Part shown: positions 1 to 64,000 of the stretch, piece after piece | Numbering within the stretch: position 1 is the stretch's first letter | How the letters are laid out: each line of letters begins with the position of its first letter | Source: Stenotrophomonas maltophilia | GTDB lineage: Bacteria; Pseudomonadota; Gammaproteobacteria; Xanthomonadales; Xanthomonadaceae | Direction of reading: 5' to 3' | DNA length: 64,000 nt | Assembly: GCF_002205165.1 (NCBI RefSeq) | Contig: NZ_NIVS01000055.1 | Span: 1-64,000 of the forward strand | Notes under the pieces: generated by a model | The model's database searches: none | What the model saw: the letters and a program-made list of their open reading frames with translations, nothing else | Told to the model about the DNA's origin: nothing | Made by a program: the position numbers and the translations under genes

Positions 1-74
<74 letters not shown>

Positions 75-87
75 ACGACCGGCACGG

Positions 88-900
88 TCAGCGTGCGGAC
101 GCCGCTGCCTTGCGGCGCTTGCGACGGCGCCACAGCGCCACGCCCACGGCACCCACGGCCCATGCCACCACGCCCACCGGCAGCAGTGCCGCCACCGCAC
201 GGATCACGAACGCGATGCTGGTGGTGAAGATCGAGCCGAACTCACTGACCGCCTTGCCGATTTCACTGCGGCTGCGCTGACCGGCCTGCCCTTCGAAGTG
301 CAGGCTCACCAGCTGGGTATCGATCCGGCGACGCTGCTGCGCGGCCTCCTTGTTGGCCTGCTCCAGCCCGGCTTCGATCTCCGCCATGCGTTGGGATACC
401 GCCAGCAGATCGGCCACCTTCATGTCGCTGCGCTGCTGATAGGCCTGCAACTGGGCGTGTTCTTTCTGCAGCCGTGTCTGGGTCAGCGCGGTATCGGCCA
501 CCTGCTGGGCCAGATCTTCGGCGTGGGTGTTGCGCGAGGCGACATCGCCGCCCTCGCCGGCCAGGGCGATGATCGGTTCGACCCCCTTCGGCGCGATGCG
601 CACGCGGATCGAGCCGGAGCGGGTCTCCCCGCCCTCCTCGCCGACCTGCAACACGGCGCAGTCACCGAACCGGTTGCTCTGGCAGGCCTCGGACACTGCC
701 TTGACCCGCTCGCTGATGCGCTTGGCGTCGAGCTGGATGCGGATATCGTGTTCATAGGCCAGGAACGCGCCTTCGGGGGAGGCCACCGCCCCGGCAGCCG
801 CATCGGCGGCGTAGTCCTTCCCGCTGCGGCCGCAGGCCACCAGGCCCAGCAACAGCATCCCTGCCAGCCCGGCGCGGGCCCGTCCTGTCCATCCAGTCAC
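88..900 (-). CDS. DUF4349 domain lipoprotein
   Basis: Predicted 270-residue lipoprotein of unknown biochemical role. The GTG start at 900 is chosen because GGAG (908-911) lies 7 nt upstream and the reading then opens with a short basic stretch, a hydrophobic segment and a lipobox (GLVAC). The body has a long heptad-like helical region around residues 130-200 (LQKEHAQLQAYQQ, AEIEAGLEQANKEAAQQRRRID), typical of DUF4349, then a C-terminal membrane helix and a basic RRRKRRK tail. A lipid anchor at one end and a membrane helix at the other suggests an envelope protein with a periplasmic coiled coil. The gene ends 13 bp from the poly-C run, so anything downstream is lost. Confidence 0.8.
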   Translation of the reverse strand: MTGWTGRARAGLAGMLLLGLVACGRSGKDYAADAAAGAVASPEGAFLAYEHDIRIQLDAKRISERVKAVSEACQSNRFGDCAVLQVGEEGGETRSGSIRVRIAPKGVEPIIALAGEGGDVASRNTHAEDLAQQVADTALTQTRLQKEHAQLQAYQQRSDMKVADLLAVSQRMAEIEAGLEQANKEAAQQRRRIDTQLVSLHFEGQAGQRSRSEIGKAVSEFGSIFTTSIAFVIRAVAALLPVGVVAWAVGAVGVALWRRRKRRKAAASAR

Positions 901-1014
901 AGTGCAACTCCATCCAAGGCGGTGATCTTCACGGCGCATGGTAATCCAATGGCACGGGGACAACGGGGGCCATCGGCTCTATGCTCGGGGATTGTCCCCA
1001 GTACAGGAACACCG

Positions 1015-2823
1015 ATGCGCCAGCATCTGCTTGCCCTCGCCCTGATTGCCGCCCTCGGTGGCTGTCAGCAGGCCGACTCCCCTGCGCCAGCCACCGGCAC
1101 CGAAGCGGCCACCCCGGCTGGCGATGCGGCGGTCGATGCCGCCTTCGCCGACCTGTCCAAGCGCGCCCTGGACACCTGGATGCAGCTGTCCCCGATCAGC
1201 GCCACCCAGATCGGCGACCACCGCTACGACAGCGAGATCGACGACCTGAGCGCGGCCGGCCAGCAGAAGGTGCTGACCGCGTACAAGGCGCTGCTCGCCG
1301 ACCTGGACAAGATCGACGTCAGCAAGCTCTCGCGCGAGAACCAGGTGGACGCGGCGATCCTGCGCAACCAGCTGCAGTCCGAAGTCTGGACGGCCGAAGT
1401 ACTGCAGTCGCCGAAGTGGGATCCGCAGATGTACAACGGCATGGCCGGCAGCGCGCTTTATGGCTTGATGGCGCGTGAGTTTGCGCCACTGCCCGAGCGC
1501 CTGAAGTCGGCGACCGCGCGCATGGAGAAGCTGCCGCAGATCTTCGCCCAGGCCCGGGAGAACCTGGACCCGGCCCGCGTGCCGAAGATCCATGCTGAAA
1601 CCGTGGCCAAGCAGAACCGCGGCATCCTGAGCATCGTCGATACCTTCATCACCCCGCATATCGGCGAGCTGCCGGCCGAAGACCAGAAGCGCCTGCAGGC
1701 TGCCATCGAAGGCCTGAAGAAGGCCGTCGACGAGCAGCAGACCTGGCTGGACAAGACCCTGGTGCCGAACGCCAAGGGCGACTTCCGCATCGGTGCGGAG
1801 CTGTATGACCAGAAGCTCAAGTTCGCCCTGAACTCCTCGCTCTCGCGCGCCGAGATCGGCGAGCGCGCGCGTGCCGAACTCAAGCGCGTGCGCCAGGACA
1901 TGTACGGCATCGCGCAGACCGTGCTCAAGGACAAGCCGGGCGCCCCGGCGCTGCCGGCCAACCCGAGCGACGAGCAGCAGCAGGCCGCGATCGAAGCCGC
2001 GCTGGAGCTGGCCTATGCCGACAAGCCGGCACGCGACAAGGTCGTTGAAGATGCCAAGGCCGCGCTGGAGCAGTCCACCGAATTCGTGCGCAAGCATGAC
2101 CTGATGACCCTGCCCGATTCGCCGGTCGACATCATCCTGATGCCGGAATTCCAGCGTGGCGTGGCCGTGGCCTACTGCGATTCGCCGGGCCCGCTCGACA
2201 AGAACCTGAAGACCTTCTATGCGGTCTCGCCGATTCCGGACGACTGGACCGACAAGCAGGTCGATTCGTTCCTGCGCGAATACAACAGCCGCATGATCCA
2301 CCTGCTGAGCATCCACGAAGGCACCCCGGGCCATTACCTGGAAGGCTGGCACTCGGGCAAGTTCCCCTCCACGCTGCGCGCGGTGCTGCGTTCGGGCCTG
2401 TTCGCCGAAGGCTGGGCGGTCTACACCGAGCGGATGATGCAGGAGCAGGGTTACCTGGACAACGATCCGCTGTTCCACCTGGTGCAGCTGAAGTTCTACC
2501 TGCGCACCATCTCCAACGCGATCCTGGACCAGGGCGTGCACGTGGACAACTGGACGCGCGAGCAGGCGATGCACCTGATGACCCACGACGCCTTCCAGCA
2601 GGAAAGCGAAGCCTCAGGCAAGTGGGTGCGTGCGCAGCTGACCTCCGCGCAGCTGCCGACCTACTTCGTCGGTGCGCAGGAGCACTTCGACACCCGCAAG
2701 GCCGTGCAGGACAAGCAGGGGGCCAAGTTCAACCTGAAGGCCTACCACGACCAGATGCTGTCCTATGGCGCCCCGCCGGTGCGCTTCGCGCGCCAGCTGA
2801 TGCTGGACCAGCCGATCGAGTAA
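1015..2823 (+). CDS. DUF885 family zinc-peptidase-like lipoprotein
   Basis: 602-residue DUF885 protein. The ATG at 1015 has AGGA 6 nt upstream and starts a lipoprotein signal peptide with lipobox LGGC, so it should be exported and lipidated. The C-terminal half carries H434-E-G-T-P-G-H440 and, about 25 residues later, E465-G-W-A. This HExxPGH...EGWA layout is characteristic of DUF885 and resembles a gluzincin-type zinc site. Substrate is unknown, and peptidase activity is inferred from the family. It is transcribed alone, divergently from the DUF4349 gene, and ends at a strong terminator. Confidence 0.85.
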   Translation: MRQHLLALALIAALGGCQQADSPAPATGTEAATPAGDAAVDAAFADLSKRALDTWMQLSPISATQIGDHRYDSEIDDLSAAGQQKVLTAYKALLADLDKIDVSKLSRENQVDAAILRNQLQSEVWTAEVLQSPKWDPQMYNGMAGSALYGLMAREFAPLPERLKSATARMEKLPQIFAQARENLDPARVPKIHAETVAKQNRGILSIVDTFITPHIGELPAEDQKRLQAAIEGLKKAVDEQQTWLDKTLVPNAKGDFRIGAELYDQKLKFALNSSLSRAEIGERARAELKRVRQDMYGIAQTVLKDKPGAPALPANPSDEQQQAAIEAALELAYADKPARDKVVEDAKAALEQSTEFVRKHDLMTLPDSPVDIILMPEFQRGVAVAYCDSPGPLDKNLKTFYAVSPIPDDWTDKQVDSFLREYNSRMIHLLSIHEGTPGHYLEGWHSGKFPSTLRAVLRSGLFAEGWAVYTERMMQEQGYLDNDPLFHLVQLKFYLRTISNAILDQGVHVDNWTREQAMHLMTHDAFQQESEASGKWVRAQLTSAQLPTYFVGAQEHFDTRKAVQDKQGAKFNLKAYHDQMLSYGAPPVRFARQLMLDQPIE

Positions 2824-2851
2824 GTACTGCCTCGTTCCTCGTCAGACAGGC

Positions 2852-2879
2852 AAACGGCCCGGGGTGACCCGGGCCGTTT
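2852..2879 (+). terminator. Hairpin terminator after DUF885 gene
   Basis: A perfect 12-bp inverted repeat (2852-2863 and 2868-2879, loop GTGA) sits 28 bp after the stop codon and is followed by CTTTG. The next gene converges from the other strand, so it may work both ways. Confidence 0.75.
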
Positions 2880-2897
2880 CTTTGCCCCCCGCCGGGG

Positions 2898-4730
2898 TTA
2901 CGCGTCGGCGGCCACGAAGCCACCGGTCTGCCGCGTCCACAGGCGCGCATACAACCCGCCCGCCTCGATCAGCTCGGCGTGCGTCCCGGTTTCCACGATG
3001 CGGCCCTGGTCCATCACCACCAGCCGGTCCATGCGCGCGATGGTGGACAGCCGGTGCGCGATCGCGATCACCGTCTTGCCGGTCATCAGTTCGTCCAGGT
3101 TGTCCTGGATCGCCGCTTCCACTTCCGAATCCAGCGCCGAGGTCGCCTCGTCCAGCACCAGGATCGGCGCGTCCTTGAGCAGCACCCGTGCGATCGCGAT
3201 GCGCTGGCGCTGGCCACCGGACAGCTTCACCCCACGCTCGCCGACGTGCGCGTCGTAGCCGCGACGCCCTTCCCCATCGACCAGCGTGTCGATGAAGGCC
3301 GACGCCCGCGCCTTGGCCACTGCGGCGTGCAGCTGTTCCTCGGTCGCGTCCGGGCGGCCGTACAGCAGGTTGTCGCGGATCGAACGATGCAGCAGCGAAG
3401 TGTCCTGGGTGACCACACCGATCTGCCGGCGCAGGCTTTCCTGGGTGACACCGGCAATGTCCTGCCCGTCGATGCGGATCTGCCCGCTCTCCAGGTCGTA
3501 CAGGCGCAGCAGCACGTTGACCAGGGTCGACTTGCCGGCCCCCGAGGGGCCGACCAGGCCGATCTTCTCACCGGGCTTCACCTGCAGGTCCAACCCGGCG
3601 ATCACGCCACCGCTTTTGCCATAGTGGAAATGGATGTGATCGAAATGCACGGCGCCCTGACTGACCACCAGCGGCACCGCATCGGCACGGTCCTGCACGG
3701 TCAGCGGCTGGGAGATGGTGGTGATGCCGTCCTGCACCGTGCCGATATCCTCGAAGATGCCGTTGATCGTCCACATGATCCAGCCGGACATGTTGTGGAT
3801 GCGGATCACCAGGCCGGTGGCCAGGGTGATCGCACCCACCGTGATGTGTCCACCGTTCCACAGCCACAACGCCAGGCCGCAGGTGCCCACGATCAGGAAA
3901 CCGTTGACGATGGCGATGGTCACTTCCAGCCCGGTGGTGACCCGGGTCTGGCCCCGGTGCTTGACCGCCAGTTCGTCGATCGCCTCGGCCACGTAGGCCT
4001 GCTCGCGGCCGCCATGGGCGAACAACTTCAGCGTGGGCACATTGGTGTAGCCATCCACGATGCGGCCCATCGCCTTGGAGCGCGCCTCGGAGGCGATCCA
4101 CGCGCGCTCTTTGGCCCGCGGCACGAAGTACCACATGATCACCGCATAGCCGGCCATCCACAGCCCCAGCGGAATCATCAGCCGCCAGTCTGCCTGAGCG
4201 AACAGGTACAGCGCGGTGCCGGTGTAGACGATGATGTACCAGAGCGAATCGACCATCTGCACGGCCGATTCGCGCAGCGAGGTACCGGTCTGCATGACCC
4301 GGTTGGCCATGCTGCCGGCGAAATCGTTCTGGAAGAAGCTCAGGCTCTGCCGCACCACATAGTTGTGCATGAGCCAGCGCGAGCGGTTGCTCAGCCCCGG
4401 CACGATCGCCTGGTTGACCAGCAGGCTGTGCAGCGAGACCAGCAGCGGCCGCGCGATCAGGGTGATGCCGGCCATCCACATCAAGGTGTTGGCGTGCCGC
4501 GCGAAGAAGCCGCTGCCAGGCTGCTCGGCGACCATGTCGACAATGCGGCCCAGGAAATCGAACATCGCCACTTCCACCAGCGCCAGCAGCAGGCCGGCGA
4601 TCAACGTGGCCAGCAGCACCGGCCACACCGGGCGCAGATAGTGGATATAGAACGGCACCACCCTGCGCGGTGGCATGCGCCCATCGATCGGCGGGAAAAC
4701 CGGAATCAGCGATTCGAACCAGCGGAACAT
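2898..4730 (-). CDS. ABC exporter, fused permease-ATPase half-transporter
   Basis: 610-residue inner-membrane half-transporter with the membrane domain (about residues 30-330, several helices) followed by the nucleotide-binding domain. Visible motifs are Walker A GPSGAGKST near 393-400, signature LSGGQRQR near 503, Walker B ILVLDEATSALD near 522 and the H-loop AIAHRLST near 560. All catalytic residues look intact, so it should hydrolyse ATP and probably acts as a homodimer of the MsbA/multidrug type. The substrate cannot be read from sequence. It stands alone; the next gene upstream ends at its own terminator. Confidence 0.9.
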   Translation of the reverse strand: MFRWFESLIPVFPPIDGRMPPRRVVPFYIHYLRPVWPVLLATLIAGLLLALVEVAMFDFLGRIVDMVAEQPGSGFFARHANTLMWMAGITLIARPLLVSLHSLLVNQAIVPGLSNRSRWLMHNYVVRQSLSFFQNDFAGSMANRVMQTGTSLRESAVQMVDSLWYIIVYTGTALYLFAQADWRLMIPLGLWMAGYAVIMWYFVPRAKERAWIASEARSKAMGRIVDGYTNVPTLKLFAHGGREQAYVAEAIDELAVKHRGQTRVTTGLEVTIAIVNGFLIVGTCGLALWLWNGGHITVGAITLATGLVIRIHNMSGWIMWTINGIFEDIGTVQDGITTISQPLTVQDRADAVPLVVSQGAVHFDHIHFHYGKSGGVIAGLDLQVKPGEKIGLVGPSGAGKSTLVNVLLRLYDLESGQIRIDGQDIAGVTQESLRRQIGVVTQDTSLLHRSIRDNLLYGRPDATEEQLHAAVAKARASAFIDTLVDGEGRRGYDAHVGERGVKLSGGQRQRIAIARVLLKDAPILVLDEATSALDSEVEAAIQDNLDELMTGKTVIAIAHRLSTIARMDRLVVMDQGRIVETGTHAELIEAGGLYARLWTRQTGGFVAADA

Positions 4731-4751
4731 CGCAGTGCACCGAAAACAAAA

Positions 4752-4779
4752 CAGGCCGCGATTATCCCACCGCGGCCTG
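4752..4779 (-). terminator. Rho-independent terminator of serine hydrolase gene
   Basis: A 9-bp stem (4752-4760 with 4771-4779, 10-nt loop) is followed on the minus strand by TGTTTTGTTTT. It lies between the serine hydrolase stop and the ABC exporter start. Confidence 0.85.
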
Positions 4780-4819
4780 CTCTTTTACTCTCACCTCCAT
4801 CACACGCGGGCGGCAGGGT

Positions 4820-6397
4820 TCAGCCCTTGGCCGCCGGTGCGATCGGGATCAGCAGCAGGTCCTGGAAATCGAAGCTGAAATCGGTGAGCGACGAGGCCGC
4901 CTGCATGCGCACTTCGCGGACCTTGCCGTCCGGATCCAGACTGAAATTCACGAAGGCATCGGCATTGAGCGAACGGTCGTCCCAGCGCACCAGGAAGGTG
5001 TCGTGCTGCCAATGTTCCAGCGTGCCGATCAACTGCGCGGTCTTGCCGAAGCGCAGGCGCAGTTTGCCGCCCTGCTGCTCAACGAATACGTCGCCGTACC
5101 ACGCGTCGCGGTACCCGCCTGCATAGCGTGCCAGCGGCAGCGACGGTCTGGATTTCGCATCGCGTGCGGCCTGGTGCTTGGCCCAGCCCTCGTCCGCCTT
5201 CTCCTGCGACTTGGCCACGGCGGCCGCATACGCGGCGACCCAGTCGGTGGCGGGCGCCTGCAGATAGGCGTCCAGCGCTTCCATGGTGATCGCGTTGAAT
5301 GCCGCGCCCACTTCCTGGTTGGTCAACACCACGATGCCGAGCTTCTGCTCGGGCACCAGGGTCACCCGCGAGACCATGCCGGGCCAGCCGCCGGTGTGCC
5401 AGACCAGCTTCTGGCCACGGTAATCGCTCAGGCTCCAGCCCTCGCCGTAACCGGCGAAATTCGGCCGCGCCGCTGCCAGCTGCGGCACGCTCGGCTCGGG
5501 CACCACCTGCGGGGTGATCATCTGCCACATCGCCTGCTGGGTCTTGGCGGTGAACAGCGGCTGGCCGTTCTCCAGCGTGCCCTGCGCCAGCTGCACGTTC
5601 ATCCAGCGCGCCATGTCATGCACGTTGGAATAGATCCCGCCGGCGCCGGCATTGTTGGACCAGGTCAGCGGCGCGACGGTGCGCAGCTGGCTGAAATCGT
5701 ACTTGGCGTGACCGACCGCGGCGTTGTCACCGGGCTGCAGATGATCGGCGTTGTAGCGGGTGCCGCGCATCCCGACCGGGGTGAAGATGTGCTGCTGCAG
5801 GAAGTCCGCGTACGTCTGCCCGGACACCTGCTCGATCACCTGCTGGGCGACCGCGTAGAGAATATTGTCGTAGGCGTAGCGATCGCGGAAGCCGGCCTTC
5901 AGCGGTACCTTGCCCAGCCGCTGCACGACCTCCTGGTTGCTGTAGGTGGTGGTCGGCCAGAACAGCAGATCGCCCGCGCCCAGGCTCAGGCCACTGCGAT
6001 GGGAGAGCAGATCACGGATCCGCATTTCGCCGGTCACATACGGATCGGACATGCGGAAGCCGGGCAGATGATCGATCACGCGATCGTCCATCTTCAGCTT
6101 GCCCTGCTCGGCCAGCAGGTTCAGCGAGGTGGCGGTGAACGCCTTGGTGTTGGAGGCGATCGCGAACAGCGTATCGGCCTGGACCGGGTCCGGCTTGCCC
6201 AGCTCGCGCACACCGTAGCCACGCTCCATCACCACCTTGCCGTCCTTGACCACCGCCACGGCGATGCCGGGGATGTCGAACTCGGCGCGGGCGCGTTCGA
6301 TGGTGGCGTCCAGCCGCTGCAGTTCGGCCGGCACGGCCGCCGATGCCAAGGGTGCGCATGCGAGCAGCACGGCGCCTCCGATCCAGGATGTCTTCAA
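4820..6397 (-). CDS. Class C beta-lactamase-like serine hydrolase
   Basis: 525-residue secreted serine hydrolase. The TTG at 6397 is preferred: GGAG precedes it and it opens a clean signal peptide ending near LASA. The beta-lactamase class C/esterase core holds SNTK (nucleophile Ser near residue 80), YDN near 174 and HTGG near 334, that is the SxxK, YxN and HxG triad. A C-terminal domain of about 120 residues resembles the DUF3471 type often attached to such enzymes. Likely targets are peptidoglycan peptides, D-amino peptides or esters; a true beta-lactamase is less likely given the length and family. Confidence 0.85.
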   Translation of the reverse strand: MKTSWIGGAVLLACAPLASAAVPAELQRLDATIERARAEFDIPGIAVAVVKDGKVVMERGYGVRELGKPDPVQADTLFAIASNTKAFTATSLNLLAEQGKLKMDDRVIDHLPGFRMSDPYVTGEMRIRDLLSHRSGLSLGAGDLLFWPTTTYSNQEVVQRLGKVPLKAGFRDRYAYDNILYAVAQQVIEQVSGQTYADFLQQHIFTPVGMRGTRYNADHLQPGDNAAVGHAKYDFSQLRTVAPLTWSNNAGAGGIYSNVHDMARWMNVQLAQGTLENGQPLFTAKTQQAMWQMITPQVVPEPSVPQLAAARPNFAGYGEGWSLSDYRGQKLVWHTGGWPGMVSRVTLVPEQKLGIVVLTNQEVGAAFNAITMEALDAYLQAPATDWVAAYAAAVAKSQEKADEGWAKHQAARDAKSRPSLPLARYAGGYRDAWYGDVFVEQQGGKLRLRFGKTAQLIGTLEHWQHDTFLVRWDDRSLNADAFVNFSLDPDGKVREVRMQAASSLTDFSFDFQDLLLIPIAPAAKG

Positions 6398-6508
6398 GCA
6401 GTGTCTCCGGTTGCGTGTGGCGGGGGCGTCGAAGGTGCCGATGCCCCGGTTTCGCACGATGGTAACGCGGGCCGGATCAGGCTCGCCTGTGCCAGAAGGA
6501 GGCCCGCC

Positions 6509-6949
6509 ATGACCGCGCCCGCGCAGACCACCGCCACCCTCATTCCCTGCCTGCGCTACCGCGATGCGCACGCCGCCATTGCCTGGCTGCAGCGCGCGTT
6601 CGGCTTCCAGCAACAGGCGGTGTATGCCGATGGCGATACCGTCCACCACGCCCAGCTGGTCTATGGCCACGGCATGATCATGCTCGGCTCGGTCGACAAC
6701 GCCAGCGAATGGGGCCGCTACAGCGTGCACCCGGATGAGATCGGCGGCCGCCAGACCCAGACGGCCTGTGTGATCGTGGCCGATCCGGATGCCCACCATG
6801 CGCGCGCGGTGGCGGCCGGCGCCCGAATCGTGATCGACATCGCCGACCAGCCGTACGGTGGCCGCGGTTATGCCTGCCGCGATCTGGAGGGGTACCTGTG
6901 GTGGTTCGGCAGCTACGACCCGTGGGCCGACCACGCGGGCGGCGCATGA
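6509..6949 (+). CDS. VOC family (glyoxalase-fold) protein
   Basis: 146-residue vicinal-oxygen-chelate protein. The start at 6509 follows a consensus AAGGAGG (6496-6502). It holds two beta-alpha-beta-beta-beta modules, ending in the C-terminal pattern GRGYACRDLEGYLWWFG that is common in the PhnB-like/YdcJ-like glyoxalase branch. The specific reaction is unknown. It overlaps the next gene by ATGA, so the two are probably translated together. Confidence 0.85.
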   Translation: MTAPAQTTATLIPCLRYRDAHAAIAWLQRAFGFQQQAVYADGDTVHHAQLVYGHGMIMLGSVDNASEWGRYSVHPDEIGGRQTQTACVIVADPDAHHARAVAAGARIVIDIADQPYGGRGYACRDLEGYLWWFGSYDPWADHAGGA

Positions 6950-7764
6950 GCACCGCGCCCGGTACCATCCGGACCGGGATCGGCGGCTGGGTCTTTCCGG
7001 CATGGCGCGGCGGCACCTTCTATCCGGCCGGGCTGCCGCAACGCGAAGAGCTGGCGTATGCCAGCGGGCAGCTTGGCTGCATCGAAATCAACAGCACGTT
7101 CTACCGCGCGCAGAAGCCGGCCATCTATGCGCAGTGGCGCGAGCAGACGCCGAAGGGCTTCCGCTTCTCGGCCAAGGCGCCGCGCACCATCACCCAGACG
7201 CATGACCTGACCACCGTGGGTGAACGCGCCGAACGCTTCATCGAGGGCATCAGCGCGCTGGAGGACCGGCTGGGACCGTTGATCTGGCAGTTCGGGGAAA
7301 GCCATCCGGCCGCAGCGGCCGAGTTCGATGCGTTCCTGGGCATGCTCCCGCGCAGGCTCGCCGGCCACCGCCTGCAGCACGCCCTGGAAGTGCGCAATCC
7401 CGCCGCCTGGACGCCGGAACTGCTGGCCGCCGCCCGCGCCCACGGTGCCGCGCTGGTGTTCAGTGGGTCTGACGACTACCCCAGCTTTGCCGACCCCACG
7501 GCGGACTTCATCTATGCACGGCTGATGGGCTCGCGCGCCACCCTGCGCGCCGGCTACCCGGCCCGGGCCCTGGAGCAGTGGTGCCTGCGCGCGATGCGCT
7601 GGGCGCGCGGCGAAGACAATTCGGACCTTCCCCACCTCGCCGCCGAAGTGCCCGCGCAGTCGCCGCGCGAGGTCTATGTGCTGTTCATTGGCGCCGCCAA
7701 GCAGCGCAATCCGGGGGCGGCGATGGCCCTGCGCGAGCAGTTGCAGCAGCTCGGCGAACGCTGA
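6946..7764 (+). CDS. DUF72 domain protein
   Basis: 272-residue DUF72 (YecE-like) protein with a TIM-barrel-type core. Family hallmarks visible are the N-terminal GIGGWVFPAWRGGTFYP, EINSTFYR, FRFSAKAPRTIT and the later EVRNPAAW. The function of the family is not established. Its start ATG overlaps the stop of the VOC gene by 4 nt, making a two-gene unit. It ends only 4 bp from the convergent Pr6Pr gene. Confidence 0.88.
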   Translation: MSTAPGTIRTGIGGWVFPAWRGGTFYPAGLPQREELAYASGQLGCIEINSTFYRAQKPAIYAQWREQTPKGFRFSAKAPRTITQTHDLTTVGERAERFIEGISALEDRLGPLIWQFGESHPAAAAEFDAFLGMLPRRLAGHRLQHALEVRNPAAWTPELLAAARAHGAALVFSGSDDYPSFADPTADFIYARLMGSRATLRAGYPARALEQWCLRAMRWARGEDNSDLPHLAAEVPAQSPREVYVLFIGAAKQRNPGAAMALREQLQQLGER

Positions 7765-7768
7765 GCGT

Positions 7769-8425
7769 TCAGCGGTGCCGACGGCGCGCCGCCAGCGCCG
7801 CGTCCAGCCCCCACAGCAGCCCGCCGCTCACCACGAACACCACTCCTACGGCGAGCGCATTGCGCGCGACCCGCGCGATACCCAGCGTGTCCAGGTCCAG
7901 GAAGGGATACGGGTACTGGCCGCTCAGCCGCCCGACCAGCAGCGCCCAGCCGAGGTAGACCGCCGGGAATGCCAGGGCGCCGAGCAGTCCACGCCGATGC
8001 AGGCCGCCGTGCGGTCCGGCCACCCAGCCCAGCAGATATAGCACCGGCACCGCGTAATGCAGGCCGCTATCGGCCCACCATTGCGCGCCCTGCGGGTGCC
8101 ACAGCGGACGCAGGATGGTCACGTAGATCACGCCGGTGATGCCGATGAACAGCGCCACCGCCGCGCGTGGGAGCGGCCCGGCCAGGCCATCGCGCCGACC
8201 CCGCGCCAGGGCAAGGCAGACCGCGGCCACCCCCATATTGCTGAGGATGGTGAAGTAACCCAGGTAGCGCAGCGTCGCCGCCCCTGCGCCCAGGCCGGGG
8301 GTGCGCAGCAGCAGGTGGTACTGCAGCAGCAACGCGGCCACGGCGACCACGGCGGTGAGACCGGCCCAGGCGCGTAGCGCGGGCGGCGTTGTGGGCGCGA
8401 CGGAATCACTGTGCGGACGGGTCAT
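7769..8425 (-). CDS. Pr6Pr family integral membrane protein
   Basis: 218-residue protein with about six hydrophobic segments and the Pr6Pr signature region (TLRYLGYFTILSNM, HYAVPVLYLLGW, YPYPFLDLDTLG). Role unknown; predicted inner-membrane location. The ATG at 8425 lacks a good Shine-Dalgarno. A GTG at 8476 would add 17 residues but would crowd the divergent gene. It converges on the DUF72 gene, with 4 bp between the stops. Confidence 0.8.
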   Translation of the reverse strand: MTRPHSDSVAPTTPPALRAWAGLTAVVAVAALLLQYHLLLRTPGLGAGAATLRYLGYFTILSNMGVAAVCLALARGRRDGLAGPLPRAAVALFIGITGVIYVTILRPLWHPQGAQWWADSGLHYAVPVLYLLGWVAGPHGGLHRRGLLGALAFPAVYLGWALLVGRLSGQYPYPFLDLDTLGIARVARNALAVGVVFVVSGGLLWGLDAALAARRRHR

Positions 8426-8490
8426 GGGCGCAGGATGCCACGGCCCTGCAAAGATCACGTGGAAGGCGTCCGCCACGTCCCGGCTTGCCG

Positions 8491-8496
8491 CACAAT
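8491..8496 (+). promoter_or_regulatory. -10-like hexamer, possible leaderless start
   Basis: CACAAT ends 6 nt before the ATG at 8503, placing the predicted transcription start on the A of the start codon. Confidence 0.35.
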
Positions 8497-8502
8497 AGGC
8501 GG

Positions 8503-9450
8503 ATGCCGATGACCGATACCCGCAGAGCCCTGCTGCAAATCCATTTCTGTGTGCTGCTGTGGGGCGTCACTGCCATCCTCGGCAAGCTGATCACCCTGCC
8601 CGCCCTGCCCCTGGTGTGGTGGCGCATGCTGCTGGTGGTGGCCATGCTGGCCCTGGTGCCGCGGGTGTGGCGCGGGCTGCGTCAGCTGTCGCCGCGATTG
8701 GTTGCCGGGTACTGCGGCGTGGGCGCGCTGGTCGCGCTGCATTGGCTCACCTTCTATGGCGCGGTGAAACTGGCCAATGCCTCGGTAGCGGCGACCTGCA
8801 TCGCGCTGGCGCCGGTGTTCACCGCGGTGATCGAACCGTGGGTGGCCAAGCGGCCCTTCCAGTTCCGCGAACTGGCCTTCGGCCTCCTGGTCCTGCCCGG
8901 CGTCGCGCTGGTGGTGGGAGGCGTGCCCGATGGCATGCACCTGGGCGTGCTCATCGGCGCGTTGTCGGCGCTGCTGGTGGCGATCTTCGGCTCGCTCAAC
9001 AAGCGCCTGGTCAGCCATGCCGACCCGCTCACCGTGACCGCGCTGGAACTCGGTGCGGGCACGCTCACCCTGACCCTGCTGGCGCCGGTGCTGCCCTTCC
9101 TGCTGCCAGCCCTGGCCAGCGACCTGTGGGTGATCCCGGACCTGCACGATGGCCTGCTGCTGTTGGCCCTGGCCGGGCTGTGCACGCTGCTGCCGTTTGC
9201 GCTGGCGCTGGTCGCGCTGCGCCACATCAGCGCCTATACCTCGCAGCTGGTGACCAACCTGGAACCGGTCTATGCGATCCTGCTGGCGATGGTGCTGCTC
9301 AGCGAGCAGCGCGAACTGACGCCGCTGTTCTACGCCGGCGTGGCAATCATCGTCGGGGCGGTGTTCCTGCACCCGCTGCTGAACCGCCGCCGCAAGGTGC
9401 AGCACCCGGAACTCCTGGCGACGTCCGAGGCGCGCAACATCGCCGATTGA
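8503..9450 (+). CDS. DMT superfamily (EamA) transporter
   Basis: 315-residue inner-membrane protein with ten hydrophobic segments arranged as two EamA repeats, typical of drug/metabolite exporters. The second repeat has the usual ISAYTSQLVTNLEPVYAILLA motif before the last two helices. Substrate unknown, possibly an amino acid or other metabolite. Two in-frame ATGs (8503 and 8509) are possible. AGGCGG (8497-8502) suits 8509, while a -10-like CACAAT 6 nt upstream would make 8503 a leaderless start. Confidence 0.85.
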   Translation: MPMTDTRRALLQIHFCVLLWGVTAILGKLITLPALPLVWWRMLLVVAMLALVPRVWRGLRQLSPRLVAGYCGVGALVALHWLTFYGAVKLANASVAATCIALAPVFTAVIEPWVAKRPFQFRELAFGLLVLPGVALVVGGVPDGMHLGVLIGALSALLVAIFGSLNKRLVSHADPLTVTALELGAGTLTLTLLAPVLPFLLPALASDLWVIPDLHDGLLLLALAGLCTLLPFALALVALRHISAYTSQLVTNLEPVYAILLAMVLLSEQRELTPLFYAGVAIIVGAVFLHPLLNRRRKVQHPELLATSEARNIAD

Positions 9451-9505
9451 GCGCGCTTGCGGGCCAACGCGCGGTACCGGAATCACCCGGTTTTCGATCC
9501 TCGCC

Positions 9506-10576
9506 CTAGTCGGCGCGGATGACCCGGTTGCGGCCCTCGCCCTTGGCCCGGTACAGCGCCGCGTCCGCGCGGGCCAGGGTCTGCTCGATCGCATCGCCAT
9601 GGCGGTGCGCGGCCACCCCGATGCTGATCGTCAGCGGCAGACCCAGCGGCAGATCGGCCACGGCCATGCGCAGGAAATCGCACTGCAGTTCGGCAGTAGC
9701 CAGCGGGGTATCGGGCATCAACACCACAAATTCTTCGCCGCCATAACGCGCGGCCAGGCCATGCCCGGCGAAATGCGCACGCAGCAGCCTGGCCAGTTCG
9801 GCCAGCACGTGGTCGCCGGTGGCATGGCCGTAAAGATCGTTGACGGTCTTGAAGTGATCGATGTCGAGCAGCGCGACGGCGGTCGCGCGTGGCTGGCCGT
9901 CGGCATCCACCACCGCCGCTTCCAGTGCGGCGCTCATGGCGCGGCGGTTGGGCAGGCCGGTGAGCGGATCGGTGCGGCTCTGTTCGGCGAGGTCGGCGTT
10001 CTGCTGTTCCAGCAGTTCGTTGTACTCGGCCAGGCGCTGCTCGTACCAGGCGCGGTCGGTCATGTGCTGCTGTATTTCATGCGCGTAGCGGCGCAATTCC
10101 ATCACCAGCGAGACCTGCCGGGACAAGGCCGCCAAGGCATCGCGCTGACCGCCGCTGAGCTGCCCTGGCGCTGCATCGAACACGCACAGCGTGCCCAGCG
10201 GCAGCCCATCGCTGCTCAACAACGGCGCACCGGCATAGAAGCGGATATGCGGCTCATCAACGACGATCGGGTTGTCGACGAAGCGCGGATCGGCTCGCGC
10301 GTCCTCGACCACCATCACCTGGTCCGGCTGCAGGATGGCATGGCCGCAGAAGGAGACGTCGCGATGGGTTTGGGTGGCCTCCAGCAGCTGTCGCGCCTTG
10401 AACCATTGCCGGTCCTGATCGACCAGGGTGACCGCGCCCATGCGGGTGCCACACAGCGCGGTGGCGATCGTGACCAGATCGTCGAAGGACCGCTCGCGCG
10501 GCGTATCCAGAATCTGATAACGCTGCAGCGCCAGCAGGCGTTGTGCTTCGTTGTCCGGCTTGGACGGCTTGATCAT
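9506..10576 (-). CDS. GAF-GGDEF diguanylate cyclase
   Basis: 356-residue soluble protein. Residues about 1-165 form a GAF sensor of the kind that begins with NEAQRLLALQRYQILDTPRE and contains SFCGHAI and GAPL. A short coiled linker follows, then a GGDEF domain with intact RTDPLTGLPNR, DIDHFKTVND and active site RYGGEEF near residue 279. It should make c-di-GMP from two GTP. The RxxD inhibitory site expected five residues before GGEEF is absent, so product feedback is probably weak. No transmembrane segment is seen. The GAF ligand is unknown. Confidence 0.9.
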   Translation of the reverse strand: MIKPSKPDNEAQRLLALQRYQILDTPRERSFDDLVTIATALCGTRMGAVTLVDQDRQWFKARQLLEATQTHRDVSFCGHAILQPDQVMVVEDARADPRFVDNPIVVDEPHIRFYAGAPLLSSDGLPLGTLCVFDAAPGQLSGGQRDALAALSRQVSLVMELRRYAHEIQQHMTDRAWYEQRLAEYNELLEQQNADLAEQSRTDPLTGLPNRRAMSAALEAAVVDADGQPRATAVALLDIDHFKTVNDLYGHATGDHVLAELARLLRAHFAGHGLAARYGGEEFVVLMPDTPLATAELQCDFLRMAVADLPLGLPLTISIGVAAHRHGDAIEQTLARADAALYRAKGEGRNRVIRAD

Positions 10577-10644
10577 CGTGGCAGGCAGTAACGTGTGCCT
10601 GCGCAGTCTAGCCCGAGTATCGCGCCATCACGTGACGCACAGCA

Positions 10645-11367
10645 TCACCAGTCCAGCTGTTTCGGCAGCAGGCCCTTGAGCTCGGCATCGGTGAGGTTGC
10701 GCCACTGGCCCGGCTTGAGCGCGCCCAGCTTGATGTTGTCGATGCGCACGCGGCGCAGCTGGGTGACGCGGAAGCCGAACGCGGCGGCCATCAGGCGGAT
10801 CTGCCGGTTCAGGCCCTGCTGCAGGGTGATCCGGAAGCCGAACTTGGCCAGCTTGCTGGTCCGGCACGGCAACGTGACTTCGTCACGGATGCGCACGCCG
10901 CGGGCCATGCCACGCAGGAACTCATCGGTGACGGCCTTGTTGACCGCCACCATGTATTCCTTCTGGTGGCCGTTCTCGGCGCGCAGGATCTGGTTGACGA
11001 TGTTGCCGTTGCTGGTCAGCAGGATCAGGCCTTCGGAATCCTTGTCCAGGCGGCCGATCGGGAAGATGCGTTGCTCGTGGCCGACGAACTCCACGATGTT
11101 GCCCTTCACCGAACTTTCGGTGGTGCAGGTGATGCCCACTGGCTTGTTCAGCGCGATGTAGACGTGCTTGCGGCCACCGGCCTTCTTCGCTTCGCGCGCA
11201 CGCAGCGGCTGGCCGTCGACCAGCACCACGTCCTGTTCGCCGACCACCGCACCGGTACCGGCCGGATGGCCATTGACGGTGACGCGGCGCTCGCCGATCA
11301 GGCGGTCGGCTTCGCGACGGGAACAGAAGCCGGTGTCGGCGATATGCTTGTTGAGTCGGGTTGTCAT
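10645..11367 (-). CDS. rluF: 23S rRNA pseudouridine(2604) synthase RluF
   Basis: 240-residue RsuA-family pseudouridine synthase. An N-terminal S4 RNA-binding domain (RLNKHIADTGFCSRREADRLI) precedes the catalytic domain with GRLDKDSEG, whose Asp is the family nucleophile. The long collinear match to E. coli RluF (for example VGITCTTE, RAENGHQKEYMV, GLNRQIRLM) supports RluF over RsuA/RluB/RluE. The C-terminal tail of the E. coli protein is missing. There is no Shine-Dalgarno before the ATG at 11367, but GATAAT ends 6 nt before it, so the mRNA may be leaderless. Confidence 0.88.
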   Translation of the reverse strand: MTTRLNKHIADTGFCSRREADRLIGERRVTVNGHPAGTGAVVGEQDVVLVDGQPLRAREAKKAGGRKHVYIALNKPVGITCTTESSVKGNIVEFVGHEQRIFPIGRLDKDSEGLILLTSNGNIVNQILRAENGHQKEYMVAVNKAVTDEFLRGMARGVRIRDEVTLPCRTSKLAKFGFRITLQQGLNRQIRLMAAAFGFRVTQLRRVRIDNIKLGALKPGQWRNLTDAELKGLLPKQLDW

Positions 11368-11373
11368 CGGCCC

Positions 11374-11379
11374 ATTATC
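11374..11379 (-). promoter_or_regulatory. -10-like hexamer upstream of rluF
   Basis: On the minus strand this reads GATAAT (5 of 6 matches to TATAAT), with 6 nt between it and the rluF ATG. The geometry implies a leaderless transcript. Confidence 0.5.
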
Positions 11380-11423
11380 GGGCAAAAGGTGGCCGCCGCT
11401 GCGTTTTTCCGCGTGCCGGCGGT

Positions 11424-12892
11424 TCAGGCCGGCATCGGATCGCCGGCGGTCGTGGTGCGCTCGCCGTCATGGATCTGGTTACGGCCGTTGCGCTTGGCGC
11501 AGTACATGGCGTGGTCGGCCCGGCGCAGCAGCCCGGCCAGGTCGTCGCTGCCGGGCTTGAGCACGGCCAGGCCGATGCTGGCCGACACCGTCAGGCCGGG
11601 GATCCCGAGCGCCTGGGTGACTGCCGCCACCTGCTGCCGCACCGTCTCCAGCCGTGCCACGGCGGCGGCATGACCGGCACCGGGCAGCAGCACCAGGAAT
11701 TCTTCACCGCCCATCCGGATCACATCGTCGTGGTTGCGCACCGAGCCACGCAGCGCGCGCGCCACCGCGACCAGCACCTGGTCGCCCACTTCATGCCCGA
11801 ACTGGTCGTTGATGTCCTTGAACAGGTCAATGTCCAGGAAGCCGATCGCCAGCGCATGCGGCTCCTGTCGCGCACGTTCCAGGTACTCCGCGAGCAGGCG
11901 CAGGCCGGCGCGGCGATTGGGCAGCCCCGTCAACACGTCGGTATCGGCCAGCTGGCGCATTTCGTCGCGCTGGCGACGCAGCCGGCCCAGCCGCAGGTTC
12001 AGGGCGTAGGCGGCCATCATCAGGAACCAGGTCGCCGAGAGCTGCAGTGCTTCGATCCGGTACGCCACCAGCCAGCGCGCATCCAGCGCATCGGCCCCGA
12101 TCATGATCCACCAGGGCGCGAGCGCGGCCAGCGCCGGTCACCGCCATTGAGCCGCCAAAGGATGGGCAACAGCAGCGCCTGGCTGAACGCGGTGAGTGCG
12201 ATCAGCCACCAGGAGGCGCGGTCCTGCACCGGCAGCCACGGTTCGGGATAGCCGCTCAGCCCGCCGAGCACCGCCTGCCAGAGCACGAACACCACACAGG
12301 CACCCACATAGACCAGGAACGAGCGGTCGCGGGTGGTGGCCCAGCCCATCAGCGCCGACAGCGCCAAGGCGATCGCCACCGCGATGCAGGCCGCGCGCAT
12401 CAGCAACCGGGCGGTGTCGTTCTGCTGCACCGGGCTGGGCGCGCCGAGCTGGATGGTCGGCACCCAGCGGTCCTTCAGCGGGCGGGTCCAGGACACCACG
12501 ATCGGCTCGTGATCGCCGGCCTCGGGCACCACCACCAGCCCGACCCCGGCCCGGAAGCGCGAATCGCGGGTGCGGGCATCGTGCATGCTGCCGCAGATCT
12601 CGCGGTCGCCATGGCTGATCCGGACCTCGCCGGTGAGTACGCCGAACACATCCACGGCCTGGGGTTTGCCGGACCAGCCGGCGGCCGGGGCCGGGATCGA
12701 CAGCACTTCCTGGTGGCGGGCCAGCACATCCGGTGTGCAGGCGCGCTGTGGCGTCACCTCATCGGTGGCGCCGCCCAGCAACAGGAAGTCCTGCCCCACG
12801 CGCGGCGCGGCCTGCAGGCTCCAGGGCAGCAGCCACAGCAGCATCAGCGCAAGCGCCATCCACCCGATCGAGTACCCGCCCCCGTTGCTCAC
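11424..12892 (-). pseudogene. Membrane diguanylate cyclase split by a frameshift
   Basis: Two frames together encode one membrane GGDEF protein. The upstream frame (12892 GTG to stop at 12101) gives a signal segment, a periplasmic domain and several membrane helices, then runs out of frame near WRLNGGDR. The downstream frame picks up with ALAALAPWWIM, more helices and a complete GGDEF domain (DVLTGLPNRR, DIDLFKDIND, MGGEEF) with an RxxD inhibitory site (RNHD). One missing base near 12134-12137 (CCGG, minus strand) explains the switch; an extra G would restore DRALAALAP. Either the gene is recently inactivated or there is a sequencing error. If real, the cyclase half could still start at an ATG at 12104. 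Layout resembles 7TM-sensor cyclases. Confidence 0.8.
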
Positions 12893-12961
12893 ACCTGCGC
12901 CCTGCCCGCCCGTGTCCGTCCGCGCACACCGTGTCCGCAACCGTCGGCGGCGATTATCGCA

Positions 12962-15391
12962 TCATGGCATGCCCCGCCAGGACTCGGACGCGCGGCCCGC
13001 GCCGACCGGGCGTATCGCCAGCTGGGTCATCCGCTCCAGCGGGATCGGCCGTTCTATCGCGTACCCCTGCAGGCCCTCCACGCCCATCTGCGCCAGCTGG
13101 TCGGCCACTACCGCCGATTCCACCCACTCGGCCACCACCATCATGTGCAGCTCGCGGCCGACCTCGGTGATCGCCCGCACGGCAGCGCGGTTGACCGGAT
13201 CCACGTTCATGTCGCGCACGAACACCCCATCGATCTTGAGCATGTCTGCCGGCAACTCGCGCAGATAGCCGAACGAGGACAGCCCCGAGCCGAAATCATC
13301 CAGCGCCATCCGGCAGCCACGCGCCTTGACCGCATCGATGAAGGCACGCGCCTGCTGCAGGTTGCTGACCGCGGCGGTTTCTGTGATTTCAAAGCAGAGC
13401 TTGCGGGCCAGCCCGCGGTTGCGTTCGAGCAGGTCGGTGACGAAGGCCAGGAAGCTGGGCTCGGCGATCGACTGTGCCGATACGTTGACGTTGCACAGGC
13501 CCAGCTGCTGCACGTGGCTCGGGCAGACCTGCAGATGCCGGAACAACAGCGAGAGCACATGGCGGTCCAGGGCCATGCCCATGCCATAGCGCTCCACCGC
13601 GCCCATGAACTCGGCCGGCCCCTGCAACGCCCCTTCCGGGCTGCGCATGCGCACCAGCACTTCGTAATGCAGGAACTCCGGATCGCCGACCCGCTCGATG
13701 CGCTGGGCATACAGCAGCAGGCGGTTCTCGGCCATCGCGCTGGAGACATTGGCCAACCGCTCTGCTTCGCGCCGACGCTCATCCAGCGCCATGCGGCTTT
13801 CGTTGTAGCAATGCACGCGGTTGCGGCCGGCCTCCTTGGCGGCATAGCACGCGCTGTCGGCCGCGCTCATCAGCCAGTTCACATCCGGTGCCTCGGCGGT
13901 CACTTCGACCACGCCGACGCTGCAGCTCACCCGGGGGGCGCCGTCGCCGTGGTGCAGGCTGACCTGGCCCAGCGTGCGGATCACCCGCTGCAGCACCTGT
14001 TTGGCTTCGTCCTGGCCTGCATTGGCCAGGAACAAGGCGAACTCGTCGCCGCCCAGGCGCCCCACCCAATCGCCGTCGCGCACCGCCCCCACCAGGTAGT
14101 CGGCGAAGCTGCGCAGCAGTTGGTCCCCGGCGGCATGGCCAAGCCCGTCGTTGACCAGCTTGAAGTAATCCAGATCGATGTAGCACAGCGAGTGGGTGCC
14201 GCCGTCCTCGCGGACCGTCACCAGTGCCTGTTCGAGCAGCCGTTCGATCTCGCGGCGATTGATCAGCCCGGTCAGCGGGTCGTGACTGGCGTGGTGTTCC
14301 ACCTCCCGCGCCAAGGCATGGTTCTGCGAGACATCTTCGACCAGGGCGAACACCGCAGGCGCCCCCGCACGCGGGTGCACCACCGTCCCGCTCCAGCGCC
14401 CCCACATGAGGCTGCCGTCGGCGCGCAGGAAACGCAGCTCGCCCGGGCGCAGCTGGCGTGGCCAGTCGATCCGGCCGTGCTCGTCCAGGATCAGCTCGCC
14501 CTCCACCAGCAGATCGGCCAGCGACAAGCTGAGCAGTGCCTCCCGGCGGTGATCGAGGATATCGGCCATCGCCTGGTTGGCCTCGACGATGCCGCCTTCC
14601 TCGTCGAGTTTGAGCATGCCGACCGTGGCCTGGTAGAACGCGGCGCGGAAGCGGCTCTCCTGTTCGGTCAGGTCGTTGCGCACGCGGCGCGCCAGCAATA
14701 CCGCGACCAGGGTGATCGCCAGCACCGACAACCCGCCCACGATGAAGGTCGTCATGCGCACCATCGCCGCGGTGTGCAGCAGCGCACTGGAGAAGGCGCG
14801 CGCCTGGTTCTGCATGCCCACATCCAGTGCCTGCACCCGGCGCAGCAGGGCCTGCTGCACCGCCGGTGTCAGGCTGCCGGCCGCATGCCCGGCCTGGACC
14901 CGGTCGGTGATGGCCACCAGCTGCAGCAGATCGTCATCGGTGTCGCGCCACAGGCGGACCGCATCGCGGAAATACGGTTGATCGCGCAGGTAGCGGTAGG
15001 ACAGGATCAGGCGGTTGATGTCCCCGCGCGCATTGCCGCCTTCGATGAAGCCACGCCGTGCCGCGGCAGTGTCCGGCTCGGCCTGTTCGAGTGCGCGACG
15101 GGCGGCGAGATCGCCCAGCGGCACCCGCAGTGCCTGCCGGGTCACGGTCAGGTCGTCGGGGTTGCCCGAGGTGATATAGCGCGAGAGCGCGTGGGTGGCC
15201 TGCTGCTGACCACGCGACCAGTGGCTCTGGCCCATGATCCACGCGGTGGAGGCGGCCTGCAGCTCCTGGATCAACGCGGAAATCCCGACCAGGCCGATGG
15301 CCATGCCGGTCAACAGCACAAAGCGCAGGGTCAGACCCCGCATTGAATACGGTATCGCGGTGCCGCCACTCTCCCTGCGACCTCCAACCAT
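12962..15391 (-). CDS. Membrane PAS-GGDEF-EAL c-di-GMP protein
   Basis: 809 residues. A membrane helix at about 18-40, a periplasmic helical region and a second helix at about 205-230 are followed by a PAS domain (about 245-365), GGDEF and EAL. The GGDEF motif RLGGDEF near 447 is intact and has an RxxD inhibitory site (RDGD) five residues earlier. The EAL motif reads YEVLVRM near 578, a common EVL variant, and DDFGSGLSSFGYL near 697 is present, so phosphodiesterase activity is plausible. Both activities may be present or one may regulate the other. The start at 15391 has GGGGGGA 7 nt upstream; an internal ATG at 15343 has none. Confidence 0.88.
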   Translation of the reverse strand: MVGGRRESGGTAIPYSMRGLTLRFVLLTGMAIGLVGISALIQELQAASTAWIMGQSHWSRGQQQATHALSRYITSGNPDDLTVTRQALRVPLGDLAARRALEQAEPDTAAARRGFIEGGNARGDINRLILSYRYLRDQPYFRDAVRLWRDTDDDLLQLVAITDRVQAGHAAGSLTPAVQQALLRRVQALDVGMQNQARAFSSALLHTAAMVRMTTFIVGGLSVLAITLVAVLLARRVRNDLTEQESRFRAAFYQATVGMLKLDEEGGIVEANQAMADILDHRREALLSLSLADLLVEGELILDEHGRIDWPRQLRPGELRFLRADGSLMWGRWSGTVVHPRAGAPAVFALVEDVSQNHALAREVEHHASHDPLTGLINRREIERLLEQALVTVREDGGTHSLCYIDLDYFKLVNDGLGHAAGDQLLRSFADYLVGAVRDGDWVGRLGGDEFALFLANAGQDEAKQVLQRVIRTLGQVSLHHGDGAPRVSCSVGVVEVTAEAPDVNWLMSAADSACYAAKEAGRNRVHCYNESRMALDERRREAERLANVSSAMAENRLLLYAQRIERVGDPEFLHYEVLVRMRSPEGALQGPAEFMGAVERYGMGMALDRHVLSLLFRHLQVCPSHVQQLGLCNVNVSAQSIAEPSFLAFVTDLLERNRGLARKLCFEITETAAVSNLQQARAFIDAVKARGCRMALDDFGSGLSSFGYLRELPADMLKIDGVFVRDMNVDPVNRAAVRAITEVGRELHMMVVAEWVESAVVADQLAQMGVEGLQGYAIERPIPLERMTQLAIRPVGAGRASESWRGMP

Positions 15392-15519
15392 CGCCGATCC
15401 CCCCGGGGCTGCGGATGTGGAAACTCATTCCATTGGAGCATGGTCCAACCTGCAGGCTAGGGCCAGTGTTGTTGAGACGGTGCGAAACCGGCGGGCCGGC
15501 TCGCGGGGGCCGGATACGA

Positions 15520-15545
15520 CGACGCCAGCCCGGAGGCTGGCGTCG
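15520..15545 (-). terminator. Hairpin downstream of deaD
   Basis: 11-bp perfect stem (15520-15530, 15535-15545) with a CGGA loop, 20 bp past the deaD stop. No T tract follows on the minus strand, so termination is likely but weakly supported. Confidence 0.5.
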
Positions 15546-15565
15546 AGGCGATCACACGGGGGCGA

Positions 15566-17509
15566 TCAGAAGTTGCGCGGACCGCGCGGCTTGAAGCCGT
15601 CACGGCGCGGCGGGCGATCGTTGCCACCCGGGCCGCTGCGCGGGCCACCCGGACCACGCGGCTTGCCCTGGCCGAACTTCGGCTTGAACGCCGGACGCGG
15701 CGACGGGGTCAGGTCTTCACCCGGCTCGACCTTGCGCATCTGAAGCTGCTGGCCCGAGACCCACACCTTCTTCAGGTGGGTCAGCAGGTCCTGCGGCATT
15801 TCGGCCGGCAGGTCCAGCACCGAGAAGTCGTCATGGATGTCGATGCGGCCGATGAAACGGCTTTCCAGGCCGGCTTCGTTGGCGATCGCGCCGACGATGT
15901 TGCCCGGCTTCACGCCGTGCACGTGGCCCACTTCGATACGGAAGGTTTCCATGCCCGGCTCGGCGGCACCACGCGGGGCGATGTCACGGCGCGGGGCGCG
16001 CTCGAAGCCGCCTTCGCTGTTGCCGAAGTCGCCTTCCGGACGCGGCGGGCGCGGGCCGCGGTCGTCTTCACGGCGCGGGCCACGCTCGAAGCGCGGCTCG
16101 AAACGGGCCGGACGCTCGCCACGGTCGTTGCTGCGCTCGTTGCGCTGGTGCGGGGCACGCTCTTCACGGGCGCCACGGACCGGCGGGGTCAGCAGGAACG
16201 GCGAATCGCCCTGCAGCAGCTTGGCCAGCGCGGCGGCGATGTCGATCGCCGGCACGTTCTTCTCGCCTTCCAGGCGCTGCAGCAGGTCGCGGTAGAACTC
16301 GGTACCACCGGCATCGAGCGCATCGCTGATGCGGCTCATGAACTTGCTGATGCGGGTGTCGTTGACCGCGTCCACGCTCGGCAGCTGCATTTCTTCGATC
16401 GGCTGGCGGGTGGCGCGCTCGATCGCACGCAGCATGCCCTTTTCGCGCGGGGTGGCGAACAGGATCGCATCACCGGTGCGGCCGGCACGGCCGGTACGGC
16501 CGATGCGGTGCACGTAGCTTTCGGTGTCGTACGGGATGTCGTAGTTCAGCACGTGGCTGATGCGCTCCACGTCCAGGCCACGGGCGGCCACGTCGGTGGC
16601 CACCAGGATGTCCAGCTTGCCTTCCTTGAGCATGCCGATGGTGCGCTCGCGCTGGGCCTGCTGCATGTCGCCATTGATGGCGGCCGCAGCCAGGCCGCGT
16701 GCCTGCAGCTTCTCGGCCAGCTCTTCGGTGGCCGCCTTGGTGCGCGAGAAGATGATCATCGCGTCGAACGGTTCCACTTCCAGGATCCGGGTCAGCGCGT
16801 CCAGCTTGTGCATGCCGCTCACCCACCAGTAACGCTGGCGGATGTTGGCCGAGGTCGTCGTCTTGCTGACGATGGTGACTTCGGCCGGGTTCTTCAGGTA
16901 GGTCTGCGCGATGCGGCGGATCTGCGAGGGCATGGTGGCCGAGAACAGGGCGACCTGGCGGGTCTCCGGCAGCTTCTTCAGCACGGCTTCGACGTCGTCG
17001 ATGAAGCCCATGCGCAGCATTTCATCGGCTTCGTCGAGCACCAGCGTCTTCAGCTCGGACAGGTCCAGGGTGCCGCGCTCGAGGTGATCGATCACGCGGC
17101 CCGGGGTGCCCACGATGACGTGCACGCCACGGCGCAGGGCCTGCAGCTGCTGGCCGTAGGGCTGGCCGCCGTACACCGGCAGCACGCGGAAGCCGGGGAT
17201 GCCGGAGGAATAGGTCTGGAACGCCTCGGCGACCTGGATGGCCAGTTCGCGGGTCGGCGCCAGCACCAGCACCTGCGGCTTGGTCTGGTTGAAATCGAGG
17301 TTGGACAGCACCGGCAGCGCGAAGGCGGCGGTCTTGCCGGTACCGGTCTGGGCCTGGCCCAGCACGTCGCGGCCTTCCAGCATGGCCGGAATGGTGGCGG
17401 CCTGGATCGGCGAGGGGGTTTCGTAACCGACGGTGGCGACGGCCTGCATCACAGCGTCGGACAGGCCGAGATCTGCGAACAGCAGCGGCGCGGGGGATTC
17501 TTGGGACAT
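15566..17509 (-). CDS. deaD: DEAD-box RNA helicase DeaD/CsdA
   Basis: 647-residue RNA helicase for ribosome assembly and cold-shock RNA unwinding. Motifs run in order: Q-motif (FADLGL...GYETPSPIQ), AQTGTGKT, PTRELA, DEAD, SAT and HRIGRTGRAG, all intact. A C-terminal DbpA-type RNA-binding domain (FRIEVGHVHGVKPGNIVGAI...GRIDIHDDFSVLDLP) follows, after a 100-residue Arg/Glu/Gly-rich linker. The tail is rich in Arg, Gly and Pro, as in other DeaD proteins of this group. GGAG lies 6 nt before the ATG. The long 5' region (next gene 268 bp away) and a hairpin in it suit cold-shock control. Confidence 0.93.
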   Translation of the reverse strand: MSQESPAPLLFADLGLSDAVMQAVATVGYETPSPIQAATIPAMLEGRDVLGQAQTGTGKTAAFALPVLSNLDFNQTKPQVLVLAPTRELAIQVAEAFQTYSSGIPGFRVLPVYGGQPYGQQLQALRRGVHVIVGTPGRVIDHLERGTLDLSELKTLVLDEADEMLRMGFIDDVEAVLKKLPETRQVALFSATMPSQIRRIAQTYLKNPAEVTIVSKTTTSANIRQRYWWVSGMHKLDALTRILEVEPFDAMIIFSRTKAATEELAEKLQARGLAAAAINGDMQQAQRERTIGMLKEGKLDILVATDVAARGLDVERISHVLNYDIPYDTESYVHRIGRTGRAGRTGDAILFATPREKGMLRAIERATRQPIEEMQLPSVDAVNDTRISKFMSRISDALDAGGTEFYRDLLQRLEGEKNVPAIDIAAALAKLLQGDSPFLLTPPVRGAREERAPHQRNERSNDRGERPARFEPRFERGPRREDDRGPRPPRPEGDFGNSEGGFERAPRRDIAPRGAAEPGMETFRIEVGHVHGVKPGNIVGAIANEAGLESRFIGRIDIHDDFSVLDLPAEMPQDLLTHLKKVWVSGQQLQMRKVEPGEDLTPSPRPAFKPKFGQGKPRGPGGPRSGPGGNDRPPRRDGFKPRGPRNF

Positions 17510-17523
17510 GGGGAACTCCGAAA

Positions 17524-17546
17524 CACTGCCCTTTTGCGTGGCAGTG
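17524..17546 (-). promoter_or_regulatory. Hairpin in the deaD 5' leader
   Basis: CACTGCC (17524-17530) pairs with GGCAGTG (17540-17546) around a 9-nt loop, just upstream of the deaD ribosome-binding site. It could influence ribosome access or RNA stability. This is inference from position only. Confidence 0.35.
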
Positions 17547-17776
17547 AGATAAAAAAGGGGGATGGTCCGCGCTTTGGGCGCCCTTTCTTATCGCGTGCCC
17601 TGGCGCTGCTCGGTCGGAGGAGAATTCACTCACTCAGGGGGCGATGATACCGCATCGTTCCTGAACAACGCGTACAGATTCCCGTACGGATGCCGTTGTG
17701 CCACGTGCTGGCGCACAATACGCGCCCTTTTCCGGCCCGGCCCCACCGCCGCGCCCTTTCCCAGGATACCCGCGCC

Positions 17777-18007
17777 ATGCAGACCCTCGAATTTGAACTG
17801 GACCGCGACTACGTCGAGCTCAAGCAGCTGCTCAAGCTGGCCGACCTGGTCACCAGCGGGGGCGAAGCCAAGACCGTGATCGGCGACGGCCAGGTCCTGG
17901 TCGATGGCGAGGTCGAGCTGCGCAAAGCCTGCAAGATCCGCGCGGGGCAGCAGGTCCAGTTCGCCGAGACCGTCATTCATGTGATCGCCGACAGCGACGC
18001 GCCCTGA
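17777..18007 (+). CDS. S4-like RNA-binding protein (YbcJ type)
   Basis: 76-residue single-domain S4 protein. The core TLEFELDRDYVELKQLLKLADLVTSGGEAKTVIGDGQVLVDGEVELRKACKI matches the YbcJ/YaaA-like S4 family (alpha-L motif, SGGEAK and VNGE-type turn). It probably binds RNA, perhaps rRNA; target unknown. AGGA lies 10 nt before the ATG. It is divergent from deaD, another RNA-acting gene, and convergent with ubiM. Confidence 0.85.
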   Translation: MQTLEFELDRDYVELKQLLKLADLVTSGGEAKTVIGDGQVLVDGEVELRKACKIRAGQQVQFAETVIHVIADSDAP

Positions 18008-18027
18008 CCTGCCCGGCCCGGCCCTGC

Positions 18028-19212
18028 TCAGCGCAGTGTATCGCGCTGGGTCAGGTGGGCGGTGATCAGCTGGCGGAACGGGGCCACCCCGTGCGCCAGC
18101 CGCAGCCCGGCCCGGCGCAGCAGCCGCGCCGGCAGGCGATCATCGGTGTACAGCGAGGCGATCGCATTGGTCGCCTCGTAGAGCGGGCGCGAGGCCAGGC
18201 GATGCCCGCGCTCGTAAGCGGCCAGGCCAGACGGTGTGGCGATATCGCGCCCCTGCGCCGCCGCCTTGCGCACGATCCCGGCCAGCCGATGCTGGCTCTG
18301 CAGCCCCAGGTTGAAGCCATGGGCCGTGACCGGATGCATGCCGACGGCTGCATCGCCGATCAACGCGCAGCGATCACCGGCGAACGCGTGGGCATAGACC
18401 CCCACCAGCGGGTACGCGACCGGGGTGGCCACCCGCCGCATCGCGCCCAGGCGGTGTTCGAAGAAGGTACTGATGCTGCGGCCGAAGTCTGCGTCGTCCT
18501 GGGCCATCAATGCCGCGATCTGACGCGGTGGCAGGGTGATCACGGCCGAGGCCTGATCGCCGTTGAGCGGCAGCAGCGCCATCGTGCGGCCATAGCCGAA
18601 CCACTCCCAGGCGGTGTGCTGGTGCGGCACTTCGATCTGCATCCGGCAGACCAGCATCGACTTGCCGAAGTCACGCATCTGCGCGCCGATGCCGAGCTGG
18701 CGGCGGGTGGCGGAGAAACGGCTGTCGGCGGCAACCACCAGGCGTGCGGCCAATTGGCGGCCGTCGGCCAGGGTGACGGTGCTGTGCGTGAGGCCGGGGA
18801 CGACGGCGGTCACGCTGGCCTGGTCCAGGATGTCCAGCCCGGGCTGGCCCTGCACGCTTTGCCACGCGGCGCGGCGGATCAGATGATTGGGCACGAGCCA
18901 GCCCAGGTCATCCCCGGTGCGCGGGTGCGCGGCGAAGGTCAGCGCGAACGGCGAGCCGCCGTCCATCACCTTGGCATCGCGCAGCGGGGAAATCTCGGCC
19001 GGATCCAGCTGCGCCCACAGACCCAGCGATTCCAGGATCTGGCGCGATGCATGGGTCAGCGCGATCTCGCGGCCGTCGAACGCGGCCTGCGCCAACGCGG
19101 CACGCGGCTGCTGTTCGATCAGGGTGACGCTCAGGCCGGTATCGGCCAGCGCGCGTGCGAAGCACAACCCGGTCGGGCCCGCGCCCACCACCACCACATC
19201 CACTGACTGCAT
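18028..19212 (-). CDS. ubiM: UbiH/UbiI/UbiM-type ubiquinone hydroxylase, probably UbiM
   Basis: 394-residue FAD-dependent monooxygenase of ubiquinone biosynthesis. It has the N-terminal dinucleotide fold VVVGAGPTGL, the DGREIALTHASRQILESLGLW stretch and the FAD-binding GDAAVGMHPVTAHGFNLGL. The HPVTAHGFN variant and the FDGREIALTH region favour the UbiM branch (5-demethoxyubiquinol hydroxylase reported in Neisseria and other Proteobacteria) over UbiH or UbiI. That subfamily call rests on memory of motifs, so it is less certain than the family. AGGA precedes the ATG. An FNR-like half-perfect box lies 60 bp upstream. Confidence 0.8.
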   Translation of the reverse strand: MQSVDVVVVGAGPTGLCFARALADTGLSVTLIEQQPRAALAQAAFDGREIALTHASRQILESLGLWAQLDPAEISPLRDAKVMDGGSPFALTFAAHPRTGDDLGWLVPNHLIRRAAWQSVQGQPGLDILDQASVTAVVPGLTHSTVTLADGRQLAARLVVAADSRFSATRRQLGIGAQMRDFGKSMLVCRMQIEVPHQHTAWEWFGYGRTMALLPLNGDQASAVITLPPRQIAALMAQDDADFGRSISTFFEHRLGAMRRVATPVAYPLVGVYAHAFAGDRCALIGDAAVGMHPVTAHGFNLGLQSQHRLAGIVRKAAAQGRDIATPSGLAAYERGHRLASRPLYEATNAIASLYTDDRLPARLLRRAGLRLAHGVAPFRQLITAHLTQRDTLR

Positions 19213-19271
19213 GATCCCATCCTGCCGTTACGTGTCCGCTGCAGCTTAACGCCGCCGCGCGGGCACCGTCC

Positions 19272-19285
19272 TTGATCTGGATCAG
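19272..19285 (-). promoter_or_regulatory. FNR/Anr-like box upstream of ubiM
   Basis: TTGAT-CTGG-ATCAG differs from the FNR consensus TTGAT-N4-ATCAA at one base. It lies 60 bp upstream of ubiM, whose enzyme needs oxygen. Confidence 0.35.
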
Positions 19286-19301
19286 GCGCGCCAGCGCCGG
19301 T

Positions 19302-19691
19302 TCACAGCAGCGCCCACAGCAGCATCACGATGCCCAGCAGCGAGACCAGCCACACCAGGCTGCGCACATAAGGCACGCCGGCGGCGTACAGCGGCAGGTA
19401 GATCAGCCGCGCCCAGAAGTACAGCTGCACGGCCAGCGCGGTCAGCCCGTCCTGGCGCTGGGTCAGCACCACCGCCAGCACCGCCGCGGCGAAGAACGGG
19501 AAGGTTTCCATGAAGTTGCTCTGCGCCCGCTGCAGGCGCCCGGCCAGCGGGCTGGGCGGCGGCATCGGCTGATCGCGGGCGGAGGCATTCCAGCCGATGC
19601 CACGCTCGCGGGTGATCAGCGTGGAAGGCGCGAACACGTGCACCAGGCCGAGCACCATCGACCACACCAGCATCTGGATCTCGATACTCAT
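19302..19691 (-). CDS. MAPEG family membrane protein
   Basis: 129-residue four-helix inner-membrane protein of the MAPEG family (membrane-associated eicosanoid/glutathione metabolism). The bacterial MAPEG pattern is visible: RAQSNFMETFPFFAAAVLA in helix 2 and YFWARLIYLPLYAAGVPYVRSLVW in helices 3-4. Bacterial members are mostly uncharacterised; some are glutathione transferases or peroxidases. It lies between ubiM and the DUF4019 gene on the same strand, so all three may be cotranscribed. CGGAGA precedes the ATG. Confidence 0.87.
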   Translation of the reverse strand: MSIEIQMLVWSMVLGLVHVFAPSTLITRERGIGWNASARDQPMPPPSPLAGRLQRAQSNFMETFPFFAAAVLAVVLTQRQDGLTALAVQLYFWARLIYLPLYAAGVPYVRSLVWLVSLLGIVMLLWALL

Positions 19692-19709
19692 CTGCGCAGT
19701 CTCCGGCGA

Positions 19710-20243
19710 TCAGGGGGTGGCGGCACGCACGCTGTAACCGGCCAGGCGCCAGACGCGGTCTTCGTCGAACCGGAAGGAGACCAGTTCGCGCACCGGCTGG
19801 GCACTGTTGGCAAAGCGGGTGGGGAAGCTGACGTTGATGTACAGGCCTTCAGGCACGGTCGCACCGGCGGCGTACTTGACCCGGGTCACCACCGGTTGGC
19901 CGCGCGAGGCCAATGCACCCAGGCGCTGGCGGTCGGCAGTGAGCTGGCTGACGAAGGCCTGCTCGGTCACCGACTTCTTCGCCACGGCCGATGCGCCTTT
20001 CCATGCCTCGCCGGCACGGTTCGTATCGACCAGCTTGGCAACCTGCAGGGCAGCGGCGGTCATTTCCGCATCCTGCTTCTGCACCTGCGCCTGCTGCGCC
20101 GGGCTCAGTGCCGGACGTGCGGCAGGTGCAACGGCGGGCGCGGGGCGTGCCGGGGCCGGCGCTGGCGTGGCCGGCGGCGGCGGCGTCTGGGCCAGCGTGG
20201 CGAAAGGCAGCAGAGCGGACAACAGCAGCAGCGGAACACGCAT
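19710..20243 (-). CDS. DUF4019 family periplasmic protein
   Basis: 177 residues: an N-terminal signal peptide (to LAQ), a Pro/Ala-rich linker of about 35 residues and a DUF4019 domain (AGEAWKGASAVAKKSVTEQAFVSQL...ELVSFRFDEDRVWRLAGYSVR). Family function is unknown; proteins of this type are small secreted beta-rich domains. It is followed after 18 bp by the MAPEG gene. Confidence 0.8.
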   Translation of the reverse strand: MRVPLLLLSALLPFATLAQTPPPPATPAPAPARPAPAVAPAARPALSPAQQAQVQKQDAEMTAAALQVAKLVDTNRAGEAWKGASAVAKKSVTEQAFVSQLTADRQRLGALASRGQPVVTRVKYAAGATVPEGLYINVSFPTRFANSAQPVRELVSFRFDEDRVWRLAGYSVRAATP

Positions 20244-20304
20244 CAGGACACCGTTGGCTGGAAGGAACTGCGCTCCAGTCTACGGGATGGACGTGAGTCC
20301 TCCG

Positions 20305-21450
20305 TCAGTTGCGCTCGGCCGCGTCCGCCGGCGCCGGGCGGGCGTCGCCGAGGGTGCGTTCGGCCGTGTCCGTCCGGTCCGGAGCGACCGTGGCCGGCAG
20401 CAGCGTGGAGACATCGATCTCCGACAGCGGGCTTTCGTCCGGGCAGGTTTCATCCGGGAAGCCGAAGCGCTGCTTGAGCGCCTGGCCGCAGCTGTTGACG
20501 GCTTCCAGCTCACTGCCCTCGCGCTTGCACTCCTGATCGAATGCGACCAGGAACGCATCCTTGCGGCGGACGAACGCATCGCCACATTTGCGCATCTGCT
20601 TGATCCGCTCCAGATCGTCCTGCACGGCGTTGGTGCCATCCAGTCCGAACTGACGCAGCTCCTCGGCGGTGAGCAGGCGCAGGCTGCGGTTGGGCACGGT
20701 CATCATCAGATCGGCCACGCCCACCGCCACACCGTTGCGCTGCAGGTAATCCTTGACGTTGTCGTAGACCTCGTGGAGTTCGCGGTTGAGCTCGGCGCGC
20801 GAGGTCGCCTTGGAACTGATCCGCATCATGCGATGGATGCCGACCTTGCCCGACACCAGGCGATTGTCACCGGCGGCCAGCACGAACACGCAGGCACTGT
20901 GGCAGACCGAGCCTTCGCGCACCCAGATCGTCCAGTTGGATTCGCCGATGCGGTCGCCGGCCACAATGGCGGCCTCGACCTGGCCACCGCTGGAATCCAG
21001 GTCGAGGATGCGCCGGGAAATCCGCTGCGCATCGGCGACCACGGCCAGCCGCGCGACCAGTTCGGAGAAACCGGGATTGATCTTGCCCACGTAGCGCACC
21101 CGCAGCAGGCCGCGCTCGGCGCAGGGCTGCAATGCGGCATCGATGCTGGCCCGGTCCAACGCCTCCAGCGGCGCGCCATCCCCGGCCTCACCGGCATAGT
21201 CGGTATCGCAGCTGATCCACGCCTTGCCGTTTTCCAGTGCGGCCTGCGGCCAGCTGAGGTCACCGCGCCTGGGCGCGGGCGGCGGCGGCGGCGGCGCATC
21301 GGCCGCGTTGATCGACACCATGTGGTCGCCATCGGCGGTCTGTGCCCGCACGGCCTTGTCGGCGGCGGTGACATTGCCCGGGTTTTCCAGCTGGTTGCAA
21401 CCGGCCAGCCCCAGGCACAACAACGGCAACCACCACGACTTGAGCAACAT
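20305..21450 (-). CDS. Periplasmic ClpP-fold (COG3904-like) lipoprotein
   Basis: 381 residues. A lipoprotein signal with lipobox LAGC, then a proline run (APPPPPPAP) and a domain of the ClpP/crotonase superfold: DSSGGQVEAAIVAGD resembles the oxyanion-type loop, CHSACVFVLAAG places the predicted nucleophile Ser between two Cys, and IHRMM supplies the expected His. The pattern matches predicted periplasmic proteins of the COG3904 group. Activity is unproven; protein degradation at the envelope is a guess. The ATG at 21450 is used; a TTG at 21456 has a better-spaced AAGGA and would add two residues. Confidence 0.7.
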   Translation of the reverse strand: MLLKSWWLPLLCLGLAGCNQLENPGNVTAADKAVRAQTADGDHMVSINAADAPPPPPPAPRRGDLSWPQAALENGKAWISCDTDYAGEAGDGAPLEALDRASIDAALQPCAERGLLRVRYVGKINPGFSELVARLAVVADAQRISRRILDLDSSGGQVEAAIVAGDRIGESNWTIWVREGSVCHSACVFVLAAGDNRLVSGKVGIHRMMRISSKATSRAELNRELHEVYDNVKDYLQRNGVAVGVADLMMTVPNRSLRLLTAEELRQFGLDGTNAVQDDLERIKQMRKCGDAFVRRKDAFLVAFDQECKREGSELEAVNSCGQALKQRFGFPDETCPDESPLSEIDVSTLLPATVAPDRTDTAERTLGDARPAPADAAERN

Positions 21451-21624
21451 GGACAACCCGGAATCCTTGCGAGGGGGAATGCGCGGCAAAAACCAACGCG
21501 GATGCACAGTCTAGTGCGCGACCGGCGCGGCGCGGCAACCTGTCCTGAACCGCGCGACCCGCGGCTGGCATTGCTGTCCGAAAATGGCGAGCCAGCACCC
21601 CGGGCCGGGCATAGACTGGCCCCC

Positions 21625-23091
21625 ATGGAGACCGCCCTGCCCCTCGACCATGCTGCTTTCGAAAGCGCCCGCCTTGCCCGCGATGCGCGCTTTGACGGGG
21701 TGTTCTTCACTGCCGTGCGCAGCACCGGCATCTACTGCCGCCCCGTCTGCCCGGCGCCGGCGCCCAAGCCGTCCAACGTCACCTACTACCCCACGGCTGC
21801 CGCGGCCGCAGCGGCGGGGTTCCGCCCCTGCCTGCGCTGCCGCCCCGAGCTGGCCCCCGAGGCGCAGGACACACTCAACAATGAAACCCTGCAGCGCGCG
21901 TTGGCGCTGATCCACGATGGCTATCTGCAGGACCAGCCGGTCGCCGAGCTGGCCGCGCACGTCGGCCTCAGTGCCCGCCAGCTGCAGCGCCTGTTCGTTG
22001 TCCGCCTCGGCGCCGCGCCGGCGCAGATCCACGCCACGCGGCGGCTGTTGCTGGCCAAGCAGTTGCTGACCGAGACCGCATTGCCGGTGACCGATGTCGC
22101 GATGGCGTCGGGCTACAACAGCCTGCGCCGCTTCAACGCGGCCTTCCTCGATGGGTGCGGCATGCCGCCGACCGCGATCCGCCGCCAGCGCGGCACCCTC
22201 ACCGATGGCGCGCTGACCCTGCGCCTGGGCTATCGGCCGCCGCTGGATTTCCCCGCGATGCTCGGCTTCCTGCGCCGCCGCGCGATTCCCGGCATCGAAC
22301 AGATCGGCACGGACAGCTACCAGCGCGTAATCGGGCCGCCCGAGCGCCCCTCACTGCTGCGCGTGACCGCCGATCCACGGCGCCCGGAGCTGCTGCTGCA
22401 GCTGGGCCAGGTCGATCCGCGTGCAATACCGGGCATCGTCCGTCGCGTGCGGCGCATCTTCGATCTTGATGCCGACCTGCGCATGGTGCACGCCACGCTC
22501 GCGCAGGACCCCCTGCTTGCCGCAGGTATCGCGCAACGCCCGGGGCTGCGTGTGCCGGGGGGCTGGGACGGTGTCGAGGTGGCCGTGCGCGCGGTGCTGG
22601 GCCAACAGGTCAGCGTCGCTGCAGCCGCCACGCTGGCACGCCGGGTGGTGGACCGCTTCGGGGCTACCCTGGAGGGCATGCCGGAGGGGCTGGACCGCCA
22701 GTTCCCCTCGGCACAGGTGCTGGCAGGCGCGCCACTGGAAACCATCGGGCTGCCGCGCACCCGCGCCGCCACCGTGCGTGCTGTCGCGCAGGCGGTGGTC
22801 GATGGCCGGCTCGATTTCCGTGCCGGCCAGTCGCTGGCCGGCTTCGTTGAACGTTGCGTGGCCCTGCCCGGGATTGGCCCGTGGACCGCGCATTACATCG
22901 CGTTGCGCGCTCTTGCATTACCCGATGCGTTCCCTGCCGGTGACCTGGTCCTGCAACAGGTGCTCGGCGGTGGCACGCGCTTGAGCGAGCGCGCCACCGA
23001 GGCACGTTCGCAACCGTGGCGACCCTGGCGTGCCTACGCCGTTCTGCACCTGTGGCATCTGGCCACCCCTGCTTCGGGAGTTACCTCATGA
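21625..23091 (+). CDS. Ada N-terminal domain fused to AlkA glycosylase
   Basis: 488-residue alkylation-damage protein. It has an Ada-type zinc domain with Cys38, Cys42, Cys69 and Cys72 at the same numbers as E. coli Ada, an AraC-type helix-turn-helix pair (about 85-190), then the AlkA N-terminal domain and an HhH-GPD glycosylase core (LPGIGPWTAHYIALRAL) with a catalytic Asp candidate in GDLVLQQ. It should accept a methyl group from methylphosphotriesters, act as a methylation-triggered activator and excise 3-methyladenine-type bases. It overlaps ogt by ATGA. A TAGACT hexamer 7 nt before the ATG and the lack of a Shine-Dalgarno suggest a leaderless mRNA. Confidence 0.9.
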   Translation: METALPLDHAAFESARLARDARFDGVFFTAVRSTGIYCRPVCPAPAPKPSNVTYYPTAAAAAAAGFRPCLRCRPELAPEAQDTLNNETLQRALALIHDGYLQDQPVAELAAHVGLSARQLQRLFVVRLGAAPAQIHATRRLLLAKQLLTETALPVTDVAMASGYNSLRRFNAAFLDGCGMPPTAIRRQRGTLTDGALTLRLGYRPPLDFPAMLGFLRRRAIPGIEQIGTDSYQRVIGPPERPSLLRVTADPRRPELLLQLGQVDPRAIPGIVRRVRRIFDLDADLRMVHATLAQDPLLAAGIAQRPGLRVPGGWDGVEVAVRAVLGQQVSVAAAATLARRVVDRFGATLEGMPEGLDRQFPSAQVLAGAPLETIGLPRTRAATVRAVAQAVVDGRLDFRAGQSLAGFVERCVALPGIGPWTAHYIALRALALPDAFPAGDLVLQQVLGGGTRLSERATEARSQPWRPWRAYAVLHLWHLATPASGVTS

Positions 23092-23579
23092 ACCTGCTCT
23101 ACGACACCTTCGACAGCCCCATCGGCGCCCTCACCGTGGCCGGTGACAGCCAGGGCATCCACCACATCCTGTTCGAGAACAACCGTTACGACGCCAAGGG
23201 CCGCGAGCACTGGCAGCGCGACGCCCACGCCTTGCGCGACGCACGCAGGCAACTGCTGGAGTACCTGCGCGGCGAACGCATGCGCTTCGATCTGCCGCTC
23301 GCCCCGCACGGAACACCGTTCCAGCTGCGCGTGTGGAAGGCGCTGGCCGATATTCCGTTCGGCCGGACCTGGAGCTACGTCGAACTGGCGCGGCACATCG
23401 ACCATCCCACCGCCAGCCGCGCGGTCGGTGCCGCCAATGGCCGCAATCCGTTGCCGATCGTGCTGCCCTGCCACCGCGTGATCGGCGCCGGAGGCGCGTT
23501 GACCGGGTTCGGTGGCGGACTGGAAACCAAGGCGGCCCTGCTGCAGTTGGAAGCCCGGCGGGACGCACTGCTCGCGTAG
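23088..23579 (+). CDS. ogt: Methylated-DNA-protein cysteine methyltransferase
   Basis: 163-residue suicide repair enzyme that takes methyl groups from O6-methylguanine and O4-methylthymine. The acceptor motif is PCHRVIG with Cys128. The Arg-finger region (SRAVGAANGRNPLP) and the recognition loop (TGFGGGLETKAALL) are present. A degenerate N-terminal half is normal for Ogt. The start overlaps the Ada-AlkA stop by 4 nt and is preceded by GGGAG, so the Ada activator and this enzyme form one adaptive-response operon. Confidence 0.93.
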   Translation: MNLLYDTFDSPIGALTVAGDSQGIHHILFENNRYDAKGREHWQRDAHALRDARRQLLEYLRGERMRFDLPLAPHGTPFQLRVWKALADIPFGRTWSYVELARHIDHPTASRAVGAANGRNPLPIVLPCHRVIGAGGALTGFGGGLETKAALLQLEARRDALLA

Positions 23580-23655
23580 CCGGTCACGGCGTTTTGAGGG
23601 GAAACGTGCCAACGGTTGTCTTTGGCGCGTCACCGCCGCGCACTATCATGGTGCG

Positions 23656-24918
23656 ATGATTTCCGTCCGCCTTTCCCTGCCGCTCGCCGCCGCACTTTCG
23701 CTGGCCGCCTGCGCGACCCCACCTTCCACCCCGCCGCGCGCCGCCGCAGCGACCGCCGTCCTGGCCTCGCCGGCCACCGCGCCCAAACTATTGCTGGTCT
23801 CCATCGACGGCCTGCGTGCGGACATGCTCGATCGTGGCCTCAGCCCGAACCTGTCGCGGATCATCGACAGCGGCGTGCGCGCACGATGGATGACGCCGTC
23901 GTATCCGGCACTGACCTTCCCCAACCACTACACGATCGTCACCGGGCTGCGCCCGGACCACCACGGCATCATCCACAACAGCATGGAAGAAGCGGAGCTG
24001 GGCAGTTTCCGCCTGAACCTGCGCGAGGCCGTCACCGATGCGCGCTGGTGGGGCGGCGAGCCGATCTGGGTCGGCGCGGAGAAGGCCGGCGTGCGGACCG
24101 CAACGCTGTCGTGGCCGGGCAGCGAAGCTGCCATCCAGGGCGTGCGCCCCAGTCAATGGAGGGAGTACGACAGCACGGTGAGCCTGCCCGACCGTGTCGA
24201 TCAGGTGTTGAGCTGGCTCGGCCAGACCGACCCGCAGGCCCCGCGCCTGGTCACGTTGTACATGGAACAGGTCGATCACGCCGGCCACGACCACGGCCCG
24301 GAGTCGCCCGAGTATGCCGCCGCCATCGGTGAGGTCGACACCGCCATCGGCCGCCTGCTGGACGGGCTGCAGGCACGCGGCCTGGCCGACAGCACCAATC
24401 TGATCGTCGTCTCCGACCACGGCATGGCCAGCGTGCCCGAAGGCCAGGTCATCGCCACTGAAGACATGGTCGACCCGTCCATCGCCAAGGACGTCTCGGT
24501 GGGCCAGTCGGTCGGCTTTGCGCCGCTGCCGGGCAAGCAGCGCCAGGCCGAAAAGATCCTGCTCGGTGCGCACGCACACTACGACTGCTGGCGTCGCGAT
24601 GCCCTGCCGCCGCGCTGGGCGTACGGCAGCCATCCGCGCATTCCGCCGATCCTGTGCCAGATGCACGAAGGCTGGGATGCGTTGACCCGCGAGCGCATCG
24701 CCACGCGCAAACCCGGCAACCGCGGTTCTCACGGTTACGACAATGACCTGCCCTCGATGCGCGCGGTGTTCATCGCCCGTGGTCCGTCGTTCCAGCAGGG
24801 CAAGACCCTGCCCGGGTTCGACAACGTGGATGTCTATCCGCTGCTGACGCGTCTGCTGGGTGTCCCGGCCGCCCCCAACGATGGCGATCCCGAACGCCTG
24901 CTGCCCGCATTGCGCTGA
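23656..24918 (+). CDS. ENPP-type nucleotide pyrophosphatase/phosphodiesterase
   Basis: 420-residue alkaline-phosphatase-superfamily enzyme related to the Xanthomonas NPP whose structure is known. A lipoprotein signal (lipobox LAAC) implies envelope location. Metal and nucleophile residues are visible: SIDGLRAD, Thr87 in PALTFPNH, DHAGHDHGP, VSDHGM and GSHGYDN. It should hydrolyse phosphodiester or pyrophosphate bonds of extracytoplasmic nucleotides. TATCAT ends 6 nt before the ATG and there is no Shine-Dalgarno, so the transcript may be leaderless. A bidirectional terminator follows. Confidence 0.9.
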   Translation: MISVRLSLPLAAALSLAACATPPSTPPRAAAATAVLASPATAPKLLLVSIDGLRADMLDRGLSPNLSRIIDSGVRARWMTPSYPALTFPNHYTIVTGLRPDHHGIIHNSMEEAELGSFRLNLREAVTDARWWGGEPIWVGAEKAGVRTATLSWPGSEAAIQGVRPSQWREYDSTVSLPDRVDQVLSWLGQTDPQAPRLVTLYMEQVDHAGHDHGPESPEYAAAIGEVDTAIGRLLDGLQARGLADSTNLIVVSDHGMASVPEGQVIATEDMVDPSIAKDVSVGQSVGFAPLPGKQRQAEKILLGAHAHYDCWRRDALPPRWAYGSHPRIPPILCQMHEGWDALTRERIATRKPGNRGSHGYDNDLPSMRAVFIARGPSFQQGKTLPGFDNVDVYPLLTRLLGVPAAPNDGDPERLLPALR

Positions 24919-24942
24919 GGCGATCCCGGCGCGCAGGCAAAA

Positions 24943-24970
24943 AAAAACGCGGCGCAAGCGCCGCGTTTTT
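24943..24970. terminator. Bidirectional terminator
   Basis: A 12-bp stem including its A/T ends (24943-24954 with 24959-24970, loop CAAG) has an A tract on one side and a T tract on the other. It separates the convergent phosphodiesterase and THX genes and can serve both. Confidence 0.9.
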
Positions 24971-24989
24971 CATGACCCGCCTGGCTGGA

Positions 24990-25172
24990 TCAGCCGGCCT
25001 TGGCCACCGCTTTCTTGGCAACGGCCTTCTTGGCCGGCGCCTTCGTCACGGTCTTCTTGGCAACCGGCGCAGCTGCGCCCACGGCCGCCTTGCTCACGAC
25101 GTGCGAACGCGAATTGCCGTAGCTGGCATTGAAGCGCTTGCCCTTGGCGGTCTTGCGGTCACCCTTACCCAT
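24990..25172 (-). CDS. 30S ribosomal protein THX (bTHX)
   Basis: 60-residue basic protein. The start MGKGDRKTAKGKRF...SYGNSR is the signature of the THX (S31-like) small-subunit protein first seen in Thermus. The C-terminal half is a low-complexity tail of AK/AP repeats (PAKKAVAKKAVAK) longer than the minimal family form of about 25 residues. AAGGAG lies 6 nt upstream. Short and easily missed, but motif and ribosome-binding site agree. Confidence 0.85.
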   Translation of the reverse strand: MGKGDRKTAKGKRFNASYGNSRSHVVSKAAVGAAAPVAKKTVTKAPAKKAVAKKAVAKAG

Positions 25173-25290
25173 GTCGTAACTCCTTAGTCTGAATGCTGCG
25201 AAATCTGATTACCCCGTACTGACACGGGTTCGGCGGGGCCGCCCTCTCAGGCGCCCCCGCGCACGATCGGAAAGCCTACCATGCGCGCTC

Positions 25291-25704
25291 TCAATGAGCA
25301 CAGCTGGCGTCATGGACGTGGCCGTGGTTCAGCCGCAGATTCACCAGATGGGCCACACCCACCAGCACGCCACCCAGGGTCATTACCACCGCATGCGGCA
25401 CCGCCGAGTGGTGCAGCGGGCCGTACAGCAGCCCCGCCCACAACGCGGTCAGGCCCGGGATCAGGAAGCCCAGCGCGCGCAGCGCGCCATGGCGGCGCCA
25501 GCCCCAGACCAGGCTGAACAGGCCCAGCAGGGTGACGAAGCTGACCAGCGCCAGCTCTACCCCGTCACTCAACCAGACCGACAGGCCCAGCGACGGCGCA
25601 GCCGCCAGCAGCACCGGGAGCACAGCACAGTGCACGGCGCACAGCAGCGAGCCGGTGGCACCGAAACGATCCAGCAGATGGCGAACACGAGCGAACAGGG
25701 GCAT
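25291..25704 (-). CDS. MerC-domain membrane protein, probably Zur-regulated
   Basis: 137-residue inner-membrane protein with four hydrophobic segments and the MerC motif CAVHCAVLPVLLA. The C terminus is His-rich (LNHGHVHDASCAH). MerC proteins carry Hg(II) in mercury operons, but there is no mer gene here. The gene is divergent from a ZnuD-like receptor across a region with two Zur-box-like sequences, so a part in zinc uptake or sensing is more likely. The internal ATG at 25704 is chosen because GGAAG precedes it. Function is inferred from context. Confidence 0.78.
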   Translation of the reverse strand: MPLFARVRHLLDRFGATGSLLCAVHCAVLPVLLAAAPSLGLSVWLSDGVELALVSFVTLLGLFSLVWGWRRHGALRALGFLIPGLTALWAGLLYGPLHHSAVPHAVVMTLGGVLVGVAHLVNLRLNHGHVHDASCAH

Positions 25705-25731
25705 GACTTCCAGCAGGGTCGGCGAAGCGTT

Positions 25732-25748
25732 ATGGAATAATATAACAT
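25732..25748. promoter_or_regulatory. Zur box 1
   Basis: ATGGAATAATATAACAT matches the palindromic Zur consensus ATGTTATAATATAACAT at 15 of 17 positions. It lies 28 bp upstream of the MerC-domain gene, in a notably AT-rich patch of a GC-rich genome. Confidence 0.65.
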
Positions 25749-25824
25749 CAATCCCGGCGCGCACCCTGCCTCCCCCCCTGACTTGCCCTTCCCCGTCCCG
25801 TTACGGGATTCGCGCGCCTCACCA

Positions 25825-25841
25825 TTGATATATTGTAACAA
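25825..25841. promoter_or_regulatory. Zur box 2
   Basis: TTGATATATTGTAACAA matches the Zur consensus at 12 of 17 positions and is itself partly palindromic. It lies 21 bp upstream of the ZnuD-like gene. Confidence 0.5.
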
Positions 25842-25862
25842 TTGACCGAAGGCCCTTGCCCT

Positions 25863-28064
25863 ATGCGCTCCAGCTCCCTCCTGCTCAAACCCCACGCCCT
25901 GTCCCTGGCCCTTGCCGCGGCGATGCTGCCCTCGCTGGCGCTGGCCGCCGATGACGCCAGCAGCCACCGCGACCGCCATCTGACCGAGCTGTCCACCGTG
26001 AAGGTCACCGCCTCACCCCTCCAGGGCGATGCCGAATCGCTGGCCCGTCCGGTCGACGTGCTGGCCGGTGAGCGCCTGGACGAGCAGAAGGCCGGCACCC
26101 TCGGCGACACCGTGGCCAAGCTGCCCGGCGTGCAGAGCACGTTCTTCGGCCCCGGCGTCGGCCGCCCGATCATCCGCGGCCAGGAAGGCCCACGCGTGGC
26201 GGTGCTGTCCAACGGCATGGGCAACATGGATGCCTCCACCGTGAGCGCCGACCATGCCACCAGCATCGAACCGTTCCTGGCCGATCAGATCGAGGTCCTG
26301 AAGGGCCCGGCCACCCTGCTGTTCGGCAGCGGCGCGATCGGCGGCGCGGTCAACGTGGTCGACGGCCGCATCGCCCGCGAATTGCCGGACCGTCCGCTCA
26401 GCGGCCGCGCCGAACTGCGTGGCAACTCGGCCAACGACGAGCGCAGCGGGATGTTCCGGCTGGACGGTGTCAGCGGCAACGTCGTGCTGCATGTCGATGG
26501 CCTGGTCCGCAACGGCGATGACTACCGCATTCCCGGCTACGCCGTGGTCGACGGCCTGGAAGACCACAGCGGCCACGATCATGAGGAAGGCGACACCGAC
26601 GAGCCGCGCCGCGGCCGGTTGGACAACAGCTCGGTCCGCACCCGCGCCGGCGGCGTCGGTGCCACCTGGCTCGGCGACGGGGGTTACTTCGGCGTGTCCG
26701 CCAGCACCTACCGCACCAACTACGGCATTCCCAACGGCGCACACGTGCATGCCGATGACGACCATGGTCACGACCACGATCATGATCACGACCATGGCGA
26801 CGAGGAAGAAGGCGACGAGCATGACGTCCGCATCGACATGGTGCAGAACCGCTTCGAAGCCAAGGGCGGCATCTACCAGCCGACCTCGTTCCTGAAGAAC
26901 ATCACCCTGCGCACCGCCTACACCGATTACGAGCACACCGAACTGGAAGCCGGCACGCCGGCCACCCGCTTCACCAACCGTGGCATCGAAGGCCGCCTGG
27001 AAGCCGTGCAGGAACAGATCGGCGGCTGGGACGGCGCCTTCGGCCTGCAGTTCGGCAACAGCGATTTCGGCGCCAAGGGTGAAGAAGCCTTCGTGCCGGA
27101 TACCGGGACGAAGAACATCGGCCTGTTCGTGCTGCAGGAAAAGCAGTTCGGCCCGTTCAAGCTGGAACTCGGCGGCCGCCACGACCAGGTCAAGCTGGAC
27201 CCGACCGGTGATTACCGCGCCCGCACGTTCGACGCCACCAATCTTTCCGCGGCCGGCATCTGGACGCTCAACGACGCCGTCGACCTGCGTTTCGGCATCG
27301 ACAGTTCCGAGCGCGCCCCGACCAACGAAGAGCTCTACGCCGCGGGTGCGCACATCGCCACCCGTTCGCTGGAAATCGGCGATGCCAACCTGAAGACCGA
27401 GCGCGGCCAGCGCGTCGAACTGGGCATCCACACCCACAGCGACCGCGTCGACTTCTCCGCCTCGATCTACCAGACCAAGTTCAAGGACTTCATCTACCTG
27501 GCCGACACCGGCGTGGTCGAATCGCTGCCGGTCCGCCTGTGGACCCAGCAGGACGCCACCTTCAAGGGGGCCGAAGCCGAAGCCCTGTTCCATCTCTTCG
27601 AAGGCAACGCCGGCGACTGGGACCTGCGCGTGTTCGGCGATTACGTGAAAGCCGAACTGGATGGCAGCGGCAGCCGCAGCGTCGACATCGCCGTCCCGCA
27701 CGGTGATCACAACCACAACTACACCGTGGATCTGGCCAACACCGGTTACCTGCCGCGGATCGCCCCGGCCCGCGTCGGCGCCGACCTGCGCTGGTCCAGG
27801 GACGGCTGGCGCGCCTCGGTCGGTGCGGTGCGCTACAGCAGCCAGAAGGATGTGGCCCAGAACGAGGAACCGAGCAACGGCTACACCCTGGTCGACGCGC
27901 ATCTGGCGTACCGCTGGGACCGTACCGACAGCAACAGCTACGAAGTCTTCCTGGACGGCAGCAACCTGACCAACCGTGACGTCCGTCCGCATACCTCACT
28001 GCTGCGCGACTACTCGCCGCTGCCGGGCCGCGGCGTGGCGTTCGGCATCCGCGCTTACTTCTGA
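25863..28064 (+). CDS. znuD: ZnuD-like TonB-dependent zinc receptor
   Basis: 733-residue outer-membrane receptor with a signal peptide (to LALA), a plug domain (TLGDTVAKLPGVQSTFFG...RPIIRGQEGPRVAVL) and a beta barrel ending in an aromatic residue (RAYF). Extracellular loops hold His/Asp clusters (HDHDHDHDHGDEEEGDEHD near 305, DHSGHDHEEGD near 237, PHGDHNHN near 615), as in neisserial ZnuD. TonB-powered uptake of Zn(II) is therefore likely. The ATG at 25863 with AAGG upstream is preferred. Upstream Zur-box-like sites support zinc repression. A terminator follows. Confidence 0.85.
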   Translation: MRSSSLLLKPHALSLALAAAMLPSLALAADDASSHRDRHLTELSTVKVTASPLQGDAESLARPVDVLAGERLDEQKAGTLGDTVAKLPGVQSTFFGPGVGRPIIRGQEGPRVAVLSNGMGNMDASTVSADHATSIEPFLADQIEVLKGPATLLFGSGAIGGAVNVVDGRIARELPDRPLSGRAELRGNSANDERSGMFRLDGVSGNVVLHVDGLVRNGDDYRIPGYAVVDGLEDHSGHDHEEGDTDEPRRGRLDNSSVRTRAGGVGATWLGDGGYFGVSASTYRTNYGIPNGAHVHADDDHGHDHDHDHDHGDEEEGDEHDVRIDMVQNRFEAKGGIYQPTSFLKNITLRTAYTDYEHTELEAGTPATRFTNRGIEGRLEAVQEQIGGWDGAFGLQFGNSDFGAKGEEAFVPDTGTKNIGLFVLQEKQFGPFKLELGGRHDQVKLDPTGDYRARTFDATNLSAAGIWTLNDAVDLRFGIDSSERAPTNEELYAAGAHIATRSLEIGDANLKTERGQRVELGIHTHSDRVDFSASIYQTKFKDFIYLADTGVVESLPVRLWTQQDATFKGAEAEALFHLFEGNAGDWDLRVFGDYVKAELDGSGSRSVDIAVPHGDHNHNYTVDLANTGYLPRIAPARVGADLRWSRDGWRASVGAVRYSSQKDVAQNEEPSNGYTLVDAHLAYRWDRTDSNSYEVFLDGSNLTNRDVRPHTSLLRDYSPLPGRGVAFGIRAYF

Positions 28065-28093
28065 TCGTTTGATTGGGTAGCAATGTGACCCGA

Positions 28094-28118
28094 GGGGGCC
28101 GAAAGGCCCCCTTTTTTT
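28094..28118 (+). terminator. Rho-independent terminator of znuD
   Basis: GGGGGCC-GAAA-GGCCCCC (28094-28111) followed by seven T (28112-28118), 30 bp after the stop codon. Confidence 0.93.
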
Positions 28119-28121
28119 CGC

Positions 28122-28152
28122 TTGACGAACTACGTGCATATGCACGTATCAT
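28122..28152 (+). promoter_or_regulatory. MarR gene promoter with palindromic operator
   Basis: TTGACG (28122-28127) and TATCAT (28147-28152) form a promoter with a 19-bp spacer. The perfect 18-bp palindrome TACGTGCATATGCACGTA (28131-28148) fills the spacer and touches the -10. A MarR dimer bound there would block RNA polymerase, so the marR-MFS unit is probably autorepressed. Confidence 0.7.
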
Positions 28153-28178
28153 CTCGCCATCCCACCCCGGCGTACCCC

Positions 28179-28613
28179 GTGGACCCGCTGACCCAGAGCC
28201 CCTGCACCTGCTTCCGCCTGCGCCGCGCCGCCCGTCGGCTCTCGCAGATCTATGACGCCCACCTCGCCCCCGCCGGGCTCAGCCTCAATGCCTACTCCAT
28301 CCTGCGCCGCGCCCCCGAACCGCGGCAGCTCGGCGAGCTCGCCGAGGCCCTCGGCATGGACCGCACCACCCTCACCCGCAACCTCAAGCCGCTGCTCACT
28401 GCCGGCTGGCTTGAACAACGCCGCGGCAGCGATGCCCGGCAACGCCTGATCGTCATCACCGCTGCCGGCAAGGCGTGCCTGCGCCGCGCGCGGCCTCTGT
28501 GGCAACGCGCGCAGAGCGAGGTGGAAACCACCTTCGGGCCCACGCCCACCGCCCGCCTCAATGCCCTGCTCGATCAACTCGACCACGCCCTGCCTGCCGG
28601 AGCCGACGCATGA
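28179..28613 (+). CDS. MarR family transcriptional repressor
   Basis: 144-residue winged-helix regulator. Helices, recognition helix (LGELAEALGMDRTTLTRNLKPL) and wing (RRGSDARQRLIVITAAGKA) fit MarR. Longer readings would start inside the promoter, so the GTG at 28179 is preferred; its Shine-Dalgarno is weak. Cys residues near the N terminus (CTCFRL) could sense oxidants or thiols, as in some MarR proteins, but this is speculative. ATGA overlap with the following MFS gene indicates that it controls that exporter. Confidence 0.85.
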   Translation: MDPLTQSPCTCFRLRRAARRLSQIYDAHLAPAGLSLNAYSILRRAPEPRQLGELAEALGMDRTTLTRNLKPLLTAGWLEQRRGSDARQRLIVITAAGKACLRRARPLWQRAQSEVETTFGPTPTARLNALLDQLDHALPAGADA

Positions 28614-29851
28614 GCACGCCCACCCCCATGCCCCGTGCGCCCACGATGCACTGGGGCCTGCTGGTCGCCGCCTCCGCGATCCTCATGGTCACCATGGGCG
28701 TGCGCCAGACCTCCGGCCTGTATGTCGATCCCATCCACCGCGGTACCGGCGTCAGCATCGTCGAGATCAGCTTCGCGCTGGCCATCGGCCAGTTCGTCTG
28801 GGGCGCGGTGCAACCGGTGTTCGGGGCCGTCGCCGATCAGCGCGGCGCATTGCCCGTGCTCATCTTCGGCGCCCTGCTGCTGGCCGCCGGGCTGCTGCTC
28901 GCCCCGCTGCTGACCAGCCCGCTGGGAATGACCTTCACCCTCGGTCTGCTGATGGCCGGCGGTGCCGGTGCGGGCAGCTTCTCGGTCCTGATCGGCGCCA
29001 CTGCCCACCGCCTGCCGGCGGAAAAGCGATCGTTCGCCGCCGGTCTCATCAATGCGGGCGGCTCGCTGGGCCAGTTCGTGTTCGCGCCGCTGGTCCAATG
29101 GATCATCGGCACCGCCGGCTGGGCGCGCGCCATGATCACCATGGCCGTCATCACCCTGCTCTCGCTGCCACTGGCCTGGCCGCTTCGGCGTCGCGCCGGG
29201 GACCACGCACACGGTACTGGCGCAACCGACGACGGGGGCCTGGGCGCACAACTGCGTATCGCCGCCCGCGACCGCAGCTACTGGTACCTGCACCTGGGCT
29301 TCTTCACCTGCGGCCTGCACATCGCTTTCCTGGTCACCCACCTGCCCGGCGAGATCGCCCTGTGCGGCCTCTCGCCCACCGTCGCCTCCTCGTCCATCGC
29401 CCTGATCGGCCTGTTCAACGTCGCCGGCAGCCTGATCGTCGGCGCACTCGGCCAGCGCTACCGCATGAAATACCTGCTGTTCTGGATGTACGCCAGCCGC
29501 GCCGTGATGATAGGCGTCTATCTCGTCTCGCCGCCAACCCCGCTGACCTTCTACCTCTTCTCCGCCGCGCTCGGTTTCACCTGGCTGGCAACCGTCCCGC
29601 CCACCGCCGGCCTGGTCGGCAAGCTGTTCGGCCCGCGCTACCTCGGCACGCTGTTCGGTCTGACCCTGCTCTCGCACCAGCTCGGTGGCTTCTTCGGGGC
29701 ATGGCTCGGCGGCCTGGCCCTGGCGCACACCGGCAACTACCTGTGGATGTGGTACGCCGACATGGGCCTGGCCGTGCTCGCGGCGCTGATCAACCTGCCG
29801 ATCCGCGAAGCCAGGATGGGGGGCTGTCACGGCGTGGCCGCGCCGCGCTGA
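28610..29851 (+). CDS. MFS transporter paired with MarR
   Basis: 413-residue inner-membrane transporter with 12 predicted helices in two bundles. MFS loop motifs include GAVADQRG between helices 2 and 3. The closest visual match is to the monocarboxylate/oxalate-formate antiporter-like MFS branch (VRQTSGLYVDPIHRGTGVSIVEISFALAIGQF), so the substrate could be an organic acid or a drug. It overlaps marR by 4 nt and shares its promoter. Confidence 0.85.
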   Translation: MSTPTPMPRAPTMHWGLLVAASAILMVTMGVRQTSGLYVDPIHRGTGVSIVEISFALAIGQFVWGAVQPVFGAVADQRGALPVLIFGALLLAAGLLLAPLLTSPLGMTFTLGLLMAGGAGAGSFSVLIGATAHRLPAEKRSFAAGLINAGGSLGQFVFAPLVQWIIGTAGWARAMITMAVITLLSLPLAWPLRRRAGDHAHGTGATDDGGLGAQLRIAARDRSYWYLHLGFFTCGLHIAFLVTHLPGEIALCGLSPTVASSSIALIGLFNVAGSLIVGALGQRYRMKYLLFWMYASRAVMIGVYLVSPPTPLTFYLFSAALGFTWLATVPPTAGLVGKLFGPRYLGTLFGLTLLSHQLGGFFGAWLGGLALAHTGNYLWMWYADMGLAVLAALINLPIREARMGGCHGVAAPR

Positions 29852-29924
29852 GCTCACCTGCCCTCGACATTGCCCAGCGCGCGCCAACCGCGGCGCGTTG
29901 AAAGCGACGCAGGCCCTTTCCCGC

Positions 29925-29940
29925 CGGACAGTTCTGTCCG
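29925..29940 (+). promoter_or_regulatory. Probable TetR operator
   Basis: Inverted repeat CGGACAG-TT-CTGTCCG (7-bp arms, 2-nt spacer), ending 11 nt before the tetR ATG. Its placement is typical of autoregulatory TetR sites. Confidence 0.6.
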
Positions 29941-29951
29941 ATGATGCGCGC

Positions 29952-30518
29952 ATGCCTACCCAACGTGCCGACGCGGCCGCCCGCCGCGCCCAGATCCTCG
30001 ACGCTGCCGATGCCGTCTTCGGTCAGCATGGCGTGACCGCCCCGCTGGACCTGGTGGTCGAGCGCGCCCAGGTTGGCCGCGCCACGCTGTACCGCAACTT
30101 CCCCGACCGCACCGCACTGGTCGAGGCACTCCTCCAGCGCACGGTCAACCGCATCGCGCGGCAGGTGCAGACCCTCGGCGACCGCGACGACGCATTGTTC
30201 GAGGTGCTCGAAGGCATGGCCAACCGCATCGTCCAATCGCCGGCGCTCTCCGATTACTGGCGCGCGGTCGATCCCGATCAGATCCCGATCCGCGCCGCCC
30301 GCGAAACGATCTTCGAACTGCTGCGCGAACCGATCGCCCGCGCGATCGCCGCCGGCCTGTGCCGCCCCGATCTGGAAACGACGGACATTTCACTCATCTC
30401 AGGCATGCTGGGAGCCGCGCTGCGTGGCAAGACGCGTGACGAACGCGCCCGGCTGGCCACGCGCGCCCTGCAATTGCTGCGTGGCGGATTGCGGGGGCCT
30501 GCCGACGGGGAGGGATGA
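29952..30518 (+). CDS. TetR family repressor of the emr-type operon
   Basis: 188-residue regulator. N-terminal helix-turn-helix (RRAQILDAADAVFGQHGVTAPLDLVVERAQVGRATLYRNFPDRTALVEALL) is canonical TetR; the C-terminal ligand domain is divergent. A palindrome sits immediately upstream, and GATGAT ends 6 nt before the ATG with no Shine-Dalgarno, suggesting leaderless autoregulated expression. It overlaps the MFS pump gene by ATGA, so it most likely represses the pump until its inducer binds. Confidence 0.9.
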   Translation: MPTQRADAAARRAQILDAADAVFGQHGVTAPLDLVVERAQVGRATLYRNFPDRTALVEALLQRTVNRIARQVQTLGDRDDALFEVLEGMANRIVQSPALSDYWRAVDPDQIPIRAARETIFELLREPIARAIAAGLCRPDLETTDISLISGMLGAALRGKTRDERARLATRALQLLRGGLRGPADGEG

Positions 30519-32200
30519 TGCCGCAGTACCTCAAGCCGGTTCCGGACTGGGAGGAGCACGAAAAACCGACCCTGCCGGGCTCGGCTTCGATGCCGTGGCA
30601 CCCGCCGCACCGCCGCCTCGCCTACGCCCTGGTCGCGCTGCTGGTCGGCATCACCGGCGGCCTGGGCAATGCCCTGGTCAGCGCCAACCTGCCGTTCCTG
30701 CAGGGCCAGCTCGGGCTCACTCCGGCGCAGGGCAGCTGGCTGGTGGCCGCCTATGCGATGGTCAACGTCACCGCCAACCTGCTGGCCTTCAAGTTCCGCC
30801 AGCAATACGGCATCCGCCTGTTCGCCGAGATCGGGCTGGGCCTGTATGCCGCGCTGGCAGTGCTGCATTTGTTCGTCGGCACCTTCGAAACCACGGTGCT
30901 GATGCGCGCGGCCAGCGGCTTCGCCGGTGCCGCCTGCAGCACCCTGGGCACGCTGTACATGCTGCAGTCGCTGCCGCGCAAATACACCGGCAACCTGCTG
31001 GTGATCGGCGTGGGCATCTCCCAACTTGCGGTACCGATCGCGTGGCTGGTCTCGCCGGGCCTGGTCGATACCGGGCAGTGGCACAACCTGTATCTGTTCG
31101 AGGCCGGGCTGGCCCTGTGCGCGTTCGCTGCCGTGGTGGTGCTCAAGCTGCCGCCCGGTGCGCAGATCAAGGCATTCGAACCGCTCGACTTCCTGACCTT
31201 CGCCCTGCTTGCGCCCGCCGTTGGCCTGCTGGTGGTCGTGCTTGCCCAGGGCTATACGCGCTGGTGGCTGGACACCCCGTGGCTGGGCTGGGCACTGGTC
31301 GCCTCGATCGCGCTGTCCACCACCGCGTTCATCATCGAACACTACCGCCGCAACCCACTGCTGCAGACGCGGTGGCTGGCCAGCCTGCCGGTGATCCACT
31401 TCATCATCGGCGCGTTCCTGATCCGCTTCCTGACCACCGAGCAGTCCTATGGAGTGGTCGGCCTGATGCGCACGCTCGGCATGGGCCCGGATCAGATGCG
31501 GCCGTTGTTCGCGGTGATCCTGGCCGGCGTGGTCACCGGCATCGCCGCCAGCTCGCTGACCTTCGGGCCGAAGCGGCTGATCCCGCAGCTGCTGATGGCG
31601 ATCCTGCTGCTCGGCAGCGCGGCCCTGCTCGACCAGAGCCGCACCAGCCAGGATCGCCCGCACGACTTCTTTGCCAGCCAGTTCCTGGCCTCGGTCGGCG
31701 CCGGCATGTTCATGGGGCCGCTGATCATGCTCGGCATCACCCAGGCCCTGAAACAGGGCGTGGACCACATGATCACCTTCCTGGTCACCCTTTCCATCAC
31801 CCAGACCCTGGGCGGCCTGGCCGGCTCGGCCGTGCTGGGCACCTATCAGCTGCACCGCGAACAGGTGTATTCCGGTGCGCTGGTCAGCCAGCTGGATCCA
31901 GCCGACAACGTGGTCGCCCAGCGCTTGAAGCAGCAACAGCAGCTCTACGCCAGACTGATCACCGACCCGGTGCAGCGCAGCGCGCAGGGCACCGCGCAGC
32001 TGGCGCAGATCACCCGCCGCGAAGCCAACGTGCGCGCGTTCAATGATGTGTTCGCACTCAGCGGCCGCGTCGCGCTGGTCTTCCTTGGCTGGTTGCTGCT
32101 GCTGGCAGTCCGCACCGCCGTGCTCAAGCAATGGCGCAAACGCCACGCGCCGACACCTCCCCTTTCCGCGCCGACGCCTGGCAGCGTCGCGCCCCGATGA
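30515..32200 (+). CDS. emrB: EmrB/QacA-type MFS multidrug pump
   Basis: 561-residue DHA2-type transporter with about 14 predicted helices. N-terminal features include LPFLQGQLGLTPAQGSWLVAAYAM, as in EmrB-like proteins. The long cytoplasmic/periplasmic stretch near residues 455-510 is rich in Gln. It works with the HlyD-type adaptor encoded next (ATGA overlap) and an outer-membrane TolC-like channel not present in the window. Substrates are probably hydrophobic toxicants. The symbol is assigned by family and context, not by close identity. Confidence 0.82.
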   Translation: MMPQYLKPVPDWEEHEKPTLPGSASMPWHPPHRRLAYALVALLVGITGGLGNALVSANLPFLQGQLGLTPAQGSWLVAAYAMVNVTANLLAFKFRQQYGIRLFAEIGLGLYAALAVLHLFVGTFETTVLMRAASGFAGAACSTLGTLYMLQSLPRKYTGNLLVIGVGISQLAVPIAWLVSPGLVDTGQWHNLYLFEAGLALCAFAAVVVLKLPPGAQIKAFEPLDFLTFALLAPAVGLLVVVLAQGYTRWWLDTPWLGWALVASIALSTTAFIIEHYRRNPLLQTRWLASLPVIHFIIGAFLIRFLTTEQSYGVVGLMRTLGMGPDQMRPLFAVILAGVVTGIAASSLTFGPKRLIPQLLMAILLLGSAALLDQSRTSQDRPHDFFASQFLASVGAGMFMGPLIMLGITQALKQGVDHMITFLVTLSITQTLGGLAGSAVLGTYQLHREQVYSGALVSQLDPADNVVAQRLKQQQQLYARLITDPVQRSAQGTAQLAQITRREANVRAFNDVFALSGRVALVFLGWLLLLAVRTAVLKQWRKRHAPTPPLSAPTPGSVAPR

Positions 32201-33393
32201 GCCCGCCCATGTCGACCCAACCCCCACACGACGACACCGCCCCGGAAAACGTCAACCCGCCGCCGCCCACCGACGCCGCGCCCGCCCCTGCGCCGCCGCC
32301 CGCAGCCGCGCCCTCGGGCGTGCCCAAGTACCTCAAGCCGAGCCTGCGCAGCGTGATCATCATGATCGTGATCGCACTGATCGGCATCGCGCTGATCCTG
32401 CGCGCGTGGTCGCTGTGGCCGTTCGAAACCTCGCGGGTCACGACCGACAACGCCTACGTCCGCGGCCAGATCACGGTGCTCGCACCACAGGTCAACGGCT
32501 ATGTCACCGAGGTGCTGGTCAAGGACTTCCAGCACGTCAAGCAAGGCGAGCCACTGCTGCGCATCGACGACCGCATCTACCGCGAGAAAGTCGTCCAGGC
32601 CGAAGCCGACCTGGACAGCGCCAAGGCCGCGCTGGCCAACTCCGATCAATCGCAGGCGCAGAACCGTGCGCAGATCCAGGCCGCACAGGCCAACCTCTCC
32701 GCCGGCCAGGCCGAGCTCTCGCGCTCGCGCACCGAACTCAAGCGCTACGAAGAACTTGCCGCCCAGCAACTGGTCGCCCTCAACGACCGCGACAAGTTCC
32801 GCACCACCACCCAGTCCGCGCAGGCCAGCGTGCTGCAGTCGCAGGCGCAGATCCGCATCGCCGAAGAAACCCTGACCTCCACCCAGGTCGCCCGCAAAGG
32901 CCTGGAAGCCCGCGTCGAAACCGCCCAGGCCCAGCTGGCGCTGGCGAAGATCGACCTGGCCAACACCGTGATCCAGGCGCCACGCGACGGCCAGGTCAGC
33001 GAAGCCTCGGTGCGCCTGGGCCAGTACGTCACCGCCGGTTCGCAGCTGCTGTTCCTGGTACCCGACGCCCTGTGGGTGGTCGCCAACTTCAAGGAAGGCC
33101 AGACCTGGAAGATGCGCATCGGCCAACCGGCCACCTTCTCCGTGGATGCCTTCGACGGCGAGAAACTGCACGGCCACATCGAACAGATCGCCCCGGCCAC
33201 CGGCTCCGAATTCAGCGTCCTGCGCCCGGACAACGCCAGCGGCAACTTCACCAAGGTCGTTCAGCGCCTGCCGATCCGCATCGCCATCGACCCCGACCAA
33301 CCGCTGGCCCCGCGCCTGCGCCCCGGCATGTCGGTGATCGTCAAGGTGGATACCGCCGCCGAAGGGCGAGAGCCGGCCGGTGCGAAGCCGTAG
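32197..33393 (+). CDS. emrA: HlyD/EmrA-type membrane fusion protein
   Basis: 398-residue periplasmic adaptor. A Pro/Ala-rich cytoplasmic N terminus (to about residue 50) and one membrane helix (RSVIIMIVIALIGIALIL) precede a biotinyl-lipoyl-like domain (VTTDNAYVRGQITVLAPQVNGYVTEVLV), a long alpha-helical hairpin (about 130-250) and a beta-barrel domain. These are the standard EmrA elements. It overlaps the pump gene by 4 nt. A second ATG at 32209 is possible. No outer-membrane gene follows, as is usual for this operon type. Confidence 0.87.
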   Translation: MSPPMSTQPPHDDTAPENVNPPPPTDAAPAPAPPPAAAPSGVPKYLKPSLRSVIIMIVIALIGIALILRAWSLWPFETSRVTTDNAYVRGQITVLAPQVNGYVTEVLVKDFQHVKQGEPLLRIDDRIYREKVVQAEADLDSAKAALANSDQSQAQNRAQIQAAQANLSAGQAELSRSRTELKRYEELAAQQLVALNDRDKFRTTTQSAQASVLQSQAQIRIAEETLTSTQVARKGLEARVETAQAQLALAKIDLANTVIQAPRDGQVSEASVRLGQYVTAGSQLLFLVPDALWVVANFKEGQTWKMRIGQPATFSVDAFDGEKLHGHIEQIAPATGSEFSVLRPDNASGNFTKVVQRLPIRIAIDPDQPLAPRLRPGMSVIVKVDTAAEGREPAGAKP

Positions 33394-33444
33394 CGCGCCC
33401 GCGCGCAGAACGCCAACGCCTTCCCCACCCCAGTCCGAAACCGT

Positions 33445-33559
33445 CGGAAGCGAGTCGGGCAGCCTGAAACAGGACCGTTGGAGCGGCATGGATGCCGCTC
33501 ACGAGTCCCAAGGATGGGTTTACGGCGCGTCCTGCTCCAGGCTGCCCGGCTCGCTTCCG
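33445..33559. repeat. 115-bp element with 22-bp terminal inverted repeats
   Basis: The ends 33445-33466 and 33538-33559 are inverted repeats with 21 of 22 positions complementary (the exception is a possible G-U pair). Inside, CAGGAC (33470-33475) pairs with GTCCTG (33529-33534), enclosing a perfect 9-bp hairpin (33481-33489 with 33492-33500) and a 4-bp hairpin (CCCA-AGGA-TGGG, 33507-33518). The whole folds as a two-armed structure on either strand. The inner GCGGCATGGATGCCGC and GGCG(C)GTCC parts recall a family of intergenic repeats common in Xanthomonas, Pseudomonas and Stenotrophomonas, from memory only. No target duplication is evident and no second copy was noticed in the window. Confidence 0.75.
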
Positions 33560-33609
33560 CAGAGGGGAACAGAGTGGCCGCTTTACACCTGCTCTGGCGC
33601 AGAAACGAA

Positions 33610-33635
33610 AAAAGCCGCGCAGGGGCGCGGCTTTT
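33610..33635. terminator. Bidirectional terminator between emrA and zur
   Basis: AAAAGCCGCGC (33610-33620) and GCGCGGCTTTT (33625-33635) form an 11-bp stem with loop AGGG. An A run precedes and a T run ends it. Confidence 0.85.
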
Positions 33636-33649
33636 CATCATCAACAGCG

Positions 33650-33676
33650 TACCGACCAACGGTCGGCACCTACCGG
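33650..33676 (-). repeat. GTAG-type short palindrome (SMAG/REP-like)
   Basis: On the minus strand: GGTAGGTGCCGACC-GTT-GGTCGG. The GTAG head, a CCGACC/GGTCGG stem and a GTT loop match two further copies at 49539-49603. Confidence 0.65.
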
Positions 33677-33707
33677 CGGATGCAGCACCCCACGATCGGT
33701 ACCTGCC

Positions 33708-34193
33708 TTACCCCGCACACCGCGCGCACAGGCCATGCACTTCCAGCGTCTGCGCCTGCGGCTGGAACCCGAGCTCCTTCGCCCGCTTCTCCAGCTGGCT
33801 GACAATCTCCTTGTCCTCCAACTCCACCGCACTGTGGCAGCTGTTGCAGATCAGGAACGGCACCGAATGCTGCGCACTGCTCGGATGGTGGCAGGCCACG
33901 AACGCATTCACCGATTCCAGCTTGTGCACGAAGCCATTGGCCATCAGGAAATCCAGCGCGCGGTAGACCGTCGGCGGGGCGTCGGCACCGACGCCCTTGC
34001 CATTGCGCACCCACTCCAGCAACTCATACGCCTTGACCGGCTTGCCGGCCTCGGCGATCAGGCGCAGCACGTTCGCGCGGATCGGCGTCAGCCGCAGCCC
34101 GCGTTCCGAACACACGCGTTCGACCACCTTCACGAAGTCGGAGGCGTCGTGAACGTGATGGTGCGGAGCGGTACAAGCGGTTTTAGCGGACAT
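33708..34193 (-). CDS. zur: Fur-family zinc uptake regulator Zur
   Basis: 161-residue Fur-family repressor. The His-rich N terminus (APHHHVHD), helix-turn-helix (LRLTPIRANVLRLIAEAGKPVKAYELL, PTVYRALDFLMANGFVHKLES) and two CxxC pairs (CNSCHS and CARC) fit Zur, with structural zinc held by the Cys pairs. With zinc it should repress uptake genes such as the ZnuD/MerC pair at 25.3-28.1 kb. AGGAGA lies 6 nt upstream. It follows gltX by 16 bp on the same strand, so it is likely cotranscribed with gltX. Confidence 0.87.
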   Translation of the reverse strand: MSAKTACTAPHHHVHDASDFVKVVERVCSERGLRLTPIRANVLRLIAEAGKPVKAYELLEWVRNGKGVGADAPPTVYRALDFLMANGFVHKLESVNAFVACHHPSSAQHSVPFLICNSCHSAVELEDKEIVSQLEKRAKELGFQPQAQTLEVHGLCARCAG

Positions 34194-34209
34194 TCGCGGT
34201 CTCCTGTGG

Positions 34210-35613
34210 TCAGGCCGTCGGGACTTTAGTGAGTGCGACCTCGATGCGTTTCAAGGCCTCTTCACGCCCGGCCAGGAAGACCGTCTGCGAAATGTCCGGG
34301 CTCACCTGGGTGCCGGTGATGGCCACGCGCAGCGGCTGCGCCACCTTGCCCATGCCGATCTCCAGCGCCGCGGCGACGTCATGCAGTGCCGCCGAAACGC
34401 TCTCCACCGTCCACTCGCCGGCTGCGCCCAACAGCTCGCGGGCCTTGCCCAGCGCCAGTTCCGCGCCCGGCTTGAAGTGCTTGGCCACCGCCGCTTCGTC
34501 GTACTCGGTCAGCGGCTGGTACCAGACCACCGCCTTCTCGGCCATTTCCTTCAGCGTCTGCACGCGGTCGCGCAGCGCCACGACCACGTCCGCCGGGGCC
34601 GGACCGGCGTTCAGATCCAGGCCGAGCTTGTTCAGCTGGTAGACCAGGTGCGGGGCGATGTCGGCCGGCGCTTCAGTCTTCAGGAAGTGCTGGTTGACCC
34701 AGCCCAGCTTGGCCATGTCCAGGCGCGCGGCCTTGGAGTTGCAGTTGGTCACGTCGAACAGGTCGATCAGCTCTTGGCGGCTGAACAGCTCCTGGTCGCC
34801 ATGCGACCAGCCCAGGCGGGCCAGATAGCTGAGCAGTGCATCGGGCAGGTAGCCGGCATCCTTGTACTGCATCACGTCGGCCGCGCCGGTGCGCTTGGAT
34901 AGCTTGGCGCCCTGCTCGTCCAGGATCATCGGCATGTGGCCGAACTTCGGCACGGGGGCGCCGATGCCCTCGTACAGATTGATCTGGCGCGGGGTGTTGT
35001 TGATATGGTCGTCGCCGCGGATGACCTCACTGATGCGCATGTCCCAATCGTCCACTACCACGGCGAAGTTGTAGGTGGGGAACCCGTCCGGACGGAAGAT
35101 GACCATGTCGTCCAGTTCGCTGTTGGCGATCTCGATGCGGCCCTTGATCAGGTCGTCGAACACGACCGTGCCCTCCAGCGGATTCTTGAAGCGGATCACG
35201 CGGTTCGGGTCATCCTTGTACGGCAGGCCCAGATCGCGCGCGGCGCCGTTGTAACGCGGCTTTTCCTGCTTGGCCATGGCGGCCTCGCGCATCGCGTCCA
35301 GTTCTTCCTTGGTCTCGTAGGCGTAGTACGCCTTGCCCTGCGCGACCAGCTGCTCGGCCACTTCCTGGTAACGGGCCACGCGCTGGGTCTGGTAGATCGG
35401 GCCTTCGTCATAGCCCAGGCCCAGCCACTCCATCGCCTCCAGGATCGCGTCGATCGCGCCCTGGGTGCTGCGCTCGCGGTCGGTATCTTCGATGCGCAGC
35501 ACGAACTCGCCACCACGGTGACGGGCCTCCAGCCAGCAGTACAGCGCTGTGCGGGCGCCACCAATGTGCAGGTAGCCGGTGGGACTGGGGGCAAAACGGG
35601 TGCGGCAGGTCAT
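34210..35613 (-). CDS. gltX: Glutamate-tRNA ligase
   Basis: 467-residue class I aminoacyl-tRNA synthetase that charges tRNA-Glu. The HIGH-type motif reads HIGG ([21 protein letters not shown]) and the KMSKS-type motif reads KLSKR. Length and all core blocks are normal. TAAAAT about 35 bp upstream on the minus strand could be its -10. zur lies 16 bp downstream, probably in the same operon. Confidence 0.97.
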
Positions 35614-35669
35614 GGAGGGCTCAGGGCGGGAAACGGAATCCCGGCAATTTTACCCCGCCCCGGCCGCAA

Positions 35670-35690
35670 ACCGGGCACTCCTTGCCCGGT
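35670..35690 (-). terminator. Hairpin downstream of M28 peptidase gene
   Basis: ACCGGGCA (35670-35677) and TGCCCGGT (35683-35690) form an 8-bp stem, followed on the minus strand by TTTG. Moderate terminator candidate. Confidence 0.45.
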
Positions 35691-35732
35691 AGGGCGCGGG
35701 CTGCCCGTTCCAGGCGGCCCACGCGGTGGCAC

Positions 35733-37334
35733 TCAGGGGGTCAGCAACGGCTTGCGCGGCAGCTTTTCATCGCGCATCGCCGCGTTGTAGACGAACGAGG
35801 CCACGATCGCGGCAGCCTGTTTCAGGTCTTCCGGCTCGGCGTGATCCCAGGTGTCCAGGTTGCTGTGGTGGACGTTGGTGAAGTAATCAAGCCGGTCCTG
35901 GATGAACTGGAACCCGGGCAGGCCGACGCGGTCGAACGCGATATGGTCGGTGCTGCCGGTATTGCGGGTAGCCACGGTGGTCGCGCCCACGTCATGGAAC
36001 GGCGCCAGCCAGGCTTCGAAGATCGGCACCGCGGCCAGATTTTCCTGCGCATAGATGCCGCGGAACCGGCCCGAGCCGTTGTCCATGTTGAAGTACGCCG
36101 AGAACTTGTCGTAATCGCGCTGGCGCTGCAGGGCGCCGGTCGGCTCACGCATCGAGGCCGGCAGCTTGAGCTGCGCCGGATCGGTCGGCTCGGGGTAACG
36201 CGCGAAGTGCTTGGACACGTAGTCCTGGGAGCCGATCAGGCCCTGCTCCTCGCCACTCCACAGCGCCACGCGGATGGTGCGCTTGGGCTTGGCACCCACC
36301 GCCTTGAGGATGCGCATGGCTTCCATCATCACCGCCACGCCGGCCGCGTTGTCGGCCGCACCGGTGCCGGTGTGCCAGGAATCCATGTGCGCGCCGAGCA
36401 TCACGATCTCATCGGCCTTGCCACTGCCGCGGATCTCGGCCAGCGTGTTGTAGCCAGGCTGGTCCTGCGTATCGGTGAAGCGGGCGTCGACATTCACGCG
36501 CAGCTTGACTGCCTGCTTCTGGTCGACCGCGCGCACCAGCTGGTTGTAGTGCTCGGCCATCATCGCCAGCTCGGGCACACCGACCGGTTCACCGGCCTTG
36601 CGCGAGCCACCGCCACCGACACGGATGATGCCGTTGTCCCAGCCGCTGATGCTGATCGTGGCCAGCACGCCCTGCTCGGCAAAGAAGGCGTTGGTGGCGC
36701 GGGTCAGCTCCTGCTTTTCCAGGTATTCCTTGGCCTTCTTGGCACGGTCGGCCTTGGCATCGGCGACGTCCTTGGGCACCGCGAACACCTGCAGCTCGGC
36801 CAGGCCGGCGTCGTCGTGGCGGTGCGAATCGGACTTGGTGGCCCGCTCGTAATCGCGTGCATCGTTGAGCAGCAGGATCTTGCCGGCAAGCTTGCCCTTG
36901 TACTGGTCCAGGTCGGCCAGCTTCTTGATCTCGACCTTGATCACCTCGCCTTCCACGGGGCCGTTGGTGCCCGGGGTCCAGGCTTTGGGCAGCGCATACA
37001 GCGGCGCCACGCGCGGGCTCAGCAGCTCCACGCTGGCGTTGCTGAACTCCCAGCCGCGGCCGAAGGCATCGAAGGCCTCGTCATGCACGTTGACCAGGCC
37101 CCACTCGTTGAACTTGCTGCGGGTCCAGCTATTGGCTTCGCCCATCGCAGGCGAATTGGTCAGGCGCGGACCGATCTGCTCGGTCAGATGGCTGAAGGTC
37201 GCCATCACCTGCGAACGGTGGAAGGCTTCCTGGCGGATGCGGCTGACCATGTCCAGGTCCACCGTTTCCTTCGTCTGTGCATCGGCGACGCCGCTCAGTG
37301 CCAATGCCACGCTCAACATGCCCCACTTGAACAC
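35733..37334 (-). CDS. Secreted M28 family metallopeptidase
   Basis: 533-residue zinc aminopeptidase/carboxypeptidase-like enzyme with a signal peptide ending near VADA. The GTG start at 37334 has a GGCGGGGG stretch upstream. A PA-type insert (about 130-260) precedes the M28 core: HMDSWHTGTGAADNAAG (His and Asp ligands near 312-320), GEEQG near 358, MDNGSGR and STDHIAFD near the end supply the remaining ligands. It likely degrades peptides in the periplasm or outside. It is separated by 85 bp from the upstream unknown gene. Confidence 0.88.
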   Translation of the reverse strand: MFKWGMLSVALALSGVADAQTKETVDLDMVSRIRQEAFHRSQVMATFSHLTEQIGPRLTNSPAMGEANSWTRSKFNEWGLVNVHDEAFDAFGRGWEFSNASVELLSPRVAPLYALPKAWTPGTNGPVEGEVIKVEIKKLADLDQYKGKLAGKILLLNDARDYERATKSDSHRHDDAGLAELQVFAVPKDVADAKADRAKKAKEYLEKQELTRATNAFFAEQGVLATISISGWDNGIIRVGGGGSRKAGEPVGVPELAMMAEHYNQLVRAVDQKQAVKLRVNVDARFTDTQDQPGYNTLAEIRGSGKADEIVMLGAHMDSWHTGTGAADNAAGVAVMMEAMRILKAVGAKPKRTIRVALWSGEEQGLIGSQDYVSKHFARYPEPTDPAQLKLPASMREPTGALQRQRDYDKFSAYFNMDNGSGRFRGIYAQENLAAVPIFEAWLAPFHDVGATTVATRNTGSTDHIAFDRVGLPGFQFIQDRLDYFTNVHHSNLDTWDHAEPEDLKQAAAIVASFVYNAAMRDEKLPRKPLLTP

Positions 37335-37419
37335 GATTACCCCCGCCTCTCGGCCAGACCACGAACAATCCCCGAGTCTATCGAGCACGGGCCCGGTGCC
37401 CCCGGGCCAAGAGTCATGG

Positions 37420-37851
37420 TCAGTCCATCCAGCCGTACCAGAGCTGGCCGCGGGTGGGCAGCACCAGCAACCAGCGGCTGCGGTCCACCGAGGCGCTGGC
37501 GTAGACCGGCGCATGCACCGGCCAGTCACCCGGCAGCCCGCGGATGCCGATCTCGCGCAGGGCCTGCGCGCCTGCGCGCCACGGTCGGTAGGCCCCACAC
37601 CACTCGGGCAGCGGCAGGCGCCCGCGCGCCTGCCGTGCCTGTTCCAGAAAGCGCAGCCCGTGCAGGGCGATCGCCTCGCGGGTGGCCGGGGCCAGCCCGA
37701 AGCGCACCAGCCCCGGCGCGCGCTCCGCGCCGGGCAGCGCCAGCAGCGGTGACGGCCACCCCGAGGCTTCGCCGCCCAGCAGCGAAGCCACCTCCAGCCG
37801 GGCAGGCAGCGCCCGGCGCACACGTTCCTGCAGACAGCGGCGCAAGCTCAT
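37420..37851 (-). CDS. Uncharacterised protein coupled to creD
   Basis: 143-residue soluble protein, not recognised. It is rich in Arg, Leu, Trp and Pro, without signal peptide or membrane helix (LRRCLQERVRRALPARLEVASLLGG... ending PTRGQLWYGWMD). Its ATG comes 9 nt after the creD stop, with GAGGAA in between, so it should be translated from the cre transcript. Codon use is like the neighbours. It may be a Cre-regulated accessory gene restricted to this group. Confidence 0.6.
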   Translation of the reverse strand: MSLRRCLQERVRRALPARLEVASLLGGEASGWPSPLLALPGAERAPGLVRFGLAPATREAIALHGLRFLEQARQARGRLPLPEWCGAYRPWRAGAQALREIGIRGLPGDWPVHAPVYASASVDRSRWLLVLPTRGQLWYGWMD

Positions 37852-37860
37852 CAGCGTTCC

Positions 37861-39180
37861 TCAGCTCAGGCGTGCGCCCAGTTCGTACCAGTCGACCCGG
37901 CGGGTCACCCACATCACCGCGGCCAGCACGGCGAACAGCAGCAGCGAGCCCATCAGCAGCGCGTTGTTCTCCGAGATCAGCAGCCCATACAGCGCGCCGT
38001 ACAGGGCGCTGAGCATCACCGCAAAGCCCAGGCCGCGTTTCCAGCTCTTCAGTACACCGGCCAGGTACACGGTCTGGATGCCGATGCACGCCAGTGCCGA
38101 GAGCGCGTAGGCCTGCCAGAACGCAATGTGCTCGGAGAGGCTGAGCAGCAGCAGGAAGAAGATCGCCAGCGCCAGGCCGACCATCAGGTACTGCAGCGGG
38201 TGGATGCGCAGCTGCTTGATCAATTCGAACAGGATGAAGCCGACGAAGGTCAGCAGGATGAAGAGAATGCCGTACTTGCTGGCACGATCGGCCTGGGTAT
38301 ACACATCGACCGGATTGACCAGCTCCACGCTCACGGCTTCAGCATCGATGTCCGGGCGGTTGCGCAGCTGGTGCTGGGCACGCGAGGCCAGCGAGGACAC
38401 CGCCCACTGTGCATCGAAGCCCTGTGCGTCGACCTTGCGCTCGTTGGGCAGGAAACTGCCACCGAACAGCGGATGTGGCCACGGCGAGCGCAACGCGATG
38501 CGGCTGTCATCGCCCACCGGCACCACCGACAGCGACCGGGTGCCATCGAGCACCAGCTCCAGCTCGACCCTGCTGCCCTTGAGCACGCCGCCACGCTCAT
38601 CCTCCAGGCCGGGCAGGCCGACGTGCAGGCCGGTGCCGATGCCGTTGACGCCACCTGCATCAGGCAACAGGCTCATGGCGTTTCCATCCACGCGCAGGTT
38701 GGGCGAACCGACCAGGCCGCGCACGTCGGCGATGCCCACGGTCAGGAACGGCGCGCCATACACACGGCCGGCCTTGATCGGGTAATCGTCATCGGCGAAC
38801 GTGGCGCTGACCGTGGCCTTCCAGCTGTAGACCGGCACGCGGAACAGGCCGACGCGGCGCTCGTCCGGCTGCATCACGCCGTCCACCTTCAGCGTGGCCG
38901 GCATCTGCAGCCACTGGCCCTGCTCGACCTGCTTTTCCTTTTTCTTGGTGCCGGCGGCATCCACCACCTCAACCTCGCGGGTCTCGGTCCATGGCACTAC
39001 CCGGATCGGGCCGGTCAGGATCTGCGCGCCGGCACGGCTCTGCGCCACGCGCTGGTAAGCCTCGTCGCGGTAGGCCTCGCGCTCGCGGATCACGCCCTTG
39101 ATCAGGCTCAGCGGAATCAGCAACAACAGGATCAGCCCGCCCACGATGGCGAACCGCAACAGCATCTTCAGGGATTTCAT
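37861..39180 (-). CDS. creD: Inner-membrane protein CreD
   Basis: 439-residue inner-membrane protein, close to the E. coli CreD length. One N-terminal helix (MLLRFAIVGGLILLLLIPL) is followed by a periplasmic beta-rich domain (about 40-290) and five or six C-terminal helices. The family signatures REREAYRDEAYQRVA, HPLFGGSFLPNER and YTQADRASKYGILFI are present. Role is envelope stability under control of the CreBC two-component system. GAGGA precedes the ATG, and a Cre tag lies 64 bp upstream. Confidence 0.92.
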   Translation of the reverse strand: MKSLKMLLRFAIVGGLILLLLIPLSLIKGVIREREAYRDEAYQRVAQSRAGAQILTGPIRVVPWTETREVEVVDAAGTKKKEKQVEQGQWLQMPATLKVDGVMQPDERRVGLFRVPVYSWKATVSATFADDDYPIKAGRVYGAPFLTVGIADVRGLVGSPNLRVDGNAMSLLPDAGGVNGIGTGLHVGLPGLEDERGGVLKGSRVELELVLDGTRSLSVVPVGDDSRIALRSPWPHPLFGGSFLPNERKVDAQGFDAQWAVSSLASRAQHQLRNRPDIDAEAVSVELVNPVDVYTQADRASKYGILFILLTFVGFILFELIKQLRIHPLQYLMVGLALAIFFLLLLSLSEHIAFWQAYALSALACIGIQTVYLAGVLKSWKRGLGFAVMLSALYGALYGLLISENNALLMGSLLLFAVLAAVMWVTRRVDWYELGARLS

Positions 39181-39243
39181 GACCCGTCCTCGGTTGGGAG
39201 GGGGCAGCTTCCCGCGCGCCGGTGTGCGGGGTTTGTGCCGGGT

Positions 39244-39259
39244 TTGAAGTCTGTGTGAA
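39244..39259 (-). promoter_or_regulatory. Cre tag upstream of creD
   Basis: On the minus strand TTCAC-ACAGAC-TTCAA matches the CreB/BlrA binding tag TTCAC-N6-TTCAC at 9 of 10 fixed bases. It lies 64 bp upstream of creD, inside the creC-creD gap, so creD can be induced separately from creBC. Confidence 0.7.
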
Positions 39260-39271
39260 GTGCGGAAGCGA

Positions 39272-40729
39272 TCAGCGCCGCGGTGGTAAGGAGGGCAGCC
39301 GCGACGGCAGCCACAACACCGCCTGCGCGCCACCGTCATCGCGGTTGACCAGGAGCACACGGCCGCCATGCAGGCGGGCCACTTCCTGCACGAACGACAG
39401 GCCCAGGCCGGAGCTGCGCTGGCCGGTGCCCGGTCGCGCAAGGGAATAGAAGCGCTCGAACACGCGGTCAAGCGCGTAGTCCGGCACGCCACTGCCGCGA
39501 TCGGCCACGGTCAGTGCGATCCCCTCGCCCTCCGCAGCGGCACCGAGCGTGATGACGCTGCCGGCCGGTGAGAAGGCCACGGCATTCTCCAGCAGATTGT
39601 TGAGCGCCTGCCGCAGCAGATAGCCGTCGCCCTGCACGCTCTCGGCCTGCGCCTCCACATGGATTGCTACGCCCGCCGCCTGCGCACGTACTGCCACCGC
39701 ATCTGCGGCCGCCTGCAGCAAGGGCGCCAGGGCAAGCCGCTCGTGTTTCTGCAGCCAGCCGTACTGCTCCACCTCGGCCAGCGCCAGCAGCTTGTCGATG
39801 GTCTCGGTGAGGCGCTGCGCCTGGCCTTCGATGCTGCGCGCGAAATGCGCGCGGTCGGCCTCCGGCAGCGGCTCCTGCAGCAGTTCAGCCGCGCCGCGGA
39901 TCGCTGCCAGCGGACTCTTCATTTCATGCGTCAATGACTGCACGTACTGCTCGACGTAGGCCTTGCCTTCCAGCTTGCGGCGCATGGTTTCCAGCGCCTG
40001 GCCCAGATCGCCGATCTCATCGCGGCGCGGCTTCGGCGGCGGCACCGGTTCACCGGCGCTGACCGCCTTGGCATAGCGGTTGAGCCGGTTCACCCCGTGC
40101 ATCAGCCACGCGGTCATCAGCAGGCCGATCAGCGCTGACAACCCGATCAACCACGCGCCACGCTTGATGATGGCGCGCTGGCTGGCCGCGATGAAAGGAT
40201 CGATGCTGCGGTTGGGCTGGGCCAGGCTGAGCACGCCGATCAGGGTGCGCCCATCGGCGGGATCGAAGATCGGGGCGGCCACGTGCATCACCGAGTGGGT
40301 GTCATCACCGGGCGTTTCCGGGCTGGAGCGCGCCCCGTACTCACCGCGCAGGGTGCGGTAGACGTCGTTCCAGCGCGAGTTGTCGCGGCCGACATCGCGG
40401 CCGGTCGAGTCGTACACCACGATGCCCTTGGCATCGGTGATGGTGACCTGGTAATCCAGCGTGCGCTTGGGAAAGCGCCACACCATCGCCTTGGGGTCGC
40501 GCCGCTGCGCACGCGCCAGGTCAGAGACAAAGCGGCCGTCGCGGATATGCCCGGCCTTGAGATCGGCCGCCGCCATTTCCGCCAGCACGTTGGCCGCGTC
40601 GACCAGGGTCGACTCCATCGCCTGGCGCACGCCCGGCTTCACTTCATTGACGAAGATGCGCATCACGAAGAACGCGGCGATGCCCACGATCAGGAAGAAG
40701 CCCAGGAACAGTTTCAGGCCCAGCCGCAT
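39272..40729 (-). CDS. creC: Sensor histidine kinase CreC
   Basis: 485-residue membrane kinase. Two membrane helices (about 7-26 and 190-210) flank a periplasmic sensor domain, then a HAMP-like linker, HisKA (SLTHEMKSPLAAIRGAAELL, phospho-acceptor His) and HATPase (LNNLLENAVAF, DRGSGVP, SGLGLSFVQEV). It phosphorylates CreB. Its start is only 2 nt after the creB stop, with GGAGG inside the end of creB, so the two are tightly coupled. Confidence 0.92.
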   Translation of the reverse strand: MRLGLKLFLGFFLIVGIAAFFVMRIFVNEVKPGVRQAMESTLVDAANVLAEMAAADLKAGHIRDGRFVSDLARAQRRDPKAMVWRFPKRTLDYQVTITDAKGIVVYDSTGRDVGRDNSRWNDVYRTLRGEYGARSSPETPGDDTHSVMHVAAPIFDPADGRTLIGVLSLAQPNRSIDPFIAASQRAIIKRGAWLIGLSALIGLLMTAWLMHGVNRLNRYAKAVSAGEPVPPPKPRRDEIGDLGQALETMRRKLEGKAYVEQYVQSLTHEMKSPLAAIRGAAELLQEPLPEADRAHFARSIEGQAQRLTETIDKLLALAEVEQYGWLQKHERLALAPLLQAAADAVAVRAQAAGVAIHVEAQAESVQGDGYLLRQALNNLLENAVAFSPAGSVITLGAAAEGEGIALTVADRGSGVPDYALDRVFERFYSLARPGTGQRSSGLGLSFVQEVARLHGGRVLLVNRDDGGAQAVLWLPSRLPSLPPRR

Positions 40730-40731
40730 GC

Positions 40732-41421
40732 CTATACCTCCAGTGCGTAGCCCAGCCCACGGTGGGTGCGGATCGGGTCGCTTTCGGCGCCAGCGGCGCG
40801 CAGTTTGGCGCGCAGGGTTTTGACGTGGGTATCGACCGTGCGGTCAGCGCTGTCGGCATCGCTGTCCCACCCACGGTCCATCAGCTGGGCGCGGCTGAGG
40901 ATCGCGCCGGGGCGCTGCAGCAGGGCCGCCATCAGTGCGTATTCGTAGCGGGTCAGATCCAGTAGCTGGTCACCGAAGCGGATCCGGCTGCCCTCACGGT
41001 CGATCGCGAAGCGGCCGTGCTGCTGCCAGCCCGACGCCCCGGCGGGCGCGGCGGACCGGCGAAGGCGCGCCCGGACCCGTGCCACCAGTTCACGCGGCGA
41101 GAAGGGCTTGGCCATGTAGTCGTCCGCCCCCAGCTCCAGCCCCAGCACGCGGTCGAACTCGTCATTGCGGGCGGTCAGGAAGATCACCGGCACCTCGCTG
41201 AAGGTGCGCAGCGTGCGGCAGACCTCGAAGCCGCTCATGTCCGGCAGGCCGACATCCAGCACCACCACGTCGAAGGCCTGCTGGCGCAGCCGGGTCAACG
41301 CCTGCCCGCCAAGCAGGCAATGCTCGGCGCCATAGCCTTCGCTGCGCAGCGCATAGAGAACGGTGTCGGCAATGGCGGTTTCGTCCTCGACCACCAGGAC
41401 GTTGTGCAGGGGGTGGCTCAT
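40732..41421 (-). CDS. creB: OmpR-type response regulator CreB
   Basis: 229 residues: a receiver domain with acidic pocket (VVEDE), phospho-acceptor Asp in VVLDVGLPDM, Thr in FLTARN and Lys in AKPFSPREL, then a winged-helix DNA-binding domain (THVKTLRAKLRAAG...RTHRGLGYALEV). In Enterobacteriaceae and Aeromonas/Stenotrophomonas the CreBC or BlrAB pair binds TTCAC repeats and links beta-lactam or envelope stress to gene induction; one such tag precedes creD. Divergent from rlmJ. Confidence 0.92.
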   Translation of the reverse strand: MSHPLHNVLVVEDETAIADTVLYALRSEGYGAEHCLLGGQALTRLRQQAFDVVVLDVGLPDMSGFEVCRTLRTFSEVPVIFLTARNDEFDRVLGLELGADDYMAKPFSPRELVARVRARLRRSAAPAGASGWQQHGRFAIDREGSRIRFGDQLLDLTRYEYALMAALLQRPGAILSRAQLMDRGWDSDADSADRTVDTHVKTLRAKLRAAGAESDPIRTHRGLGYALEV

Positions 41422-41454
41422 GCGCGCAGCATAGCCGCTGGGCCCGCCGCCCCG

Positions 41455-41460
41455 TACACT
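41455..41460 (+). promoter_or_regulatory. -10-like hexamer upstream of rlmJ
   Basis: TACACT ends 6 nt before the rlmJ ATG; no Shine-Dalgarno is present. Leaderless start predicted. Confidence 0.45.
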
Positions 41461-41466
41461 GCGCCG

Positions 41467-42324
41467 ATGAATTACCGCCACGCCTTCCATGCCGGCAACC
41501 ATGCCGATGTGCTCAAGCACATCGTGCAGCTTGCCCTGCTCGACACCTTCAAGCGCAAGGACAGCCCGTTCTTCGTGCTGGACACCCACGGCGGCGCTGG
41601 CCGCTACCTGCTGGCCAGCGAGGAAAGCCGCAAGACGCTGGAGGCCGAAGACGGCGTGATGCGCCTGATGGCCCAGCCGCAGCTGCCGGCCGTGGTCGAG
41701 CGCTATCTCAAGGCGGTCCAGGCCGACAACCCGGTCGGGGCGATGATCAGTTACCCCGGTTCGCCGCTGTTGACCGCCCAGACCCTGCGCGAGCAGGACC
41801 GCATGGCCGTCTGCGAAGTGCAGGATGCCGAGGCCGCCGCGCTGAAGGCGCTGTTCGCCCATGACAGCCGGGTGGCCGTGTATCACGCTGACGGCTACGC
41901 CCAGAACAAGAAGCTGCTGCCGCCCAAGGCCAACGGCGTGAAGATCGGCCGCGGGCTGGTCCTGATCGACCCGCCCTACGAGGGTCAGGACGCCGAATAC
42001 CAGGCCATCCTGGCCTCGGTGACCGAGATCCTGGGCCGCTGGCCGCAGGCCAGCTTTGCGATCTGGTTCCCGATCAAACAGCGCCGGACCATCCTGCATT
42101 TCCTGCGCAAGGCCTGCGCCCTGCCGGTGAAATCGGTGCTGACCGCCGAACTGCTGATCCGCCCGGACGACTCCCCGCTGCGGCTCAACGGCAGCGGCAT
42201 GCTGCTGCTCAACCCGCCGTGGCAGTTCGACCAGGTCCTGGCCCCGGCCATGCCGGCGCTCAAGCAGCATCTGGGCGAGGCAGGCGCCTCGACCCGCCTG
42301 CAGTGGCTCAAGCAGGCCGAATGA
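41467..42324 (+). CDS. rlmJ: 23S rRNA (adenine2030-N6)-methyltransferase
   Basis: 285-residue SAM-dependent enzyme. The start MNYRHAFHAGNHADVLKH is characteristic of RlmJ, followed by LDTHGGAGRY (SAM binding) and the catalytic DPPY. It methylates A2030 of 23S rRNA. Length matches E. coli RlmJ (about 280). A GC hairpin follows. Confidence 0.95.
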   Translation: MNYRHAFHAGNHADVLKHIVQLALLDTFKRKDSPFFVLDTHGGAGRYLLASEESRKTLEAEDGVMRLMAQPQLPAVVERYLKAVQADNPVGAMISYPGSPLLTAQTLREQDRMAVCEVQDAEAAALKALFAHDSRVAVYHADGYAQNKKLLPPKANGVKIGRGLVLIDPPYEGQDAEYQAILASVTEILGRWPQASFAIWFPIKQRRTILHFLRKACALPVKSVLTAELLIRPDDSPLRLNGSGMLLLNPPWQFDQVLAPAMPALKQHLGEAGASTRLQWLKQAE

Positions 42325-42335
42325 CCCCCTGAATC

Positions 42336-42356
42336 CCAGGCCGGCACCCGGCCTGG
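42336..42356 (+). terminator. GC-rich hairpin after rlmJ
   Basis: CCAGGCCGG (42336-42344) and CCGGCCTGG (42348-42356), 9-bp stem with a 3-nt loop. No T tract follows, so termination may depend on other factors. Confidence 0.45.
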
Positions 42357-42450
42357 CCGGCGCCTCCCATCCGGCACAGCGTGAGTGATCCGTTCACGGA
42401 ACGCTGCCCCCGGGATGCGAGAATCCGAAGACCACCAAGGAATCACCGGT

Positions 42451-42996
42451 ATGGCTACCCGTAACCGCATGCCGCCCTGGCACGAGATTTTCAAGGCACC
42501 CAGTGGCCACGAGCTGCTGATCCGCCCCATCCGGCCGGAAGACGGCCCGCCGCTGCATGCCGCGTTCAGTCTGTTCGGGCCCGAAGAGATCCGCGACCGC
42601 TTCCTGCAGTCGGTCACTGAACTGTCGCCGGAAACGACGCAGCGCCTGACCCATCCCAATCCCAAGAGCGAAATCACCCTGGTCGCGGCCGAGTCCCTTC
42701 CCGCCGGTGAAGCGGTGGTGGGTGCGGTGGCGCGCGCCTCGATCATCCCCGGCACCCGCGAAGCCGAGTACGCGATTCTGGTCAGCCGCTTCCTGGTCGG
42801 CCAGGGCCTGGGCCGGCAGCTGATGCGCAAACTGGTGAAGTGGGCGCGCGGCAAGTATCTGGATCGGCTGTACGGCGATGTCGCCGAAGAGAACGAACCG
42901 ATGAAGCAGCTGGCCGCTTCGCTGGGCTTCCAGCCGATCCCGCACCCCAACGGCACCCCGGGCCTGGTGCGCATGGTGCTCGAACTGGACAGCTGA
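42451..42996 (+). CDS. GNAT family N-acetyltransferase
   Basis: 181-residue acetyltransferase. Acetyl-CoA loop VGQGLGRQLMRKLVKWA and motif B-like LYGDVAEENEPMKQLAASLGF are clear. The N-terminal LLIRPIRPEDGPPLHAAFSLFGPEEIRDRF resembles the C-terminal GNAT module of protein acetyltransferases of the Pat/YfiQ type, so it may acetylate proteins; a free-standing domain here. AAGGA lies 9 nt upstream. Confidence 0.85.
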   Translation: MATRNRMPPWHEIFKAPSGHELLIRPIRPEDGPPLHAAFSLFGPEEIRDRFLQSVTELSPETTQRLTHPNPKSEITLVAAESLPAGEAVVGAVARASIIPGTREAEYAILVSRFLVGQGLGRQLMRKLVKWARGKYLDRLYGDVAEENEPMKQLAASLGFQPIPHPNGTPGLVRMVLELDS

Positions 42997-43036
42997 TGGG
43001 ACGCCGGGCACTGCCCGGCTGATCCGGATGACGCGG

Positions 43037-43061
43037 CCGCCACGTGGCGGTCTGCTAAAAT
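43037..43061 (+). promoter_or_regulatory. mfd promoter region with 14-bp palindrome
   Basis: Perfect palindrome CCGCCACGTGGCGG (43037-43050) followed by -10-like TAAAAT (43056-43061). The mfd ATG is 9 nt further and has no Shine-Dalgarno, so the 5' leader would be only a few bases. Confidence 0.5.
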
Positions 43062-43070
43062 CGACGGTTC

Positions 43071-46000
43071 ATGTCACGCACCTCCTATCCCGTTCCGCCG
43101 CTGCCACGTCCTGGACAGCTCCGCGCCTGGTGGCGCGCTCCCGCTTCGGCGACAGCGCTGGCGTGGTACATCGCCCGCGCGGCACAGTCGCACGACGGGC
43201 CGTTGCTGGTGGTCGCGCGCGACAACCACGGCGCCAACCAGATCGAAGCCGACCTGCACACCCTGCTGGGCAGTGCCGGCGACGTGCCGATCGTGGCCTT
43301 CCCGGATTGGGAAACCCTGCCCTACGACGCCTTCAGCCCGCACCCGGACATCATTTCCCAGCGCCTGGCCGCGCTGCACGCCTTGCCATCGCTCAAGCGC
43401 GGCATCGTGGTGGTGCCCGTGCAGACGCTGCTGCAGCGGCTGGCCCCGCTCAAGTACGTCATCGGCGGCAGCTTCGACCTGACGGTGGGCCAGCGCCTGG
43501 ATATGGACGCGGAAAAGCGCCGACTGGAATCAGCGGGCTACCGCAACGTGCCGCAGGTGATGGACCCGGGTGATTTCGCAGTGCGTGGCGGCCTGCTCGA
43601 TGTCTACCCGATGGGCGCCGATGCGCCGCTGCGGGTGGAACTGCTCGACGAAGACATCGATTCGATCCGCGCCTTCGATCCGGAATCGCAGCGCTCGCTG
43701 GAGAAGGTCGAGGCGGTCCACATGCTGCCCGGCCGCGAAGTGCCGCTGGACGATCTCAGCGTCTCGCGCGTGCTCAACACGCTGCGCGAACGCTTCGACG
43801 TGGATACCCGGCGCAGCGCGCTGTACCAGGATCTCAAGGCCGGTATCGCACCGGCCGGCATCGAGTATTACCTGCCACTGTTCTTTGACCAGACCGCCAC
43901 GCTGCTCGATTACCTGCAGCCCAACGTGCTGCCGGTGCTGGCGCCGAACGTGTTCGACGCCGCGGCCGCCTTCTGGGCGCAGACGCAGAACCGCTACGAG
44001 CAGCGCCGCCATGATGTGGAGCGGCCGCTGCTGGCCCCGGAAGAGCTGTACGCCAGCCCCGAACAGCTGCGTGGCACGCTCAATGGCCTGGCCCGCGTGG
44101 AAGTCTGGCCGCCGGACCACGACCGCATCGCCGATGCGCAGCCGCTGGGCGACCAGCCACTGCCGCCGCTGCCGGTGGCGGCCCGCGACGCCCCGGCCGC
44201 CGAGGCACTCAAATCCTTCATCGGTCACTACCCCGGCCGCGTGCTGATCGCCGCCGATTCCGCCGGCCGCCGCGAAGCCCTGCTCGAAGTCCTGCTTGCC
44301 GCCGAGCTGAAACCGCCGGTGGTCGCGGACCTGCCCGGCTTCCTGGCCGATGACAGCGTGCGCTTCGGCATCACCGTGGCGCCGCTGGAAGATGGTTTCG
44401 CACTGGAGAGCCCGCCGATCGCGGTGCTCACCGAGCGCCAGCTGTTCCCCGAACGGGCCGGCCAGCAACGCCGCAGCCGCCGCGCCTCCCGTGAGCCCGA
44501 AGCGATCATCCGCGACCTCGGCGAGCTGAGCGAAGGCTCGCCGATCGTGCATGAGGACCACGGTGTCGGCCGTTACCGTGGCCTGATCGTGCTCGATGCC
44601 GGCGGCATGCCCGGCGAGTTCCTGGAGATCGAATACGCCAAGGGCGACCGCCTGTACGTGCCGGTCGCCCAGCTGCACCTGATCAGCCGCTATTCCGGCG
44701 CTTCGCCGGAAACCGCGCCGTTGCATTCGCTCGGTGGCGAACAATGGACCAAGGCCAAGCGCAAGGCGGCCGAGAAGGTCCGCGACGTCGCCGCCGAACT
44801 GCTGGAAATCCAGGCGCGTCGCCGTGCCCGTGCCGGCCTGGCGTTGCACGTGGACCGCGCAATGTACGAGCCGTTCGCGGCCGGGTTCCCGTTCGAGGAG
44901 ACGCCCGACCAGCTCGCGGCGATCGACGCCACGCTGCGCGATCTGGCCAGCAGCCAGCCGATGGACCGCGTGGTCTGCGGCGACGTGGGTTTCGGCAAGA
45001 CCGAGGTCGCCGTGCGCGCCGCGTTCGCCGCCGCCAGCGCCGGCAAGCAGGTCGCCGTACTGGTGCCCACCACCCTGCTGGCCGAACAGCATTACCGCAA
45101 TTTTCGCGATCGCTTCGCCGATTGGCCGCTCAAGGTGGAAGTGCTCTCGCGCTTCAAATCCACCAAGGAGATCAAGGCCGAACTGGAGAAGGTCGCCGCC
45201 GGCACCATCGACGTCATCATCGGCACCCACCGCCTGCTACAGCCGGACGTGAAGTTCAAGGACCTCGGCCTGGTCGTGGTCGATGAAGAGCAGCGCTTCG
45301 GTGTACGCCAGAAGGAAGCGCTCAAAGCGATGCGCGCCAACGTGCATCTGCTCACGCTGACCGCCACACCCATCCCGCGCACGCTCAACATGGCCATGGC
45401 CGGCCTGCGTGACCTGTCGATCATCGCCACGCCGCCGCCGAACCGGCTGGCGGTCAAAACCTTCATCACCGCCTGGGACAACGCGCTGCTGCGCGAGGCG
45501 TTCCAGCGCGAACTGGCCCGTGGTGGCCAGCTGTACTTCCTGCACAACGACGTGGAGAGCATCGGCCGCATGCAGCGCGAGCTGGCCGAGCTGGTGCCCG
45601 AAGCACGCATCGGCATCGCGCACGGGCAGATGCCCGAACGCGAGCTGGAGCGGGTGATGCTGGACTTCCAGAAGCAGCGCTTCAACGTTCTGCTGTCGAC
45701 CACGATCATCGAATCGGGCATCGACATCCCCAACGCCAACACCATCATCATCAACCGCGCCGACCGCTTCGGCCTGGCCCAGCTGCATCAGTTGCGTGGC
45801 CGCGTGGGGCGTTCGCACCACCGTGCCTACGCTTACCTGGTGGTGCCGGACAAGCGCGCGATGACGCCCGATGCCGAAAAGCGCCTGGAGGCGATCGCCT
45901 CGATGGACGAACTCGGCGCCGGCTTCACCCTGGCCACCCACGATCTGGAAATCCGCGGCGCCGGCGAGCTGCTTGGCGAGGACCAGAGCGGCCAGATGGC

Positions 46001-46538
46001 CGAGGTCGGCTTCAGCCTGTACACCGAGCTCCTCGAACGCGCGGTGCGCAGCATCCGCCTGGGCAAACTGCCGGACCTGGATGCGGGCGAAGAGGCGCGC
46101 GGTGCCGAGGTCGAACTGCATGTGCCGGCATTGATCCCGGACGACTACCTGCCCGACGTGCACACCCGCCTGACCCTGTACAAGCGCATCAGCAGCGCGC
46201 GCGACACCGGTGAGCTGCGCGAACTGCAGGTGGAGATGATCGACCGTTTCGGCCTGCTGCCGGATCCGGCCAAGCACCTGTTCGCGATCGCCGAACTCAA
46301 GCTGCAGGCCAACGTGCTGGGTATCCGCAAGCTGGAACTGGGCGAGAACGGTGGCCGCATCGTGTTCAACCCCAAGCCGGAAATCGACCCGATGGCGGTG
46401 ATCCAGCTGATCCAGAAGCAGCCCAAGCTGTACACGATGGATGGGCCGGACAAGCTGCGCATCAAGCATCCCCTGCCGCTGCCCGAAGACCGTTTCAGTG
46501 CCGCCAAGGCGTTGCTGCTGACCCTGTCTCCGCGCTGA
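43071..46538 (+). CDS. mfd: Transcription-repair coupling factor Mfd
   Basis: 1155-residue translocase that releases stalled RNA polymerase and recruits UvrA. Order of parts: UvrB-like N-terminal region (WETLPYDAFSPHPDIISQRL, HMLPGREVPLDD), CarD-like polymerase-interacting domain (GSPIVHEDHGVGRYRGL...LEIEYAKGDRLYVPVAQLHLISRY), RecG-type helicase motor (GDVGFGKTEVAVRAAF, DEEQRFGVRQKE, TLTATPIPRTLNMA, QLRGRVGRS) and C-terminal TRCF domain (VELHVPALIPDDYLPD). Full length, all motifs intact. Confidence 0.97.
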   Translation: MSRTSYPVPPLPRPGQLRAWWRAPASATALAWYIARAAQSHDGPLLVVARDNHGANQIEADLHTLLGSAGDVPIVAFPDWETLPYDAFSPHPDIISQRLAALHALPSLKRGIVVVPVQTLLQRLAPLKYVIGGSFDLTVGQRLDMDAEKRRLESAGYRNVPQVMDPGDFAVRGGLLDVYPMGADAPLRVELLDEDIDSIRAFDPESQRSLEKVEAVHMLPGREVPLDDLSVSRVLNTLRERFDVDTRRSALYQDLKAGIAPAGIEYYLPLFFDQTATLLDYLQPNVLPVLAPNVFDAAAAFWAQTQNRYEQRRHDVERPLLAPEELYASPEQLRGTLNGLARVEVWPPDHDRIADAQPLGDQPLPPLPVAARDAPAAEALKSFIGHYPGRVLIAADSAGRREALLEVLLAAELKPPVVADLPGFLADDSVRFGITVAPLEDGFALESPPIAVLTERQLFPERAGQQRRSRRASREPEAIIRDLGELSEGSPIVHEDHGVGRYRGLIVLDAGGMPGEFLEIEYAKGDRLYVPVAQLHLISRYSGASPETAPLHSLGGEQWTKAKRKAAEKVRDVAAELLEIQARRRARAGLALHVDRAMYEPFAAGFPFEETPDQLAAIDATLRDLASSQPMDRVVCGDVGFGKTEVAVRAAFAAASAGKQVAVLVPTTLLAEQHYRNFRDRFADWPLKVEVLSRFKSTKEIKAELEKVAAGTIDVIIGTHRLLQPDVKFKDLGLVVVDEEQRFGVRQKEALKAMRANVHLLTLTATPIPRTLNMAMAGLRDLSIIATPPPNRLAVKTFITAWDNALLREAFQRELARGGQLYFLHNDVESIGRMQRELAELVPEARIGIAHGQMPERELERVMLDFQKQRFNVLLSTTIIESGIDIPNANTIIINRADRFGLAQLHQLRGRVGRSHHRAYAYLVVPDKRAMTPDAEKRLEAIASMDELGAGFTLATHDLEIRGAGELLGEDQSGQMAEVGFSLYTELLERAVRSIRLGKLPDLDAGEEARGAEVELHVPALIPDDYLPDVHTRLTLYKRISSARDTGELRELQVEMIDRFGLLPDPAKHLFAIAELKLQANVLGIRKLELGENGGRIVFNPKPEIDPMAVIQLIQKQPKLYTMDGPDKLRIKHPLPLPEDRFSAAKALLLTLSPR

Positions 46539-46543
46539 TTTCA

Positions 46544-46566
46544 CGCCTGGCGCCGGTCGCCAGGCG
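46544..46566 (+). terminator. Hairpin after mfd
   Basis: CGCCTGGCG (46544-46552) pairs with CGCCAGGCG (46558-46566); a short TCTTT follows a few bases later. Moderate candidate. Confidence 0.5.
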
Positions 46567-46644
46567 GTATCTTTCCACCGGCACGGGCGGCATGCCGCCC
46601 TGCCAGGATGGCGGTCTTCCGGCCGCCCACCACCGGACGCCCCC

Positions 46645-47241
46645 ATGTTCGACTCCCCCCGGTTCGACGATGCCCACCCGCAGGCGTGTTCCATCGATGC
46701 CCTGTCGATGTCGCTGCAGATGCGCGACCAGTACACCCGTTTCCACTGCGACCGTGTCGGCCTGCTGGGCGAGCAGCTCGGCCGCCTGTGCGATCTGGAT
46801 GAGGCCCAGCGCGCGCATCTGGCGCTCGCCGCGCGCTTCCACGACATCGGCAAGATCGGTATTCCCGATAATGTGCTGCTGCACCCGGCCCGGCTGGATG
46901 ACGAACAGCGCGCGATCATGCGCACCCATCCCGAGCGGGGCGAACGCATCTTCGCCGCGACCGGGCGCGCCGATGCGGCCGAGGTAGCGCGTCTGATCCG
47001 CGCCCATCACGAGGCCTTCGATGGCGGCGGCTATCCGGACGGCCTGAAGGGCAGCGAGATTCCGCTGGGCGCACGCGTGCTGACCATCGTGGATGGCTAC
47101 GACGCGATGACCAGCACCCGTCCGTATCGCGGCCCGATGCCGCATGCCAAGGCGATGGGCATCCTTGCCGACCAGCAGGGCGGCCTGATCGACCCGGAGG
47201 TGTTCGGGCTGTTCACCCGGATGATGGCCGCCACTACGTAG
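46645..47241 (+). CDS. Stand-alone HD-GYP c-di-GMP phosphodiesterase
   Basis: 198-residue protein that is almost entirely an HD-GYP domain. HDIGKIGIPD (His66-Asp67), HHEAFDGGGYPDGL (His121-His122, with the GYP motif) and DGYDAMTSTRPYR are intact, so it should hydrolyse c-di-GMP to GMP. There is no receiver domain, unlike RpfG; input must come from another protein or transcription. It lies downstream of mfd with a hairpin between them. Confidence 0.88.
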   Translation: MFDSPRFDDAHPQACSIDALSMSLQMRDQYTRFHCDRVGLLGEQLGRLCDLDEAQRAHLALAARFHDIGKIGIPDNVLLHPARLDDEQRAIMRTHPERGERIFAATGRADAAEVARLIRAHHEAFDGGGYPDGLKGSEIPLGARVLTIVDGYDAMTSTRPYRGPMPHAKAMGILADQQGGLIDPEVFGLFTRMMAATT

Positions 47242-47280
47242 TCTCGGCCTGGGTTTGCCGCGAGCGTGCTGGAAAAGAAA

Positions 47281-47303
47281 AACCCGGCTTTCGCCGGGTT
47301 TTT
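47281..47303. terminator. Bidirectional terminator
   Basis: AACCCGGC-TTTC-GCCGGGTT (47281-47300) with TTT after it and an A-rich stretch before it, between the convergent HD-GYP and M13 peptidase genes. Confidence 0.88.
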
Positions 47304-47325
47304 CATGTCACTCAACCGCGTGCGA

Positions 47326-49419
47326 TCACCAGATCACAACGCGCTTGTCGTCGGCCCGCACCATCGCATCGCCGGCCTTGCACTCGAACGCCTGCGCGTA
47401 CGCCGGCATGTTCGACGGCGCACCGTTGGCGCGGAAGTTGGCCGGGGCGTGCGGGTCGGTGTTCAGGCGCACGCGCAGCTCGCCTTCATTGAAGTTGCGG
47501 CGCCACACGGTGGCCCAGTTCATGAAGAAGCGCTGGTCCTGCGAATAGCCGTCCACCTCGACGTTGGCCTTCGGGTCTTCCTTCAGCGCCATCTGCAGCG
47601 CGTCGTACGCCACGGTCAGGCCACCCAGGTCGCCGATGTTCTCGCCCAGGGTCAGCTTGCCCTTCACGTTCACGCCCGGCAGCGACTCATAGCCGTCGAA
47701 CTGCGCGACCAGCTGGTCGGTGCGCTGGGTGAAGGCCGCACGGTCGCTGTCGGTCCACCAGTTGTCGAAGTTGCCGTTGGCGGCGAACTGGCTGCCCGAA
47801 TCGTCGTAGCCGTGCATCATTTCGTGGCCGATGACCGCACCGATGCCGCCGTAGTTGAGCGCCGGATCGGCCTTGGCGTCGAAGAACGGCGCCTGCAGGA
47901 TCGCCGCCGGGAACACGATCTCGTTCTTGGTGGCGTTGTAGTAGGCGTTGACGGTCTGCGGGGTCATGCCCCACTCGGTCTTGTCGACCGGCTTGCCGAT
48001 CTTGTTGAGCATGAAGCGGTAGTTGAACGTGCGCGCGGCCTGCATGTTGCCCAGGTAGCTGTCGCCGTTGGTTTCCAGGCCCGACCAGTCACGCCACTTG
48101 TCCGGATAGCCGATCTTCGGGGTGAAGCTGGCCCACTTTTCCAGTGCCTTCTTGCGGGTGTCTTCGCTCATCCACTCCAGCTTCTCCAGGCGCGCCTTCA
48201 GCGCCACCGAGAGGTTCTCCACCAGGTGCTGCATCTGCACCTTGGAGTCGGCCGGGAACACGGCATCGACATACATTTGGCCCAGGCCTTCGCCGATGGC
48301 GCCGTTGACCGACTCCAGCACGCGCTTCCAGCGCGGCTGCATTTCCTTCTGGCCACGCAGGGTGGTGCTGTAGAAATCGAAGTTGGCCTTCTCGAAGGCG
48401 CTGCTCAGGTACGGCGCGGCGTCATCGATGGTGTGGAAGCGCAGGTAGGCCTGCCAGGTGGCCGCCGGCACGTCGGCCAGCATCTTGTCCACTTCACCGA
48501 AGAAGCCCGGCTGGGCCATCGAGAACTTCTGCGCAGCCGGCACCTTCAGGGTGTCAAACAGCGCGGTCCAGCTGAAGTTCGGGGTCAGCTTGTCCGCGTC
48601 CGCGGCGCTGACCGGGTTGTAGCGCTTGGCCGGGTCACGCATTTCGATGCGCGACATCGAGGCCTTGGCCAGGCGCGTCTCGAAGTCCATCACGGCCTTG
48701 GCCTGGGTCTTGGCCTGCTCGGCATCGACGCCGGACAGGGTCAGCACCTGGGCGATGTAGGCAACGTACGCATCGCGGATCTTGGCCTGCGAATCGTCGA
48801 AGTAATAGCCCTTCTCCGGCAGGCCGAGGCCGCCCTGGCCGACATAGGCGATGACGTTGGCCGAGTCCTTGTAATCGGCGTTGGCGAACAGCGAGAACAG
48901 CACGCCCTGGCCCACCGCCTGGCTGTCGCGCAGGTACTGGGTGATGGCGGCGGTGTCGTTCAGCGCGGCGATCTTGTCCAGCTGCGGCTGCAGCGGGGTG
49001 ATGCCGGCGGCCTCGATCTTGGCTTCGTCCGAACCGGTCTTCCAGATGTCGCCGATCTTGGCTTCCACCGTGCCGGCCTTGGCCTGGCTGGCGGCTGCCT
49101 GCTGCACCAGCGCGTGCTGCACTTCCAGCGAGCGCTCGCGCAGGATTTCGAAGCTGCCCCAGGTGGTCTGGTCGTTCGGGACCGGGTTGGCCTTGAGCCA
49201 CTTGCTGTTCACGAACCCGTTGAGGTCGGTACAGGCGGCGATGGTGGTGTCCAGATCGGCATTGTTGAGCGAGATCAGCGCGGTCTTGATCTGCGACTGA
49301 TCAAACGCCGGCTTGGCATCGGCGGTGGCGGCAGGCGCGGTATCGGTCTTGCCACAGGAGGCCAGCGACACGGCGATGGCGACGGTCAGGCCCAGCGGGA
49401 CCAGCTTGGAAAACTTCAT
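47326..49419 (-). CDS. M13 (neprilysin-like) metallopeptidase lipoprotein
   Basis: 697-residue zinc endopeptidase of the PepO/neprilysin family. Signal peptide with lipobox LASC predicts an envelope lipoprotein. Zinc site VIGHEMMHGYDDSGSQF (HExxH near residue 532) and the third ligand region GENIGDLGGL are present, as is the substrate-binding NAYYNATKNEIVFPAAIL. GGAGAG precedes the ATG. Likely degrades small peptides. Confidence 0.94.
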   Translation of the reverse strand: MKFSKLVPLGLTVAIAVSLASCGKTDTAPAATADAKPAFDQSQIKTALISLNNADLDTTIAACTDLNGFVNSKWLKANPVPNDQTTWGSFEILRERSLEVQHALVQQAAASQAKAGTVEAKIGDIWKTGSDEAKIEAAGITPLQPQLDKIAALNDTAAITQYLRDSQAVGQGVLFSLFANADYKDSANVIAYVGQGGLGLPEKGYYFDDSQAKIRDAYVAYIAQVLTLSGVDAEQAKTQAKAVMDFETRLAKASMSRIEMRDPAKRYNPVSAADADKLTPNFSWTALFDTLKVPAAQKFSMAQPGFFGEVDKMLADVPAATWQAYLRFHTIDDAAPYLSSAFEKANFDFYSTTLRGQKEMQPRWKRVLESVNGAIGEGLGQMYVDAVFPADSKVQMQHLVENLSVALKARLEKLEWMSEDTRKKALEKWASFTPKIGYPDKWRDWSGLETNGDSYLGNMQAARTFNYRFMLNKIGKPVDKTEWGMTPQTVNAYYNATKNEIVFPAAILQAPFFDAKADPALNYGGIGAVIGHEMMHGYDDSGSQFAANGNFDNWWTDSDRAAFTQRTDQLVAQFDGYESLPGVNVKGKLTLGENIGDLGGLTVAYDALQMALKEDPKANVEVDGYSQDQRFFMNWATVWRRNFNEGELRVRLNTDPHAPANFRANGAPSNMPAYAQAFECKAGDAMVRADDKRVVIW

Positions 49420-49538
49420 TCGACTCTCCGGCTACAGATGGATGCATCGCCCGGACCACGGGCAATCGGGCAGCGTAGCGCGGGAGGGGAGCGGGCGGAC
49501 CGGCCAAAGGTCACAGGGGGAGCGGGTCGTCACCGGTC

Positions 49539-49565
49539 GGTAGGTGCGGACCGTTGGTCCGCACT
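49539..49565 (+). repeat. GTAG-type short palindrome, copy 2
   Basis: GGTAGGTGCGGACC-GTT-GGTCCGCA: GTAG head, 8-bp stem (49545-49552 with 49556-49563) and GTT loop. It faces copy 3, giving an inverted pair. Confidence 0.7.
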
Positions 49566-49578
49566 CGCCGGGCATCGC

Positions 49579-49604
49579 ATACCCACCAACGGTGGGTATC
49601 TACC
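49579..49604 (-). repeat. GTAG-type short palindrome, copy 3, containing the gpmA stop
   Basis: On the minus strand GGTAGATACCCACC-GTT-GGTGGGTAT with a 9-bp stem. Its GTAG head supplies the TAG stop codon of gpmA (49600-49602), so the gene ends inside the repeat. The stem may also stop transcription. Confidence 0.7.
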
Positions 49605-50349
49605 GCGCCTTGCCTTGGTTCGCCACAGCCTCGGCAGCCTTGCGTGCCGCTTCCGGATCGCCCAGATAGCGGAACGACTGCACCGTCAGGTCGTCGTTGA
49701 GTTCGAACAGCAGCGGGATGCCGGTCGGGATGTTGAGCTCCAGGATGGCTTCCTGCGAGACGTTGTTGAGGTACTTGTACAGCGCGCGCAGCGAATTGCC
49801 GTGGGCGGTGACCAGCACGGTCTTGCCGTCCTTGAGCTGCGGGGCGATCGAATCGAACCAGTACGGCAGTACGCGGTCCAGCGTGGTGGCCAGCGATTCG
49901 GTGCCGGGCAGCGCATTGCGGTCCAGGCCGGCGTAGCGGCGGTCGTGGATCGGGTGGCCCGGGTCTTCGATGTCCATCGCCGGCGGCGGGATGTCGTAGG
50001 AGCGGCGCCAGATCTTGACCTGGTCCTCGCCGTGCTTGGCCGCAGTCTCAGCCTTGTCCAGGCCCTGCAGCCCGCCGTAATGACGCTCGTTCAAGCGCCA
50101 GCTCTTGCTGACCGGCAGCCAGTCCTGGTCCAGCTCGGCCAGGGCGCCCTGCAGGGTGTGGATGGCGCGCTTGAGCACCGAGGTGTGCGCGACATCGAAC
50201 TGCAGCCCTTCTTCACGCATCAGGCGGCCGGCGGCGGCGGCCTCGCGGCGGCCCTGTTCGGTCAGTTCCACGTCCACCCAGCCGGTGAAGCGGTTGTCCA
50301 GGTTCCACTGGCTCTGGCCGTGGCGCAACAGTACGAGTTTCCGGGTCAC
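49600..50349 (-). CDS. gpmA: 2,3-bisphosphoglycerate-dependent phosphoglycerate mutase
   Basis: 249-residue glycolytic enzyme interconverting 3- and 2-phosphoglycerate. RHGQSQWN with phospho-His10, [23 protein letters not shown] and [11 protein letters not shown] are intact. The GTG start has GGAG 8 nt upstream and aligns with the E. coli start (250 residues). The C terminus ends inside a repeat. Confidence 0.95.
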
Positions 50350-50436
50350 TGCAGTATCTCCGACAGATGGCAAGGCAGACCCGCATTGTAGCGGCAACCC
50401 TGCCCTGCCCGTCCGCCGCCGGGCCGCCCCTGGCGC

Positions 50437-51486
50437 TCAGGGATGCGGATGCCCGTGGTGGCCCTGCGCGTCGGGTGCGGCGCGCCGGCGGCTGTCGCCG
50501 CTGCCGTGCGCATGGCTGCCGTGGGCGTGCGCGGCGTGATCGTGGGCCGCATGGTCATGCCCGGCATGGTCATCGGCATGCGGATCGCGCGGGCTGCCGA
50601 CGCTGCAGGGATCGCCGCAATGGTCCGACTCGATCTGCAGCGTCACATGGTCGATGCCGTACTGCTCGTGCAACCGGGTGCCCAGCTCGCGCCGCAGGCG
50701 ATCGGCATCCACGCCGGTGCCCATGACCACGTGCGCGGTCAGCGCCGGCGTACTGGACGCCAGCGCCCAGACGTGCAGGTCGTGCACATCCACCACGCCA
50801 TCGTGGGCGCACAGGGTGCCGCGTACCGCCGTGACATCCATGCCCTTTGGCACGCCTTCCAGCAGCACGTTGATCGCCTCGCGCATCAACACCCAGGTGC
50901 GCGGCAGCACCCACAGGCCGATCAGCACGGCCAGAATCGGATCGATCGGCTTCCAGCCGGTCCAGCGGATCAGCAGCGCGCCCAGGATCACCGCGACCGA
51001 GCCGAGCATGTCCGCCCAGACTTCCAGGTAGGCCCCCTTGACGTTGAGGCTCTCGCCACTGCCCGCGCGCAGCAGGCGCATCGAAATCAGGTTGATGACC
51101 AGCCCGAACACCGCGATCACCAGCATGCCGGTGGAGGCGATCTCCTGCGGCGCGCGGAAACGCTGTACCGCCTCCCAGAGAATGTAGCCGGCGACCACGA
51201 ACAGCATGCCGCCGTTGATCATCGCGCCGATCGCTTCCAGCCGCGCATAGCCATAGGTGCGCTTGGCATCGGGCGGGCGCCGGCTGAGCCGGACCGCGAC
51301 CAGCGCGATCATCAGCGCAAGCGTGTCGGTGGCCATGTGCGCGGCATCGGACAACAGCGCCAGGCTGTTGGTCCAGAACGCACCAGCCACCTCCACCAGC
51401 AGGAAGGTGGTGGTCAGCCCCAGCGCCCACCACAGGGGTTTCTCGTGGCGGATCTCGCTGGGCAGATGGTCGTGGTCGTGACCCAT
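50437..51486 (-). CDS. CDF-family zinc/cobalt exporter (CzcD/ZitB-like)
   Basis: 349-residue inner-membrane cation diffusion facilitator with six helices. Metal-binding residues lie in SLALLSDAAHMATDTLAL (helix 2) and YLEVWADMLGSVAVIL (helix 5, WADMLGS). The cytoplasmic C-terminal domain (VHDLHVWALASSTPALTAHVV) is normal, then a tail of about 50 residues extremely rich in His (HAGHDHAAHDHAAHAHGSHAHG), plus an N-terminal GHDHDH. It probably exports Zn(II) and related ions against the proton gradient. AGGAGA lies 6 nt before the ATG. Confidence 0.92.
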   Translation of the reverse strand: MGHDHDHLPSEIRHEKPLWWALGLTTTFLLVEVAGAFWTNSLALLSDAAHMATDTLALMIALVAVRLSRRPPDAKRTYGYARLEAIGAMINGGMLFVVAGYILWEAVQRFRAPQEIASTGMLVIAVFGLVINLISMRLLRAGSGESLNVKGAYLEVWADMLGSVAVILGALLIRWTGWKPIDPILAVLIGLWVLPRTWVLMREAINVLLEGVPKGMDVTAVRGTLCAHDGVVDVHDLHVWALASSTPALTAHVVMGTGVDADRLRRELGTRLHEQYGIDHVTLQIESDHCGDPCSVGSPRDPHADDHAGHDHAAHDHAAHAHGSHAHGSGDSRRRAAPDAQGHHGHPHP

Positions 51487-51629
51487 GGAAGCTCTCCTGG
51501 ACAATGCCGGCAGGGTAAGCAGCGCCTCGCGCGGAGACTATTACACTTACCGCAGCGTTCAGTTTGCAACTCAATAACACCAGCGCCCGGCCGCTACCTC
51601 TCGACGGCCTGTGTGGCGGGAAGACAATC

Positions 51630-53054
51630 GTGCATAACGTTCCAAATCTTGATGAAGCCAGCCAACCGCTGGCGCTGGCCTGGGCACAGACGCTGACGCA
51701 GACGCCGGCCGCCGCGGCGACGCTGCTGGGCAGCCTCTCGGCGGAGAGCCCGCCCGGGCTGGCCCACCATTTCTACGATGTGCTGCTCGAAGACCCGCGC
51801 GCGGGCCGCTTCCTCTCGCACGACCAGGTACGCCTGCGCCTGAAACCGGCGATGCAGCGATGGCTGCAGCAGATCCTCACCGCCACGCCGGACAGCATCA
51901 ACGCGCTGGTCGCCGCGCAGCGCGTGATCGGTGACGTACATGCCCGCGTGGGCATTCCGGTGGATCTGGTGGCCCGCGGTGCGCGTGTCCTCAAGCATCG
52001 CCTGTTCGACCGCATCATCGCGCAGGCCGACGACAGTGCGACCGCGTTCGCGGCGATCCACTGCCTCAGCGCCTCGATGGATATCGCGCTGGAAGGCATG
52101 ACCCTGGCCTACACGCACGCACGCGAACGCTCTTCACGGACCGATGCGGCCTACCGCCTGTTCTCGCTGGTACAGAACGTCAGCACCGAGCGCGAGCGTC
52201 AACGTGCCCTGCTGCTGGATTGGGAAAACGCGCTGCTCTATGCGATGGCCAGCCAGAATGCGGACGCCGAACTCACCGGGCTGGCCCAGTCCGAATTCGG
52301 CCTGTGGTTCACGCACAAGGGCATTCCCAGTTTCGGCGAAAGCAGCGAGACCGGCCAGGTCGGCGCCCTGGTGGCCGCGGTCGATACCCAGCTGCGCGAA
52401 GCGCTGGCGCATGCCGATTTCGCAGCGCGCTTCGGCGCGCTGCAGGGCATCCGCGAGCGGCTGGCGCAGATCCGCACGCTGATGGGGATGTTGTTCGAAC
52501 GGATCGGCGAACTCGATGCCGGCAGCGACGCACTGACCAACCTGCTCAACCGTCGCTTCCTGCCTACCGTGCTGCGGCGGGAAATCGAGCTGGCCAATGC
52601 CACGCAGACGCCGTTCTCGGTGCTGCTGCTGGATCTGGACCACTTCAAGGCGATCAATGATGCGCACGGCCATGACGGCGGCGACCGCGCCCTGCAGCAC
52701 GTGGCCGCCCTGCTCGGCCAGCTCACCCGTGGCAGCGACTACCTGTTCCGTTATGGCGGTGAGGAGTTCGTGGTGGTGCTGGTGGCGGCCACGGCCGCCC
52801 AGGCCGAGGTGATCGCGGAAAATCTGCGCAAGCACATCGCGCAGAGCCCGGTGCAGCTGGCCAATGGCCAGCACCTGTCGCTGACCACCAGCATCGGCGT
52901 CGCCGCGCATGATGGCCATCCCGACTACGAGCGGCTGATGGCGCGCGCCGATGCGGCGATGTACCAGGCCAAGAAGCGCGGGCGCGACCAGGTGGTGCTG
53001 GCCACCGACACACTCCCCGATGCCCCGGGCAGACAGGCCCTGCAGCGCGGATGA
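51630..53054 (+). CDS. Globin-coupled diguanylate cyclase
   Basis: 474 residues. The N-terminal about 160 residues form a sensor globin (family motif VIGDVHARVGIP, with His104 as proximal haem ligand), followed by a middle helical domain and a GGDEF domain (DALTNLLNRRFL, DLDHFKAIND, GGEEF at 376-380) with an RxxD inhibitory site (RGSD, 367-370). This is the layout of E. coli DosC and Bordetella BpeGReg: oxygen binding to haem tunes c-di-GMP synthesis. The GTG at 51630 has GGAAG 7 nt upstream and is preferred to the TTG at 51564. Confidence 0.88.
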   Translation: MHNVPNLDEASQPLALAWAQTLTQTPAAAATLLGSLSAESPPGLAHHFYDVLLEDPRAGRFLSHDQVRLRLKPAMQRWLQQILTATPDSINALVAAQRVIGDVHARVGIPVDLVARGARVLKHRLFDRIIAQADDSATAFAAIHCLSASMDIALEGMTLAYTHARERSSRTDAAYRLFSLVQNVSTERERQRALLLDWENALLYAMASQNADAELTGLAQSEFGLWFTHKGIPSFGESSETGQVGALVAAVDTQLREALAHADFAARFGALQGIRERLAQIRTLMGMLFERIGELDAGSDALTNLLNRRFLPTVLRREIELANATQTPFSVLLLDLDHFKAINDAHGHDGGDRALQHVAALLGQLTRGSDYLFRYGGEEFVVVLVAATAAQAEVIAENLRKHIAQSPVQLANGQHLSLTTSIGVAAHDGHPDYERLMARADAAMYQAKKRGRDQVVLATDTLPDAPGRQALQRG

Positions 53055-53061
53055 TCCCCTC

Positions 53062-53078
53062 GGGGCGGATGCCGCCCC
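53062..53078 (+). terminator. GC hairpin after globin cyclase gene
   Basis: GGGGCGG-ATG-CCGCCCC, 7-bp stem 7 bp after the stop codon. No T tract. Confidence 0.4.
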
Positions 53079-53181
53079 TCATCCGCCTGTTGCGGCAACG
53101 GTGGCTGACCAATGGCGCATGTCCGGCGCGCGCCGTGCGGCGTAGCATCGCAACACTGCCGTCCGTTACAGGAACACGCCG

Positions 53182-54315
53182 ATGTCGATCCGCCGCACCC
53201 TGACCCGCCCCGCTCTGTTGCTGCTTCAGTCGGCGCTGCTGATGACGCCGCTGCTGGCCACGGCGCGCGAGGTGGCTGCGCCGGCCGAGCATGTGGAGGC
53301 CGACGGACCGTACGTATTCCGTACCGCCACGGGCCTGGAGGCATCGTGGGTGTGCAAGGACCACGTAATCCGCCGCGAGCTGCCGGCACGCGGGGAGGCC
53401 ACGGTGGTCGCGCCCGAATGCGGCTATCGGCACCCGCTGACCGTGCTGCCGCCGCGCACGGCGGAGATCGCCCGGTTTCCGGCCACGCCGCGGATCGTCG
53501 CGCTGTCGGACATCCATGGCCAGTACGGCCTGCTGGTGACGCTGCTGCGCGCCCACCACGTGATCGACAGCGAAGACCGCTGGTCGCTGGGCGATGCCAC
53601 GCTGGTGGTGGCCGGTGATGTCTTCGATCGCGGCCCGCAGGTCACCGAGGCGTTCTGGCTGCTCTACAGCCTGCAGCAGCAGGCGGCGGCGGCCGGTGGT
53701 GCGGTCCACTTCGTGCTCGGCAATCACGAGACGATGGTGCTCTACAACGACCTGCGCTACGTCAACCCGAAGTACCTCAAGAGCGCGCAGCTGCTTGGCC
53801 GCTCCTATCCCGCGCTGTACGGCCCGGACTCGACGATCGGCCAGTGGCTGCGCACCCGGCCGGTGCTGCTGCGCATCGGCGATACCCTGTTCCTGCACGG
53901 CGGCATCGCACCGGAGAACCTGGACCTGGTGCGCAACATCGATGCCACCAATGCCGGCTACCAGGCGGCGGTCGGTCTGCCCAAGGAGCAGGTCAAGGCT
54001 GCACCGGACACCGCCCGCCTGTTCGATGGCAAGACCAGCCCCATCTGGTACCGCGGCTACTTCGATGGCCGCATGGACACCGCCCAGATCGAGGCCCTGC
54101 TCAGACAGCTCGACCTCACCCGCATCGTGGTCGGCCACACCTCGATGCCGCATGTCAGCAGCTTCCACGGCGACCGCATCATCGCCATCGACAGCAGCAT
54201 CAAGAACGGTGAGAACGGCGAGTTGCTGTTCATCGAGAACGGCGCCCTCAGCCGTGGCCTGCTCGATGGCTCGCGGGTGCCGCTGGCCGAAGGCAGGATC
54301 GGCGAAAGCGACTGA
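53182..54315 (+). CDS. Exported PPP-type metallophosphatase
   Basis: 377-residue calcineurin-like phosphoesterase with a signal peptide (to about residue 29). The PPP motifs occur in order: DIHG (110-113), GDVFDRG, GNHE, LHGG and GHT. These hold two metal ions. The layout resembles Shewanella-like protein phosphatases and plant SLP enzymes; export suggests a periplasmic phosphatase of phosphoproteins or small phosphoesters. AGGA lies 8 nt before the ATG. Confidence 0.88.
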   Translation: MSIRRTLTRPALLLLQSALLMTPLLATAREVAAPAEHVEADGPYVFRTATGLEASWVCKDHVIRRELPARGEATVVAPECGYRHPLTVLPPRTAEIARFPATPRIVALSDIHGQYGLLVTLLRAHHVIDSEDRWSLGDATLVVAGDVFDRGPQVTEAFWLLYSLQQQAAAAGGAVHFVLGNHETMVLYNDLRYVNPKYLKSAQLLGRSYPALYGPDSTIGQWLRTRPVLLRIGDTLFLHGGIAPENLDLVRNIDATNAGYQAAVGLPKEQVKAAPDTARLFDGKTSPIWYRGYFDGRMDTAQIEALLRQLDLTRIVVGHTSMPHVSSFHGDRIIAIDSSIKNGENGELLFIENGALSRGLLDGSRVPLAEGRIGESD

Positions 54316-54337
54316 CCCGGTCGTGCCGACCGGTCAG
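54312..54337. terminator. Imperfect hairpin at the phosphatase stop
   Basis: CTGACCCGGTCG and CGACCGGTCAG pair with one bulged C around a TGC loop. It overlaps the stop codon and lies between two convergent genes. Confidence 0.45.
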
Positions 54338-54348
54338 GACGGCACCGA

Positions 54349-54624
54349 TCAGCGCGGCTTGTAGATGCGCGAGACCATCCAGCCACCGTGACTGCGGAAG
54401 CGGCCGCTGTCGCCGGTCAGGGCGAAGCGCAGCGCGACCACCGTGGCGCGCCCGCGGGAACAATGCCAGTCGCGTGCTTTGCCATAGGCCTTGCGGAAGG
54501 CCCGGAACGGGCCGCGGGCCTGCGTGGTGTCCAGTTCGCCCTCAGGCGGGTCCATGGCCTCGGCAGGGGCTGACGGCGGATGCGCTGCAGGGCGGGTGGC
54601 GTCCGGATGGAGATGGTTTGACAT
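54349..54624 (-). CDS. Small uncharacterised basic protein
   Basis: 91 residues, not recognised. The first half is Pro/Ala-rich and probably disordered; the second half is basic and Trp/Arg-rich (RKAYGKARDWHCSRGRATVVALRF...HGGWMVSRIYKPR). AAGGGA lies 5 nt before the ATG, which supports expression. It lies just downstream of the TPR kinase gene (69 bp) on the same strand, so it could be part of that operon. Confidence 0.6.
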   Translation of the reverse strand: MSNHLHPDATRPAAHPPSAPAEAMDPPEGELDTTQARGPFRAFRKAYGKARDWHCSRGRATVVALRFALTGDSGRFRSHGGWMVSRIYKPR

Positions 54625-54693
54625 GGCGTCCCTTCGATCAACGAGGCCCGGAATCGGCCTCCTGATCGATAAACCGTCAGAACCATTGCAAAC

Positions 54694-57393
54694 CTATCGC
54701 GCCCCGGTCATACCCGGTGCGCGACCGTCCAGGCGCTGCTCCAATGCCTTGATGCGGCTCAGGAACTCCGAGGTCGGCGCCAGTTCCTGCAGGTGCGGGC
54801 GGGCCCGGGCGATCTGAGCACGGGCACCGGCGGGATCGCCGTTGGCGAACAATGCCTCGGCCAGCGGGATGCGCCACTTGGCGGTTGCGGTGGAATCGGC
54901 GCCGTAGAAGCCGGCAAACGTATCCACCAGCTGCGCCGACAGTGGCACCGCCGCCGGATCGCCCCGGCGCTGGGCCAGCAGTGCCTGCTGCATCTGCAGG
55001 CGCAGTCCAAGCCACGGCGGCAGCTTGGGATGGGCCCGGCCGAACGCCGTCAGCACCCGCGCGGCCTCGGCATGCTGCCCAGCCCGGGTCAGCCATTCGA
55101 TTTCAACCAGCTGCAGCACCAGCAACTGCGGTGACTCCGGCGGCAGTTCCTGGCGCCACAGCGCGGCCACCTGCTGCAGCGGTGCCTGCGCTTCGGCGGT
55201 GCGGTCGGTGCGCAGCAGCAACCGGGCCAGCACCATCTCCACATCCAGCGTGTCGGCGTGCGCGGGCCCGAGCAACGCGCGATAGCGCGCCAGCGCAGCG
55301 CGGTAGTTCTGCTCGGCCTGCGCGTAGTCGCCGCGGGCCTCCTCCATCAGGCCATGCGCATACTGTTTGACCGCGTAGGCGCGGCTGTCCACGCCATCCA
55401 CCGCGGCGCTGGTCTGCAGGCTGTTGCGGAAGTGCTGATCGGCGGCGTGGTAGCGGCCCAGATCAAGATATTGGCCCGCCAGCGCGGCCTCGGCCGAGGC
55501 GGTGTAGCTGCTGCCTGCGCCGAACATCTGCCGGGTCAGCGCGAAGCCCTGCTCGGCCAGCGCCAGGGCCTCGTCGATGCGGCCCTGGTTGAGCAGTGTG
55601 GAGGACAGCGCGCGCAGCACACGCTGGTACTCCGCCCCCTGCACACCGTGCTCGCGCGATGCCTCGGCCATGGCTTCGCGTAGGATCGCTTCGGCCTTGT
55701 CAAGCTCGCCCTGGGCGCGGTACAGATCGCCGAGGTTGGCCATCGCGGCCAGACCGCCGCGCTGCAGCGGGGCACCGGTCCCGCCCCGGCTCAGGGCCAG
55801 TGCCGCGCGGAAGGACTGCTCTGCCTCCCCGGGCTGCTCCAGCTGCGCCTGGGCCAGGCCACGTGCGTTCAAGGCCTTCACCCGCACCGCCGGGGCGTCG
55901 TCCTGATCGAGCAGCGCGAGCGCGCGCCCGGCACTGGCCAACGCCTCCTGCTCACGCCCGGCGCTGAGCAGCTGGACGGCCAGACTGGCGCGGGCGTCGG
56001 CGATCTCATGCGGCGCGGCGCGCGTGCGCACCAGCCCATCCACACTGTCCCGCAGCAGGGCCTCGGCATCCTGAGGTTGGCCAAGGTTCTGATAGGCGCG
56101 CCCCAGCGCGGCCTGCATGCGCGCGCGCAGTGCGGGCGAGACGGTGCGGTCATGCTCGAGCCGGCGTGCACCCAGATCAAGCACCTCGCGCGCGGTCATC
56201 GGCGCGCCGTTGCGCAGGCCGGGATCGGCCGCATCGAAGGCGGCCACCAGCACATCGGCGATGCCGGCCGCGGCAACCGCATTGTTCTCGGCCTGCCGCC
56301 GCGCCTCGCTCAGCCGCAGCACGAAGGCCAGCACCATCACCGCCACCAAGGTGAGCAGCACGCTGGCGCGCCATTGCCGGCGCAGCAGCAGGCGCGCACG
56401 ATGCCAACGGCTGGGGCGACGCGCGCGCACCGGGCGGTGTGCCAGGTAACGTTCAACATCTTCGGCCAACGCATCGGCGGAGGCGTAGCGCTCCGCCGGA
56501 TCCGCGGCGCGGACCTTGGCCGCGATCGCCAGCAGGTCGGCGGGCACGCTGCGCGCCGGTGCCGGCGCGGGCGTGGGCTGCAGGAGCGCTTCGAGCATCA
56601 CGCCAAGACTGTAGACATCGCCCACCACGCTGGCCGGGCGTCCGGCCAGCCGCTCCGGGCTGGCGTAAGCCGGGGTCAGGAATGGCGCGGCATCATCGGC
56701 GTCGCCCAGCAGATGCGCGATGCCGAAATCCAGCAGTACCGGCTGGCCGTCGGGTCGCACCAGCACGTTGCCCGGCTTGAGATCGCAGTGGACCACCGAT
56801 TGCGAATGCGCGGCCTGCACCGCGCGGCAGATCGTCACGAACAGCCGCAGGCGAGCGGGCAGATCCAGCGCCAGGGTGCGGCAGGCCTCGTCCAGCGGCT
56901 CGCCATGCACGTATTCCATCACCAGATAGGGCTGACCGCCCTCGGCCACGCCGACGTCATACAGCCGGGCGATATGCGGGTGCTGCAGGTCGGCCAGGAT
57001 CTGGCTTTCACTGGCCAGCCGCGTGGCCAGCAGCGGGTCGTAGGCGCGCCGCATGAGCTTGATCGCCACCTCGCGCCGGTACAGCGCATCGGCACGCTCG
57101 GCCAGGAACACCACGCCCATCCCGCCCACGGCCAGCAAGCGGCTCAGCCGCCACGGACCCAGCCGCTGCCCGACCAGCGTGGACGGATCGTCCATCGCCG
57201 CCATCACGGCCGCCAGCGCGTGCTCGATACGGCCCAGGTCCGTCGTCTGCGCGCGCAGCAACTGCAGGGTTTCGTCGATCGCGCCCGGGTCATCGCACAG
57301 CTCACCCAGGGCCGGACGCCAACGCGCCTCGGGCAGATCACAGACCGCGTCGAACAGCCCGCGTACGCGCTGCCAGCGGCCTGCATCGCTCAT
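54694..57393 (-). CDS. Membrane Ser/Thr protein kinase with TPR repeats
   Basis: 899 residues. A cytoplasmic Hanks-type kinase domain (about 75-330) has the Gly loop VGGMGVVFLAE, VAIK, catalytic loop HCDLKPGN, DFG and SPE. One membrane helix (VLLTLVAVMVLAFVL, about 355) follows, then about 500 residues of TPR-like helices that should lie in the periplasm. Catalytic residues are intact. It overlaps an ECF sigma factor gene by ATGA. In Xanthomonas a related kinase (PknS) phosphorylates its ECF partner (EcfK) to switch on type VI secretion, so this kinase probably activates the sigma factor next door. Confidence 0.9.
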   Translation of the reverse strand: MSDAGRWQRVRGLFDAVCDLPEARWRPALGELCDDPGAIDETLQLLRAQTTDLGRIEHALAAVMAAMDDPSTLVGQRLGPWRLSRLLAVGGMGVVFLAERADALYRREVAIKLMRRAYDPLLATRLASESQILADLQHPHIARLYDVGVAEGGQPYLVMEYVHGEPLDEACRTLALDLPARLRLFVTICRAVQAAHSQSVVHCDLKPGNVLVRPDGQPVLLDFGIAHLLGDADDAAPFLTPAYASPERLAGRPASVVGDVYSLGVMLEALLQPTPAPAPARSVPADLLAIAAKVRAADPAERYASADALAEDVERYLAHRPVRARRPSRWHRARLLLRRQWRASVLLTLVAVMVLAFVLRLSEARRQAENNAVAAAGIADVLVAAFDAADPGLRNGAPMTAREVLDLGARRLEHDRTVSPALRARMQAALGRAYQNLGQPQDAEALLRDSVDGLVRTRAAPHEIADARASLAVQLLSAGREQEALASAGRALALLDQDDAPAVRVKALNARGLAQAQLEQPGEAEQSFRAALALSRGGTGAPLQRGGLAAMANLGDLYRAQGELDKAEAILREAMAEASREHGVQGAEYQRVLRALSSTLLNQGRIDEALALAEQGFALTRQMFGAGSSYTASAEAALAGQYLDLGRYHAADQHFRNSLQTSAAVDGVDSRAYAVKQYAHGLMEEARGDYAQAEQNYRAALARYRALLGPAHADTLDVEMVLARLLLRTDRTAEAQAPLQQVAALWRQELPPESPQLLVLQLVEIEWLTRAGQHAEAARVLTAFGRAHPKLPPWLGLRLQMQQALLAQRRGDPAAVPLSAQLVDTFAGFYGADSTATAKWRIPLAEALFANGDPAGARAQIARARPHLQELAPTSEFLSRIKALEQRLDGRAPGMTGAR

Positions 57394-57992
57394 GCGCGCG
57401 TGACCGGGCCGGCCAGGTGGCGGTTCAACCACGCCTTGGCGAACCGCAGATCGCGGTCCACCGTGGGCACCGAGACATCCAGCGCCAGGGCGATCTCGTC
57501 CCGGCTCATCCCGCCGAAGTACATCCATTCCACCGTCCGGGCGGCACGCTCATCCAGCGCGGCCAGCTCTTCCAGCGCGCGGTTGAGGGCCAGGACCTCG
57601 AAGGCGTCGTGGGCGGGACTGGCTTCCAGATCGGCATAGGACAGGGTCAGGTTGACCACCCCGCCGCCGCGCTTGGACGCGGCCATCGCGCGCGCATGAT
57701 CGACCAGCACGCTGCGCATCTTCAGCGCGGCCAAGGAGAGGAAATGCACGCGGTCACGGTAGCCGATCTCGCCATCGAGCATGCGCAGCAGCGCTTCGTG
57801 CACGAGGACGGTCGGCTGCAGCACGCCGTCCTGGGGACTGCCCAGGCGCGCCACGGCCATGCCACGCAACTGCGTATACAGCAGCGCGAGCAGCTGATCG
57901 CGGGCGGCGATGTCCTGCTGCTCGCTCCAGCGGCGCAACAGGCAGGTGACATCCTGGCGTTCGGCGGCAGGAGGTGTCGCGTCAAAAGACAT
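57390..57992 (-). CDS. ECF sigma factor partnered with the TPR kinase
   Basis: 200-residue sigma factor with regions 2 (LLALLYTQLRGMAVARLG...LVHEALLRML...FLSLAALKMRSVLVDHARA) and 4 (EWMYFGGMSRDEIALALDVSVPTVDRDLRFAKAWL). The helices VHEALLRML and DHARAMAASKRGGG are typical of the ECF group linked to Ser/Thr kinases (ECF43-like). No anti-sigma gene is adjacent. The ATGA overlap with the kinase gene implies coupled synthesis and control by phosphorylation. Target promoters are not known. Confidence 0.88.
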   Translation of the reverse strand: MSFDATPPAAERQDVTCLLRRWSEQQDIAARDQLLALLYTQLRGMAVARLGSPQDGVLQPTVLVHEALLRMLDGEIGYRDRVHFLSLAALKMRSVLVDHARAMAASKRGGGVVNLTLSYADLEASPAHDAFEVLALNRALEELAALDERAARTVEWMYFGGMSRDEIALALDVSVPTVDRDLRFAKAWLNRHLAGPVTRA

Positions 57993-58064
57993 GTGGGGCG
58001 GTTCCGTGCATCACAGCAGGCGAGCAGCCTGCAGTATCGCCGATCCCCAACCGCATGGGACGGG

Positions 58065-58096
58065 GGTGCCGCGGTGAGGTCGGTCACCGCGGCACC
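58065..58096 (-). terminator. Strong hairpin after ohyA
   Basis: A perfect 13-bp stem (58065-58077 with 58084-58096, loop GGTCGG), 9 bp past the ohyA stop. No T tract on the minus strand. It separates ohyA from the sigma-kinase unit. Confidence 0.55.
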
Positions 58097-58105
58097 GGCA
58101 CCGGG

Positions 58106-60079
58106 CTACTTCCCGCGCTTGGCCAGGTTCTCGCGCAGGGTTTCCAGCCGCGTGGAGAGATCCTTCAACGCGCTGCCGCCCTTGCCGACCAGCCAGGACA
58201 CTTCTTCTTCCATGAAGCCGGTCCGGCTGCGCTCGTGGTCCGGCAGCGGCGGCAGGATGTGCGCGAAGTAGGTCTTGTCGAGCACGCGGCGAAGCAGTCG
58301 CTCGCCCGGGAAGGGCGCATTGTTGTTGAGCGCACGCGCGGCCTTGACCAGATTGCGGATGTCGTACTGGGTCGGGCTCAGGTCCGGCACCTGCTTGGGC
58401 AGGTCCAGCAGCGTGTACACCGCCACACGCGCGGTGCGTACCGAGCTTTCCATGGTGAACACCACATCGTTGTGCGTCTCCACGAACTGGCCGAGCAGGC
58501 CAAGGTTGGTGCAGCCCCGGGGCACGACATGCGGGCGGTCGCCGGCGGCGCGCGGCATGAACTGCGCGGTGATGTACGGCATCAGCGCGGTACGCACCTT
58601 GGTGTTGGCGGCGATCTCATCGAGCTGGTCGACAATGCCCAGGTGGTAGCTCAGTTCGGCCAGGATCTCGCGGCCGGTACAGGCCGGCATCGGCTTGGCC
58701 ACGTGGTTCCCGTTCTGATCCATCAGCAGCGCATACACCCACACCACCAGCACGTCCTTGGGCTGGTCGACGAAGTGCGGCTGGCGGTTGACGGTGAAGC
58801 TCAGCACCCAGTTGGAGTCGGTGAAGGTGATCACACCACCGGTCACGGTCCTGCCCGAATAGGGATCGTTGACGGACAGTTCCCTGATCTTGTCCACCAG
58901 CGGCGAAGGGCGGCAGGTCAACGTGGCCGACTCCCACATCGAGCGGTCGATATCGCCGTGGAATTTTTCCGGTTTACCGAAGAGCGGCGACTGTGCGGCG
59001 AGGTTGCGCCACAGCGCCCAGTCGCTGTCCTGCCCGGGCGTTTCGCGCGGGCGCTGCAGCACCGGCACCGTGTCCATGTCGCCGTAGGCGGTGCCTTCGG
59101 TCATCGAGCCGGTCAGCGCGAACACCAGGTCTCCCTCGGCCACCGGCAACAACGTATCGTGACCATCCACGCGGCAGCGCAGGCCGGTGACCGTCCGCGT
59201 CTGTCCGTCCACGCGCATGTCCAGGTCGTACACACGGGTGCCGAAGGTGACCTGTACGCCCTGCTCGCGCAGCATCTTCACCAGCGGTTTGACGAAGCTT
59301 TCGTACTGGTTGTACTTCGGGAAGACCAGCGCGGACATGTCGTTCAATCCGTCGATGGCGTCCAGGAAGCGGTGCATGTACAGCTTCATTTCCAGCAGAC
59401 TCTGCCAGTTCTCGAACGCGAACATCGAGCGCCAGAAGAACCAGAAATTGCTCTGCAGGAAGCCTGCGCTGAAGTAGTCCTCGATGGTCACATCATCGAG
59501 GTCTTCCTTGCGCTTGAGCATCAGCTTGACCAGTTCCCACTGCTGCGGCTTGCTCAGCCCGAAGGTGGAGAAGTCCTGGATCTTCCCCTGCTGGTGCATC
59601 AGCCGGGCCTTGGAATAGTTCGGGTCGTTGTCGTTCACCGCCCGGTACTCGTCGAGCACGCTGTAGCCGGCAGGCAGCTCCAGGGCCGGCACGTCCTGGA
59701 ACAGGTCCCAGAAATTGTCGTAGTTCCAGTTCATCTCGCGGCCGCCGCGAACCAGATAGCCCTGCTCGGGGTCGCCGGCACCATCGAGCGAACCGCCTTC
59801 GATGTCCAGGCTGTCGATCAGGGTGATGTTCGCCGCCGGCATGCCGCCATCGCGGATCAGGTAGAACGCAGCGGCCAGGCCGGCGATGCCGGTGCCGATG
59901 ATCCACGCCTTGCGCGTCGCCACGCCCTCCGGTGCCACCGGGCGATTGCGCATGTAGGCGCCCATCATGTCCGGCGGCGGCAACGTGTTCTCGGGCCTGT
60001 TGCACCAGTAGGCCCCCGTGGCATCGGGTTCTTTATCGATCACCGGTGCCCGGCGCACGTTCGTTTCCTCGACAGCCAT
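58106..60079 (-). CDS. ohyA: Oleate hydratase
   Basis: 657-residue FAD enzyme that adds water to cis-9 double bonds of unsaturated fatty acids, giving 10-hydroxy fatty acids. N-terminal FAD fold [15 protein letters not shown], the segment [21 protein letters not shown] with the catalytic Glu, and later [19 protein letters not shown] are family hallmarks. Length fits the long OhyA type. It may detoxify host or membrane-active unsaturated fatty acids. A perfect FNR-type box lies 140 bp upstream. Confidence 0.95.
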
Positions 60080-60218
60080 ATCACCACTCCTTTTTCGATG
60101 GACCCACAGGAGGCGCCGGGCAGCCCGACGCCTGGCAGCACGGCTTCCCTACCGCTCGCGGCCCCCTCCTGGCACCGCGCTGCACACCACGATGGTACCC
60201 ACCCCACCTGTGACGGCA

Positions 60219-60232
60219 TTGATCCGCATCAA
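60219..60232. promoter_or_regulatory. Perfect FNR/Anr box between ohyA and blaI
   Basis: TTGAT-CCGC-ATCAA matches the FNR consensus at all ten fixed bases. It lies 140 bp from ohyA and 70 bp from blaI, which are divergent, so either or both may respond to oxygen. Confidence 0.6.
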
Positions 60233-60252
60233 TGACCGTCGGGTTGCATCGC

Positions 60253-60280
60253 GTGCGACACATGTCGCACACTTGCGACA
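60253..60280 (+). promoter_or_regulatory. BlaI-type operator
   Basis: GTGCGACA-CA-TGTCGCAC (60253-60270) is an inverted repeat with 8-bp arms whose core ACA-N2-TGT fits BlaI/MecI sites. A further half-site TGCGACA follows at 60274-60280. It lies 32 bp before the blaI ATG. Confidence 0.65.
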
Positions 60281-60301
60281 CCTCGCCAAACCGGGATCGC
60301 C

Positions 60302-60688
60302 ATGTCCGTGCTGCCCACCCCCTCCAATGCCGAGCTGGAGCTGCTCAAGGCGCTCTGGCGCCAGGGCGCCTGCAGCGCGCGCGAAGTGCACAACGGCGCC
60401 GTGGCCGCGCTGGACTGGTCGTATTCTTCGACCCGCAAGACGTTGGAGCGGATGGTGGACAAGGGCTTGGTCGACGAATCCGTGGAGCACGGGCTGAACA
60501 TGTACCGCGCCCGGGTCGGCAAGGTCGCCACGTTGGCCGCCCTCAGCACGGACTTCGCGCGCCGGGTACTGGAAATCGATGGGGCATTGCCGGCGCAGGC
60601 CTTCGCCGACAGCCGCCTGCTGAGCGAGCAGGAGCTGCAGCAGTTGGATGCCCTGCTGCGCGCACCCGCCAAGGACGATCCGGCATGA
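60302..60688 (+). CDS. BlaI/MecI/CopY family repressor
   Basis: 128-residue winged-helix repressor. TPSNAELELLKALWRQGACSAREVHNGA...YSSTRKTLERMVDKGLV is the BlaI DNA-binding domain; the C-terminal dimer helices follow. A fitting palindrome lies upstream. ATGA overlap with an M56 metallopeptidase gene forms the classic sensor-repressor pair: the M56 protein would cleave this repressor after a signal. No beta-lactamase gene lies next to it, so its targets may be elsewhere. Confidence 0.9.
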   Translation: MSVLPTPSNAELELLKALWRQGACSAREVHNGAVAALDWSYSSTRKTLERMVDKGLVDESVEHGLNMYRARVGKVATLAALSTDFARRVLEIDGALPAQAFADSRLLSEQELQQLDALLRAPAKDDPA

Positions 60689-62187
60689 GCCTCACGTTGG
60701 GATTCTGGGCGGTGCAGGCCACCGGCGCCCTCGCGGCGGGCGGGCTGGCGTGGACGGTCGGCCGGCGCCTCCACCGGCGCCTGGGGCTCTCCCATGCGGC
60801 CTATGGTTACTGGATCGGGCTGTGGCTGCTGGCGGTGATGCCGGTGCTGCTGTCGACGCTGGTGGCGCTGTGGGCACCCGCCCCCTTCGTCGCGCTGGCA
60901 CCTACATTGACGATGCCGCTGCCGGTCGCGCTGGAGCTGGGGGATGCTGGAACAGCCGGCGGTGCGGTGGCGGCGACGCTCTGGACCCGTCCCTCCGTCG
61001 CCACGCTGCTGGCGGCCGTGTATTGCGCGGGTCTGGGGATCGCAGTGCTGCGGGTCCTGTCGGGCGTCCGGGCGACTTCCCGGTTGTGCCGCGCCACGAC
61101 GCGCGTGACGCCCGCCGCCTGGCCGGGGCCGCGCAGCCGAGCTTGCGCGCAGCGCTTGCAGTCGGCCGGTATCGCCTGCCGGCTCAGCACGTTGCCGGTG
61201 AGCCCGTTCGCGGTGCGCTGGCCACGGCCGGTGATCGTGCTGCCCGTCTCGGCGATGGAGCAACTGGAGGATCGTGCGCTGAGCCTGATCCTGGGCCATG
61301 AAGCCGCGCACCTGAAGCGCCGCGATCCGCAGCGCGCCGGCCTGATGGCGGTGATCAACGCCCTGCTGTGGTTCAACCCGTTCCTGCCCCGCCTCACGGC
61401 CCGCGTGCAGCTGGCAGCAGAACTGCGTTGCGATGCACAGGCACTCGACGAAGATGCCCAGGGCGGGCGGGCGTTCGCCACGGCGTATGTGCGCACGCTG
61501 CGCCTGTCCGCCGTGGCCCACGCGCCTGCCACGGCACTGACCCACCGCGATCTGGCCGGGCATGAAATCCGCATCCGCCACATGCTGCACGGCGATGCCG
61601 CAGCGCCGCTGGCAGGATCGCGGCGCGCCATGTTGCTGGGCAGCGCGCTGCTGATCGGCAGTCTGCTGATGGTGATGCAGGCCAGCACGGCGCGACCGCT
61701 GCCTGATCCTGTCGTCGGCAGCGCGCCGTCCCCGGGCTCAACGACGCACGCCTTGCTGCCACTGCCGCTGCCACCGGTCAGCAAGCGCCCCATCGAGGTG
61801 CGGTTCCAGGCACCGCTGGCGACACCACGGGTCACCGGTCATTTCGGCGATACCGGCAGCATCCGGCAACGCGCGCACCGCGGCACCGATTTCGGTGCAC
61901 GCCCCGGCACCCCGGTACTGGCGCCCGCGGACGGCCGCGTGGTGGCGGCAACGACCGCCTACCCTGACGGCCCCCAGTACGGCACGGTGGTGGTGATCGA
62001 CCACGGCCAAGGCTGGCAGACGTTGTATGCGCACCTGCAGGGCGCCGATGTCGTGGTCGGCCAGCAAGTGCACGCCGGCGAGCAGATCGCCCGCGTCGGC
62101 AGCACCGGACGGGTGACCGGCCCGCACCTGCATCTGGAAATGCTCCGCCACGGCGAGCGCGTCGATCCGCAGGCGCATCTGCCGTGA
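60685..62187 (+). CDS. M56 (BlaR1-like) metallopeptidase fused to M23 (LytM) domain
   Basis: 500-residue membrane protein. The N-terminal half is M56, with several helices and the zinc motif HEAAH (205-209) on the cytoplasmic side, as in BlaR1. A last helix (MLLGSALLIGSLLMVMQ, about 315-335) leads to a periplasmic M23 peptidase-like domain with ligands His398 and Asp402 (HRGTDFG) and HLH (481-483). In BlaR1 this position holds the penicillin-binding sensor; here it is a peptidoglycan-endopeptidase fold, so the signal may be cell-wall peptides or wall damage. Catalytic residues look complete in both domains. Overlaps blaI by 4 nt. Confidence 0.9.
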   Translation: MSLTLGFWAVQATGALAAGGLAWTVGRRLHRRLGLSHAAYGYWIGLWLLAVMPVLLSTLVALWAPAPFVALAPTLTMPLPVALELGDAGTAGGAVAATLWTRPSVATLLAAVYCAGLGIAVLRVLSGVRATSRLCRATTRVTPAAWPGPRSRACAQRLQSAGIACRLSTLPVSPFAVRWPRPVIVLPVSAMEQLEDRALSLILGHEAAHLKRRDPQRAGLMAVINALLWFNPFLPRLTARVQLAAELRCDAQALDEDAQGGRAFATAYVRTLRLSAVAHAPATALTHRDLAGHEIRIRHMLHGDAAAPLAGSRRAMLLGSALLIGSLLMVMQASTARPLPDPVVGSAPSPGSTTHALLPLPLPPVSKRPIEVRFQAPLATPRVTGHFGDTGSIRQRAHRGTDFGARPGTPVLAPADGRVVAATTAYPDGPQYGTVVVIDHGQGWQTLYAHLQGADVVVGQQVHAGEQIARVGSTGRVTGPHLHLEMLRHGERVDPQAHLP

Positions 62188-62300
62188 CCGGCTGACCCCG
62201 CCCCACACCTCACTCACTGCTGCATCTCGTTTTCCTGGCCACAGGAGGGGCGCGTGTTGCCCCGCGAAATGCGGCCCCTGCCCTTCTGCACGGATCGCCC

Positions 62301-64000
62301 ATGTCACCCACGCTCCGCATCGTGTTTGCCCTGACCCCGCTGTGCGCCGCATTCTCCAGCGCTGCGCAGTCATTGCCCGTACCGCAGACGCCGCCTCCCA
62401 CCGAACTGGACACCGTGCAGGTGCAGGGCCCGGCCTACGATGCACGCCGCGAGGACACGGCCACCCGGATCGTGGTCGGCGCTGAAGCGCTGCGCCAGCA
62501 CGGCGATATCGGTCTGCTCGATGCGCTCAAACGCCTGCCCGGCATCACCGTCGGCACTGGTGCGCCCGGCCGAAGCGGCGCGCTGTCACTGCGCGGGTTG
62601 GGCGCGGGCTACACCCAGATCCTGCTCAATGGCCAGAAAGCGCCGGCCGGATTCGACCTGGACTCGCTCACGCCGGAGATGGTCGAACGGGTGGAGATCC
62701 TCCGTGCGCCGACGGCCGACCAGCGTGGCGAAGCGATCGCCGGTTCGATCAACATCGTGCTGGCCGCTGGCGCACGCAAGGACATCGAGCAGCTGTCGGT
62801 GACCTGGGGCAACAGCCAGGGCCGGAACACGCCCTCGGTCAGCTGGCAGCGCAACCGGCGCGCCGACCATCGCAGCAGCGCGATCACGGCCACCGCATCG
62901 CGCCGCGAATTCCTCGTTGAAGAAACCGGCACCGAACGTGCCTGGGACCCACAGGAAACGCCGACAGTGTTGCGCGACACCACCCTGCGCGCCAGCGGAC
63001 ACCGCGATGTGCTTTCACTGGCCCCGAGCCTGGAAACGACGCTGGAGAACGGCGACATTTTCGCGCTGCAGGGCTTTGCCGACGCGAGCCGGTTCAACCG
63101 CATCACCGACATCGACTGGACCACGACCCTCGGCGCGCCGCTGCAGACAACCCGCTATCAACAACGCACGCGCATCGACGTCGCGCAGGCCAATGGCAGC
63201 GTCACGTGGACGCGCGCGTTCGAACGCGGCGGCACGTTCACCACCAAGCTGCGCCTCGGCGGCAACCGTGAGCGCTATACCTACCGCGAACAGGGCCAGG
63301 CACCGGACGGGCAGCAGAACCTGGACGATCACACCGATGCGCGGTTGACGGTGCGTGACCGCAACAGCACCGGCAAGTACACGCTGCCCGCCCGCGGGCG
63401 GCATGCGCTGCAGCTCGGTTGGGAAGGCAGCGAGGACCGCCGCGATGAAGCACGCGTGCAGCGCCTGCTGCCCGTCAGCGACGACCGCGAGATCTGGATC
63501 AGCGATCTGGCCTTCGATGCGCGCATCCGTCGGCTGGCGCTGTACGCACAGGATGACATCTCGCTGAGCGAGCGCTGGTCGTTGTATGCCGGTGCACGCT
63601 GGGAGCAGATCCAGACGCGCAGTGAGGGCAGCAGCTTCAGCGGCATCCATCGGCGTGACCAGGTGCTGTCGCCGGTGCTGCAGTCGCTCTGGAAGGTTCC
63701 CGGGACCCAGGGCGATCAGCTGCGCGTCGCACTGACACGCACCTATCGCTCGCCCTCGCTGGCCTCGCTGATCCCGCGACCGTATACCTCGACCAACAAC
63801 CGCCCGCTCAACCCCGATGAGCGCGGCAACCCGGCGCTGCGCCCGGAGCTGGCCACCGGGGTGGATCTGTCCTACGAAACGTACGGCAAGGAGGGCGCCC
63901 AGCTCAGTGTCGGCGGCTATGCGCGCCGGATCAGCGACGTGATCCGCACTGAAACGCAGCTGCAGGACGGGCGTTGGGTCGCCTCGCCGGTGAACGGCGG
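62301..64000 (+). CDS. TonB-dependent receptor, 3' end cut by the window
   Basis: Open from the ATG at 62301 to the window end (566 complete codons). A signal peptide (to about SSAAQS), a TonB-box-like start ELDTVQV, plug domain (IGLLDALKRLPGITVGTG...ALSLRGLGAGYTQILLNGQ...VERVEILRAPTADQRGEAIAGSINIV) and the first part of a beta barrel (TYRSPSLASLIPR, LNPDERGNPALRPELATG) are clear. The substrate is unknown; an iron-siderophore or glycan-type substrate is possible. It is the third gene of the blaI direction, 113 bp after the M56-M23 gene. No full Shine-Dalgarno is seen. Confidence 0.88.
   Translation, partial: MSPTLRIVFALTPLCAAFSSAAQSLPVPQTPPPTELDTVQVQGPAYDARREDTATRIVVGAEALRQHGDIGLLDALKRLPGITVGTGAPGRSGALSLRGLGAGYTQILLNGQKAPAGFDLDSLTPEMVERVEILRAPTADQRGEAIAGSINIVLAAGARKDIEQLSVTWGNSQGRNTPSVSWQRNRRADHRSSAITATASRREFLVEETGTERAWDPQETPTVLRDTTLRASGHRDVLSLAPSLETTLENGDIFALQGFADASRFNRITDIDWTTTLGAPLQTTRYQQRTRIDVAQANGSVTWTRAFERGGTFTTKLRLGGNRERYTYREQGQAPDGQQNLDDHTDARLTVRDRNSTGKYTLPARGRHALQLGWEGSEDRRDEARVQRLLPVSDDREIWISDLAFDARIRRLALYAQDDISLSERWSLYAGARWEQIQTRSEGSSFSGIHRRDQVLSPVLQSLWKVPGTQGDQLRVALTRTYRSPSLASLIPRPYTSTNNRPLNPDERGNPALRPELATGVDLSYETYGKEGAQLSVGGYARRISDVIRTETQLQDGRWVASPVNG

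Follow-up and report, generated by a model that had tools for sequence, protein, structure and literature searches.

The window analysed here is a stretch of 64,000 nucleotides from a Stenotrophomonas maltophilia genome. An emrA-type gene (EmrA/HlyD-type) and a convergent Fur-family, zur-like gene enclose in it a 115-bp structured inverted repeat (Table 1), which lies 51 nt past the emrA stop codon, in the sense orientation and ahead of a terminator-like hairpin; no promoter of its own was found for this element. The hairpin stands where the first-pass annotation of this DNA had placed a separate terminator, near position 33610. Separate short palindromes of the type TACCGACCAACGGTCGGCACCTACC, probably of the SMAG/REP type, are found at 33649-33700, and their number varies among orthologous emrA-zur gaps.

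Table 1. Features of the emrA-zur region, given as positions in the window.
Feature	Position	Strand	Basis or remark
emrA-type HlyD gene	32131..33393	+	Pfam HlyD_3, E 1e-18
Whole element, Stenotrophomonas form of a YPAL/RU-2-like dispersed repeat	33445..33559	+	Copies in own genome and class-wide matches
Left clamp arm	33445..33475	+	31 nt, 90% complementary to 33529-33559
Conserved core, three-way junction	33472..33532	+	Covariance model R1 match, 80.3 bits
Hairpin A, hexaloop AUGGAU, GGA 33490-33492; predicted CsrA/RsmA site 1	33476..33503	+	Loop conservation, stem covariation
Hairpin B, hexaloop AAGGAU, GGA 33512-33514; predicted CsrA/RsmA site 2	33505..33526	+	Loop conservation
Right clamp arm	33529..33559	+	Pairs with 33445-33475; sequence specific to the emrA-zur locus and its orthologues
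Terminator-like hairpin, neighbour outside the repeat	33609..33636	.	Scored on the - strand; A/T-rich on both sides
Fur-family (zur-like) gene, convergent neighbour	33708..34193	-	Pfam FUR, E 2.4e-12

The element had been described from the letters as a structured inverted repeat with two central hairpins, and both parts of this description proved right. Its arms, separated by 53 nt, form an inverted repeat longer than any other near-perfect one within 150 bp in the whole window, and the RNA fold of positions 33435-33569 reaches -86.7 kcal/mol in comparison to a mean of -54.2 for shuffled sequences (z -7.9, 0 of 200 shuffles). The hairpins are not loose, as a refinement of the earlier description; they are enclosed in a three-way junction closed by GGAC/GTCC, and the GGA of the second loop follows that of the first after 19 nt.

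Known classes of elements were compared with this structure. REP/SMAG sequences are short hairpins (about 20-40 nt) with a GTAG foot, and those of Stenotrophomonas resemble our element in being dispersed palindromes that often occur as inverted pairs. Identity with them was rejected, since no GTAG is present at 33445-33559 and the 115-bp structure has far longer arms and a three-way junction core; SMAG-like hairpins stand separately beside the element. A classical MITE was also rejected, as the terminal arms are not common to most copies and no longer, ORF-bearing split core was found in 2 Mb. An integron attC site and a hammerhead-type ribozyme were dropped by eye, the conserved motifs of both being absent. 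Rfam searches with the element and one long form returned only sub-threshold chance matches, with no CsrB or RsmX/Y/Z at gathering score.

The palindrome did not arise by chance, since about 30 copies of the element occur in its own genome (4.4 Mb, 60 contigs), mostly in intergenic positions. A 62-nt core is conserved among these copies, and each of them has its own near-perfect arms. The arms vary from locus to locus yet remain complementary, and between most loci, even within one genome, they differ completely; since only their pairing matters, they are free to diverge. The ends of six contigs of this assembly (G000 C8, C13, C18, C20, C33 and C59) fall inside or within about 600 bp of repeat copies. 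The own-genome count is thus a lower bound, and the repeat probably interrupts short-read assembly, leaving its copies under-counted in draft genomes. Congeneric genomes contain from 0 to at least 131 copies.

The copies are often arranged as inverted pairs, about 200-500 bp apart and pointing outward (G021 133556/133898 and 141065/141386; G325 47438/47656 and its orthologues; C5, C8 and C18 of the own genome). The site of such a pair is kept across species while the arm and core variants found there change, as if copies had been swapped or converted.

The search for copies, which the first-pass annotation had proposed for the genome and its relatives, was thus productive at home and proved so beyond. 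A covariance model built solely from 13 own-genome cores matched 49 of 274 sampled genomes of the class Gammaproteobacteria, and a phylum sample of 398 genomes gave 28 positives, all 28 in the same class. More than 120 stretches were matched by a pattern covering hairpin B only; the names among the 80 matches listed include Marinobacter, Rheinheimera, Idiomarina, Shewanella, Ectothiorhodospira, Methylomicrobium, Halopseudomonas, Pectobacterium, Yersinia and Stenotrophomonas. The class consensus core was searched for in plasmids, phages and E. coli, with no match at E<=1e-5. With the Stenotrophomonas core as query, weak matches were obtained on one Marinobacter and one Halomonas replicon, while the Yersinia core detected one locus shared by conjugative plasmids of enterobacteria and one E. 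coli chromosome. This single locus (L386-L388, L390; IncN, IncF and IncR plasmids) lies beside a gene for an iron-containing alcohol dehydrogenase, and IS elements are next to it as well in several records.

A repeat of this kind has been known from Yersinia. YPAL, or RU-2, is reportedly a Yersinia palindromic sequence of 167-168 bp, and De Gregorio 2006 (the primary YPAL paper) and Delihas 2007 are said to treat it. The two names refer to the same repeat, described for Yersinia and Erwinia carotovora as mobile (PMC2229807), with 2-144 copies per Yersinia genome (PMC2847712). The 168-bp Y. pestis RU-2 sequence published in PMC2759123 contains the same core, and a model made solely from Stenotrophomonas copies matched one copy in Y. 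similis (E 1e-9) as well as copies in Pectobacterium (E 1e-9 and 1e-8; Infernal E-values are rough, given a short calibration). On these core matches, we firmly place the element in a family of dispersed intergenic repeats that extends through the Gammaproteobacteria and to which YPAL/RU-2 of Yersinia also belongs. Both are dispersed, intergenic and palindromic, share the core and are absent from some orthologous sites, whereas their arms are entirely different and their lengths are about 167 bp and 115 bp, respectively. Since short and long forms exist in Stenotrophomonas, length appears to be variable across the wider family. The family is also wider than the range given for YPAL/RU-2 in the literature consulted, which comprises only Yersinia and Erwinia carotovora. 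A repeat family of Xanthomonas and Pseudomonas, which had been suspected at the outset, was not confirmed, and YPAL/RU-2 is the nearest described one.

We assessed selection on the fold by using 106 diverse copies. Standard pairs occupy 87.4% of the cells in comparison to 64.1% in shuffles, double-sided pair changes number 620 as against 167, and the covariation score is 0.566 as against 0.152 (0 of 500 shuffles in all three cases). When the structure was slid by one column, pairing fell to about 30-35%. Among 81 named loci, gathered separately, 80% of the arm pairs exceed the 99th percentile of arms swapped between loci. The first-pass annotation had stated that a lack of copies and of compensatory changes would argue against both a mobile element and a conserved RNA; copies and compensatory changes are both present.

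Mismatches within the arms carry information on the strand. The arms were aligned without favouring G.T, and G.T mismatches then outnumbered A.C mismatches by 125 to 30 in the first set and by 99 to 22 in the separately gathered named set; counted per locus, the bias is 38 to 5 in favour of G.T (p 2.5e-7). The shorter stem A has no G.T excess (22 to 18), and the alignment misplaces some of its bases. Since the opposite strand would read G.T mismatches as A.C, a folded single plus strand is the natural explanation. Covariation and the G.T bias thus show that the plus strand is selected as a folded single strand, be it RNA (with G.U pairs) or single-stranded DNA.

That single-stranded DNA would yield an identical G.T bias counts against an RNA-specific reading, and it suits a rival view, in which selection maintains the fold in single-stranded DNA so that a miniature mobile element can transpose, as with IS200/REP transposases. 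The transposing enzyme would then recognise the GGA loops, and any effect at the RNA level would be incidental. Dispersal, high copy number, inverted pairs and differences in presence and absence all agree with this explanation, as does the published account of YPAL, a mobile repeat said to insert at dyad symmetries and to have target duplications of 3-26 bp (PMC2229807). We found no sense preference relative to the upstream gene (26 of 55 copies, with rough gene calls; 25 of 45 in Stenotrophomonas). A 3′ UTR element would be expected to show one, and its lack leaves room for a role of single-stranded DNA in mobility. Most element-bearing genomes encode Y1 transposases; however, these are missing in complete, element-rich genomes such as G278, G113 and G241, their co-occurrence with the element did not discriminate, and a search of 2 Mb revealed no autonomous parent whose core encloses an ORF. 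A further difficulty is that the loops closely match an RNA-binding consensus, including its free position and the spacing suited to a protein dimer (see below). We therefore regard this explanation as unlikely, though it deserves to be kept in mind.

Comparison of orthologous sites bears on the same question. In the emrA-zur gap the element is present in three species, and others have opposite-orientation copies. The empty-site comparison proposed by the first-pass annotation did reveal an absence, in G019, but this gap lies within a wider deletion. No clean empty site was found in five syntenic 400-kb segments, where the apparent empties were deletions or rearranged, nor was any clean insertion with target duplication found among the compared loci. 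The annotation had offered a mobile element or a structured RNA, and each gained support, the former from the dispersed repeat and its presence and absence (the expected clean empty site with a target duplication was not found), and the latter from the compensatory changes and the single-strand signature.

It could also be proposed that only the 62-nt core is mobile, the arms being a pre-existing palindromic target or its inverted copy made upon insertion. The complete difference of arms between most loci, even inside one genome, would be accounted for in this way, and YPAL targets have been reported at dyad symmetries (PMC2229807). However, the G019 gap lacks both arms along with the element (with the wider deletion as a proviso), and arm families are common to many Stenotrophomonas copies. 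Moreover, at one locus in different species the arms change in matched blocks, as compensatory evolution predicts. We consider such an origin of the arms very improbable.

While the stems vary freely, the loops hardly change. Of the 106 diverse copies, 105 have GGA in loop A, 102 of them as A(N)GGA, and loop B contains ANGGA in all 106, including 39 rows found without the loop-B pattern; the position N varies. The GGA motifs are 19-21 nt apart in every one of the 105 copies scored, and in 89 of them the distance is 20 nt. These features can be set against the published rules of CsrA binding. The SELEX consensus, RUACARGGAUGU, has an invariant ACA and GGA (PMC4347634); the selected hairpins have mostly six-nucleotide loops with AC/GU closing, and a CsrA dimer bridges sites 10-63 nt apart, best at more than 18 nt (PMC7652899). 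At least 10 of the 12 consensus positions are matched in 79 of 106 copies, and the common form of hairpin B, CUACAGGGAUGUAU, fits the published rules. In hairpin B of the window, as in other copies with CCC/GGG stems, the ACA of the consensus is CCA. CsrA is said to disfavour very stable hairpins (PMC7652899), and the stability of hairpin A is in tension with this report. Since the two A-N-GGA sites lie about 20 nt apart, one CsrA dimer could bridge both. From these matches we predict that the element carries paired CsrA/RsmA binding sites. The own genome does encode CsrA (PF02599 match, E 1.8e-25). A csrA gene was found in 45 of 49 element-bearing genomes, the four others being 67-88% complete in three cases and 98% complete in one. 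As it was also found in 18 of 20 genomes without elements, this co-occurrence does not discriminate and could only have spoken against the prediction. The predicted link of CsrA/RsmA to YPAL-type repeats appears to be new, as none to YPAL or such repeats was found in the literature searched, with De Gregorio 2006 outside its reach.

The element can be compared with RNAs already known to bind these proteins. Like sponge RNAs of the CsrB/RsmY/RsmZ type, it presents GGA in hairpin loops at a spacing that a CsrA dimer can bridge, and its long forms add AGGA hairpins; unlike them, it has tens to hundreds of dispersed copies, each with two sites, and no promoter was found for it. RsmU of Xanthomonas campestris, a 3′ UTR-derived RsmA-binding sRNA, is likewise an RsmA-binding module in an mRNA 3′ UTR, and from the same bacterial family, whereas binding by our element is only predicted; RsmU, in turn, is single-copy and reported only in Xanthomonas, with several GGA motifs and no described clamp or repeat family (PMC7694677).

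The long forms occur in S. maltophilia-like genomes and have extra hairpins inserted at the loops. Several of these hairpins have the loop CAGGACG or GCAGGACAGC, which are of the CAGGA(U/A/C)G type seen in CsrB repeats (PMC7652899). The inserted modules measure about 75-90 nt, are made up of further hairpins and interrupt hairpin A or B precisely at its apical loop (G021:C1 97407 and 231756; G325:C1 62890 and 226624; G324:C1 263175; G348:C1 215653; G344:C1 ~51900-52350). At one locus the hairpin B module is found in G344 and not in G348, as if nested insertions target loops.

Other variants were also observed. Six copies form a same-strand tandem array with a 227-bp period in one genome (L344 212-1576; G527:C1 94440-95636), which, if transcribed, would yield a CsrB-like RNA bearing about 12 GGA hairpins. 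A similar array of about four copies at 180 bp is present in an uncultured Saccharophagus (L225 3088-3804). In L254, L259, L266 and L270, a larger branched insert takes the place of hairpin A, and its hairpins have GGA on the opposite strand.

We favour, at somewhat better than an even chance, the view that this is a mobile-type repeat doubling as a dual-site CsrA/RsmA-binding RNA module, located here in the emrA 3′ UTR. Read-through from emrA would co-transcribe the element, and its RNA would fold to a stable clamp isolating the two sites at bridging distance. Bound RsmA could shield the 3′ end, making the element a local, RsmA-dependent 3′ end element, while the approximately 30 dispersed copies could act as RsmA decoys, lowering free RsmA in proportion to the transcription of all copies. 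A simpler function would be that of a generic RNA-stabilising 3′ hairpin or terminator helper, REP/BIME-like and with no specific protein partner. The site between emrA and the terminator-like hairpin and the very stable fold would suit it, and YPAL is reported to be expressed with upstream genes, perhaps influencing RNA stability (PMC2229807). However, such a hairpin needs neither two invariant ANGGA loops at fixed spacing, kept while every stem changes, nor the additional AGGA hairpins of the long forms, and we find it improbable.

Beyond this locus, it is possible, at slightly less than an even chance, that a repeat family found throughout the Gammaproteobacteria has dispersed paired CsrA/RsmA sites, with tens to hundreds of them in a genome; some would stand in tandem arrays and others would be enlarged by CsrB-like hairpins. 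Mobile DNA would in this case titrate CsrA and rewire its regulon, in addition to the dedicated CsrB/Rsm sRNAs. Homologues of CsrB/C and RsmV-Z have been reported missing from Xanthomonas (PMC7694677), which would make its relative Stenotrophomonas an apt case if the CsrA reading is true. Even without CsrA, YPAL/RU-2 of Yersinia and Erwinia is now joined to a Gammaproteobacteria-wide repeat family. If the copies do bind CsrA/RsmA, there would be a molecular role for a long-known and unexplained class of bacterial palindromic repeats, and the CsrA network, in which models usually include few sponge sRNAs, would gain many cheap, mobile and evolvable sites.
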